Assembly (NCBI GenBank): GCA_902727925.1
Contig: CACVAW010000005.1
Coordinates: 1 to 47,422 of the forward strand
Direction of reading: 5' to 3'
Source of the DNA: an uncultured Campylobacterales bacterium
Lineage (GTDB): Bacteria > Campylobacterota > Campylobacteria > Campylobacterales > CACVAW01
DNA length: 47,422 bases
Below, piece by piece: positions 1-47,422 of this stretch; position 1 is the first letter of the stretch; the number at the start of each line of letters is the position of its first letter. The notes beneath the pieces are model-generated. The model did no database searches, had not been told where the DNA came from, and saw only the letters and a program-made list of their open reading frames with translations. Position numbers and translations under genes: made by a program.

Positions 1-388
1 AGGCTATGGTACTATATACGGTGATCTTGCAAGTGCTATTAATCCTATAGGTGATATGTATAAAACTTGGATTTTTGGATTTGCTGGGTATTTAGGTGTG
101 CCTAAAAGCATTATAATAAAGCCACCATCAGCGGACTTGAGAGAAGGTCAAAGTGATGAAGCTGATTTAGGAGCAAGTTATGAAAAAATTGATACTATAC
201 TTATTGATATGGTAGAAAATAGGGTAAGTAAAGAAGAACTTCTAAATAGATATAATAAAAATATAGTAAATATGATTTATTCAAGAGTATATAAAAACCA
301 GTTTAAAAGAAAAATGCCACTAATTGCTAAAATAACAGAACGGACAATTGGAATGGATTTTTTGTATCCAAGAGATATAGGAATGTAA
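1..388 (+). CDS. nadE: NAD+ synthetase, C-terminal part (start lies before the window)
   Basis: This is the 3' end of an NAD+ synthetase, which amidates deamido-NAD to NAD in the last step of NAD synthesis. The reading frame is open from base 2, upstream of the first internal ATG at 56, and begins GYGTIYGDLASAINPIGDMY, so the gene is cut by the window edge and 56 is not its start. The conserved KPPSADLREGQSDEADLG segment matches the C-terminal substrate-binding stretch of the ammonia-dependent NadE family. The N-terminal ATP-binding SGGxDS motif is outside the window. It ends 159 bp before trpS; the gap holds a structured repeat described separately. Confidence 0.9.
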   Translation, partial: GYGTIYGDLASAINPIGDMYKTWIFGFAGYLGVPKSIIIKPPSADLREGQSDEADLGASYEKIDTILIDMVENRVSKEELLNRYNKNIVNMIYSRVYKNQFKRKMPLIAKITERTIGMDFLYPRDIGM

Positions 389-463
389 GAGTAGGGTAAT
401 ATCAAAGCTACATTGCTAAAATAATAAAGGTAAAACTGTAGAATATTAAAATAGTTTCCATTA

Positions 464-530
464 TAAGAGTGACAAGTCACAAGAGCAGTGTGCTAAGCAC
501 AGCAAAGAAAGGAATTTATTTCCTCTTTGC
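464..530 (+). promoter_or_regulatory. Three-hairpin structured element, copy A, leader of trpS
   Basis: Seen directly: GTGACAAGTCAC (469-480) folds as GTGA/TCAC around CAAG; TGTGC-TAA-GCACA (489-501) is a second hairpin; GCAAAGA (502-508) pairs with TCTTTGC (524-530) and encloses GGAA-TTTAT-TTCC (511-523). The third stem hides a Shine-Dalgarno-like AAGGAA. A second copy with different stem bases but the same pairing lies at 29845-29910 before atpD. Both copies point the same way as the downstream gene and end within about 30 nt of its start codon. Whether it is a cis-regulatory leader or a dispersed palindromic repeat cannot be decided from two copies. No T-run follows, so it is not a standard intrinsic terminator of nadE. 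Confidence 0.6.
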
Positions 531-547
531 ATATAAAAAGGAATTTT

Positions 548-1510
548 TTGAAAAAAATATTATCAGGTATACAAGCAAGTGGAACCTCACATATAGGTAA
601 CTATTTTGGGATGATAAAACCTATGATTGATATGCAAGCAAATAATGACTTATTTGCTTTTATTGCAAATTATCATGCCGTTACAAGTCTTAATGAGAAT
701 ATTAGTGAACATACTATGAATATGGCTATTAACTTCTTAGCTCTTGGTCTTAATCCTGATAAGTGTACCTTTTGGGTTCAATCTGATGTTAAAGAAGTAT
801 TAGAGCTTTATTGGATATTATCTGCATATACACCTTTTGGGTTACTTGAACGTGCTCATAGTTTTAAAGATAAAGTAGCTAAAGGGATACCAGCAAATCA
901 TGCACTTTTTTCATATCCTGTATTAATGGCGGCTGATATATTGTTATATGATGCAAATATCATTCCTGTAGGTAAAGATCAGATTCAACATATAGAAATG
1001 ACTAGAGATATAGCTATAAAATATAATAATAAATTTGACAATACATTTGTCTTACCCGAATTTCAAGTTGATAGTAATGTAGCTACAGTTCCTGGTGTAG
1101 ATGGCGCTAAAATGAGTAAAAGCTATAATAATACAATAGAGCTATTCATGTCACCCAAAGAGCTTAAAAAACGAGTTATGTCTATACAAACTGATTCAAT
1201 ACCACTTGATAAACCAAAAGAGTATAAAGAGTGTAATGTTTATAATATAAGTAAACTTTTTATGAATGAAGATGAATTAGAGCTTTTGCGTGATAGATAC
1301 AGAAGTGGGACTGAAGGGTATGGACATTTTAAGTTAAGTTTATTAGAAAGTATCACTAATTATTTTGAGCCTTTTTATGAGAAAAGAGAATATTATCTTA
1401 AACATACTGATGATGTGAGAGATATACTTAAAAGTGGAGCTACTAAAGCTAGTAGTATTGCAAAAAATAAAATGAATACTATAAGAGAACAAATAGGGTT
1501 AATCTACTAA
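548..1510 (+). CDS. trpS: Tryptophanyl-tRNA synthetase
   Basis: Class I aminoacyl-tRNA synthetase that charges tRNA-Trp in the cytoplasm. The N-terminus MKKILSGIQASGTSHIGNYF carries the TrpRS version of the HIGH motif, and GAKMSKSYNN is the KMSKS loop. I place the start at the TTG at 548, giving 320 residues. AAAAGGA lies at 536-542, and the resulting protein starts where TrpRS proteins normally start. An in-frame TTG at 527 would add seven residues, but it lies inside the 3' arm of the upstream hairpin and lacks a ribosome-binding site. The gene converges with murD and overlaps its stop by 3 bp. Its 5' leader contains the three-hairpin element. Confidence 0.95.
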   Translation: MKKILSGIQASGTSHIGNYFGMIKPMIDMQANNDLFAFIANYHAVTSLNENISEHTMNMAINFLALGLNPDKCTFWVQSDVKEVLELYWILSAYTPFGLLERAHSFKDKVAKGIPANHALFSYPVLMAADILLYDANIIPVGKDQIQHIEMTRDIAIKYNNKFDNTFVLPEFQVDSNVATVPGVDGAKMSKSYNNTIELFMSPKELKKRVMSIQTDSIPLDKPKEYKECNVYNISKLFMNEDELELLRDRYRSGTEGYGHFKLSLLESITNYFEPFYEKREYYLKHTDDVRDILKSGATKASSIAKNKMNTIREQIGLIY

Positions 1511-2697
1511 AGTTCGTTGATTAGGCTTTTGAAATAGTTGCCTCTTTCTTGAAAATTTTTAAATTGGTTATAACTTGAAGCTGCTGGAGAAAATAGACAA
1601 ACTCCACTGAGCTTTAAGTTTTTAAGCTCAGATATAATTTCAGACAAAGTTTCTTTATATACAACCTTGTCAAATTTTGACTTATCAATATTATTAAATA
1701 TAGTTTGGCCTGTTTTATCAAGTAAAAATAGATATTTTATATTGTTGTCATTTTCTATATACTGACAAAGACTACTATAGTCAATACCTCTATCCATACC
1801 CCCAAGAATAAGTATATTAACGTCTTTAAGCGCTTTTATACCCTCTATACAAGACTGGGGTATTGTTGAAATAGAATCATTATAATACTTTGTACCATTC
1901 TTTTGTATTACAAATTCTAATCTATGCTCAAGAGAAGTAAATTCAGCAATAGTCTTATCAACTAGTTTTGTATTTATATTTAAAATTTTTGCTACTTGAA
2001 AAAGTACTGAAATTGAATGTTGATGTATCAATACATCTGTTGTATACTTTATATCTTCTATAGGGTATGGAGTATTTTTGATACTGGGCAGGGTTATTAA
2101 CTTGTCATTTGTATTCTGATGTTTATATATATTATACTTTGCTTGAAAATAATCTTTAGCTGAGGCATAATAATCAAGATGTTCTTCGAATAAGTTAAGT
2201 AATATAGCTATATGTGGAGAGTATTTGATATTTTCTAATTGGTGAGAGGAAAATTCTGCTACAACAAAATCTTTTTCACTAATATTAGGGATTATATCAA
2301 AAAATGGTATTCCTATATTTCCAGCTAAGTCAACTTTTTCTTTGGTATTTTGTATAAGCTCATATATTAGTTTAGCTGTAGTACTTTTGCCTTTTGTTCC
2401 TGTAATACCTATACATAAAGAGCCAAAAAATCTTAAAAAAACTTCACTACTACTTGTAAAATTATAGTCTGTAAAAGATAAGTTATTATTATGTAAAGAT
2501 ATACCGGGAGACTTAAATATCAAGTCACTTTTAGAAAACAGTCCATTTCGGTCTTTTATATTAGTATCACTATCAACTATAAATACTTCACTTTTTGTAT
2601 ATTTTGATAAAAAATCATGTGTTGATTTACCCTCAACTCCGTATCCCCAAATAGTTATAGTTTTGTTATTTAAAAATGAGATAAGTTTTTTAAGCAT
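1507..2697 (-). CDS. murD: UDP-N-acetylmuramoylalanine--D-glutamate ligase
   Basis: Mur ligase that adds D-glutamate to UDP-MurNAc-L-Ala in cytoplasmic peptidoglycan precursor synthesis. Residues 100-106 form the ATP-binding loop GTKGKST. Further on, EFSSHQLE, NLFEEHLDYY and the C-terminal SPAASSYNQFKNFQERG, which is characteristic of MurD, are present. At 396 residues it is somewhat shorter than the enterobacterial enzyme. The N-terminal Rossmann segment ITIWGYGVEGKS is intact. It starts with ATG after an AAGGTGAT-like site and is divergent from eno, with an 84-bp intergenic region that probably carries promoters for both. No mraY or other mur gene is adjacent, so it stands apart from a dcw cluster. 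Confidence 0.93.
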   Translation of the reverse strand: MLKKLISFLNNKTITIWGYGVEGKSTHDFLSKYTKSEVFIVDSDTNIKDRNGLFSKSDLIFKSPGISLHNNNLSFTDYNFTSSSEVFLRFFGSLCIGITGTKGKSTTAKLIYELIQNTKEKVDLAGNIGIPFFDIIPNISEKDFVVAEFSSHQLENIKYSPHIAILLNLFEEHLDYYASAKDYFQAKYNIYKHQNTNDKLITLPSIKNTPYPIEDIKYTTDVLIHQHSISVLFQVAKILNINTKLVDKTIAEFTSLEHRLEFVIQKNGTKYYNDSISTIPQSCIEGIKALKDVNILILGGMDRGIDYSSLCQYIENDNNIKYLFLLDKTGQTIFNNIDKSKFDKVVYKETLSEIISELKNLKLSGVCLFSPAASSYNQFKNFQERGNYFKSLINEL

Positions 2698-2748
2698 ATA
2701 TGTTAATCACCTTTAGACCTATAATGATATTATAGTACAATATCGTAA

Positions 2749-4278
<1,530 letters not shown>

Positions 4279-4282
<4 letters not shown>

Positions 4283-4734
4283 AAAAATATTTAATTAGTT
4301 CAGTACTAAGTACAAGTTTACTAATGTCCGCTCAGGCTTGTACTGATAGCAGTATTATAAATACTATGCCAGCATTTAGTCAACCAATAGAAAAACCACA
4401 AGATACAGCTACCATTACTTCATATTCAGATAGAACTTTAGTTTTTAATATAGATGACTTTGTATTAAATGTGAATAATGATGAACTTATATTTAATACT
4501 GACAAAGAAGTATTAAAACACTTTTTCATGTACAGTGACAATAGAATTGTAATTGACTTTAAAGGTTTAATTAACTTTAATGTAAACTCAATATCAACCA
4601 ATATAAAAGCTATCAAAAGTATTAAATTTGGTCAACATAAAGACTTTTCTAGAGTAGTTGTAGTGTTACGTAAAAAGCTAAAATATGACTTTATTGATTC
4701 TAAAAATTTGAAGTTGTTTAAATTTCAGAATTAA
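4279..4734 (+). CDS. Exported AMIN-domain protein
   Basis: A 151-residue protein with an N-terminal signal peptide (MKKYLISSVLSTSLLMSAQA) and a probable cleavage after AQA. A cysteine follows immediately, but the preceding residues do not make a good lipobox. The C-terminal half (about residues 65-145) has the short beta-strand pattern of an AMIN domain, including VIDFKGLINFNVN, IKAIKSIKFGQHKDFSRVVVVL and a KYDF strand. AMIN domains target periplasmic proteins to the envelope or septum and occur in N-acetylmuramoyl-L-alanine amidases, but no amidase domain follows here. It is the last gene of the eno operon. A peptidoglycan or division-site role is inferred. Confidence 0.75.
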
Positions 4735-4750
4735 GAGATCGAAATAAGTC

Positions 4751-4904
4751 TCGCCAATTCGAATTACAAATGCAATTTAATAGCTAATTATGCGACTAAA
4801 TTCTAAAAGAGTGCATAAAAACTTCAAATGGTGTTTTCTCACAGAGAGTGCAAGCACTAGAAAGTCAAGAGATTTTCTAGTGCTATGGGTTAATTTATGT
4901 GCGA
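4751..4904 (-). repeat. About 155-bp IS30 end repeat, copy A
   Basis: The segment from TCGCCAATTCGAATTACAA to TTAATTTATGTGCGA recurs in the same orientation at 45036-45195 with small indels and substitutions. It holds the C-terminal transposase codons and the adjacent outer end of the element. In this copy GCACTAGAAA (4854-4863) and TTTCTAGTGC (4874-4883) form a 10-bp hairpin that is shorter in the other copy. Confidence 0.85.
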
Positions 4905-5400
4905 TTGTAACTATTTGCTCCTTATAAATATTATCGAACTCAGATTTTTTAGGGATATACTGACGAATAAGACCGTTAGTATGTTCATTTAATTACTCGT
5001 AACCCTTCCTTATTATTAGAGCATAAGGTTCTTACTCCTCCCCAAGAATGATATGGATTAGCGAAGTAAAACTTTGTGTTAAGAGAATCAGAGACTTGTT
5101 TATGATAAGCAAACTCTTTACCATTATCTAATATGGAGTATTTTCTGTAAGCATTTTAATTAATGCAGATGTAACCTCGTGAGCTTGTTTGGACTCAACT
5201 TTTTGAATAAGAGTGAAATTCTATCAACAACAGTAACTAGAGCTCCTTTATGGTTAGCTCCAATAACAGTATCTATTTCTAAATCTCCTATACTAGGTCG
5301 TTCTTCTATCATTACTCTAGCAATTATTGTACTTCTTTTAGCATATTGATTTGTTCTATTATGATACTTCTAGTTTTAGTAAAAATCTCAAAATTAAATT
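4751..5400 (-). pseudogene. Decayed IS30-family transposase (copy A)
   Basis: This otherwise gene-free gap reads on the minus strand as a broken IS30 transposase. From right to left in different frames I can read RPSIGDLEIDTVIGANHKGA, then LVTVVDRIS, a frameshift, KKVESKQAHEVTSALIKML, a frameshift, LDNGKEFAYHKQVSDSLN, KFYFANPYHSWGG, a frameshift, HTNGLIRQYIPKKSEFDNIY and RKSLDF. These are the conserved DDE-domain blocks of IS30 transposases in order. The N-terminal helix-turn-helix portion is missing or unrecognisable. At least three frameshifts mean no functional product. Its 3' segment (4751-4904) is repeated at 45036-45195. The left boundary near 4751 is probably the IS end; the right boundary is unclear. 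Confidence 0.85.
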
Positions 5401-5460
5401 GGTCGATTTTTATTTGGTAAATTATTCCAAAAAATGAATTTCCACCCCTCCATTTTTTAA

Positions 5461-5790
5461 TTAAGTCACCGTTCCAAACTTCTCATTATAAGTGGATAAA
5501 AAATCCTCAATTCTATATAACTCTCTAGCTTCTTCATTCATAATATGAACTAGTATATCCCCAAGGTCAGCTACTATCCAGTCATCACTTTCATCAACTC
5601 TTACAAACTCTTCATTGCTCTTTTCTTTAATTTCTTTAAGCAAAGCTGAGGAGTGTCTTCCTCCTAAACTTGAAGCTACAACTACAGCGTCTACAAAGTA
5701 ATCAGTATCAACCATATTAAAAGCTTCTACTTGGTTTGCATTTTTGTCTGTTAATATTTCTTTTAGTTTATCTATTCTTTTTTCAATCAT
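5461..5790 (-). CDS. rsfS: Ribosome silencing factor RsfS (Iojap family)
   Basis: A 109-residue protein of the RsfS/Iojap family, which binds ribosomal protein L14 on the large subunit and blocks subunit joining when nutrients are scarce. The family core is visible: VEAFNMVDTDYFVDAVVVASSLGGRHSSALLKEI, then DDWIVADLGDILVHIMNEEAREL and a C-terminal YRIEDF. It is the last gene of the minus-strand operon, overlapping argS by 8 bp. In many bacteria rsfS is paired with nadD; here argS takes that position. Confidence 0.93.
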   Translation of the reverse strand: MIEKRIDKLKEILTDKNANQVEAFNMVDTDYFVDAVVVASSLGGRHSSALLKEIKEKSNEEFVRVDESDDWIVADLGDILVHIMNEEARELYRIEDFLSTYNEKFGTVT

Positions 5791-7381
5791 TTTTTTCCTT
5801 GTACATTTTAGTTTTGGCTTCTATACCTATTAGTGATAATCCTGTTCTTATACTAAGTGATACTACAGTAATTATTTTCAATAGCTGTTTTTCTTCTTCG
5901 CTTCCAATGATTTGATGTTTGTTATAAAACTTATGAAAGCTACTGGCTAGTGAATATAAATATTCATGAATTTTTTGTAGTTCTCTCGATGAGAATGCGT
6001 TAAGTAGCACATCTTCAAGCCCAAGAGCTAAGAATAATAAATCAAGAGCATCTTTATTCGTTGTTGTAATTTCACAAGTTTCGAATTCATTTTCTTTGAA
6101 TTCAGACTTATCTATTATTTGGTTTATTCTTGCGTGTGCATAATTGATATAAAATACAGGATTTGAGCTATCTTGAGCTTTTAGTGTATTTATATCAAAT
6201 TCAAGATGTGTATCAACTTTTTTACTTAGGAATATAAATCTAAGTGCGTCAGAACCAATCTCTTCTATAACATCACTCATTGTTATGAAGTTACCGGCTC
6301 TTTTGCTCATTTTATAAGGTTTAGCGTCTTTGAGTAAAGATACCATTTGACAAAGAATTACTTCAAGTTGTTTTTCATCAAACCCCATATAATTAATAGC
6401 AGCTCTTACTCTTGGAATATACCCATGGTGATCAGCTCCCCATATATTTATATAGTGATCAAAATTTCTTTTGTATTTTTCATGGTGATATACTATATCT
6501 CCTGCAAGATATGTAGGACGTCCATCTTCTCTTATTATTACTCTATCTCGCTCATCTCCAAATTCACTTGACTTTAGCCATACTTTATCATCTTTTTTAA
6601 AGCTATTTTTTTCTAATAATTTAAATATTTCGTTGAATTTTGGTTGAATTTCTTTCTCACTGATAAATGAATCAAATTCAATTTTAGCTTCACTAAGATT
6701 ATTCTTAATTAGTGTAAGCATTTCATCTTTACCCCAAGAAGCAAGCTCATTAATACAGTTTTCATCTTTTAGGAGTTCAGATGGAAATTTCTTTTTTGCT
6801 AGCTCAGCTAAGTCATCTATATATTCACCCTTGTAGTACTCTTCAGGGTAAGTTACATCTTCGTGGTTTTGAGACTTTATACTTAGATAGATTGAGAGTC
6901 CTAGCATTGATATCTGTGAGCCAGCATCATTCACATAGTATTCACTCTTTATATCAAAGCCTAAGTGCTTACCTACACGGTATAAGGTATCTCCATATAC
7001 TGCGCCTCTAGCATGACCAATATGAAGTGGTCCAGTAGGGTTTGCACTTACATATTCTAATAAAATACTTTCTTGATTATTTGCTTTTGCAAAGTCTTGT
7101 TTATTTGTAAGTGAAGTTGAAGCGGTACTATCCAAAAACTCATTTGACAAGGTTAAATTTATATATCCATTTATTGGTTCAGCTTTAGTAAATAACTCAC
7201 TCTGGTTTAACTTAGATGATAAGTCCTCAGCTATTACTTTTGGAGCTTTTCTTAATGTTTTTGCAAGAGAAAAAGCTACAGGAGTTGCGTAGTGACCAAA
7301 GTCTTTATTTTTAGGAGTTTCTAAAACAATATTTTCAATTTGTAGAATTTCTTCAAGTAGACTAGCTATCTTTTGTTTCAA
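5783..7381 (-). CDS. argS: Arginyl-tRNA synthetase
   Basis: Class I synthetase that charges tRNA-Arg. I place the start at the TTG at 7381-7379 (533 residues). It has AAAAGGA just upstream, and [13 protein letters not shown] fits the N-terminal additional domain of ArgRS. The longer frame reaching 7429 would add 16 Lys-rich residues inside tatA and has no clear ribosome-binding site. [12 protein letters not shown] contains the HIGH motif at about residues 120-123, and [16 protein letters not shown] the KMSK loop. The C-terminal DALR-type anticodon-binding domain follows (INYAHARI onward). The start overlaps the end of tatA by 20 bp, so the two are probably co-translated. Confidence 0.95.
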
Positions 7382-7559
7382 CTTTTTCCTTTTGAGTTTT
7401 TGTTGTGGTATCTTCTTCTTTTGTATCATCTTTAAGTGCTTTTTTAAAGTCTTTTATCCCGCGTCCCAAACCCTTTGCAAGTTCAGGTATTTTTTTACCA
7501 CCAAAAAGAAGTATTACAATTGCTAGTATTATTACTATTTCTGTCATTCCTGGCATCAT
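7362..7559 (-). CDS. tatA: Sec-independent translocase subunit TatA
   Basis: A 65-residue TatA/E protein, the pore-forming subunit of the twin-arginine export system in the inner membrane. The N-terminal span [20 protein letters not shown] ends at the usual hinge. It is followed by the amphipathic helix [17 protein letters not shown] and a charged, disordered tail. The ATG at 7559 follows AAAGGA at six bases. It lies 10 bp after nuoN and overlaps argS. No tatB or tatC is in the window. Confidence 0.95.
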
Positions 7560-7569
7560 ATATTATCCT

Positions 7570-9027
7570 TTATTTAAGTATTTCATAAAAGTATCCAAGT
7601 AGACCTCCTATTATAGACATAGAGAAAAACACTACTATAGCACTCATCGCCATAACAAATTTATTATACCAACTTACATTAGTGATATATATTTGACCAT
7701 CAAGCTCAACAGGCTCTTTAAGAAGGATATACACAATAAGTCTAAGAGAATAAAAGACCGCCATTATACCACTAACTGCCATAGTAAGAGCCAAGTATAT
7801 TTCGCCTGAGTTTACTACTGTACCTATAAGGTAGAATTTACCCCAAAAAAGAGCAAATGGAGGGATTCCAGCTAAGGAGAACATAAATACACTAAATACA
7901 ATTGCTAAAAATGGGTTTGAATATATTAGACCTGAAAACTTAATATGTGGTTGGTCATGATATTTATGCCATTTTTTGAGTTTATTTCTTGATACCCAAA
8001 GAACTGTGAATATCCCCATATTTGTAAACATAAACATACTCCAATAAAGAAATATTGAGTGAAGAGTTTGTTCATTTGTGATAAGAATAGCTGCAAGTAT
8101 AAATGCAGAATGTCCAATAGAGCTATATCCTAACATTCTTTTTACATCATTTTGTACCATTGCCATTATATTTGAAAGCAACATACTCGAAACTATTATG
8201 AAATAAAGTATATTATATAGCCATTCTATATTCATTTCTAAAAAAGGTGTAAATATTCTATATGCTATAACAATTCCTGCAATTTTTGGTACTATTGAGA
8301 TATACCCAGCCATGATTTCGCTTGATCCATCATATACATCAGCAACCCATCTATGAAATGGTACAAGTGAGAGTTTAAATCCAATTGAAACTAAGAAGCA
8401 ACATAGACTTAGTATGATAAGTGTGTGATTGCTTGTTTGTATTCTAGCTGTTATTTCTACTAAATCAATAGAAGAGGTTAACAGGTACATCACAAATATA
8501 CCAAGAAGAAAAAACGAAGATGATATAGCACCAAGTGTAAAGAACTTGATAGCTGCTTCAATTGATTTGTGAGTATTATGAATAGCTATAAGAATATAAA
8601 TACAAAGACTAGCAATCTCAAGTCCTAGTAATATAAGAATAAGGTTAGTACTACTAACCATAAATTGAAATCCTACTACAGAAAATAGAAATAGACTAAA
8701 GTATTCAGCAAATCTAAACTCATTAAACTTCTTAGGTATTATTGATAGCAGTATAAATAGTAAAGCTCCTACAATAACTATACTTTGGGCTATTATAGAT
8801 ACTCCATCTACTTTTAGTAGTCCAAAAAAAGCTTCATCACCTGAGTTTGAACTCAAAACTGCTACTAAGTCTACAAGTAAGAATATAGTTGTAATCATAG
8901 TATAGAAGTTCACACTTAGATCTTTTTGTATTAAATCAAGACATAATATAAGAAGAGCCCCAATAAGTAAAACTCCCATAGGTGTAAAAACAGATAAATT
9001 AAGAGCTTCTAAGGTTAAGTTATTCAT
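7570..9027 (-). CDS. nuoN: NADH-quinone oxidoreductase subunit N
   Basis: Proton-pumping antiporter-like membrane subunit of respiratory complex I, 485 residues with about 14 hydrophobic spans. KFFTLGAISSSFFLLGI and KLSLVPFHRWVADVYDGSSEIMAGYISIVPK, with its conserved lysines in the transmembrane helices, are typical of NuoN. MVQNDVKRMLGYSSIGHSAFIL is the conserved antiporter segment. It overlaps nuoM by 8 bp and is the last nuo gene of the run. Confidence 0.95.
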   Translation of the reverse strand: MNNLTLEALNLSVFTPMGVLLIGALLILCLDLIQKDLSVNFYTMITTIFLLVDLVAVLSSNSGDEAFFGLLKVDGVSIIAQSIVIVGALLFILLSIIPKKFNEFRFAEYFSLFLFSVVGFQFMVSSTNLILILLGLEIASLCIYILIAIHNTHKSIEAAIKFFTLGAISSSFFLLGIFVMYLLTSSIDLVEITARIQTSNHTLIILSLCCFLVSIGFKLSLVPFHRWVADVYDGSSEIMAGYISIVPKIAGIVIAYRIFTPFLEMNIEWLYNILYFIIVSSMLLSNIMAMVQNDVKRMLGYSSIGHSAFILAAILITNEQTLHSIFLYWSMFMFTNMGIFTVLWVSRNKLKKWHKYHDQPHIKFSGLIYSNPFLAIVFSVFMFSLAGIPPFALFWGKFYLIGTVVNSGEIYLALTMAVSGIMAVFYSLRLIVYILLKEPVELDGQIYITNVSWYNKFVMAMSAIVVFFSMSIIGGLLGYFYEILK

Positions 9028-10519
9028 TAATTAGCCTTTTTGTTTCTTCTAATACAGCTCTTTCTTTCATGATACTAAGAGTATGTTTTACACTTGTATC
9101 TATAGTATCAGTGATAGGTTTTGGATATATTCCAAGAGCTAATGTCATAACAACTATTGGCACCATAGTAAAAAGCTCATTTTTGTTTAAGTCTTTTAGA
9201 ATTTTGTGTTCGTCTTTTAATTTACCAAAAAATACTTTTCTAAATAGATATAAGGAATAGATAGCTCCCATTACTATAGCACTCGCAGCTATAATAGTAA
9301 GTGTAGGAGATACTTGAAAAAATCCTAAGAATATTAAAAATTCCCCAACAAAGTTAATAGTCATAGGAAAAGCTACTGAGGCTATTATCATGATAGCAAA
9401 CATAAATGCATACATAGGCATGATAGTACTTAGTCCAGAAAACGCATCAATCTCTTTTGAATGTACTCTATTATAAAGCATACCAACAAGTAAAAACAAT
9501 CCTCCACTAACTATTCCATGTCCAAGCATCAAGAATATAGATCCTGTGATTCCTTCTGAGTTAAGAGCAAAAGTTCCAAGTGTAATCACTCCCATATGAG
9601 CAATTGAACTATAAGCAATCATCTGTTTTATGTTTTTTTGAGCAAATGCTACAAATGATGTATAAACAATCATTATAATTGCAAGAATCGCGATAGGATA
9701 TACAAAGTATACAGTTGCGTCAGGAAAAAGTGGAAGCGAAAATCTTATAAACCCATAACTTCCCATCTTAAGAAGTATGGACGCAAGTATGACTGATCCT
9801 ATAGTAGGAGCTTCGGTGTGAGCTGAAGGTAGCCATGTATGAAAGGGTACCATTGGAATTTTGATAGCAAACCCTAAGAAAAATGCCCCAAAAAGCCAAA
9901 GCTGTATATTATAGGGCAGTGAGACATTAAACCAATCAGTTATAGAGAATGACCAAGTACCTGTTTGAGTGTAATAATAGTGTGATAGGAATAAAATACC
10001 TATCAACATAATAATAGAGCCTGAGAATGTAAAGATAAAGAACTTCACAGATGCGTAAATTCTGTTTTTACCACCCCAACCACCAATAACATAAAGTACT
10101 GGTACAAGTGAAAATTCCCAAAATATATAAAAAAGTATAGTATCAAGTGCTGCAAACACACCTGTCATAGTCATTTCAAGCATAAGAATTGTGATGATAA
10201 GATGTTTTATATCTCGTTTTTCTTGTAGTCCTATCATCGATAGCATAGCCATAAATGAGCTTAGGACTATAAGAAAAATAGAAATTCCATCAACTCCTAA
10301 GTGGAAATTAACTCCATAAGAAGGAATCAGCGAATAAATCTCTTGAAACTGAAATCCTATAGCTTTAGAATCAAAACTAACCCAAAGAAATAGAGTTAAA
10401 CAAAACTCAATAACAGATATAGTGATACCATAAGTTTTGATACTTTTTGTATCTACAAGTAGTCCAAGAAGTGCCCCAATAGCAGGGAAAAGAATAATTA
10501 TACTTAATAAGTGTTCCAA
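9020..10519 (-). CDS. nuoM: NADH-quinone oxidoreductase subunit M
   Basis: Antiporter-like proton-pumping subunit of complex I, 499 residues, polytopic. FYIFWEFSLVPVLYVIGGWGGKNRIYA holds the conserved membrane glutamate. KIPMVPFHTWLPSAHTEAPTIGSVILA and QKNIKQMIAYSSIAHMGVI are signature segments of NuoM. It starts with TTG at 10519 after AGGA. It is separated from nuoL by an intervening outer-membrane protein gene, 10 bp upstream, which is unusual for the nuoL-M junction. Confidence 0.95.
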   Translation of the reverse strand: MEHLLSIIILFPAIGALLGLLVDTKSIKTYGITISVIEFCLTLFLWVSFDSKAIGFQFQEIYSLIPSYGVNFHLGVDGISIFLIVLSSFMAMLSMIGLQEKRDIKHLIITILMLEMTMTGVFAALDTILFYIFWEFSLVPVLYVIGGWGGKNRIYASVKFFIFTFSGSIIMLIGILFLSHYYYTQTGTWSFSITDWFNVSLPYNIQLWLFGAFFLGFAIKIPMVPFHTWLPSAHTEAPTIGSVILASILLKMGSYGFIRFSLPLFPDATVYFVYPIAILAIIMIVYTSFVAFAQKNIKQMIAYSSIAHMGVITLGTFALNSEGITGSIFLMLGHGIVSGGLFLLVGMLYNRVHSKEIDAFSGLSTIMPMYAFMFAIMIIASVAFPMTINFVGEFLIFLGFFQVSPTLTIIAASAIVMGAIYSLYLFRKVFFGKLKDEHKILKDLNKNELFTMVPIVVMTLALGIYPKPITDTIDTSVKHTLSIMKERAVLEETKRLINE

Positions 10520-10529
10520 GTTTTATTTC

Positions 10530-11081
10530 CTAAAATCTAAATATATAACTAGCGACAAAATCTTCAGATTCATAGCCATCATAGGTTACACCATCATAAT
10601 TAACATCTGTAGTTCTATATGTTTGGTATTCAAATGATAATTTAACAGCGTCTCCTAAGTCAATAAAAATACCACTACCATAAGCAAATGTGAAAACACC
10701 CTCAGGCTCACTAGATTGATTAGAATAGTCTACACTAGATATTCCAAAAGCAATTTTAAAGAATGGTCTTATAGGCAGTCCTATATCTAGATCTCGGTAT
10801 ATATGTTGCATTATCCCAACATCTGTTACGTCAAATGGAAAATTTTGCATTTCATAGTTTCTATAATCAAGTGCCGTTTTCATTCTGATATGACCAACAC
10901 GGTAATTAAGTGAAAACTCTACAAAAGGAGAATTTTGAAGTTCAACAGTAGTTGTACTTCCACTATTTGTATATTTTACAGTATTGTCTACTTCAGAATA
11001 TCCATAAGAAATACCAAAGTATGCTGGACTTTGTGCAGAAACTAGACATGAAAGTAGAAGTATAGAAAAGAATTTTTTCAT
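10530..11081 (-). CDS. Predicted outer-membrane beta-barrel protein inserted between nuoL and nuoM
   Basis: A 183-residue exported protein with signal peptide MKKFFSILLLSCLVSAQS. The rest alternates polar and hydrophobic residues in about eight short strands (YFGISYGYSE, FVEFSLNYRVG, MKTALDYRNYE, FFKIAFGISS, FTFAYGSGIFIDL, VKLSFEYQTYR, FVASYIFRF) and ends in a terminal phenylalanine, the usual C-terminal signal for BAM assembly. It resembles small eight-stranded OmpA/OmpW-like barrels, but I cannot assign a named family. Its ATG overlaps the nuoL stop (ATGA) and has AAGGA eight bases upstream, so it is coupled to nuoL translation. No link to complex I is known to me. Confidence 0.75.
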   Translation of the reverse strand: MKKFFSILLLSCLVSAQSPAYFGISYGYSEVDNTVKYTNSGSTTTVELQNSPFVEFSLNYRVGHIRMKTALDYRNYEMQNFPFDVTDVGIMQHIYRDLDIGLPIRPFFKIAFGISSVDYSNQSSEPEGVFTFAYGSGIFIDLGDAVKLSFEYQTYRTTDVNYDGVTYDGYESEDFVASYIFRF

Positions 11082-12898
11082 AATAAAATCCTTATGAAGT
11101 TAGTAAGTAATAATAGTAAAAATCCTACAATTACAAAGTATATCATAATTGAAAGGTTTGAAGTATTTAGTTTTCGTAAAACTATACCAAAATTAAAGAC
11201 ACTAAAGGCAAGTTTTTCATAAAACTTATCTAATATCTTTTGGTCTATAATTTCATATAAAAACTCAGCTATTTTTTTATATAGCTTAACAAAAATATTA
11301 CTGTATAGATATGGGATATAGTATTCATTTTTTAAAATAGTATTTATTTTAGATGTTGGTTCTTTTATTGGTTGTTTGTATTTGCATATTGTATAAACAA
11401 GAGTAATAATAACAGCTAAGACAGTAATAAGTATCATCACATAATGGGTAGAATGTTCGATATTAAGCTCAAACGGTATATTAATAAACTTTTCAAAGCT
11501 ATTTATTATCCAACCTGCAGATATGCTCAAAACTCCAAGTATTCCCATCGCGTATAATACATATTTTGGTGCGTCATGAGTATGTGAATTTTTTTCTTTT
11601 GATGGTACAAAAAATACTAATAATATAAGTCTAAAACTATAAAAAGTAGTCATCATAGCACCAAGAAGAAGAAGTATCCAAATATCTAAATATCCAGTAC
11701 TAAAAGCAGATTCTAAAATCTTATCTTTTGAAAAGAATCCAGATAAAAAAGGTAATCCACTTAAAGAAGCTGAAGCTATTATCATAATTATAGCTGTTAC
11801 TTTAAGGTCTTTATATAGTCCACCCATTTTTTTAATATTTAGCTCGTTTTTACAAGCATGCATTATATTACCAGCTCCTAAGAATAAAACTGACTTAAAA
11901 AATGCATGAGTAAAAAGATGAAATAACGCGACCCAATAAGCTCCCACTCCACAAGCTACAAACATATATCCAAGTTGAGAGAGTGTAGAGTAAGCTATTA
12001 TTTTTTTAAGGTCATTACTTACCATTGCCATGGACGCGGCAAATAAAGCTACAAAGACACCAAGATAAGTGATGACTATATTTACACTTGGAGCAAGTGC
12101 AAATATTTCATTTGAACGAACTAGAAGATATACTCCTGCTGTTACCATGGTTGCTGCGTGAATTAAAGCTGAAACTGGAGTTGGTCCAGCCATTGCTTTA
12201 GCTAGCCATGTATGGAGTGGAAATTGAGCTGATTTACCCATAGCTCCTATAAATAAGAACATAGCTATTAGGGTTATAGTTGTATTACTTAAGTTTGGAA
12301 TTTGTGCAAAAACTTCGCTATATTGTAAGCTTCCTGTATTCCAATATATATAGAAAAGTCCCATAAGCATACCAAGGTCAGCTATTCTATTTATTATAAA
12401 TGCTTCATTTGCAGCTTTTGTATTATCATTGTTTTCAAACCAAAATCCGATTAAAAGCCAAGAGCATAGACCAACTCCCTCCCAACCAAAAAATAGTCCT
12501 AAGAAGTTGTCACTCATGACAAGTATCATCATAGCAAATACAAAAAGTCCCAAGTATGAAAAATATCTATTTATGCTTTTGTCTTCATCCATATAAAATA
12601 TAGAGTATACATGAACGATAAGTGCTACAAGAGTTACAGTATTTATCATGACTAAAGATATAGGATCAATTAGTACTCCAAAAGAGAGTTTAAAGTTGCC
12701 GACGTTTAGCCAGTCAAATAGTGAATAAGAAAAAGAGTTTTCATAAAATACAAAAAGTAAAAAAGAGCTAATAAAACTAATACCTATAAGTATAGATGAA
12801 AAGATACCAAGTTTTTTAGGTGATCTTATAAATAAAGCTGAAACAATAGAGCTTAATAGTGGGGAGAATAGGGCAATTAATATCAGGTTATGTAGCAT
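11078..12898 (-). CDS. nuoL: NADH-quinone oxidoreductase subunit L
   Basis: Largest antiporter-like membrane subunit of complex I, 606 residues. Diagnostic segments are FFGWEGVGLCSWLLIGFW, KSAQFPLHTWLAKAMAGPTP followed by VSALIHAATMVTAGVYLL, KKIIAYSTLSQLGYMFVACG, HLFTHAFFKSVLFLGAG and GLPFLSGFFSKDKIL. The C-terminus has the long amphipathic region that runs along the membrane arm, ending in a final span (about residues 582-602). It starts 5 bp after the nuoK stop, and its own stop overlaps the start of the outer-membrane protein gene. Confidence 0.96.
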   Translation of the reverse strand: MLHNLILIALFSPLLSSIVSALFIRSPKKLGIFSSILIGISFISSFLLFVFYENSFSYSLFDWLNVGNFKLSFGVLIDPISLVMINTVTLVALIVHVYSIFYMDEDKSINRYFSYLGLFVFAMMILVMSDNFLGLFFGWEGVGLCSWLLIGFWFENNDNTKAANEAFIINRIADLGMLMGLFYIYWNTGSLQYSEVFAQIPNLSNTTITLIAMFLFIGAMGKSAQFPLHTWLAKAMAGPTPVSALIHAATMVTAGVYLLVRSNEIFALAPSVNIVITYLGVFVALFAASMAMVSNDLKKIIAYSTLSQLGYMFVACGVGAYWVALFHLFTHAFFKSVLFLGAGNIMHACKNELNIKKMGGLYKDLKVTAIIMIIASASLSGLPFLSGFFSKDKILESAFSTGYLDIWILLLLGAMMTTFYSFRLILLVFFVPSKEKNSHTHDAPKYVLYAMGILGVLSISAGWIINSFEKFINIPFELNIEHSTHYVMILITVLAVIITLVYTICKYKQPIKEPTSKINTILKNEYYIPYLYSNIFVKLYKKIAEFLYEIIDQKILDKFYEKLAFSVFNFGIVLRKLNTSNLSIMIYFVIVGFLLLLLTNFIRILL

Positions 12899-12903
12899 AT
12901 TAG

Positions 12904-13206
12904 TTATCCCTTTATGTACTTAAGACTATCTAAGTCTATTGTTCTTGTTTTTTTGAACCATAACAATATGAGTGCAATTCCAATAGCAACTTCACTCGCA
13001 GCAATTGCTATCACGAAAAAAGCTACAGTTTGACCCGTAATATCACCTAGATAACTTGATACTGATACAAAAGCTAAATTAATAGCATTTAGCATAATCT
13101 CAGTTGAGAAAAACAGCATTAGTAGGTTCTTTCTTCTAAGTAGACCTAATAATCCAATACAAAATATAATTACAGATAATATTAAATAGTGTTCTAAACC
13201 TATCAC
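12904..13206 (-). CDS. nuoK: NADH-quinone oxidoreductase subunit K
   Basis: Three-span membrane subunit of complex I, 100 residues. IGLEHYLILSVIIFCIGLLG, FFSTEIMLNAINLAFV with its conserved glutamate, and AIAASEVAIGIALILL with the second conserved glutamate match NuoK throughout. It has a GTG start overlapping the nuoJ stop by 4 bp. Confidence 0.96.
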   Translation of the reverse strand: MIGLEHYLILSVIIFCIGLLGLLRRKNLLMLFFSTEIMLNAINLAFVSVSSYLGDITGQTVAFFVIAIAASEVAIGIALILLWFKKTRTIDLDSLKYIKG

Positions 13207-13748
13207 GAATCAGCCTTTATTTCATCATCTGGAGTTGTAGTCCAGCTTTTGTCCATTTTTGAACTTAGTAGCATGATTCCACCTATCATTGCTACAAGTA
13301 GTAATATAGCTGCAAGTTCAAATGCTAATAAGTATTTTGAGAATAGTTCAAGTCCAAGTTGATGTGCATTTGTTATATTTGTATCTATCTCTACTATAGG
13401 TTTTGGTAAAGCTATTTTTGGACTTATTAATAAGAAGTTTAGTATCACACAAACTAATACAAACAATACAAAAGGCAGTTTATTTGCACTTGTTCTTTCT
13501 TCTATATCTTTTGACGCATCAAAAAACATAAATCCAAAAGCATATAGTGCCATGATCCCACCAGAGTATACAGCTATTTGAATCACTCCTAAAAACTCAG
13601 CATCAAGTAAAAAGAATAGCCCACCAATAAAGATAAGACCACTAGCAAGTGCCGTAATAGCAAATACAGGTTGCTTTGTAGTAACAACAATATAAAAAAG
13701 AGCAAGTATTATAGACGAAAAGAGGTAAAAAGCTATTATTTCATACAT
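13203..13748 (-). CDS. nuoJ: NADH-quinone oxidoreductase subunit J
   Basis: Five-span membrane subunit of complex I, 181 residues. The segment LDAEFLGVIQIAVYSGGIMALYAFGFMFFDA is the conserved third helix region of NuoJ (family consensus around QIxVYAGAIxVLFxFVxM). The final span, LAAILLLVAMIGGIMLLSSK, ends before a short charged tail. It lies 10 bp after nuoI and overlaps nuoK. Confidence 0.95.
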   Translation of the reverse strand: MYEIIAFYLFSSIILALFYIVVTTKQPVFAITALASGLIFIGGLFFLLDAEFLGVIQIAVYSGGIMALYAFGFMFFDASKDIEERTSANKLPFVLFVLVCVILNFLLISPKIALPKPIVEIDTNITNAHQLGLELFSKYLLAFELAAILLLVAMIGGIMLLSSKMDKSWTTTPDDEIKADS

Positions 13749-13758
13749 TTATAAAACC

Positions 13759-14358
13759 TTAATAACTAAGTGGTGTTTTTTTGATTTTGTCATCAGCATC
13801 GATACTAGGACTTCCATAACCTGTAAATTCTATTTGTTTGCCATCTAAGAATTCATCAAGAGGTGTAAGAAGAGTTGTTTTATCTGTGTAGTGTATTCTT
13901 TGCTCACTTGCATTTTCATAGTCTTGTCCGTGTACGATTGCTAGTTCAGGACATACTTCAGCACAAAAACCACAATATATACAACGGTTTAAGTTAATAC
14001 TATAATCAAGCATCTCTTTTCTACCATCTTCGCTTTTTTTGGTTTCTATTCTTATACAATCAGCTATACATATCTTTTCACATAGTCCACAACTGATACA
14101 GCTGTTTTGACCACTATCAAGTAGTCTCATGAGTTTGTGTAAAGCTCTATATCTTGTACTCATTTCATATTTTTCATTTGGATAATCAAGAGTATGCTTT
14201 TCACGTTTAAAGAATATCATTCTTTTTACAACAATACCAAGACCTACAAATAAGTCTTTTGAAAATGTTCTATCTATTACTTGTACGAACTTCTCTGTAG
14301 GAGTTAGGCTCTTGATTTTCTCGTCTATTTTTATATATGTTTTTTTATTTTTAAGCAT
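13759..14358 (-). CDS. nuoI: NADH-quinone oxidoreductase subunit I (2x[4Fe-4S])
   Basis: Peripheral complex I subunit that carries clusters N6a and N6b and relays electrons toward quinone, 199 residues. The two ferredoxin motifs are CISCGLCEKIC and CIYCGFCAEVCPELAIVHG. The ERALHKL-type segment before them (RYRALHKLMRLLDSGQNSC) also fits. It is the first nuo gene here: nuoA-H are not upstream. Its start abuts the stop of the DUF945-like gene with a 1-bp overlap, so transcription comes from further upstream. Confidence 0.95.
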   Translation of the reverse strand: MLKNKKTYIKIDEKIKSLTPTEKFVQVIDRTFSKDLFVGLGIVVKRMIFFKREKHTLDYPNEKYEMSTRYRALHKLMRLLDSGQNSCISCGLCEKICIADCIRIETKKSEDGRKEMLDYSINLNRCIYCGFCAEVCPELAIVHGQDYENASEQRIHYTDKTTLLTPLDEFLDGKQIEFTGYGSPSIDADDKIKKTPLSY

Positions 14359-15692
14359 TATTGATTAGTTCCTAGTGGATTACTATTATATACAGCGTTA
14401 AGTAAAAATGAGTTACTATTTTCTGTGATTAGTTTATAGTCTTGTAGCTCTATTATTAGCTTTTGTAGAGTGTCTGATTTTAGTACAAGTGCTTTATCTA
14501 ATAGCGTTTGAGTATCAACTCTAAAGACTTTCCAAAAAGCATCATCTTTTGAGACTAGATTTGTAAAATCCGCCAAGTTCTTACCTAAAGAATCAATCTT
14601 ATAAGTGATTCTAGTATCAGTTTTAAATTCACTAGTACTATTTGCTTCGTTTGTTTTATAGTCAGCTTTAAAATTAAATAAAGACTTCTCTTTAACAAAT
14701 GTTATATTTAACTGATCTAGCAAGTTTTGTGCATTTTGTTTTGATTTTTCTAAGATATCAACTTGTTGTGAGTCGTTTTGGTCTATCATAGCTAGGTTCA
14801 GAGTGTTTTGAAGTTCTACTTGTTTATCGTTTAGCTTGTTTATTGCTAATAACCCTTGAAGTAATATATGTTTTAGTTCAAAGTCAATATCAAGATTATT
14901 ATCATTACTTTTTGAGTTCACAGTTATATCACCTATAAAGTCAACAAAAGGTTTAGAGTCTATAGTTTTTGTTTTTCCATTTATAGTTAAACTATCATTT
15001 AATAAAGGGTGTTTAATATCAATAGATTTAATATCTAAATTGATATTTTTGATATATCTTTGATTTTTAAAATAATTTAGTCTTATATCTAATATTAGGT
15101 TATTTATATTGATATCTTTGTTCTTGTCTTCTACCCTAAGGTTATTAGCTATTAGTTTTATCTTCAAATTTTTATTATTGGTAATGTCATTTGATTTAAT
15201 TTCAAAATCAGAATAGTATAAATTAAAAGCAGGGCTTGTTAATGAATTTGAGTTGATAGTAAATATGAGTTCATCATCAAAAAAGCTTTTTTTAAAATTT
15301 ATTTTGGCAAATTCTTTATTTTCGATACTTTTTTCAAAAAATGTATATATACTAGGATCTAATAATTCTTCGAGTTTTATTATAGAAGTTATTTTTGATA
15401 GTCCCAAAGAAATGCCATCTTTAAATATTATTGGACCATGTGCTATATCTAGTTTGAGTTGTGAGGGTAGGTTATATGGATTTGAACTTACTGTATTGTT
15501 TACTAGATTTATAGTTGCTTTGGCACTAAAAAGATATTTTGTATATGAGTCAAGTTCTACTGTATACTTGGAATTTTGATTGATATTTGATATCAAGCTT
15601 TTAATATTAGACTTGGAATAAATCCCGATAGTCACTACTGATATGAAATATCCTAAAACCAAAACTAAAAAAACATATAAAAACTTTTTCAA
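14358..15692 (-). CDS. Membrane-anchored DUF945-like protein, function unknown
   Basis: About 444 residues. The start is placed at the TTG at 15692, which has an AAAGGCGA-type site upstream; an in-frame TTG at 15710 would add six residues. One N-terminal span (KKFLYVFLVLVLGYFISVVTIG) is followed by a long periplasmic region rich in Asn, Lys and Ile. That region has repeated beta-strand-like segments and a Gln/Asn-rich helical stretch (about 295-335). The arrangement, including HGPIIFKDGISLGLSKI, recalls the YdgA/DUF945 family of periplasmic proteins, whose function is not established. It lies between lpxB (3-bp gap after lpxB, counted from the longer start) and nuoI. The DUF945 assignment is by resemblance only. 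Confidence 0.6.
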   Translation of the reverse strand: MKKFLYVFLVLVLGYFISVVTIGIYSKSNIKSLISNINQNSKYTVELDSYTKYLFSAKATINLVNNTVSSNPYNLPSQLKLDIAHGPIIFKDGISLGLSKITSIIKLEELLDPSIYTFFEKSIENKEFAKINFKKSFFDDELIFTINSNSLTSPAFNLYYSDFEIKSNDITNNKNLKIKLIANNLRVEDKNKDININNLILDIRLNYFKNQRYIKNINLDIKSIDIKHPLLNDSLTINGKTKTIDSKPFVDFIGDITVNSKSNDNNLDIDFELKHILLQGLLAINKLNDKQVELQNTLNLAMIDQNDSQQVDILEKSKQNAQNLLDQLNITFVKEKSLFNFKADYKTNEANSTSEFKTDTRITYKIDSLGKNLADFTNLVSKDDAFWKVFRVDTQTLLDKALVLKSDTLQKLIIELQDYKLITENSNSFLLNAVYNSNPLGTNQ

Positions 15693-15713
15693 AGTATTCG
15701 CCTTTTGCAAAAT

Positions 15714-16742
15714 TTAATCACGTATTATAGCACTTATATTATTTGCACTGCCTGAATGAAGAATCTCTCTAAGCGTACTAGAATCTTTTTGGAAATCTTT
15801 AATTGAAACTCTATTATTGTATTTTTCAAGAAGAATTTCTGGATTAACTTGAGATTGAACCAATTCATCTTGTAAAGGAGTTAATCCTTCATAATCAAAA
15901 ATAATATTTGCTAGTCCCATGAATTTGAGTTTAATTATGAATTTTGCTACCATATAGTCTAGTTTTTTAGCTTTATATACTATCACACTAGGAACTCCTA
16001 AAAGAGCCGTTTCAAGTGATGCTGTACCACTACAAACAAATGCAAAATCAGACTGCATAAGAGCTACTTTAGTGTCATAGCATATTTTAAATTTACTTAA
16101 ATCACCATACAGGTCATCTATCTCTTCTTGTGAAAGGTGTTTTGGTACTACTATAATAGGTTGTTTATCAATTTTTTTAGCAGTTTCCTTGAATATAGTA
16201 ATTAAAGATTTGATTTCACTTTTTCTACTTCCTGCAAGAAAAGCTACATTTCCAGATTCTTCTATATCTTTTTCTGAATCTATTATATCAAGTAATGGAT
16301 TACCTACATACTTTGATGTTTTGTAATATTTGTTTTCAAAAGGGAATATTGAACATATCTCATCACAGTACTTTTCTACCTTTTTCACTCTAGACTTACG
16401 CCATACCCATACTTTGGGTAGTATATAATATATTATTTTTATTTCAGGATTGATTTTTTTGATAGCACGTGCAAGAGGAATATTAAATGCAGGTGCATCT
16501 ATAAGGAGTACCTTATCACATACTAAAGATAGTTTTGCTAATTTTTTAATTGCTTGTTTCGCTTTTAGTATTTTGGGTATTACATCTATTATACCCATCA
16601 CTGAAAATTCTTTACTTGGTACGATAGGAGTACCAAATCTCTCATCAAAGATACCTTTAATATCGAAGTGATTATTATGTTTTAATATCTCTTCTAAATG
16701 AATGTTTGAAGATGGCTCTAATGCACTTACTAATAAATCCAT
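15714..16742 (-). CDS. lpxB: Lipid-A-disaccharide synthase
   Basis: Glycosyltransferase (GT19) that joins UDP-diacylglucosamine and lipid X to make the lipid A disaccharide at the inner membrane. The N-terminus LLVSALEPSSNIHLEEIL is typical of Campylobacterota LpxB. Later blocks include VLLIDAPAFNIPLARAIKK, IIYYILPKVWVWRKSRVKKV, FPFENKYYKTSKYVGNPLLD, VAFLAGSRKSEIKSL and the donor-binding CSGTASLETALLGVPSVIVYK. At 342 residues it is a little shorter than the enterobacterial enzyme. Its ATG directly abuts the stop of the upstream gene. Confidence 0.95.
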   Translation of the reverse strand: MDLLVSALEPSSNIHLEEILKHNNHFDIKGIFDERFGTPIVPSKEFSVMGIIDVIPKILKAKQAIKKLAKLSLVCDKVLLIDAPAFNIPLARAIKKINPEIKIIYYILPKVWVWRKSRVKKVEKYCDEICSIFPFENKYYKTSKYVGNPLLDIIDSEKDIEESGNVAFLAGSRKSEIKSLITIFKETAKKIDKQPIIVVPKHLSQEEIDDLYGDLSKFKICYDTKVALMQSDFAFVCSGTASLETALLGVPSVIVYKAKKLDYMVAKFIIKLKFMGLANIIFDYEGLTPLQDELVQSQVNPEILLEKYNNRVSIKDFQKDSSTLREILHSGSANNISAIIRD

Positions 16743-17153
16743 TCATGAATCCTTTGGAGTTTGTTCTGTAGAATTATTTTGTAAATGATTAGTGAGTCCT
16801 AGTATAGCGAATATCTCAGACATAAAATTATAATTATTGGTTAAAAATGCGTCATATAAATCAAGTAAAGCTTGCTCATACCCATTCACCTTATCTTGAA
16901 GTATTTCATTATCTGTTTTTATAGTGTTTATACCTGTTATTATCTCTTCTTTGTTTTCTTCGAACTGTTTACCTGTATCCATATAGTGTTGGGCCTCTTC
17001 TATTATCTCTTCCATCTCTCTTTTAGGTATAGAAGCAGTAGCGCATTTCCGTGAAAGTCTAATAAAAAAATTTCCAAGCCAATCAAAAATTACAAACAAC
17101 ACACCAAAGAATTTATGTTTTAAAGTTACCTTATTATTCCCAAGTTCTTGCAT
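16743..17153 (-). CDS. Hypothetical protein with one hydrophobic segment and a coiled coil
   Basis: 136 residues, unknown family. Residues 12-31 are a weakly hydrophobic, possibly membrane-associated segment ([20 protein letters not shown]). Residues 44-95 are acidic and heptad-like ([20 protein letters not shown] and following), likely coiled coil. The C-terminus is polar. The ATG has AAAGGA upstream. It is the first gene of the minus-strand operon leading into lpxB, with exactly zero spacing between its stop and the lpxB ATG, so it is almost certainly translated. It is divergent from gatB. Confidence 0.65.
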
Positions 17154-17216
17154 AGTTGTCCTTTGTTTATATATTCGTTTGGTATCATTTTACATAAAAA
17201 TTCTATAAGGTTTATT

Positions 17217-18638
17217 ATGTTTGAAACTATTATTGGTCTTGAGGTTCATGCTCAACTAAATACCAAAACCAAAATATTTTGTAATTGTGCTACGAGTTTT
17301 GGTGACGAACCCAATACTAACGTTTGTCCAGTCTGTTTAGGTTTACCAGGAGCTCTTCCAGTTCTAAATAAGGATGCTTTAGAAAAATCTATAGCGTTTG
17401 GTACAGCTGTAAATTCAAAAATTAACGACAACTCAATATTTAATAGAAAAAATTATTTTTATCCTGATCTCCCAAAAGGATATCAAATATCTCAATTTGA
17501 AGTGCCTATAGTTGAAGGTGGAGAGATAATAATAAATGTAGACGGACAAGATAAAAAAATTGGTATTACAAGAGCGCATTTAGAAGAAGATGCTGGCAAA
17601 AACAATCACTTTGATAGTGTATCAAAAGTAGATCTCAACCGTGCATGTACTCCTTTGCTTGAAATTGTAAGTGAACCTGATATGAGAAGCTCAGACGAAG
17701 CTATAGCATATCTTAAGAAACTACATCAGATAGTAAGGTTTTTGGATATTAGTGATGCAAATATGCAAGAGGGAAGCTTTAGATGTGATGTAAATATATC
17801 GATCCGTCCAGTAGGTGATACAAAGCTATACACTAGAGTAGAAATCAAAAATATGAACTCTTTTAAATTCATAGCAAGTGCAATAGCTTATGAAGTAGAA
17901 CGTCAAAAAGAAGCATGGAATAATGGTACTTATGAACAAGATGTATACCAAGAAACAAGACTTTATGATGTAAATAAAAATATGACAAAAAGTATGAGAG
18001 GTAAAGAAGATAGTGCAGACTATAGATATCTTCCTGAACCAGACCTAAGACCTGTAAAAATCCCAAAAGAGCTATGGGAAAGGGCTGTCCAAATACCAGA
18101 ATTACCAGAAGCAAAAAAGCAAAGACTAATAGAGGACTGTAAACTTAAAAGTGATGACGTAGATATAGTAGTATCAAGCCCAGAAATGGCAAAATACTTC
18201 GAAGAGATGCTTAAATCAGGTATAAAACCAGCAAACGCTATAAAATGGCTAAATGTAGAACTTCTAGCAAGATTTGAAGGTGAAGTTAATATCTCTAATT
18301 CTCCAATAAAGTCTTCAAAATTAGCAATTTTAATATCAAAAATAGAAGATAACACAATAAGTAATAAAGCAGCAAAAGAAGTACTTGATTATGTATATGA
18401 AAATACAAATATAGATATAGATACAGCTATAGATAAATTAGGTCTTAAACAAATGAGTGATGACTCAAGTATCATAGCAATCATAGATACAGTACTAGCA
18501 AATAACCCTAAGATGATAGAACAATATAAATCTGGTAAAGATAAGCTTTTTGGATTTTTTGTAGGTCAAGTTATGAAAGAGAGTAAAGGAAGTGCAAATC
18601 CTGGAGTTGTGAATAAATTATTGAAAGAGAGATTATAA
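17217..18638 (+). CDS. gatB: Aspartyl/glutamyl-tRNA amidotransferase subunit B
   Basis: Subunit B of GatCAB, which amidates Glu-tRNA-Gln (and Asp-tRNA-Asn) in bacteria lacking the direct synthetase. The start is set at the ATG at 17217 because [22 protein letters not shown] is the family N-terminus and ATAAGG lies just upstream; the open frame from 17148 adds unrelated residues. Zn-binding [21 protein letters not shown], the [11 protein letters not shown] block, the LEEDAGK block and [12 protein letters not shown] are conserved. The C-terminal YqeY/GatB tail ends GKANPxxVN-like ([11 protein letters not shown]). Length 473 residues. gatA and gatC are not adjacent. Confidence 0.96.
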
Positions 18639-18654
18639 TAAGTAAAAAATGACA

Positions 18655-18681
18655 TTTCCTCTTTTTTGGGAAAAGAGGAAA
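18655..18681 (-). terminator. Hairpin terminator between gatB and the thioesterase
   Basis: TTTCCTCTTTT (18655-18665) and AAAAGAGGAAA (18671-18681) form a perfect 11-bp stem with a five-base loop. On the minus strand the stem is followed within a few bases by a run of six T (complement of AAAAAA at 18644-18649). It therefore fits an intrinsic terminator for the thioesterase gene best, and may also serve gatB. Confidence 0.75.
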
Positions 18682-18687
18682 ACTGAG

Positions 18688-19068
18688 TTACTTCTTGAGA
18701 GTTATTTTCTTACCGTCTTGATCAATAGCAACGTAAATAAATGTAGCTTCTGTCACTTTTACAGTTAAGTTTTTAAGTACTGACTTTATCCAAACTTCTA
18801 GTTTTATTGTTATTGAAGTATTTCCTTTTCTTGTTACATCTCCATAACAAGATACTATATCTCCTACTTTCACAGGTTTTAGAAATTTCATTCCTTCAAC
18901 TGCCACTGTTACAGTTCTTGTTTGGCTCACTTCTTTTGCAAGTATTGCTCCTGCTATATCCATTTGTGCCATTATCCACCCACCAAAAATATCGCCGTTT
19001 GAGTTAGTATCTCCTGGCATTGCTATAGTACGAAGTTGGAGTTTCCCACTTGGTTTTTCTTGAGACAT
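18688..19068 (-). CDS. Acyl-CoA thioesterase, YciA-like hotdog fold
   Basis: 126-residue hotdog-fold hydrolase that releases CoA from acyl-CoA in the cytoplasm. The family signature is TIAMPGDTNSNGDIFGGWIMAQMDIAGAILA, with the catalytic Asn/Asp-containing stretch. It is followed by VTVAVEGMKFLKPVKVGDIVSCYGDV and a GNTSITIKLEVW strand. The ATG follows AAAAGGA. It is a single-gene unit with a strong hairpin after it. Substrate range cannot be told from sequence. Confidence 0.9.
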   Translation of the reverse strand: MSQEKPSGKLQLRTIAMPGDTNSNGDIFGGWIMAQMDIAGAILAKEVSQTRTVTVAVEGMKFLKPVKVGDIVSCYGDVTRKGNTSITIKLEVWIKSVLKNLTVKVTEATFIYVAIDQDGKKITLKK

Positions 19069-19470
19069 ATATAATCCTTTTGTATTGTTCCAAGTATAAC
19101 ATAGATATTAGAAAAAATTGATATGATTTATTCTCAGATATTACTGCACAATAAAAATTCCCACATTTTTAAAAGCTGAGCAGTATCATAAAAAGGTATT
19201 AAAAAAACTGAGGACTGTTTGAGGTATAGATATATTACTGGGAGCAATGTATCTATAGTAAGTTCCGCAAGTAATACTTTTTTGTTATATTGTGAGGGAA
19301 CCTGAAAGGCTTTTGAAATAGTGGTCGTTTTTGATTACTTTTTTGCGAACAAAAAGTAAAAAACTTGCTTCTTTGTTTTAAAAGAAGGGAATACTTAGAA
19401 AGTATTTGGAAAAAATAAAACTTATTAAATGAAATAATTTTTTTTTAATAAAGTTGAAGGAAATAATAAA
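19069..19470. other. 402-bp intergenic region with inverted repeats, no gene seen
   Basis: No convincing coding frame. It holds TATAGATA ... TATCTATA (inverted repeat around a 17-base centre), TATTACT ... AGTAATA nested across it, and a clear hairpin at 19335-19359. The final part carries the ribosome-binding site GAAGGAA (19456-19462) for the SDR gene. A promoter for the divergent thioesterase presumably lies at the left end, but no -10 can be singled out in such AT-rich sequence. Confidence 0.5.
19335..19359. repeat. Palindrome TTACTTTTT / AAAAAGTAA
   Basis: TTACTTTTT (19335-19343) and AAAAAGTAA (19351-19359) form a perfect 9-bp inverted repeat around TGCGAAC. It lies between the thioesterase and SDR genes. 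This resembles short palindromic intergenic repeats seen in many bacterial genomes. A terminator reading is possible but there is no strong T-run beyond the stem. Confidence 0.5.
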
Positions 19471-20292
19471 TTGAAAAACATATTAATAACAGGTTGCAGT
19501 ACAGGTATTGGTGCATACAGTGCGTATGCACTTAAAAATGATGGTCATAGAGTATTTGTGACAGCTCGTGACGATAAAAGTTTAGAGCAATTAAAAGCTG
19601 ATGGGTTTGAAGCTTTTTATCTTGAGATGGCTGATAGTAAAGCAATCAAAAAATGTATTGATAGTGTTATGGATGCATGTGATGGTCAGCTTGATGTGTT
19701 GTTTAACAATATTGGTTATGGACAGCCTGGATTTGTTGAGGATTTGAGCCGTGATATTTTAAAAGAGCAGTTTGATATCAATGTGTTTGGTACGGTTGAA
19801 CTTACAAATTTGGTATTAAAACAAATGAGAAAAAATGGACATGGAAGAATTGCTCAAAACAGTTCGGTTCTTGGGTTTATTAGTATGAAGTATAGAGGTG
19901 CTTACAATGCGAGTAAATATGCTTTAGAAGGTATTACTGATACTCTTAGACTTGAACTTCGTGATACAGATATAAAGATAGCTTTAATTGAGCCAGGTCC
20001 GATAGAGAGTGATTTTAGAGCTAATTCTCTTAAAGCTTTTTTGAAAAATATAAACTATAAGAATAGTATTCACGTAAAAGATTATGAAAAGTTATTAAAA
20101 AGTTTACAAGATCCAAATGGGAAAATTCCTTTTAAGCTTGGTCCTGACGCAGTATATGATTCGTTAAAGCACTTTATAACATCAAAAAGACCAAAATTAA
20201 GATATAGAGTTACTAAAGCTACGTCAATACTATGGTATTTAAAAAGAGTTTTAAGTACAAGGTTACTTGATGCAATTTGCTCAAAATATTAA
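19471..20292 (+). CDS. Short-chain dehydrogenase/reductase
   Basis: 273-residue NAD(P)-dependent oxidoreductase of the classical SDR superfamily. The cofactor motif TGCSTGIG is at residues 7-14, the NNxG-type motif reads NNIGYG, the catalytic serine lies in NSSVLGF, and YNASK is the YxxxK pair. The C-terminus is longer than in minimal SDRs and basic, as in the YbbO-like subgroup. The TTG start follows GAAGGAA. The end overlaps nspC, so the two are probably an operon. The substrate is unknown. Confidence 0.88.
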   Translation: MKNILITGCSTGIGAYSAYALKNDGHRVFVTARDDKSLEQLKADGFEAFYLEMADSKAIKKCIDSVMDACDGQLDVLFNNIGYGQPGFVEDLSRDILKEQFDINVFGTVELTNLVLKQMRKNGHGRIAQNSSVLGFISMKYRGAYNASKYALEGITDTLRLELRDTDIKIALIEPGPIESDFRANSLKAFLKNINYKNSIHVKDYEKLLKSLQDPNGKIPFKLGPDAVYDSLKHFITSKRPKLRYRVTKATSILWYLKRVLSTRLLDAICSKY

Positions 20293-21415
20293 TACTCCTG
20301 TATATATCTGCGAAGAGGATAAATTAAGAGCTAACTTAGAGCTTTTACAAAATATAGAACAAAGAAGTGGTGCTAAGATACTTCTAGCTCTTAAGGGGTT
20401 TGCTTTTAGTTATTATGGCAAACTTGTGAGTGAGTATCTTTCAGGGTGCTGTTGTAGTGGATTGTATGAAGCAAAGTTTGCTAATGAATATTTTTCTAAT
20501 GATAGTAGTGAAGTTCACACTTATTCTGTAGGCTTTAAAGATGATGATATAGATGAGATAGTATCACTTTGCCATCATATAGTATTTAACTCATATAATC
20601 AATACAAAAAGTATTTTGATAAGTGTAAAAACAAAAAAGTAGCTATAAGAATTAATCCCAATATATCACTTGCTCCAACCGAATTATATAATCCTTGTGG
20701 TCTATACTCGAGATTTGGTGTAAAAATAGAAGAATTTGAAAATTTGGTAAAAAATGATACTGAATTTTTGAATAATCTTGATGGACTTCATTTTCACGCT
20801 CTTTGTGAAGAGAGTGCAGAGTCTCTTTATATAGTATTAACTCAGGTCAAAAAAGATTTTTCAAAATATTTTAAATATATCTCTTATATTAACTTTGGAG
20901 GAGGTCATCATATCACTAAAAAGGGGTATAACGTAGAACTTCTTATAAAGATAATACAAGAGTTTAAAGATGAATTTAATATAGATGTATATCTTGAACC
21001 TGGTGAAGCCGTAGGATGGCAAACAGGAGTATTAGTAGCAAGTGTGATCGATATAGTACACAATGATATTGATGTGGCAGTACTTGATGTCAGTGCAGAA
21101 GCTCACATGCCTGATACTCTCGCACAGCCTTACCGTGCAGATGTGATAGGAGGAGACTTAAAAGATAAAAAAGCGTTTAATTATATGCTCGCAGGAAATA
21201 CTTGTCTTTCAGGTGATGTTATGGGAATATATTCATTTGATAAGAAATTAAAAGTAGGGGATAAGGTAATTTTTGAAGATATGATACACTATACAATAGT
21301 CAAAAACACAACTTTTAATGGGATTAAACTACCTAACCTAGGAGTAAAAGACTCTAACAATGATATAAAAATAGTTAAAAGCTTTGATTATGAATCTTAT
21401 AAAACTAGGAACTAA
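20270..21415 (+). CDS. nspC: Carboxynorspermidine/carboxyspermidine decarboxylase
   Basis: PLP-dependent, alanine-racemase-fold decarboxylase that forms norspermidine or spermidine from the carboxy form in the alternative polyamine pathway common in Campylobacterota. PLP lysine K42 lies in LLALKGFAF. Other blocks are NPNISLAPTELYNPCGLYSRFG, GLHFHALCEESAESL, INFGGGHHITKKGYN, VYLEPGEAVGWQTG and AGNTCLSGDVMG. I prefer the ATG at 20270 because AAGG lies at a suitable distance; a TTG directly before it would add one residue. It overlaps the SDR gene by 23 bp. The partner carboxynorspermidine synthase is not in the window. Confidence 0.95.
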   Translation: MQFAQNINTPVYICEEDKLRANLELLQNIEQRSGAKILLALKGFAFSYYGKLVSEYLSGCCCSGLYEAKFANEYFSNDSSEVHTYSVGFKDDDIDEIVSLCHHIVFNSYNQYKKYFDKCKNKKVAIRINPNISLAPTELYNPCGLYSRFGVKIEEFENLVKNDTEFLNNLDGLHFHALCEESAESLYIVLTQVKKDFSKYFKYISYINFGGGHHITKKGYNVELLIKIIQEFKDEFNIDVYLEPGEAVGWQTGVLVASVIDIVHNDIDVAVLDVSAEAHMPDTLAQPYRADVIGGDLKDKKAFNYMLAGNTCLSGDVMGIYSFDKKLKVGDKVIFEDMIHYTIVKNTTFNGIKLPNLGVKDSNNDIKIVKSFDYESYKTRN

Positions 21416-21503
21416 TTAACAAGATATTAATAGTGAGTTTTATAAAACTAGTATGAACCGCTAAAATAAGGGAAATACTTTCATATTGATAAATATATAA
21501 ATA

Positions 21504-21514
21504 TATAATATAAT
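21504..21514 (+). promoter_or_regulatory. Candidate -10 region for the PpiC gene
   Basis: Two overlapping TATAAT hexamers (21504-21509 and 21509-21514) lie about 35 bp before the ATG at 21550, in a periodic AT-rich stretch. Campylobacterota sigma-70 promoters often lack a -35 box and rely on such periodicity. AAGGA precedes the start. A TSS near 21521 would give a leader of roughly 29 bases. Confidence 0.5.
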
Positions 21515-21549
21515 TTCGTCAAATAATATAAATCATAAGGATCAATTCA

Positions 21550-22347
21550 ATGACAAAAGGTAACTTTTTAAAAATCACATCAGCACTACTTGTAGCTACT
21601 ACACTTAATTTAAGTGCAAAAACATATGCAACAGTAGATGGTATAAATATTACAGAAAAAGAAATAGCTATGGTTAATCCTAATCTTAATATAAATACTC
21701 TTGATGCTACTCAAAAAGAATTACTAATAAATAAAATGATTGATAATGTAGTTTTGACTAAATATGCATTAAAACAAGATATTACAAAAAGTACTCAATT
21801 TAAAGAAGCTTTAGAACAACTAAAAGCAAACTTAGCTCTTCAAGCATTTATGGAAAATCAATTTAAATCAACTGTAGTAAAAGAAAAAGATGCTAGAAAA
21901 GCTTTTGAAGAAAACAAAGAGCAAATTGCACAAAACAAACAAGTAAGTGCTAGACATATCTTAGTAAAAACTGAGGATGAAGCAAAACAAATAATTGCTG
22001 AACTTTCAAAAGCTAAAAATGTACAAGAAAAATTTATAGAACTAGCTAAAGAATTATCAACTGGACCATCAGGTAAAAATGGTGGTGATTTAGGTTGGTT
22101 TAGTAAAGAAAAAATGGTTCCTGAGTTTTCAACTGCTGCATTTGCACTTAATACTGGTGAATTTACAAAAAATCCTGTAAAAACTCAGTTTGGTTATCAT
22201 GTAATATTTGTTCAAGGTTCAAGTGATAACTTTGAAGATATTAAAGATGGTTTAATAAAAGATTTAACTCTTCAAAAATTCCAAGTAAAAATAGATGAAT
22301 TAGCTAAAGAGTTAAGAAAAGATTCTAAAATTAAAATAAATAAGTAA
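21550..22347 (+). CDS. Periplasmic PpiC-type peptidyl-prolyl isomerase (PEB4/Cbf2-like)
   Basis: 265-residue SurA/PrsA-like chaperone, expected to help outer-membrane proteins fold in the periplasm. The signal peptide is MTKGNFLKITSALLVATTLNLSA. An N-terminal helical chaperone region follows, then a parvulin domain at about residues 135-225: VSARHILVKTEDEAKQII, LAKELSTGPSGKNGGDLGWF, MVPEFSTAAFALNTGEF and KTQFGYHVIFV. A C-terminal helix completes it. The gene is followed after 7 bp by fba, the same order I know for Campylobacter jejuni peb4. A TATAAT promoter candidate lies upstream. Confidence 0.93.
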   Translation: MTKGNFLKITSALLVATTLNLSAKTYATVDGINITEKEIAMVNPNLNINTLDATQKELLINKMIDNVVLTKYALKQDITKSTQFKEALEQLKANLALQAFMENQFKSTVVKEKDARKAFEENKEQIAQNKQVSARHILVKTEDEAKQIIAELSKAKNVQEKFIELAKELSTGPSGKNGGDLGWFSKEKMVPEFSTAAFALNTGEFTKNPVKTQFGYHVIFVQGSSDNFEDIKDGLIKDLTLQKFQVKIDELAKELRKDSKIKINK

Positions 22348-22354
22348 TTTGGTT

Positions 22355-23446
22355 ATGACAAAATATAAAGGCAAAAAGGTTTTAGATATTCTAAAACCTG
22401 GTGTTTTATTTGGTGATGATGTGAATACGCTTTACAAAATAGCAAAAGACAATGAGTTTGCTATTCCTGCTGTAAATGTTGTGAGCTCAAGTTCTATTAA
22501 CTCAGCTCTTCAAGCAGCTTGTGAAGCAAATTCACCTATGATAATCCAACTCTCAAATGGAGGTGCTGGATTTATGAGTAATGGTCTTAGTCTTGAGGGA
22601 CAACGTGCTAAGGTTCTTGGCGCAGTAAGTGCTGCAAATCATGTACATCTTCTAGCAAGCGAATATAATATTCCTGTGATACTTCATACTGATCATGCAT
22701 CAAAAAAGATTCTTCCTTGGATTGATGGTCTTTTAGAGTATAGTGAAGAGTATTTTAAACTTCATAATAGACCTCTTTTTAGCTCACATATGCTTGATCT
22801 TTCAGAAGAAAGCTTAGAAGAGAACTTAAATACGTGTCAAGAATATTTTAAAAGAATGAATAAAATCGGTATTAATATAGAAATTGAGCTAGGTATCACA
22901 GGTGGAGAAGAAGACGGAGTTGATAATACAAATGTAGATAGTTCACTACTATATACTCAACCTGAAGAGGTTTATAAAGCATATGGCGCTCTAAGTTCAG
23001 TATCAGACAACTTTACAATAGCTGCTTCTTTTGGTAATGTTCATGGTGTATATAAGCCAGGAAATGTACAACTTACTCCTAAAATTCTTGATAATTCACA
23101 AAAATTCATTAAAGAACAACTAGATTTAGATGAAGACAAACCAGTTAATTTTGTATTTCATGGTGGAAGTGGTTCAAGTGCAAATGACTTAAGAGAAGCT
23201 ATAAGTTATGGTGTTATTAAAATGAATATAGATACTGATACACAGTGGGCTTACTGGGATGGTATGAAAAGTTATGTGAATAAATATAATGATTACTTAC
23301 AATCTCAAATAGGTAATCCAGATGGTGAAGATGCTCCTAATAAAAAGTATTATGACCCAAGAAAATTAGTTAGTTCGGCTGAAGAATCAATGAAATATAG
23401 GCTTATTCAAGCTTTTAGAGAACTTAACTGTATGAATAAAAATTAA
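22355..23446 (+). CDS. fba: Class II fructose-bisphosphate aldolase
   Basis: Zn-dependent aldolase linking fructose-1,6-bisphosphate with the two triose phosphates. In an organism without full glycolysis it mainly serves gluconeogenesis. Zn ligands lie in ILHTDHASKK and in the later VHGVYK and FHGGSGSS blocks. VLDILKPGVLFGDDVNTLYKIAKDN and QLSNGGAGFMSNG match the FbaA subgroup rather than the shorter tagatose type. I choose the ATG at 22355 (363 residues), as MTKYKGKKVLDIL aligns with known starts; a TTG two codons earlier is possible. It is probably co-transcribed with the PpiC gene. Confidence 0.95.
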   Translation: MTKYKGKKVLDILKPGVLFGDDVNTLYKIAKDNEFAIPAVNVVSSSSINSALQAACEANSPMIIQLSNGGAGFMSNGLSLEGQRAKVLGAVSAANHVHLLASEYNIPVILHTDHASKKILPWIDGLLEYSEEYFKLHNRPLFSSHMLDLSEESLEENLNTCQEYFKRMNKIGINIEIELGITGGEEDGVDNTNVDSSLLYTQPEEVYKAYGALSSVSDNFTIAASFGNVHGVYKPGNVQLTPKILDNSQKFIKEQLDLDEDKPVNFVFHGGSGSSANDLREAISYGVIKMNIDTDTQWAYWDGMKSYVNKYNDYLQSQIGNPDGEDAPNKKYYDPRKLVSSAEESMKYRLIQAFRELNCMNKN

Positions 23447-23453
23447 GTCTACT

Positions 23454-24107
23454 ATGAAAAGTAGGCTTGACTTCTTTTTAGAGTACTTCCCTTCAATAAA
23501 CTCAACTCATATATATCTCCTAAACAAGCTTAAAGTTTCAAATGATATTAGACCTACAATAGTACTTGCTAAAAAGCAAACAAAGAGTATTGGCTCTCGT
23601 GGTAATAGCTGGATTAGTTTGGAGGGAAATTTATTTTTTAGTTTATGTTTTGATATGAAATATCTCCCAAGTGACTTAAAAATAAATTCATCTTCTATAT
23701 ATTTTTCAATGATAATAAAACTAACTCTAGCTAAACTAGGATCAAAAGCCAGTGTAAAATGGCCAAATGATTTATATTTAAATGATAAAAAAATTGCTGG
23801 AATTATTTGTGAATTTAATAAAAATAGTATAATTGTATCTATGGGAATAAATACAAAGTACGCACCTATAGGATTTGAGTCTTTAGATATTAATATAAGT
23901 CCAAAAAAATTATTAGAATTGTTTGTAGAAGATTTGATTGTTTTTCATTCTTGGAAAAACATCTTTAATGAATTTAGGATAGAATTTGCAAATAATAGAG
24001 ATAAATCATTTCACTATAAAAACAAAAAGTATTTTTTTCAAGATGTAGTTTTGTGTAATGATGGTTCTATAATGTTAGAAAATAATAAGGTATATAGTAT
24101 AAGATGA
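23454..24107 (+). CDS. birA: Biotin--[acetyl-CoA-carboxylase] ligase, short form
   Basis: 217-residue biotin protein ligase without the N-terminal DNA-binding domain, so catalytic only. It attaches biotin to carboxylase carrier proteins. TKSIGSRGNSWISLEGNLFFSLCF is the biotin/ATP-binding GRGRxW-type loop, here GSRGNSW. VKWPNDLYLNDKKIAGIICEF is the catalytic KWPND block, and MGINTKYAP follows. The end overlaps parA by 4 bp. The order birA-parA-parB-atpF' is typical of Campylobacterota. Confidence 0.92.
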   Translation: MKSRLDFFLEYFPSINSTHIYLLNKLKVSNDIRPTIVLAKKQTKSIGSRGNSWISLEGNLFFSLCFDMKYLPSDLKINSSSIYFSMIIKLTLAKLGSKASVKWPNDLYLNDKKIAGIICEFNKNSIIVSMGINTKYAPIGFESLDINISPKKLLELFVEDLIVFHSWKNIFNEFRIEFANNRDKSFHYKNKKYFFQDVVLCNDGSIMLENNKVYSIR

Positions 24108-24886
24108 GTGAAACAATAGCTATAGCAAATCAAAAAGGTGGAGTAGGTAAAACTACTACAGCTGTTAATTTATCCGCATCTTTAGCTGTAGCTGGGAAAA
24201 AAGTTCTTCTAATAGATATGGATCCACAAGCAAATGCAACAACTGGATTTGATTTTAAAAGAAAAGATTATGAATATAATATTTATCATGTATTAATAGG
24301 TAGTAAAAAACTTGATGAAACAATACTAGCTACAGCTATACCTACACTTGACTTAGTACCTTCAAATATTGGTCTTGTAGGTCTTGAAAAAGAGTTTTAT
24401 TCAGATAAAAATAAATCAAACAAATCGATTTTAACAAATGCAATAAAAAAAATTAAAAAAAATTATGACTATATAATAATAGATTGCCCTCCAGCACTTG
24501 GAAGTATCACTGTAAGTGCCTTGAGTGCATCTGATTCTGTTATAATCCCTATTCAGTGTGAGTATTATGCACTTGATGGTCTAGCTCAACTACTAAATAC
24601 GGTAACTCTTATAAGGAGTACAACAAATCCTGATTTAAAAATCAAAGGGCTACTCCCTACAATGCATACAAGAACAAATAATCTTTCAAAGCAAGTATTA
24701 TCTGAACTTGTTAAACATTTTCAAGATAAACTATTTTTAGACAAAGATAAAAACTGCGTAATAATTCCTAGAAATGTGAAGCTTGCAGAATGCCCTAGTT
24801 TCGGAAAACCTATAATCTTATATGATAAAAATTCAAATGGTTCGGTGGCTTATCAGAACTTAGCCGAGTCAATACTCGCAAGTTAA
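24104..24886 (+). CDS. parA: Chromosome partitioning ATPase ParA/Soj
   Basis: 260-residue Walker-type ATPase that works with ParB to segregate the replication-origin region. Deviant Walker A KGGVGKTT lies at residues 11-18. The switch region LLIDMDPQANATTGF and Walker B IIIDCPPALG are intact, as is the C-terminal VIIPRNVKLAECPSFGKPI that marks chromosomal Soj. It is directly followed by parB (23-bp gap). Confidence 0.96.
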   Translation: MSETIAIANQKGGVGKTTTAVNLSASLAVAGKKVLLIDMDPQANATTGFDFKRKDYEYNIYHVLIGSKKLDETILATAIPTLDLVPSNIGLVGLEKEFYSDKNKSNKSILTNAIKKIKKNYDYIIIDCPPALGSITVSALSASDSVIIPIQCEYYALDGLAQLLNTVTLIRSTTNPDLKIKGLLPTMHTRTNNLSKQVLSELVKHFQDKLFLDKDKNCVIIPRNVKLAECPSFGKPIILYDKNSNGSVAYQNLAESILAS

Positions 24887-24909
24887 TCTAGTATTACTAA
24901 GGAAAACAT

Positions 24910-25755
24910 ATGGCTAAAATGGCATTAGGTAGAGGGATAAGTGCGATCTTTGATGATATTGAAAGTGCTTATAAAGAAGACTTAAAAAGTGAAGAAAATG
25001 TTGTTAGTTTAAATATTGATGAGATTAAACCAAACCCATATCAGCCAAGAAAAACTTTTGACGAAAAAGGTCTTGAAGAGTTAAGTGAATCAATTAAAAA
25101 ATATGGTTTAATACAACCAATAGTTGTTTTACAAAAAAAAGACTCTTTTGTACTAATAGCAGGTGAGAGAAGACTTAGAGCTTCTAAACTTGCTGGATTT
25201 ACTCAAATAAAATCAATTTTAGTAGACCTTGAACAAGGTAAGCTAAGAGAACTAGCATTAATCGAAAATATTCAAAGACAAGACTTAAACCCAATTGATC
25301 TTGCAAATTCATATAAAGAACTTCTACAAACTCACAATATTACACAAGAAGATTTGAGTTTAATTATACATAAAAGTAGGGCACAAATATCAAATACGAT
25401 GAGATTACTTACTTTAAGTGAAAAAACGCAAAAAAGTGTAGTTGATGGTCATATATCACAAGGTCATGCAAAAATATTAGTGGGATTAGATCAAACAGCT
25501 GAATCAACAGTTCTCAATTCAATTTTAGGTCAGAAATTAAACGTAAGACAAACAGAAGATTTAGTAAAGTCTCTTAAAAATAGTATAGCTAATAGAACAA
25601 CTGCAAAAAAAATTGATAAGATAGACGGATTAGATGAGCTTAATAACATTCTTAAAAACTCTAATTTTTCTCACAAAATTAAAAATAATACACTTACAAT
25701 TAACTTCAATTCAAAAGATGAAGTTTTAGAACTTCTACGTTGTCTTAATTCTTAG
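24910..25755 (+). CDS. parB: Chromosome partitioning protein ParB/Spo0J
   Basis: 281-residue parS-binding CTP-dependent clamp. The N-terminal nuclease-like CTP-binding domain carries NPYQPRKTF, ESIKKYGLIQPIVV and GERRLRASKLAG, which includes the GERRxR box. It is followed by LALIENIQRQDLNPIDLANSY and a helix-turn-helix (HNITQEDLSLIIHKSRAQISNTMRLL). The C-terminal dimerisation region is short. The initial MALGRGISAIF is the ParA-interacting start common in ParB. No complete parS site was seen nearby. Confidence 0.96.
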   Translation: MAKMALGRGISAIFDDIESAYKEDLKSEENVVSLNIDEIKPNPYQPRKTFDEKGLEELSESIKKYGLIQPIVVLQKKDSFVLIAGERRLRASKLAGFTQIKSILVDLEQGKLRELALIENIQRQDLNPIDLANSYKELLQTHNITQEDLSLIIHKSRAQISNTMRLLTLSEKTQKSVVDGHISQGHAKILVGLDQTAESTVLNSILGQKLNVRQTEDLVKSLKNSIANRTTAKKIDKIDGLDELNNILKNSNFSHKIKNNTLTINFNSKDEVLELLRCLNS

Positions 25756-25916
25756 CTAAGAGACTTATACATAAGCCTATAATTAATGTTTCATAGGTGC
25801 TATTTAAGTTTGACAATATAAAATATCCATAAATTTATTGTACCGCTTTTATTAAATATTTAATATAAATTGAGTGTTTAATAAGAGGGGATAATACAAA
25901 TTCGTAAGGAGAGTGT

Positions 25917-26333
25917 TTGCTTAGTTTAAGTCCAGAGCTATTAGCTATAACAGTGGTAGTTTTTCTATTCATGGTTTATGTTTTAAATATAATTTTATAT
26001 AAACCTATATTTGCCTTTCTCAAAAGTAGAGAAAGTGTTTCGTTAGATTACCAGAACAAAATAGAAGGTTTATCTAAAAAAATAGAAGAATTTGACCAAG
26101 AATCAAGAGAATCACTCTTAAAGGCTAGAGAAGAAGCTAAACAAATAAGAGGTCAAAAAGTAAAAGAAGTAAACTTAAAAGTTGATCAAGAAATAGCAAT
26201 TTTTAAAAGACAAATGCTTAGCTCAAGAAAAGTAGAACTTGAAGAGCTTGAAGTTCAAAAAAATGCTGTTTTAGAAGAAGTTAAAAAAGATTTGCCGGAA
26301 TTTAGCAAACTTTTATCAAATAAATTAGTTTAA
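25917..26333 (+). CDS. atpF': ATP synthase F0 subunit b'
   Basis: 138-residue peripheral-stalk subunit with one N-terminal span (LLAITVVVFLFMVYVLNIIL) and a long charged helix. It forms the stator with the b subunit encoded next. Campylobacterota carry two b-type genes, as phototrophs do, and this is the first of the pair. It starts with TTG at 25917 after AAGGA. It begins the ATP synthase operon; the 161-bp gap before it presumably contains the operon promoter. The a and c subunit genes (atpB, atpE) are not here, as is usual in this group. Confidence 0.9.
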   Translation: MLSLSPELLAITVVVFLFMVYVLNIILYKPIFAFLKSRESVSLDYQNKIEGLSKKIEEFDQESRESLLKAREEAKQIRGQKVKEVNLKVDQEIAIFKRQMLSSRKVELEELEVQKNAVLEEVKKDLPEFSKLLSNKLV

Positions 26334-26347
26334 AGGGTATTTGTAAT

Positions 26348-26863
26348 ATGAATAAAAAAATATGGTTTTTATTATGTTTACCGTTGGTTTCTATTTTAGC
26401 TTATGACAAAGTCAGTGATACTGATATTGTTGCTAGGACTATTAACTTTACGATATTTGCAACTATTATGTATAAGCTAATCAGTGGTCCGTTAAAGAGT
26501 TTTTTAAAAGATAGACAGGATGCTATTGCAAATGAATTTACTGACTATGAAGATAGATATACTTTATTAAAAAGACAATTTCAAAAAGCTAAAGATAAAC
26601 ATTCTAATTTGTCTCTTAAATCTAAAGAGATTGTTGAGCTTGCAAAACAAGAAGCAAAAGAAATTGAAGAATCAAGTCTTTTAAATCTTAAAACTAGTAT
26701 GAAAAACTTAGAAGTTGATAATCAAAATTATTTAATTAATAGAAAAAAATCTTTAAAGAAAGAAATTATTAATGAAATAGTAGAAGATGTTTTTAAATCA
26801 GATAAACTTGACTTAAAAGTGCCTGACTTTGTAAGTATAATAGAAAAAAAGGTTACTTTATGA
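26348..26863 (+). CDS. atpF: ATP synthase F0 subunit b
   Basis: 171-residue stator subunit. The first hydrophobic stretch (KKIWFLLCLPLVSILA) looks like a cleavable or membrane-inserting leader, followed by a second span in VARTINFTIFATIMYKLISG and a long charged coiled-coil helix. FTIFATIMYKLISGPLKSFLKDRQDAI is the typical b-subunit membrane-to-stalk transition. The end overlaps atpH by 4 bp. Confidence 0.92.
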   Translation: MNKKIWFLLCLPLVSILAYDKVSDTDIVARTINFTIFATIMYKLISGPLKSFLKDRQDAIANEFTDYEDRYTLLKRQFQKAKDKHSNLSLKSKEIVELAKQEAKEIEESSLLNLKTSMKNLEVDNQNYLINRKKSLKKEIINEIVEDVFKSDKLDLKVPDFVSIIEKKVTL

Positions 26864-27387
26864 GTCAAAATAAATTAGTAGCTAATTATTCTAATGCTTT
26901 TTTGAATTTAATAGAAAAAAATGAATATAAAAGTTTAGAAGAAAATTTAATAGTATTAGATCTTGTATTACAAAATAGTGATGTAAAGTCAGTAATTAAT
27001 GGTCTTGATGATAGTCGTAAAAAATTAGAATTTATAAATTCTTTTATAAATGATGATAAAAAACTAAGTAATTTCGTAAGTTTATTAAACTGTGAAAACA
27101 GACTGAATATACTTTGCGATATTGTTACTTATATTATTAAATTTATTAATAACGAAAATAGAAATTTTGAAGTAAAATATGCTTCAAAACTACCTATACA
27201 AAATAATGACGTTAAAGAGTTAAATGAGCTTTTTTCTAAGAAATTAGATGCAAATTTAGCACAAGTAATAGAAGAAAATGATTTAAACGGATTAAAAGTG
27301 TCTATTGATGATTTGAACATCGCGGTTAAAATATCGATGAGTGATCTCAAACAAAGATTAAAAAAACATATATTTAAAAATTTTTAA
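26860..27387 (+). CDS. atpH: ATP synthase F1 subunit delta
   Basis: 175-residue subunit that joins the peripheral stalk to the top of the alpha/beta hexamer. The N-terminal ANYSNAFLNLIEKNEY corresponds to the RYAxALF motif. The C-terminal part (VIEENDLNGLKVSIDDLNIAVKISMSDLKQRL) matches the GGxxxxIGDxxxDxSxxxxLxxL region in a degenerate form. It is divergent, as delta subunits usually are, but position and length make it secure. A 12-bp gap to atpA holds AAGGAG. Confidence 0.92.
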   Translation: MSQNKLVANYSNAFLNLIEKNEYKSLEENLIVLDLVLQNSDVKSVINGLDDSRKKLEFINSFINDDKKLSNFVSLLNCENRLNILCDIVTYIIKFINNENRNFEVKYASKLPIQNNDVKELNELFSKKLDANLAQVIEENDLNGLKVSIDDLNIAVKISMSDLKQRLKKHIFKNF

Positions 27388-27399
27388 GGAGAAGTTATA

Positions 27400-28914
27400 G
27401 TGGATAAAATTAGAGCAGACGAAATTAGTTCTATCATTACACAGAAGATAAAAGACTTTGATTTCAATATTGACGTTCAAGAAGTAGGTAAAGTTATAGC
27501 AGTAGCTGATGGTGTTGCAACTATTTATGGTTTACAAAACGCTATGGCTGGTGAGATGTTAGAGTTTGAAAACTCTCAAAAATGTATGATACTTAACCTT
27601 GATGAGTCAAGTATTGGAGCTGTAATACTTGGTTCAAGTGATACTATATCTGAAGGTATGAGCGTTAAACGTTCAGGCGAACTTCTAAAAGTTCCAGTTG
27701 GTCCAAGTGTAATAGGTAGAGTTCTTAATTCACTTGGTGAACCAATAGACGGAAAAGGTGACCTTGAAGGTGCTGAGTATAAGTTTGTTGAAGAAATGGC
27801 TCCTGGAATTATGGCTAGAAAGTCAGTTCATGAACCACTTCATACTGGTATTAAAGCGATTGATGCACTTGTTCCAATTGGGAAAGGTCAAAGAGAGCTT
27901 ATCATTGGTGATAGACAAACTGGTAAAACTACTGTTGCAATTGATACAATTCTTAACCAAAAAGGTCAAGATGTAAAATGTATATATGTAGCAATCGGTC
28001 AAAAACAATCTACTGTTGCTCAAGTTGTTAAAAAACTTGAAGAATCAGGAGCTATGGAATACACTACAGTAGTAAATGCTGGAGCAAGTGACTCTGCTGC
28101 TTTACAATTCCTTGCACCTTATGCTGGTGTTACTATGGGTGAATACTTTAGAGATAATGGACAACATGCTTTAATAGTATATGATGATCTTAGTAAACAC
28201 GCTGTTGCATATAGAGAAATGTCTCTTATTCTTAGACGACCTCCAGGACGTGAAGCATATCCTGGTGATGTATTTTATCTTCACTCAAGATTGCTCGAAC
28301 GTGCTGCAAAACTTAGTGATGAATTAGGAGCTGGTAGTTTAACAGCACTTCCTATCATTGAAACACAAGCAGGCGATGTATCAGCGTATATTCCTACAAA
28401 TGTTATTTCTATTACTGATGGACAGATATTCCTAGAAACTGATCTATTTAACTCAGGTATTAGACCTGCTATTAACGTGGGACTTTCAGTATCTCGAGTG
28501 GGCGGTGCTGCTCAAGTAAAAGCTACAAAACAAGTTGCTGGTACACTAAGACTTGATCTTGCACAATACAGAGAACTTCAAGCATTTGCACAGTTTGCAA
28601 GTGACCTTGATAAAAGTAGTAGAGATCAGTTAAGTAGAGGTGAAAGAATGGTTGAACTTCTAAAGCAAGGACCTTTCTCACCAGTAAGCTTCGAAAAGCA
28701 AGTTGCTATTCTTTATGCTGGAGTAAATGGACACTTAGATGATATCGCAACATCAGAAGTTGTTAAATTCCAAGATGAATTTTTAAGAACTTTAGAACTA
28801 AGTCAGCAAGAATTATTAAATAACATAAAAGAAACTAAAAAAGTAGATGACAAAATAAAACTAGCACTTGAAACTGTTATAAAAGACTTTAAATCTACTT
28901 TTGTAACGGAATAA
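27400..28914 (+). CDS. atpA: ATP synthase F1 subunit alpha
   Basis: 504-residue non-catalytic nucleotide-binding subunit of the F1 hexamer. The P-loop is GDRQTGKTT (about residues 170-178), the Walker B region is [18 protein letters not shown], and the alpha/beta signature region reads [14 protein letters not shown]. It has a GTG start at 27400 after AAGGAG. The gap to atpG is 3 bp. Confidence 0.98.
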
Positions 28915-28917
28915 ATT

Positions 28918-29793
28918 ATGGCTAATTTAAAAGATATAAAAAGACAAATTAAAAGTGTACAAAACACTGAAAAAACTACAAAAGCTATGAAGCTTGTATC
29001 TACTGCTAAGCTAAGACTTGCAGAACTAGCTGCAAAAGAAGCTAGTGCGTATGCAAGAAAAATTAGTGAGGTTTTGTCAGAAATATCTTATGAATATAGT
29101 GCAAACAATTTACAATCAAGTGAAATTAAGTTTTTCAATCATTCTCAAGAGGTAAAAACTATAGATATTATCTGTGTAACAGCAGATAAAGGTCTATGTG
29201 GTGGATTTAATGCTCAAACATTAAAAACGACTACTGAATTACTTGAACTTCATAAAGATAAAAATGTAAGACTTACTGTGATTGGTAAAAAAGGCAGAGA
29301 TTACTTTAAGTTTAAAGGTGTTCCTATCTTTAAAGAATATATAAATGTAAGTTCTACACCTAACTATAAAGTAGCAAAAGAGATTATTGATGTTGCTATG
29401 AAAGATTTTATCAGCGATGAAACACATAGAGTTATTCTTGTAAGTAATGGCTATAAAAATATGATTTCACAACAAATAAAAGTTGTAGAATTACTTCCAG
29501 TTACACCTTTAGAAATTGAAAACAAAAGTTTATCTCTTATTGAGACCGAACCTGAAGACTCAAAAGTTATATTTGAAGAATTGACTGGTAAATATGTAGA
29601 GTATAATATGTATTACGCTCTTATTGATTCACTTGCTGCTGAACATAGTGCTAGAATGCAGGCTATGGATACAGCTACTAAGAATGCGGGTGAAAGAGTT
29701 GATGCACTTACTCTTTCTTATAATAAAGCAAGACAAGAAGTTATTACAACTGAATTAATAGAAATTATAAGTGGAGTAGAATCCTTAAAATAG
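28918..29793 (+). CDS. atpG: ATP synthase F1 subunit gamma
   Basis: 291-residue central rotor shaft. N-terminal KDIKRQIKSVQNTEKTTKAMKLVSTAKL and C-terminal EHSARMQAMDTATKNAGERV, TLSYNKARQEVITTELIEIISG are the paired coiled-coil helices of gamma. The middle ITADKGLCGGFN-type segment is present as VTADKGLCGGFNAQ. A 146-bp gap, unusually long for this operon, follows before atpD and carries the structured repeat. Confidence 0.97.
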   Translation: MANLKDIKRQIKSVQNTEKTTKAMKLVSTAKLRLAELAAKEASAYARKISEVLSEISYEYSANNLQSSEIKFFNHSQEVKTIDIICVTADKGLCGGFNAQTLKTTTELLELHKDKNVRLTVIGKKGRDYFKFKGVPIFKEYINVSSTPNYKVAKEIIDVAMKDFISDETHRVILVSNGYKNMISQQIKVVELLPVTPLEIENKSLSLIETEPEDSKVIFEELTGKYVEYNMYYALIDSLAAEHSARMQAMDTATKNAGERVDALTLSYNKARQEVITTELIEIISGVESLK

Positions 29794-29844
29794 TAAAGGC
29801 TTAAGAGATAAATCTTTTGTAAATAAAAGGGTTGTTTCTAAGTT

Positions 29845-29910
29845 TAAGAGCGACAAGTCGCGAGAGCCGTCTGCTTAAGACAGAGTTAAAGGAATTTATT
29901 TCCTTAACTC
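29845..29910 (+). promoter_or_regulatory. Three-hairpin structured element, copy B, between atpG and atpD
   Basis: Seen directly: GCGACAAGTCGC (29850-29861) folds as GCGA/TCGC around CAAG; GTCT-GCTTA-AGAC (29869-29881) is the second hairpin; GAGTTAA (29883-29889) pairs with TTAACTC (29904-29910) around A-GGAA-TTTAT-TTCC. Compared with copy A at 464-530, all three outer stems have changed on both strands while the loop CAAG, the TGCT core and AAGGAATTTATTTCC are kept. The true atpD ribosome-binding site AAAAGGA (29927-29932 region) lies 3' of the element. Its place inside the operon suggests it affects message processing or atpD translation, which is an inference. Confidence 0.6.
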
Positions 29911-29939
29911 AAATAAAAATGTAATAAAAGGAATTATAA

Positions 29940-31334
<1,395 letters not shown>

Positions 31335-31343
31335 AGGCTATAA

Positions 31344-31730
31344 ATGAATAATACAATGAAATTAGAAATTGTATCTCCAAGTGGCGTCATCTATGAAGGT
31401 GAAGCTACTATGGTTATATTACCAGGAAAAGAAGGTGAACTTGGTGTTCTTGCCGGACACTCATCTTTACTAGCTCTTTTACAATCTGGGACAATAGAGA
31501 TAAGCTACCAAGATGGTAAAAAAGATCTTGTAGCTATAGACTGGGGTTATGCAAAGATTAACCCACAAAGTATATCGATATTAGTAAATGGAGCTGTTTA
31601 TATAGCTGGTAGTGATAGCAGTGAGCTAAAAGCTTCAATAACAAAAGCAAAAGATTTACTAACTAGCATAAGTTCTGATAAGGCTACTTTAGTAAGTACT
31701 ATGTCAAAGATAGATAAGATTAAATACTAA
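31344..31730 (+). CDS. atpC: ATP synthase F1 subunit epsilon
   Basis: 128-residue subunit of the rotor foot that couples gamma to the c-ring and can inhibit ATP hydrolysis. MKLEIVSPSGVIYEGEATMVILPGKEGELGVLAGHSSLLALLQSG is the conserved beta-sandwich. The C-terminal helical part is short. Its final base overlaps the exbB start, so the Exb/Tol genes are part of the same transcript. Confidence 0.96.
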   Translation: MNNTMKLEIVSPSGVIYEGEATMVILPGKEGELGVLAGHSSLLALLQSGTIEISYQDGKKDLVAIDWGYAKINPQSISILVNGAVYIAGSDSSELKASITKAKDLLTSISSDKATLVSTMSKIDKIKY

Positions 31731-32263
31731 TGGACTTGATACTCAATTCAAATCCAATAGCTATTTTTGTATTTATTTGGTTGTCAATATATTTTGTATT
31801 GACAATCGCTATTTCTATATATAAGTATTTAAGTATCACAGCCTTATACCTTCAGGAAAAAAGGTCATTAAAGTCTTTGATGAAGAACAAGATGCTTACA
31901 ACTAAATCTATATTAACATCTTGTGATGCTAGTAGTATTTACTCAGTCTGTAGACTTGAGACTCTTAAAAATTCTACTTCAGGACTCTCTTTTCTTTCAA
32001 TGATAAGTTCAACTGCACCTTTTATAGGTTTATTTGGTACGATAGTATCTATTCTTGAAACTTTTAAGTCTCTTGGTAGCGCAAAGTTTGTATCACTTAA
32101 TCTATTAGCACCCTCTATATCAGAAGCTCTAGTAGTTACTGCTGTTGGTATATTTGTAGCAATTCCAGCATATAGTATGCATATACTACTAAGTAGAAAA
32201 ATAAATACATATATGAGTACAATAGATCAGCAAATAGAGATACTCAAAACTCTCAAAAAATGA
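31730..32263 (+). CDS. exbB: MotA/TolQ/ExbB-type proton channel protein
   Basis: 177-residue inner-membrane protein with three spans (about 10-30, 85-110 and 130-150). It forms the stator of the TonB or Tol energy-transducing complex. FLSMISSTAPFIGLFGTIVSILETFKSL and SISEALVVTAVGIFVAIPAYSMHILL are the signature segments. In Campylobacter the homologous gene follows atpC and is named exbB2 or tolQ; sequence alone does not separate these roles. It overlaps exbD by 4 bp. Confidence 0.88.
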   Translation: MDLILNSNPIAIFVFIWLSIYFVLTIAISIYKYLSITALYLQEKRSLKSLMKNKMLTTKSILTSCDASSIYSVCRLETLKNSTSGLSFLSMISSTAPFIGLFGTIVSILETFKSLGSAKFVSLNLLAPSISEALVVTAVGIFVAIPAYSMHILLSRKINTYMSTIDQQIEILKTLKK

Positions 32264-32652
32264 ATAACGACTGGGACAAAGCACCTGAGCTTAATATCAC
32301 ACCTCTTGTAGATGTTATGCTCGTACTATTAGCTATTCTTATGCTTACAACTCCGGTCATGCTACACGAAGAAAATATTATACTTCCATCAGGAAGCAAC
32401 TCTAAACAAATAACAAAAATACCAGAAATAGAAATCAAAATAAATAATAAAAGACAAATCTTTGTCAAAAAACAAAAATATAACTTCGCTACATTTCCAG
32501 ATAGCTTTTTAGGAATAGCAAATAAATATAAACCTACAACTCCAGTATATATAAGAGCAGATAAAAATCTAAAATACGAAGATGTAATATATATACTAAA
32601 GTCAGTAAAAAGTGCAGGGCTTACTAAAGTCTCTTTGATGACTGATATATAA
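32260..32652 (+). CDS. exbD: ExbD/TolR-type biopolymer transport protein
   Basis: 130-residue protein with one N-terminal span. The proton-relay aspartate is D18 in LNITPLVDVMLVLLAIL, and the rest forms the periplasmic domain (IYIRADKNLKYEDVIYILKSVKSAGLTKVSLMT-type fold). It is the partner of the preceding ExbB/TolQ. In Campylobacter this pair leads into TonB/TolA, TolB and Pal genes. Here those are absent and an AlkB gene follows after 42 bp, so the rest of the Tol system must be elsewhere. Confidence 0.9.
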   Translation: MNNDWDKAPELNITPLVDVMLVLLAILMLTTPVMLHEENIILPSGSNSKQITKIPEIEIKINNKRQIFVKKQKYNFATFPDSFLGIANKYKPTTPVYIRADKNLKYEDVIYILKSVKSAGLTKVSLMTDI

Positions 32653-32694
32653 GTTTTATATAGGATATAAAGTGACTTTTTTTTAAGGAATAAG

Positions 32695-33378
32695 ATGAAC
32701 CTTTTTTCTGAAACTCAAAGTCCACAACTTCCTTTTTATTTGCCAAATAATATTAATTATTCATATAAATATGATGAGAAATCAAAATCATTTTTTATAA
32801 CTATTCCTAATGGTGAACTTATTTATTTTGAGTTTTTTTTTAACAAAAATATTAGTGATAAAATTATTCTATATTTCAAAAAAAACAATACTATAAATTG
32901 GCAGTCTCAAAAGATTAAAATATACGGTAAAGAAGTAATTCAACCAAGACTAACTTCTTGGTATGGGGATACTGGAGTTACTTATTCATATTCAGGTATT
33001 ACTTTATATCCTAATAAATGGAATAAAAAATTACTCTATATTAAAAAACAAATTGAAAAGATTACTGATAAAACATTCAATAGTGTCTTACTCAACTGGT
33101 ACAGGGATGGAGAAGATTATATGAATTGGCATGCAGATGATGAAAAAGAACTAGGAACAAATCCAGTCATTGCATCTATAAGCTTTGGTAAAACTAGAGA
33201 TTTTGTCCTTCGTCAAAACAATGATTCATCACAAAAAATAACTATTCCACTAACTCATGGAAGTCTTCTTATTATGCAAGGAGAAATACAACATCACTGG
33301 AAACACTGTTTACCTAAAAGAAAAAGAGTTAAAGGTTCTAGGTTTAATCTGACTTTTAGAGATGTTGTTGATGTTTAG
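32695..33378 (+). CDS. alkB: AlkB-family alpha-ketoglutarate-dependent dioxygenase
   Basis: 227-residue Fe(II)/2-oxoglutarate enzyme expected to remove alkyl groups such as 1-methyladenine and 3-methylcytosine from DNA or RNA. Fe ligands are H146 and D148 in NWHADDE and H204 in QHHWKHCLP. R216 and R222 in GSRFNLTFR bind 2-oxoglutarate. The pattern (LTSWYGD, NWYRDGEDYMNWHADDE, HHWKH) is closer to the ALKBH2/ALKBH3-like group than to E. coli AlkB. An AAGGAA site precedes the ATG. It converges with the pentapeptide gene with a 7-bp gap. Confidence 0.92.
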   Translation: MNLFSETQSPQLPFYLPNNINYSYKYDEKSKSFFITIPNGELIYFEFFFNKNISDKIILYFKKNNTINWQSQKIKIYGKEVIQPRLTSWYGDTGVTYSYSGITLYPNKWNKKLLYIKKQIEKITDKTFNSVLLNWYRDGEDYMNWHADDEKELGTNPVIASISFGKTRDFVLRQNNDSSQKITIPLTHGSLLIMQGEIQHHWKHCLPKRKRVKGSRFNLTFRDVVDV

Positions 33379-33385
33379 TAATACA

Positions 33386-34882
33386 TCATCTTTTGAATTT
33401 TCTTCTTATTGATAGAATTAATAGAGTCCAAACAGTAGTAGAAAATATTACTTGAAAATAATATATAAAACTAAATAAGTTTTTTTTAGAAATTAATACA
33501 TCCATATTTTTAGGTATAGAAATAATAGGTATAGATGTTGTAAAAGAATATTTAAAAGATTCTATGGTCTTTTGTATAGAGTAATTATCTTGAAAAAAAG
33601 TATAAATTATCATAAAAACAACTATTGAAACTAGTAAAACACTTAAAGCTCTTGTTGGACTTGTATTAAACTTTGAAATCCAGTTATACCAATTTAACCA
33701 ATAAAAAGGTTTATGTACAATACAACAAAGTTTATCTTCATATGGATTTTGAATTTTTATTCTCATTTCTAATTCTTTTTTATAATATTCATCTCCTTTT
33801 TGGTAGAGAGTTAGTTGATCATATTTGTTTTTTGTTTCAGCATAAAGTATTTCTTTTTCTTCTAAGTTACTGTCTATTCTTTCTTCAGCTATAGATACTT
33901 TATTCTCTAACAATATTAACGCTATATCTAGTTCATTTTTTTTTGAAAATTTTTTATAAAGATTATCATAAACCATTTCTACTTTTTTATACACATAGTT
34001 TTCTTTAGTAGTAGTATTTATCATTTTATGATCAAAGATTATTTTGTTTTTATCATTCCAAAAAGTACAAGCTTCAAAAGTAATATTGTCTAAATTTGTA
34101 CTTAGGAAGCTCGTTTCTTCTAAGTTACACATACTAAAAATGGTATTACTTAAAAAGTTTGTATTTTGAAAATAACATTTTTTATAAAATGTATTTCCAT
34201 GAAAAGTAGCTTTTTTATAAAAACTTGTATCTCTAAACTCTATAGCATTTAATTTTATTTGAAAAAAATCTGTAATATCAAAAAAACGAGCTTTATTAAA
34301 ACTAATTATATCATTATTTGAATGGAGGTTTAAAAAAGCTGTTTCTTTGTAAAAGGTTGCCTTGGCAAAATCACATGCTTGATTGAATTTACAGTTCTGA
34401 AATATTGTGAAGCCTTGAAAAGTAGAACCTGAAAAATTCACATCTTTTTTAAAGTTTGAATCTTTAAAAATTGTTGTTTCTTCAAATTTAGACAACATAA
34501 AATTAGCTTTATCTTCAAATGTTGTGTTACTAAAATCCACTTTTTTAGTAAATGAAATAAATTCAAAAATTGCTTCGTCAAGAAAAATTGCATTTTTAAA
34601 GATTAAAGATTTATAAGTTATATTTCCAAAGTTTATACTTCGTATAAACTTTGGAAATATAACATAAGAAAAATCACAATTATCTTCATCTATTTTTTCT
34701 TTAAAAAAAGTATCCCAAAATTCTTCTACTTTTTTATCATCTACCCATATTTTAATTATCTCTTCTTTTTTATTAATAATTTGTTTTTCTTCTTTATACC
34801 AGTCTTTTTTATCACAATGAAAAATACATTTTCCAAATTCTTTAGAGTATTCATCCTCTTTCTTACAATGTTCGCACTTCAT
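33386..34882 (-). CDS. Pentapeptide-repeat-like membrane protein with N-terminal zinc-finger-like motif
   Basis: 498 residues. N-terminal CEHC ... CIFHC (residues 3-6 and about 19-23) looks like a small zinc-binding knuckle. Residues about 85-265 are a run of degenerate five-residue units with central F or L (for example FKNAIFLDEAIFEF, FSNTTFEDKANF, FSGSTFQGFTIFQ), i.e. a pentapeptide-repeat beta-helix. A charged helical stretch follows (about 285-375). The C-terminus has two hydrophobic spans (TRALSVLLVSIVVFMIIYTFF and the segment near YYFQVIFSTTVWTLLILSI), which could form a two-span channel-like module. Function unknown. The ATG has only a weak upstream site. Confidence 0.75.
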   Translation of the reverse strand: MKCEHCKKEDEYSKEFGKCIFHCDKKDWYKEEKQIINKKEEIIKIWVDDKKVEEFWDTFFKEKIDEDNCDFSYVIFPKFIRSINFGNITYKSLIFKNAIFLDEAIFEFISFTKKVDFSNTTFEDKANFMLSKFEETTIFKDSNFKKDVNFSGSTFQGFTIFQNCKFNQACDFAKATFYKETAFLNLHSNNDIISFNKARFFDITDFFQIKLNAIEFRDTSFYKKATFHGNTFYKKCYFQNTNFLSNTIFSMCNLEETSFLSTNLDNITFEACTFWNDKNKIIFDHKMINTTTKENYVYKKVEMVYDNLYKKFSKKNELDIALILLENKVSIAEERIDSNLEEKEILYAETKNKYDQLTLYQKGDEYYKKELEMRIKIQNPYEDKLCCIVHKPFYWLNWYNWISKFNTSPTRALSVLLVSIVVFMIIYTFFQDNYSIQKTIESFKYSFTTSIPIISIPKNMDVLISKKNLFSFIYYFQVIFSTTVWTLLILSIRRKFKR

Positions 34883-34943
34883 TTAATACCTTGTATATAT
34901 AATCTGAATATTATACATTAATTTTTCACTAAGGTTAATAAAT

Positions 34944-35720
34944 ATGAATAAAATTAACTACAATAATTTTTCTTTAGTTCTTTCAGGTGGCGGTGCACTT
35001 GGTATTGCTCATCTTGGGGTTATATCTGACTTGGAGGCCAAAAGTATGGTTCCAAGTGAAATAATAGGAACTAGCATGGGGTCTATTATTGGAGCTAGTC
35101 TTAGTATTGGTATGAGTGAGAAAGATATATATACTCTTATTGAAGAGTTTTCGAATGTTTTTAAGTGGATAAGATTTTCTTTACGAGGTAACTCTATAAT
35201 TAAGACTGCCAAAATTGAAAAGATTTTTTACTCAATTTTTGGTAATACAAAAATAAAGGATACTTTAATACCTCTTAAGATAGTAGCTACTAATTTAGCT
35301 AATGGTGATGCCAAGATATTTGATGATGATACACGTATAGTAGATGCATTACTATGTAGTATGGCAATTCCAGGAATATTTGAAGAGAAGAGCTTAGATG
35401 GTAGTATATTTGCAGATGGATTTATAAGTGATAATTTAGGTGTTAAATATACTTCATTTGACGATATATTAGCTGTTGATGTTTTAGGGAGGAATTCTTT
35501 TGATGAAGAGCTTTTAAAAAGCTCATTTAAAACAAAAAACGTTTTGAATATGTTTGAAAGGTCTCTTAGACTTTTAATATACAATCAGACAAGAAAGAGT
35601 ATAGAACAATTAGTAAATAAGAGTATTTATCTAATAGAACCAAATACAAAAGACTACAAAACTTTCCAATTTAATAGATACAAAGAAATCAGAAACTTAG
35701 GTAAAAACTTAATAGAATAG
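34944..35720 (+). CDS. Patatin-like phospholipase
   Basis: 258-residue serine hydrolase of the patatin/RssA type, probably a cytoplasmic or membrane-facing lipid acyl hydrolase. The oxyanion loop is SGGGALGIAHLG, the nucleophile is S44 in GTSMG, and the dyad aspartate is D158 in the DGF motif. No signal peptide or beta-barrel extension, so it is not a type V-secreted patatin. It is divergent from the pentapeptide gene and convergent with the TetR gene. Confidence 0.92.
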   Translation: MNKINYNNFSLVLSGGGALGIAHLGVISDLEAKSMVPSEIIGTSMGSIIGASLSIGMSEKDIYTLIEEFSNVFKWIRFSLRGNSIIKTAKIEKIFYSIFGNTKIKDTLIPLKIVATNLANGDAKIFDDDTRIVDALLCSMAIPGIFEEKSLDGSIFADGFISDNLGVKYTSFDDILAVDVLGRNSFDEELLKSSFKTKNVLNMFERSLRLLIYNQTRKSIEQLVNKSIYLIEPNTKDYKTFQFNRYKEIRNLGKNLIE

Positions 35721-35780
35721 GGCTATTATACTTTACATACTATAAAGCTAATAATTATATGTACTATATTACACATAGTT

Positions 35781-36380
35781 TTAATTACTGTTTTTGATAC
35801 TGTTCCAAAATATACTTATATGTTTTTCAAAGCTTGAAGCTATTGTGTTTGAGCTTTGAAATCTATCTATATTAAATACCGATATTTGAAACCTATAAAA
35901 GAATAGGGAAGACAAAAACTCCCAAGCTAATGATATAGGATCACTACTACCAATAAGTCCTTTTTGCATCATCTCAAAAAATAAGCTCGATAGTGCGTTT
36001 ATCTGTTTTTCTAGGTAGTTATCAAGATATTTATCTCTTACATTCTTGTTTTGCATAATCTCTATTATAAAAAACCTAAAGAACTTATCACTGTTTTTAT
36101 CATAAGATAGGAGCTTAAAGCTCATAGCAATGTCTAATAGTGTGGATTTTGGCTTATCTATATTCAGATTAATATTATCCTTTAGTAAGAATGTACTATC
36201 AAAATATTTGTCTATGATATGTGTGAGTATATCCTCTTTATTTTTGAAGTGATTGTATATAGCACTCTCTCTTATTCCTACATCTTTAGCGATTTTTCGT
36301 ACACCTGTAGCATGATAACCAAACTCAGAAAATAGAGCTAGCGATGAATGTATTATTTTTTCTTTTGTTGTTAATTCCAT
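35781..36380 (-). CDS. TetR/AcrR-family transcriptional regulator
   Basis: 199 residues. The N-terminal helix-turn-helix (TKEKIIHSSLALFSEFGYHA, TGVRKIAKDVGIRESAIYNHFKNKEDIL) is a textbook TetR domain (residues 4-50). The C-terminal ligand-binding domain is divergent, so the inducer is unknown. Upstream lie three GAACA-N2-YGTTC palindromes at 33-bp intervals, a plausible autoregulatory operator array. No efflux pump or divergent enzyme gene is adjacent, the usual partner of such regulators. AAGG lies just before the ATG. Confidence 0.93.
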   Translation of the reverse strand: MELTTKEKIIHSSLALFSEFGYHATGVRKIAKDVGIRESAIYNHFKNKEDILTHIIDKYFDSTFLLKDNINLNIDKPKSTLLDIAMSFKLLSYDKNSDKFFRFFIIEIMQNKNVRDKYLDNYLEKQINALSSLFFEMMQKGLIGSSDPISLAWEFLSSLFFYRFQISVFNIDRFQSSNTIASSFEKHISIFWNSIKNSN

Positions 36381-36409
36381 ATGAATAGCCTTAAAATAGG
36401 GATATGTAA

Positions 36410-36461
36410 CTATATCAAAAACACTTTAAGAACAAACGTTCATAAAGTGTTTTTGATATAG
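36410..36461. repeat. 52-bp inverted repeat centred on the first TetR-type operator
   Basis: CTATATCAAAAACACTTTA (36410-36428) is repeated as its exact reverse complement at 36443-36461. After one A/A mismatch the arms continue with GAAC/GTTC (36430-36433 and 36438-36441). This gives 23 matching pairs around a four-base centre. A palindrome of this length is not expected by chance in a window of this size. Confidence 0.85.
36430..36441. promoter_or_regulatory. Operator-like palindrome 1, GAACAAACGTTC
   Basis: First of three GAACA-N2-YGTTC sites, lying 50 bp upstream of the TetR start codon. The outer GAAC/GTTC half-sites are symmetric. It sits at the centre of the 52-bp inverted repeat. Confidence 0.6.
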
Positions 36462-36462
36462 T

Positions 36463-36474
36463 GAACAAGTGTTC
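36463..36474. promoter_or_regulatory. Operator-like palindrome 2, GAACAAGTGTTC
   Basis: Symmetric 5-2-5 site (GAACA/TGTTC), starting exactly 33 bp after site 1. It is followed by a small inverted repeat TTCTTGT-AAA-ACAAGAA (36472-36488) that overlaps its right half. Confidence 0.65.
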
Positions 36475-36495
36475 TTGTAAAACAAGAATGCAAAA

Positions 36496-36507
36496 GAACA
36501 TATGTTC
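36496..36507. promoter_or_regulatory. Operator-like palindrome 3, GAACATATGTTC
   Basis: Perfect 12-bp palindrome, starting exactly 33 bp after site 2 and carrying the same GAACA/TGTTC half-sites. Confidence 0.65.
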
Positions 36508-36785
36508 ACATGGATACCTATAGTGGCATAATCCCGATTAGCTGTAGATATACAACTGTGAGCTGTGGTTCTTTAAGCCCATGAAAATATTTGCCATAAC
36601 GTAGAAACATAGACTGTTTTGTAGGCTAAAATTAACTGATTAGTTTTGCAATATATTATATGATTTGATATACTTATGAAGATGTTAATCGGCGTAATAG
36701 TATATTAACAACTGTTTATTTTTAGATACGTATTTTGATATGTTTTATTGCGTGTTGAATTATACGTATAATTATATGGGTAATT
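36508..36785. other. Non-coding stretch between the operator array and mutS7
   Basis: 278 bp with no recognisable gene on either strand. Together with the operator array it makes a 405-bp gap between the TetR and MutS7 genes. The right end has the sequence AATTATACGTATAATT (36758-36773), a 16-bp palindrome containing TATAAT at 36767-36772, which could be the -10 of mutS7. It may be the remnant of a deleted TetR target gene, but I see no protein-like fragment to prove it. Confidence 0.4.
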
Positions 36786-39713
36786 ATGCACTTGAATGAT
36801 ATAAATGAAATCTTAAATAAAAAAGATTCACTTCTAACTGAAATCTATTTTGAGCTACAAACTTCATTTGAACAAAAATATGGACACAATACTGTTGTAA
36901 TGATAGAGATTGGTTCATTTTTTGAAGTGTATGAAGTAAACAATCAAGATATAAAAGTAGGTAAAGCAAAAGAGATATCAGAACTACTAAATATCCAACT
37001 AACAAGAAAAAACAAATCAATAATAGAAAACTCACCCTCAAACCCACTTCTTGCTGGTGTACCTGCTGTATCATTTGAAAGATACTTAGGTCTTTTGATG
37101 CAGACTAAAAAATACACTATAGTAGTAATCAAGCAAAAAGGCAAAATGCCAAACGTCACAAGATACGTAGCAAACATACTTTCCCCTGGAACGAATTTTG
37201 ATTATGTGATGGAGTCAGATGATAACTATATAGTATCTATCGTGATAGAGGTTAATAGTGGTCTTTATACTATAGGTTTTAGTGCTATTGATGTAAGTAC
37301 TGGTAAGACTATCATTGATAATATAGAGGGTACACTTGAAGATAAGACATTTGCTCTTGATCAGGTCTTTGATCTGCTTAGTATATATAGTACAAGTGAG
37401 ATAATAATCACTTTTAACAACAAAAGTATCAATCAATCTTATGTATTAGACTATCTTGAAATCAATGAAAAATCATATCACTATAATATCAACAAAAACA
37501 GAATAAAAATAGCCTATCAAAATGAGCTTTTTTCTCATATATACTCAATTAAATCAATTCTAAGTCCTATAGAATACCTAGATATCGAAAGATATCCAAA
37601 TGTAAGTGAATCTCTGGCCATTTTGTGTGATTTCATACTTGAGCACGACTCAGCTATAGTTGAAAAGATGAATAAACCAAAGTTTTTAAAAAATAAAAAG
37701 TACTTATATCTTGGGAATAACGCTCTAGAACAACTAGGTATCATCTCAAAAGATAAAACAGAGATGACTCTTCTTAATCTTTTGTCTCAGACCTCTACAT
37801 CTATAGGTAAAAGACTACTCAAAGAAAGGTTACTAAACCCTATTTGTGATATCAAAGAGCTTAATACTAGATATGATCTTATCGAACTACTTCAGAGTAA
37901 ATACAGTGACTTTGAAGTGAGTTTAAAGTCTATTTATGACATAGAAAGGATTGCAAGACGGGTTAAGTTAGGCAAGATTCATCCTTATGAGATTAGCTAT
38001 CTTTTTGATTCTCTTAACTCTATATTAGAACTTTTTACACTAGATTCAAAAGTAACTTCTTTGCTTATATCTCCTGATATTATTCAAAATACTCAAGAAT
38101 TAGCAAACTATTTAAAAACTAATTTTATTATAGACGTATGTTCCAAGTTCACAAAAGATCAGATAAACGAAAATATATTTTGTGATGGTGTATATCCAGT
38201 AATTGATGAAATAACATTACAGATAAATAAAGAATATTCAAAAATAGAGCAAATAAGCTCTTATATTGACTCATTATTCTCTGAAGATAGAAAGTTCTGT
38301 ACTATTGGCTGGCTTGAAAGTGAGGGATACTATATAAACATAAGTAAAAATAGATTTAAACTCATAGAAAATAAACTACTTGCAGCTTTTACCAAGATAG
38401 ACGATGAAAATATATTTTTAAAAGATTTTAACTTCAAACATCTCAAAAATAGCGTGAAAATCAACTCTTATTTGATTCAAAATATCTCACACAATATCTT
38501 TGGATATCAAAACAAACTAATAAGTATAATTCAAGAAAAATTCATAGATATGTTAGGCCATATCGAGCAAAAGTACTCATTATTACTTGAAAACCTAATA
38601 GACTTTGTAGGTAATCTTGATCTTTCCATCAATAACGCTAAGCTTTCAGTCCAAAATGGCTACACAAGACCTGTACTAGAAAATTCAGATGATAGATATC
38701 TTGATATCGTGGCTCTTAGACATCCCACTATAGAATCACGAGAAGCTAACGGTATATATGTACCAAATGATATATATCTTGGTAAAACAAAAGAAACAAA
38801 ACATAATCACATTACATTAGAATCAAGTAATACAGATGACCTTAACGGGGTATTACTATATGGTATTAATTCAAGTGGTAAATCATCTTTGATGAAAAGT
38901 ATCGGTATAGCTGTGATTATGGCTCAAGCTGGATTTTTTGTACCTGCAAAATCTATGCGTATGAGTATATATGAGCAAGTATTTACAAGGATAGTATCCA
39001 AGGATAACTTATACAAAGGTCTATCTACATTTACCGTTGAGATGTTAGAGATCAAAAATATACTAAATAGAGCTACAAAAAAATCACTTATACTAGGAGA
39101 TGAAATATCTCAAGGTACAGAAACAGTATCAGCTTTAGCCATAGTAGCAAGTGCTATTAAAAGATTTGTAGAAAAAAAAGCTATTTTTATCCTTGCTACT
39201 CATCTTCATGATCTTTTTAAAATTAAAGAAATACAAAACCTTGAACATATAATACCATTACATTTTAGTATCAGTTACGAAGAGGATACCAATAAACTAA
39301 TATATAATAGAAAACTAGCATACGGAAAAGGTGACTCTACCTATGGCTTAGAGTTCGCCCAGTATCTAAGCCTAGATAGTAAATTCATAAACTACGCGTA
39401 TGATATAAGAGATGAAATTTCAAATAAAATCTCAAACCCTAAAAAAAGTGTAAAAAAATCAAAAAGGAGTAAATACAACAAAGATCTATACATAGTAAAA
39501 TGCGTAATATGTGGAGAGCGAGCTGATGAAGTACATCATATCAAATCACAAGCAAGTGCAAATAAAGAGGGTAGAATAGAGCATTTCGATAAAAATCATA
39601 AATATAATCTAATACCACTATGTAAAATTCATCATAATAAAGTACATACTAAAGAACTTGATATAGAAGGGTTTGTGATGAGCAGTGAGGGGTTGGAAAT
39701 TAAGACCTCTTAA
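36786..39713 (+). CDS. MutS7-type DNA mismatch protein with C-terminal HNH nuclease domain
   Basis: 975 residues. The N-terminal mismatch-recognition domain has GSFFEVYE with the F-x-E motif at F45/E47. The connector and lever/clamp regions follow ([21 protein letters not shown] is the conserved core). The ATPase domain has Walker [10 protein letters not shown] (about 693-701), Walker [11 protein letters not shown] (about 766-775) and ATHLHDL. After a Lys-rich linker the protein ends in an HNH domain: [15 protein letters not shown], then [14 protein letters not shown] (about 905-955). This architecture is that of MutS7, known from marine Campylobacterota, giant viruses and octocoral mitochondria. 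It would combine mismatch binding with strand cutting, replacing a separate MutL or MutH; that function is proposed in the literature and not shown here. Confidence 0.9.
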
Positions 39714-39767
39714 TAAATTTTTGAAGTTATAATCTTCTTAGGTTTATTAGCTTTTACTGATAAATGA

Positions 39768-39773
39768 TATAAT
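39768..39773 (+). promoter_or_regulatory. Extended -10 element for the DUF262/DUF1524 gene
   Basis: TGATATAAT (TG at 39765-39766, TATAAT at 39768-39773) lies 23 bp before the ATG at 39797. A start near 39780 leaves a short leader holding TTAGG. The gene therefore probably has its own promoter rather than only reading through from mutS7. Confidence 0.5.
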
Positions 39774-39796
39774 ATCAAAAATTTAGGTTGAAAATA

Positions 39797-41506
39797 ATGA
39801 ATACATCAAACTTATTAGATACAAAAACTCATTCATTTAATAATATTATTCAAAATGGTAATATATATATAGTACCACATTTCCAAAGAGATTATTCATG
39901 GACAGAAGATAATTGGGAAGATTTATGGACTGATATTATAACTATTAATGAAAATAAAGAATCTCATTATATGGGATCCATTGTATTATTAAATAAAGGA
40001 AATTCTAATTATCATATTATTGATGGACAACAACGATTTACAACATTAAGTATTATTAGTTTAGCAGTTATCACAAAATTAAAAGAACTTGTATCAAAAG
40101 GTATTGAAAAAGAAGAAAACACGGAACGAATTGAATTACTGATGAAAGAATATATAGGTCAAAAAGATTCTGTATCATTAACTTATTCAAGTAAATTATT
40201 TTTAAATGAAAATAATGATAGCTTTTATCAAAGACGACTTTTGTCATTTAGTGAACCTATTAATGTAAAAAAACTATTAGATTCTGAAAAACTACTTTGG
40301 AAAGCTTATATGTTTTTTGTAAACAAAATAAATGAACTTTCTCAGAATATTAATACAGGAAGTGAACTGGCTTCTTTTTTGAAAAATACTGTTGGAAAAA
40401 ATCTATTATTTATTCAAATTACAGTAGAAAACGAGTTAAATGCCTATACCATATTTGAAACTCTAAATTCAAGAGGAGTTGAACTAACTTCAACTGATTT
40501 ATTAAAAAATTATCTTTTTTCTTTGGTCGCAAAAAGTTCATCAGACTTAAAGCAAGTGAAAAAGCAATGGAAAAAAATCATTGATATAATAGGATTAAAA
40601 GATTTTTCAACTTTTTTGAGACATTACTTAAACAGTAAAATGAAACTAATTAATAAGGGATATCTATTTAAGGCTATTAAATTAACTGTAAAAGAAGATG
40701 AAGATGTATTTAGTTTATTAGATAGTCTAGAAGAGTCAGCATATATTTATATAGCATTAGGAAATCCAAATGATGAATATTGGAGAGAAGATAAAGATTT
40801 AATTGAGTTAATAGATGCATTAAAATTATTTGGAGTTACTCAACATAAACCATTACTCATGATTTCACACAAATATTTGGAGAGTAAAGACTTTAAAAAA
40901 TTATTAAAATCTTTAGTCTCTATATCTTATCGTTATAGTGTAATTGGTAGACATCAAACAAATATAATGGATAAAATTTATAATAAGGCTTCTATCTTAG
41001 TATATAATGGCAAGGGAAGTGTTGGTCTTAGTGAAATATTAAACTCTATAAAAGATTTATATATTTCTGATGATGACTTTAAAAACTCCTTTGAAGGGAA
41101 AAGCTTTAACACAAATAATAGTAGTCATAAAAAGCAAGCAAGATATACTCTTTATAAAATTGAAGGACAACTCCAAAATGGTAATAAGTATGATTATGCA
41201 TCAGATTTGGGAACAATAGAACATATACTTCCTGAAAATCTAACTGAAGAATGGGAACAAATATTCTCAGAAGATGAACATATTCGAAATATTTATAAAA
41301 TAGGTAACTTTACTTTACTTGAGCCAAATAAAAATAGAGATATTGCTGATAAAGTTTTTTGTGAAAAAGAAAAAGTATATCATACAAGTAAATATGCTAT
41401 GACCAAAAGCATAGAAGCATCAGAATGGAATATCTCAGGACTTAAGCATAGACAATCAAAATTAGCAAGTATAGCCTGTGGAATTTGGAAAATTCAATAT
41501 AATTAA
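39797..41506 (+). CDS. GmrSD-like DUF262/DUF1524 protein (putative type IV restriction enzyme)
   Basis: About 569 residues. The N-terminal DUF262 (ParB/Srx-like NTPase) domain has IVPHFQRDYSW and IIDGQQRFTTLS, with ENELNAYTIFETLNSRGVELTSTDLLKNYL further on. The C-terminal DUF1524 His-Me-finger nuclease domain has GTIEHILPENL (H476) and YKIGNFTLLEPNKNRD. In GmrSD these two domains form a nucleotide-dependent nuclease that cuts DNA with modified cytosine, acting against phage. Many DUF262 proteins have untested roles, so defence is inferred. I prefer the ATG at 39797 over the TTG at 39788 because TTAGG lies at a suitable distance. It follows mutS7 by 83 bp. Confidence 0.85.
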   Translation: MNTSNLLDTKTHSFNNIIQNGNIYIVPHFQRDYSWTEDNWEDLWTDIITINENKESHYMGSIVLLNKGNSNYHIIDGQQRFTTLSIISLAVITKLKELVSKGIEKEENTERIELLMKEYIGQKDSVSLTYSSKLFLNENNDSFYQRRLLSFSEPINVKKLLDSEKLLWKAYMFFVNKINELSQNINTGSELASFLKNTVGKNLLFIQITVENELNAYTIFETLNSRGVELTSTDLLKNYLFSLVAKSSSDLKQVKKQWKKIIDIIGLKDFSTFLRHYLNSKMKLINKGYLFKAIKLTVKEDEDVFSLLDSLEESAYIYIALGNPNDEYWREDKDLIELIDALKLFGVTQHKPLLMISHKYLESKDFKKLLKSLVSISYRYSVIGRHQTNIMDKIYNKASILVYNGKGSVGLSEILNSIKDLYISDDDFKNSFEGKSFNTNNSSHKKQARYTLYKIEGQLQNGNKYDYASDLGTIEHILPENLTEEWEQIFSEDEHIRNIYKIGNFTLLEPNKNRDIADKVFCEKEKVYHTSKYAMTKSIEASEWNISGLKHRQSKLASIACGIWKIQYN

Positions 41507-41563
41507 ATAAATTTATTTTTAATAAAATTTGATATCTTTCACTATATAAGGATTTACTGACGT

Positions 41564-42544
41564 ATGAATATAGACTTAATAATGCAAAATATGCTAAATC
41601 CCCCGATACTTTTCTTTTTTCTTGGAATGTTGGCAGTATTTTTAAAATCAGACTTATCTATTCCTCAACCATTACCAAAGCTTTTTTCACTATATCTGAT
41701 TATTGCTATTGGATTACATGGTGGTTATGAATTATCAAAAAGTGGTATTACTGTTGATGTTGTAAAAACTCTTTCTTTAGCTATGTTTATGGCTACTTTA
41801 GTACCAATATATAGTTATTTTATCTTAAGAATCAAACTTGATCTACATAATGCAGTGGCAGTTGCGGCGACTTATGGCTCTATAAGTGCAGTGACCTTTA
41901 TTACTGGTATTACATATTTGCAATCACTTGAAGTTGAGTATGGTGGACATATGGTTGCAGCCATGACCCTTATGGAGTCTCCAGCAATTATAGTAGGACT
42001 TGTATTTTTTGCAATCTATTCAAAAAAAAGTATGGGAAACAAAGCTGAGAAAACAAACTGGATAGAGATATTAAGAGAATCTTTTTTGAATCCATCTGTG
42101 TTCTTATTGATGGGTGCGCTTCTTATTGGTATACTTACAGGAGAAAAGGGATGGAACTCGATGGAACCTCTTTTTGGGTCATTATTCAAAGGGATGCTTG
42201 CATTCTTCTTACTAGATATGGGACTTGTCGCTGCTAAGAGATTGTATGAGCTTAAAAAATTAGGTTTGTTTCTTATTTTCTTCGCTATTTTGATGCCGAT
42301 ATTTAATGCATCTATAGGTATATTCTTGGGTTATATTTTTGAGCTCTCTAAAGGAGATGCCTTCTTATTAGCACTTCTTAGTGGTAGTGCGTCATATATT
42401 GCAGTTCCTGCAGCTATGAGGCTCTCAGTACCCAAAGCTAATCCTAGTATATATCTACCTCTTAGCTTAGCTATTACATTTCCTTTTAATATCTCGCTTG
42501 GAATTCCTCTTTATTATTTTATAGTCAACACTTTATGGAGCTAA
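41564..42544 (+). CDS. sbtA: Sodium-dependent bicarbonate transporter, SbtA family
   Basis: 326-residue membrane protein with about ten spans of the SbtA (DUF897) family. LIIAIGLHGGYELSKSG and AATYGSISAVTFITGITYL are signature regions. The second half repeats the fold, with LLDMGLVAAKRL and LLSGSASYIAVPAAMRLSVPKANPSIYLPLSLAITFPFN. SbtA imports HCO3- with Na+ in cyanobacteria. Here it would supply inorganic carbon to carboxylating enzymes. It is followed 1 bp later by an SbtB-like P-II gene, and then by purK and purE. Confidence 0.92.
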   Translation: MNIDLIMQNMLNPPILFFFLGMLAVFLKSDLSIPQPLPKLFSLYLIIAIGLHGGYELSKSGITVDVVKTLSLAMFMATLVPIYSYFILRIKLDLHNAVAVAATYGSISAVTFITGITYLQSLEVEYGGHMVAAMTLMESPAIIVGLVFFAIYSKKSMGNKAEKTNWIEILRESFLNPSVFLLMGALLIGILTGEKGWNSMEPLFGSLFKGMLAFFLLDMGLVAAKRLYELKKLGLFLIFFAILMPIFNASIGIFLGYIFELSKGDAFLLALLSGSASYIAVPAAMRLSVPKANPSIYLPLSLAITFPFNISLGIPLYYFIVNTLWS

Positions 42545-42545
42545 T

Positions 42546-42836
42546 ATGAAAAAAATTGAACTAATTATTGAATCGCTATATTTAAGTAGACTAATCAAAA
42601 TATTTGATAAAAATGATATCAATGGATACACAATAATAAAAGATATTGAAGGTATGGGGGAACGAGGTTTTAAGTCGGCTGATGAAATAACTGATGTTTT
42701 CAAAAACTATTATATATTCACGGTATGTGAAGAGCCAAAAGCAAAAATCATACTTGAGGGTATCAAAAAATTCATGAGAAAATATGGTGGCAAGTGTATC
42801 GTTTCTGATGTAGAGTGGTTAAGTATACATGAATAA
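42546..42836 (+). CDS. sbtB: P-II-like regulator, SbtB type
   Basis: 96-residue protein with the P-II ferredoxin-like fold. IELIIESLYLSRLIKIFDKNDINGYTIIKDIEGMGERGF covers the first beta-alpha-beta unit and the start of the T-loop. The second half ends with VSDVEWLS. It lacks the canonical T-loop tyrosine context of GlnB. In cyanobacteria SbtB binds adenine nucleotides and closes SbtA when energy or carbon status changes. The tight 1-bp spacing after sbtA supports that assignment. Confidence 0.88.
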   Translation: MKKIELIIESLYLSRLIKIFDKNDINGYTIIKDIEGMGERGFKSADEITDVFKNYYIFTVCEEPKAKIILEGIKKFMRKYGGKCIVSDVEWLSIHE

Positions 42837-42862
42837 TAATTTATCAAAGGATAACTTCTAAT

Positions 42863-44014
42863 ATGGATCAAGTTTTTAATTACTCTAAAATGAGGATAGG
42901 TATTATTGGAGGTGGCCAGCTTGGTAGGATAATGGCTCAAAAGGCCAAAAAAATGGGATTTTTTGTAACTATTCTTGATCCAACGCCAAATTGTCCTGCT
43001 GCGCAAGTTTGTGATGAGCAAATAGTTGCAGACTTTTATGATAATGAAAAATTATCACAACTTGTTAAGCTAAGTGATGTGACAACATTTGAGCTTGAAC
43101 ATGTAGATACAAGTGTCCTAAAAAATCTTTTTGATGAAGGTCATAAAATCTATCCATCACCATACTTAATAGAACTAATACAAGATAAATACAAACAAAA
43201 AAAGCTACTTGATGAAAAAGGTGTAGCAGTTCCAGCATATAAAGAAATAAAAACAAAACAAGACTTAGAAAGCTTTGGCTTTCCAGTAATTCAAAAAGCA
43301 AGATTTGGAGGATATGACGGTAAAGGTGTATTACTTCTTAAAAGCGAGAAAGATACAGCAAATGCAATTGAATCTGAGTCATTCATAGAAGAGCTTGTAG
43401 ATATAGATAAAGAGTTAGCAGTAATGGTAGCTAGGAATATAGATGGTGAGATTGCTTGCTATCCAGTAGTTGAGATGCTTTTTGATGATAGAGTAAATAT
43501 CTGTGATATTGTCATAGCTCCTGCAAATATAGATGAAGGTATACAAAAAAAAGCTATAGATATAGCGATTAAATCCATCGAAGCACTTGATGGTGTAGGT
43601 ATATTTGGTGTAGAGATGTTTCTTACAAAACAAAACAAAATATTAGTAAATGAAATAGCTCCAAGACCTCACAACTCAGGACACTATACAGTAGAATCAT
43701 GTCTTACCTCTCAGTTTGAACAACTCATTCGTGCTGTGACAAATCTTCCTTTAGGCTCAACCAAACTCATATCTCCCTCCGCGATGGTGAATCTTTTAGG
43801 TGAAGATGGATATGAGGGTGAACCTATCATTGAGGGTATGCATGAAGTTTTATCTATTTCAGGGCTATCTTTTCACTTTTATTCAAAAAAAGAGACTAAG
43901 CCATTTAGAAAAATGGGACATATAACAGTACTTGATAATGATATAAATATAGCACTACAAAAAGCACAAAGAGCCAAAAATATCCTAAAGATAAAAGGAA
44001 AAATAAAAATATGA
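42863..44014 (+). CDS. purK: 5-(carboxyamino)imidazole ribonucleotide synthase
   Basis: ATP-grasp enzyme that carboxylates AIR with ATP and bicarbonate to N5-CAIR in purine synthesis, 383 residues. [21 protein letters not shown] is the N-terminal nucleotide-binding loop. [12 protein letters not shown] is the ATP-grasp loop, and [17 protein letters not shown] is the family signature. An internal ATG at 42890 ([11 protein letters not shown]) would remove nine residues and also aligns with known starts. AAAGGA stands rather far from the first ATG, so the start is uncertain. It overlaps purE by 4 bp. Confidence 0.95.
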
Positions 44015-44538
44015 AAAAACCATTAGTTGGAATTATCATGGGAAGTGATTCGGATTTGAGTGTGATGAAAGAAGCAGCTATCATACTAAAACACTTCGAT
44101 ATAGAATACGAAATAACTATAGTCTCAGCACATAGAACACCTGAAAGACTTTTTGAGTACTCACATGAGGCTGAAGCAAGAGGCATAAGAGTAATAATAG
44201 CAGGAGCAGGTGGAGCTGCACATCTACCCGGAATGGTATCATCGATTTCAGCTCTTCCAGTTATTGGTGTGCCTGTTCGTTCATCTTCACTTGATGGTAT
44301 GGATTCACTTCTTTCAATAGTACAAATGCCTGGAGGTATACCAGTAGCCACTGTAGCGATAAATGGTGCTAAAAATGCAGGGATACTGGCTACGGAAATA
44401 CTAGGTGTAAAGTATGATGAGTTAAGAGAAAAAATAAAAAAATTTAAAAAACAATCAAAAGATGAAGTTGAAGCTAAAGCTAAAAGTCTTGAAACTCTCG
44501 ATTATGAAGAGTATTTAAAAAAGATGAATAAAAAATAA
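44011..44538 (+). CDS. purE: N5-CAIR mutase
   Basis: 175-residue class I PurE that moves the carboxyl group from N5 to C4 of the imidazole ring, giving [63 protein letters not shown] and [28 protein letters not shown] are the complete active-site set. The pairing with purK confirms the two-step bacterial route. It is the last gene of the sbtA-sbtB-purK-purE unit. Confidence 0.97.
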
Positions 44539-44561
44539 AACTTCATATACGTTATTAACCT

Positions 44562-44987
44562 ATGCAAGATATTAAAAACCTAATAAATAACTGGAGTGAT
44601 AAAAGTGATATTATTATTCAAAATAATAAAGATTTTTATGCTCCAAGTTCTTTCTGGAAATTAAGTAAAAAAGAAATTAAATCTCAAACAAATGGCTGTG
44701 GACCTGAGGGGTGGGGATGGCTTGTTCCAGATTGTTTTCATCCATATTTCTTTTGTATTAGTAATATTTGTACCATTCATGATTATATGTACAATAAAGG
44801 TAAAAACTTAAAAGATAAAAGAATAGCTGATTTGATATTTAGAAAAAACTTTGAAATAAAACTATCCAAAGGTAAGAAATGGAAGTGGTTAAAGATTTTG
44901 AGAAAAAGAAGATTTCAAGTATACTTTAAAGTTGTTAAGAATAAAAGTTTTGATTTGTATTGTGATATGGATTCTAAGAGTTGTTGA
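44562..44987 (+). CDS. Small phospholipase-A2-like protein, unknown role
   Basis: 141 residues without a signal peptide. NGCGPEGWGWLVPDCFHPYF (residues 44-63), then CTIHDYMYNKG (70-80) and DKRIADLIFRKNF (85-97) follow the order CGP, C-x-x-H-D-x-x-Y, A-D seen in phospholipase-A2-like folds. H73/D74 would be the catalytic or metal-binding pair, with D90 further on. Similar small proteins occur beside phage genes. The C-terminus is basic and aromatic (KWKWLKILRKRRFQ). It sits between purE and an IS30 relic and may be an acquired gene. Enzyme activity is inferred from motif spacing only. Confidence 0.6.
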   Translation: MQDIKNLINNWSDKSDIIIQNNKDFYAPSSFWKLSKKEIKSQTNGCGPEGWGWLVPDCFHPYFFCISNICTIHDYMYNKGKNLKDKRIADLIFRKNFEIKLSKGKKWKWLKILRKRRFQVYFKVVKNKSFDLYCDMDSKSC

Positions 44988-45035
44988 TGTTATTTAGCGT
45001 AATTTTATTCTTTGGTACTAAATATCAAAATACTT

Positions 45036-45195
45036 TCGCCAATTCGAATTACAAGTGCAATTTTTTAGATAAAATCATGCGACTAAATTCTGTTGAAAAG
45101 AGCGCATAAAAACTTCAAATGGTGTTTTCTCACAGAGAGTGCAAGCACAAGAAAATCAAGAGATTTTCTAGGTCTATGGGTTAATTTATGTGCGA
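45036..45195 (-). pseudogene. IS30-family transposase relic (copy B), C-terminal end only
   Basis: On the minus strand AHKLTHRPRKSLDF can be read, the C-terminal block of IS30 transposases, followed by the outer end of the element up to TCGCCAATTCG. Nothing of the DDE domain remains upstream, so this is a solo end. It matches copy A at 4751-4904 in the same orientation. The surrounding gap (44988-45253) contains nothing else I can recognise. Confidence 0.75.
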
Positions 45196-45253
45196 ATTTT
45201 ATAACGAAGAATTAAAAAAAACTTAGAACTAATTTAGCCTAAATTTATGGGAT

Positions 45254-46141
45254 TTACAAACTATTATAAGCCTCTTTTATATCATCATACTTCTTAGAAG
45301 CTATTAGCAATAAAGAAGCATTTAGCTTTATGAGTTTTTCATCGATATTATTATTTGTCATTAGGCTAATTATCTCTTCTTTTGTTTTTGACTCTCTTGT
45401 TGAAATACTTTCAATCCCAAAATCTTTTATATCTAATACTATATCAAAGTCTTTTTCTTCATCTAAAATAAACAGTTTACAGGACTTTGATATATCAGGA
45501 CTACCTTCATCGCCACCTTTTACAACTACAAGTCTATCAAACCCAGCACTTACTCGTAAACTTGTATAAAACTCTTTATATGCACCATGAGTGAATCCTA
45601 CAACACCATATTTAGATTTACTAGGATTAAAAAGCTTTTCAATTGTATTAAAAGCAGTCCTTACGATAAGTTCTCGTCTTATTGGTGCGAGTGTACTAAC
45701 TTTATTAAGAAAATCAGATCTATCATTTAGTATTGTATTTGTTAGTGCTTCTTTAGGAATCATTTTGGTTGTTACACCATTTTTTGCTGGAACTAGGTCA
45801 TCAATACTGAGTGATATTTTTATATCTTTTAAGTACTTTGACGCCAAGACTAATAAATACGGATTTCTAATCTTTCCATCATAAGCATATCCACAAAAAA
45901 TTGAGTTCTCATTAATATCACTGTACTTTATCCGACTTATTACATATTCGTAAGCATATTTAAGTTCTTCGTGAGATTCACCACTTAATCTCCAACCTTG
46001 TAAAAAAGCACCTATTTGAGCGTCACTAAGTTCTCTATTCATAATAGACTTCATTGCAAACTCAACTTCATCTTTACTTAGATTACGGTTTCCCTTAGGT
46101 CCTGTTCCAACTGCTTTTATAACTGTTTTAAAATCTATCAT
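45254..46141 (-). CDS. TrpD-like (anthranilate phosphoribosyltransferase family) protein
   Basis: 295 residues resembling the YbiB-type branch of the TrpD/nucleoside phosphorylase class III fold. The N-terminal helical domain reads NLSKDEVEFAMKSIMNRELS followed by DAQIGAFLQGWRLSGES. The glycine-rich phosphate loop of true TrpD (GTGGD) is not conserved: the corresponding region reads FCGYAYDGKIRNPYL. Later FTHGAYKEF and KGGDEGSPD correspond to TrpD blocks. It therefore probably does not make tryptophan; YbiB-type proteins have been linked to nucleic-acid binding. It overlaps the siroheme synthase gene by 4 bp. Confidence 0.75.
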   Translation of the reverse strand: MIDFKTVIKAVGTGPKGNRNLSKDEVEFAMKSIMNRELSDAQIGAFLQGWRLSGESHEELKYAYEYVISRIKYSDINENSIFCGYAYDGKIRNPYLLVLASKYLKDIKISLSIDDLVPAKNGVTTKMIPKEALTNTILNDRSDFLNKVSTLAPIRRELIVRTAFNTIEKLFNPSKSKYGVVGFTHGAYKEFYTSLRVSAGFDRLVVVKGGDEGSPDISKSCKLFILDEEKDFDIVLDIKDFGIESISTRESKTKEEIISLMTNNNIDEKLIKLNASLLLIASKKYDDIKEAYNSL

Positions 46142-47376
46142 ATACTAAGACCTTTCAATTGTGTAACATCTCCAAAAATTAAAATTGCAGGTGAACTAAC
46201 TCCCCGTGATTTTTCATGTAAATTAGCAATTGTAGTTTTAATAACTACTTGATTTGTTCTACTTGCACTTCCCACAATAGCAACTTTATAATTCATATCA
46301 ATATTTTGATTTTTGGCTTCAGCTTCTATATATTTAGCACAAGAAAGACCCATGAGGACTACTGTTGTATGTTTTTCACGTTTAAGTAAGTCCATCCAAT
46401 ATAGATTAATTGCACCATCTTTAAGATGTGCAGATACTACAGAAAATGAATTTGAAACACCTCTATGAGTTAGTGGTATATTTGCTAGGCTTGGTCCAGC
46501 TATTGCTGAACTTATACCACTTATTACTTCTACACTAAAGTCATGTGAAGTTAAAAACTCATATTCTTCATATCCTCTACCAAAAATATATGGATCACCA
46601 CTTTTAAGTCTTGCTATCTTTTTACCAGATTTTGCATACTTCAAAAGTAGATTATTTATCTCACCTTGAACTAAAGAATGATTGTTTTTAGATTTGCCAA
46701 CAAAGATTTTTTCAGTACTTTTAGGAATTATTTCTAATATTTCTTTTGAAATCAAATTATCATAAAACACTACATCTAAATTTTGAATGATTTTATATGC
46801 TTTAATACTAAGAAGTTCAACATCACCTAACCCGCAACCAATCAAATATATTGGATTAAATAACCTTTTTGTTTTAAGTTCAGTTTTTTCTTTATTTATA
46901 ATACCATTTAATCTGTCTTGTGAACTTTCTTCACAAAGAGTTTCGATTTTTTCAGGGATTATTTCACTGATTTTTTGTTTTACTACTTTTATGACAGAAG
47001 GGCTACTTCCACCACTTGTAACTGCAATCTTTAATTTACCATAATACAAAATAGAAGAAAAGAAAAAATCACAATACTTTTGATCGGCTGACACATTTAT
47101 AAGTAAAAATCTCTTTTGTTTTTCTTCAAGTAATAAGTCAAGAACTTTTTTACTACCTGTACTATCAACCACAATATTATAATCTCTAGCATCTGATATC
47201 TCAAAATTTTTAATTGTTTTTTTGACATCAAGTTTATGGAAGTTTTCATCAAAATTTGATGAAATTACTTCAAAAACAATACCGTTTTTTTGGAGTGAAG
47301 TAGCACGTTTAAAACCTATCTTACCAGCACCGATTAAAAGTACTTTAGGGTTTGTCAGAGTTATAGGAAAGCTCAA
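46138..47376 (-). CDS. cysG: Siroheme synthase, two-domain CysG-like
   Basis: 412 residues. The N-terminal precorrin-2 dehydrogenase/ferrochelatase domain starts KVLLIGAGKIGFKRATSLQK (residues 11-30) and includes VTSGGSSPSVIKVVKQKI. The C-terminal uroporphyrinogen-III methyltransferase domain begins at about residue 175 with IYLIGCGLGDVELLSIKAYKI and carries ARLKSGDPYIFGRGYEE, SGISSAIAGPSLANIPLTHRG. Together they make siroheme, the cofactor of sulfite and nitrite reductases. It is shorter than E. coli CysG (457 residues). It is the first gene of the pair with the TrpD-like gene. Confidence 0.93.
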   Translation of the reverse strand: MSFPITLTNPKVLLIGAGKIGFKRATSLQKNGIVFEVISSNFDENFHKLDVKKTIKNFEISDARDYNIVVDSTGSKKVLDLLLEEKQKRFLLINVSADQKYCDFFFSSILYYGKLKIAVTSGGSSPSVIKVVKQKISEIIPEKIETLCEESSQDRLNGIINKEKTELKTKRLFNPIYLIGCGLGDVELLSIKAYKIIQNLDVVFYDNLISKEILEIIPKSTEKIFVGKSKNNHSLVQGEINNLLLKYAKSGKKIARLKSGDPYIFGRGYEEYEFLTSHDFSVEVISGISSAIAGPSLANIPLTHRGVSNSFSVVSAHLKDGAINLYWMDLLKREKHTTVVLMGLSCAKYIEAEAKNQNIDMNYKVAIVGSASRTNQVVIKTTIANLHEKSRGVSSPAILIFGDVTQLKGLSI

Positions 47377-47401
47377 TTAGTAGTCCTAGTATTAGAAGAT
47401 A

Positions 47402-47422
47402 TAGAGCCTATGATAGGCTCTA
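47402..47422. terminator. Hairpin at the window edge
   Basis: TAGAGCCTA (47402-47410) and TAGGCTCTA (47414-47422) form a perfect 9-bp stem with a three-base loop. The sequence beyond it is outside the window, so a T-run cannot be checked. It may end a gene coming from the right on the minus strand. Confidence 0.45.

Follow-up and report, generated by a model that had tools for sequence, protein, structure and literature searches.

The window analysed here is the whole 47,422-nt stretch of a contig from an uncultured Campylobacterales bacterium. It contains two copies of a structured element, one at 465-530 before trpS (copy A) and one at 29846-29910 before atpD (copy B), with the hairpins in a common order, as the earlier note on this DNA had reported. 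The features of the two loci are as follows.

465-503, + strand: conserved 39-nt core of copy A (hairpins 1 and 2 with the linker); match to covariance model R1 of 58.1 bits, E 4.2e-16, copy A being in the R1 training set
469-480, + strand: hairpin 1 of copy A, GUGA-CAAG-UCAC; covariation at model pairs 6-15, 7-14, 8-13 and 3-18
484-494, + strand: predicted pseudoknot of copy A, AGC 484-486 with GCU 492-494 in the hairpin-2 loop; from covariation
488-500, + strand: hairpin 2 of copy A, GUGU-GCUAA-GCAC; from family alignment A5
502-530, + strand: hairpin 3 of copy A, loop UUUAU
531-542, + strand: tail of copy A, ATATAAAAAGGA, with a Shine-Dalgarno-like AAGGA inside; the same tail is found in about half of the copies
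548-1510, + strand: trpS, TTG start, downstream of copy A; NCBIfam TIGR00233, 277 bits
29846-29884, + strand: conserved 39-nt core of copy B; R1 match of 59.6 bits, E 1.3e-16, copy B also being in the training set
29850-29861, + strand: hairpin 1 of copy B, GCGA-CAAG-UCGC
29865-29875, + strand: predicted pseudoknot of copy B, AGC 29865-29867 with GCU 29873-29875; from family covariation
29869-29881, + strand: hairpin 2 of copy B, GUCU-GCUUA-AGAC
29883-29910, + strand: hairpin 3 of copy B, loop UUUAU
29926-29932, + strand: Shine-Dalgarno-like AAAAGGA before atpD
29940-31334, + strand: atpD, downstream of copy B; NCBIfam TIGR01039

The distances to the start codons, 17 nt from copy A to the TTG at 548 and 29 nt from copy B to the ATG at 29940, agree with the earlier description, and two points of that description needed correction. 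Hairpin 2 of copy A had been given as TGTGC/GCACA, which is in the wrong register relative to copy B; in the family alignment, GUGU-GCUAA-GCAC of copy A (with one U.G pair) matches GUCU-GCUUA-AGAC of copy B. In hairpin 3, the inner GGAA/UUCC, previously considered fixed, is constant in copies A and B only. The hairpin-3 stems elsewhere vary with compensation (GAGGGA/TCCCTC, TTTTGAA/TTCAAAA, GAGAGA/TCTCTC and TTGAAGAA/TTCTTCAA), and the constant part of this hairpin is only the loop UUYAY, found in 20 of the 25 copies in the genome. Hairpin 1 of copy A is flanked by AAGA/AAGA purines, at which G.A and A.G pairs are present in most family members.

The genome of 1.5 Mb contains the invariant 15-mer AAGGAATTTATTTCC at exactly two places, and a reversed control does not contain it. 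A search of the genome with the first half of the element yielded five sites, before trpS, atpD, rplL, a DHH-like gene and bioB. Model R1, which represents the first two hairpins, identifies 25 good copies down to an E value of 0.003; 20 strong copies other than A and B lie outside its training set. Most of the copies follow a common plan that consists of AAAAG, hairpin 1, the linker (G)AGC, hairpin 2 with the loop GCUGA, hairpin 3 with the loop UUYAY and a tail, CGTATAAAAAGGA, which stops shortly before the start codon. The genome searches, together with the covariation described below, exclude a chance origin of these copies. Twenty-four of the 25 precede a start codon in the sense orientation (p 7.7e-7 if both orientations were equally likely), where orientation was called by simple ORF finding and the count was raised from 23 to 24 by eye for the bioB copy, which is overlapped by a spurious ORF. 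The sole exception is an antisense copy that abuts the 3' end of RNase P RNA; because this copy carries the same tail, TATAAAAAGG, the tail is part of the repeat. For about half of the downstream genes, the tail provides the Shine-Dalgarno-like sequence. This sequence is included in hairpin 3 solely at bioB and the DHH gene; in most copies it is found beyond that hairpin. The downstream genes include rplL, rpsG, fusA, atpD, porD, porA, recA, a nifU-like gene, trpS, argB, thrC, pdxJ, fabG, hisG, bioB and two genes for peptidylprolyl isomerases. These are often located within operons, and many are expected to be highly expressed; they share no pathway.

Two arrangements of copies stand out. Before pdxJ (G000, contig C43:12493-12746; L041, L048 and L053), there are three tandem copies with differing stems. 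After each of them, the beginning of pdxJ is repeated (ATGTCAATAAA), which gives the impression that every insertion brought a duplication of the gene start. On contig C7 (L059), a weak copy is located between 60-bp near-identical direct repeats that cover the end of a reading frame (...YVDAVYASMGKGQTGGFEF), possibly a duplication of the gene end.

The conserved part of the family is a 39-nt core that comprises two covarying hairpins and a covarying three-pair pseudoknot; the third hairpin and the tail that follow the core are lineage-specific. Corrected mutual information, computed over 109 distinct 39-nt cores drawn from many genomes, is highest for the pairs 7-14, 24-36, 8-13, 6-15, 27-33 and 26-34, and pair 3-18, where a change from G.A to A-U extends hairpin 1, is also among the top pairs. 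In alignment A5 (120 rows), 98.5% of the cells are paired, and there are 194 double-change cells compared to 46 after shuffling and at most 36 with the partners slid, in an alignment that was fitted to the model of hairpins 1 and 2 and thus favours these two helices. The pseudoknot pairs were absent from that model. The linker AGC and the hairpin-2 loop GCU covary (A-U to G-C) in 12 double-change cells compared to 2.1 after shuffling, a value reached in none of the 500 shuffles. This covariation predicts a compact H-type pseudoknot within the core that the earlier note had overlooked. The proposal in that note that selection acts on the structure is borne out by the strong covariation of paired bases across the family alignment. 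On the sense strand, there are 20 G.U pairs compared to 6 A.C mismatches (p 0.009, an optimistic value given that the cells come from related sequences), and this excess points to the sense strand as the strand that folds.

Two further structural ideas were dropped: pairing of a GUGA linker with the hairpin-3 loop UUCAC, for which the association judged by eye is weak, and a hammerhead or other ribozyme suggested by a CUGANGA-like string in the hairpin-2 loop, which is not conserved across copies. In G041, G051, G149 and G001, hairpin 2 is followed by a small motif, AGYGUUARCGUAG, in which U-A changes to C-G together (GUGUUAACG / GCGUUAGCG); this motif is likely to form an extra mini-hairpin, which is absent from the genome under study.

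Of 299 genomes sampled from the order, 99 are matched by the refined model; the matches fall in 30 of the 81 genera and include Sulfurovum, Sulfurovaceae, Sulfuricurvum, Nitratifractor and several Campylobacteraceae MAGs; the copy counts per genome are lower bounds, with 22 candidates scored. Matches outside Campylobacterota resemble chance matches in coding-like sequence. No relatives were detected in the plasmids and phages searched, and the viral contigs searched gave one chance match in coding-like sequence and no true relative. The earlier note did not recognise the element as a known RNA class, and Rfam 15 indeed has no match for it: none in the window at the curated gathering score, the best result at copy A having an E value of 4.1 with scores far under the threshold, and none down to the permissive limit of E<=1 when 16 other loci with diverse copies were searched. 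In the open-access literature on repeats or structured RNA of Campylobacterota, Sulfurovum or Sulfurospirillum, only a survey of REP elements (PMC3733652) touches on the subject. The repeat family thus appears to be uncatalogued and order-wide.

Comparison with relatives indicates that the element arrived at both window loci within this lineage. The core is absent at 29 atpD and 18 trpS loci of relatives, and the atpG-atpD spacer is 146 nt in this genome versus 9-26 nt (median 14 nt) in 17 relatives. The long spacer and the coreless loci of the relatives together identify both window copies, on comparative grounds, as lineage-specific additions.

In other genomes, the copies are not confined to leaders. 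Seven genomes, pooled, contain 69 sense and 60 antisense copies relative to the downstream gene (p 0.48), with orientation again called by simple ORF finding, and the sense share of 69/129 differs from the 24/25 found here (Fisher p 2.6e-5). The genomes with both orientations include G034 (about 90 copies), G232 and G184. In these other genomes, the copies adjoin protein, tRNA and RNase P genes, and some are arranged in tandem at constant intervals (96, 75, 90 and 92 bp). In several species, antisense copies are located 5-15 bp after tRNA 3' ends; copies at such a distance within tRNA clusters, mostly antisense, were noted at L131, L136, L153, L158, L165, L169, L173 and L189. At L138 (1749-1931), a core copy lies between the purD RNA motif (RF01069) and a gene for a 434-aa protein, and L164 is similar. 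Other lineages also appear to be of the leader type, namely G001, with 7/7 informative copies, and G027/G057, with a copy at infA. The earlier note had left the choice between a translational leader and a family of dispersed palindromic repeats. The presence of copies in both orientations relative to genes speaks against a leader as the primary nature of the element and, with the insertion behaviour seen elsewhere, better supports the repeat; the leader position is nevertheless borne out in this genome.

Several observations link the family to mobility. In particular, G149 has a 142-bp copy upstream of glmS, and in G282, which is 93-94% identical, the site is contiguous except for the absence of this copy; the junction of the empty site is ambiguous by 2-4 bp, and most other congeners have only a short gap there. 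The repeat unit is 75-150 bp across genomes and, judged by eye, has no coding capacity. The unit of genus g20 measures about 140-150 bp and is bounded by terminal inverted repeats TAGASTTCTTGCAA, and part of the G034 copies carry the inverted ends GAACCCTCTGATTAA; terminal inverted repeats are found in 0 of the 25 copies of the genome under study. The family shows traits of MITEs, being small, folded, present in many copies and polymorphic for presence and absence. Direct repeats of 11-26 bp flank a few copies: on G034 contig C42 (L073, at about 1973), a copy lies between perfect direct repeats of 26 bp, which include the start of the downstream gene (MSEKVCNFC...), and in the present genome such repeats at bioB, the DHH gene and pdxJ are no more than suggestive (overall permutation p 0.06). 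A universal flanking duplication was rejected, as it is clear at few loci only. The scattering in both orientations, the arrays and the empty site indicate that the element behaves as a mobile, non-autonomous repeat; the demonstration comes from another family of the order, the present genome being one with no close relative in the set.

Mobilisation of the RAYT or IS200 type was also considered and rejected: transposases are present in some hosts, and the core does not flank any of the ones that were inspected. Specifically, this holds for 10 Y1 transposase loci from four relatives, and the Y1 transposase of the present genome has no core nearby except the recA leader about 1.8 kb away. Among the listed matches to the element-end pattern in G034, G149 and G193, no pair was recognised that flanks a transposase, and neither a GTAG nor a CGTC tag is found at the end of the core.

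Taken together, these data make it likely, in our assessment, that the element is a MITE-like mobile repeat with a pseudoknotted core that has been exapted as a 5' leader in this lineage. The fold would be kept because mobilisation needs it, the core being recognised by machinery that acts on folded single-stranded DNA or RNA. The version in this lineage would end in a usable ribosome-binding site, with the AU-rich tail containing AAGG(A) serving the downstream gene, so that a sense insertion just before a start codon would replace the native leader instead of killing the gene, and the inserted copies would persist as folded 5' leaders. Such a portable leader would keep translation going after insertion and might also set mRNA stability or initiation. 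The leader role was probably acquired in this lineage and in two others, judging from the placement of the copies; we infer the switch to leader use from a comparison between hosts of different families, those with random orientation and the genome under study. A genuine regulatory role is possible, with sense-only placement and the strand-specific fold in its favour and the unrelated targets and the absence from orthologues against it.

The same placement could mean that the element is primarily a cis-regulatory RNA, a translational operator or a riboswitch-like structure that coordinates trpS, atpD, rplL, rpsG, fusA, recA and others through a protein or ligand, in which case the foreign copies would be mobile relatives or degenerate descendants. 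This explanation is compatible with the nearly exclusive sense position upstream of start codons, with the many targets that serve translation or energy functions and are presumably expressed at a high level, with the pseudoknot and the purine-rich extension of the helix, both characteristic of folded RNA, with the excess of G.U over A.C on the sense strand and with the further leader-type lineages (G001 and G027/G057). However, bioB, pdxJ, argB, thrC, porA, recA and fusA belong to no common pathway, the Shine-Dalgarno sequence is outside hairpin 3 except at bioB and the DHH gene, the orthologous trpS and atpD of relatives lack the element, and both orientations occur in other genomes. Riboswitches are expected upstream of functionally related genes, and here the copies are sense but the target functions are unrelated; the element is probably not a classical riboswitch-like leader, and regulation as its primary nature seems unlikely. 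Conversely, the structure might matter at the DNA level only, as folded single-stranded DNA that serves as a transposase or recombinase substrate (cf. REPs/RAYTs and IS200/IS605), with a functionless mRNA structure and a leader bias that reflects tolerated insertions in a compact genome. The compensatory stems, palindromic ends, random orientation, tandem arrays and empty site would fit, and an operon-rich genome would keep only those insertions that bring a ribosome-binding site. Under such survivor bias, however, antisense copies should also persist at the 3' ends of genes and between convergent genes, as they do in G034, whereas only 1 of 25 is of this type here; the G.U excess favours a strand-specific fold (although single-stranded DNA would show the same), and no RAYT is flanked by the core. 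We therefore regard a purely DNA-level role as quite improbable.

A transcription terminator or 3'-end processing module is suggested by the GCTTTT that follows hairpin 1 when the element is read antisense, by the many copies that immediately follow tRNA, RNase P or coding genes and, in particular, by the antisense copies just past tRNA 3' ends in several species and abutting RNase P RNA here. Nevertheless, nearly all copies in this genome are leaders, where termination would harm, the T run is short and often broken, and orientation is mixed in most genomes, which makes this function highly implausible. A more far-reaching proposal is that the core is a new pseudoknotted class of functional RNA that drives its own dispersal and is at the same time the standard leader of highly expressed operon genes in several lineages. 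The core would then be recognised as RNA or folded single-stranded DNA and would insert around start codons and the 3' ends of stable RNAs. We hold this combination to be a tentative possibility; if true, a mobile element would be distributing a 5' UTR that is both portable and selectable.

The exapted mobile repeat, which we prefer, provides a natural before-and-after comparison, being scattered in both orientations in some genomes and located almost entirely in gene leaders in others. The question of how selfish repeats become regulatory 5' UTRs is thereby made testable by genome comparison and reporters. Within the same bacterial group, the purD RNA motif (RF01069) is a structured RNA that adjoins a copy in L138; it is a separate Rfam family, and the present element has no match to RF01069.

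Among the repeats of other bacteria, we know of no pseudoknotted core in the BOX elements of Streptococcus pneumoniae. The present family resembles BOX in consisting of small, dispersed, intergenic and strongly folded repeats (PMC3049150). BOX elements become part of neighbouring transcripts as 5' or 3' extensions and can alter the expression of neighbours, but they reside in an unrelated host, have a modular A/B/C organisation and are not restricted to sense leaders (PMC3049150). The Correia/NEMIS elements of Neisseria, which are mobile, yield structured transcripts and can control neighbouring genes, are similar to the g20 version in their size of 100-150 bp and their terminal inverted repeats with TA ends (PMC2649163, PMC2229807). 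The Correia transcript is dominated by the stem of the terminal inverted repeats, a target of RNase III, whereas the conserved part of the present family is an internal core (PMC2649163, PMC2229807). Unlike in Correia, the ends of the present repeat change between lineages, and the version in the genome under study has no terminal inverted repeats. The REP/GTAG palindromes associated with RAYT transposases are likewise dispersed palindromes in many copies, and the survey that describes them lists a Sulfurovum genome among those with GTAG and CGTC repeats (PMC3733652). The present element appears to differ from such REPs in having two hairpins and a predicted pseudoknot in place of a single palindrome, with neither a GTAG nor a CGTC tag seen at the end of its core and no core flanking the Y1 transposase loci examined. 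The present family adds to Campylobacterota an apparently uncatalogued, order-wide repeat with a covariation-supported pseudoknot.
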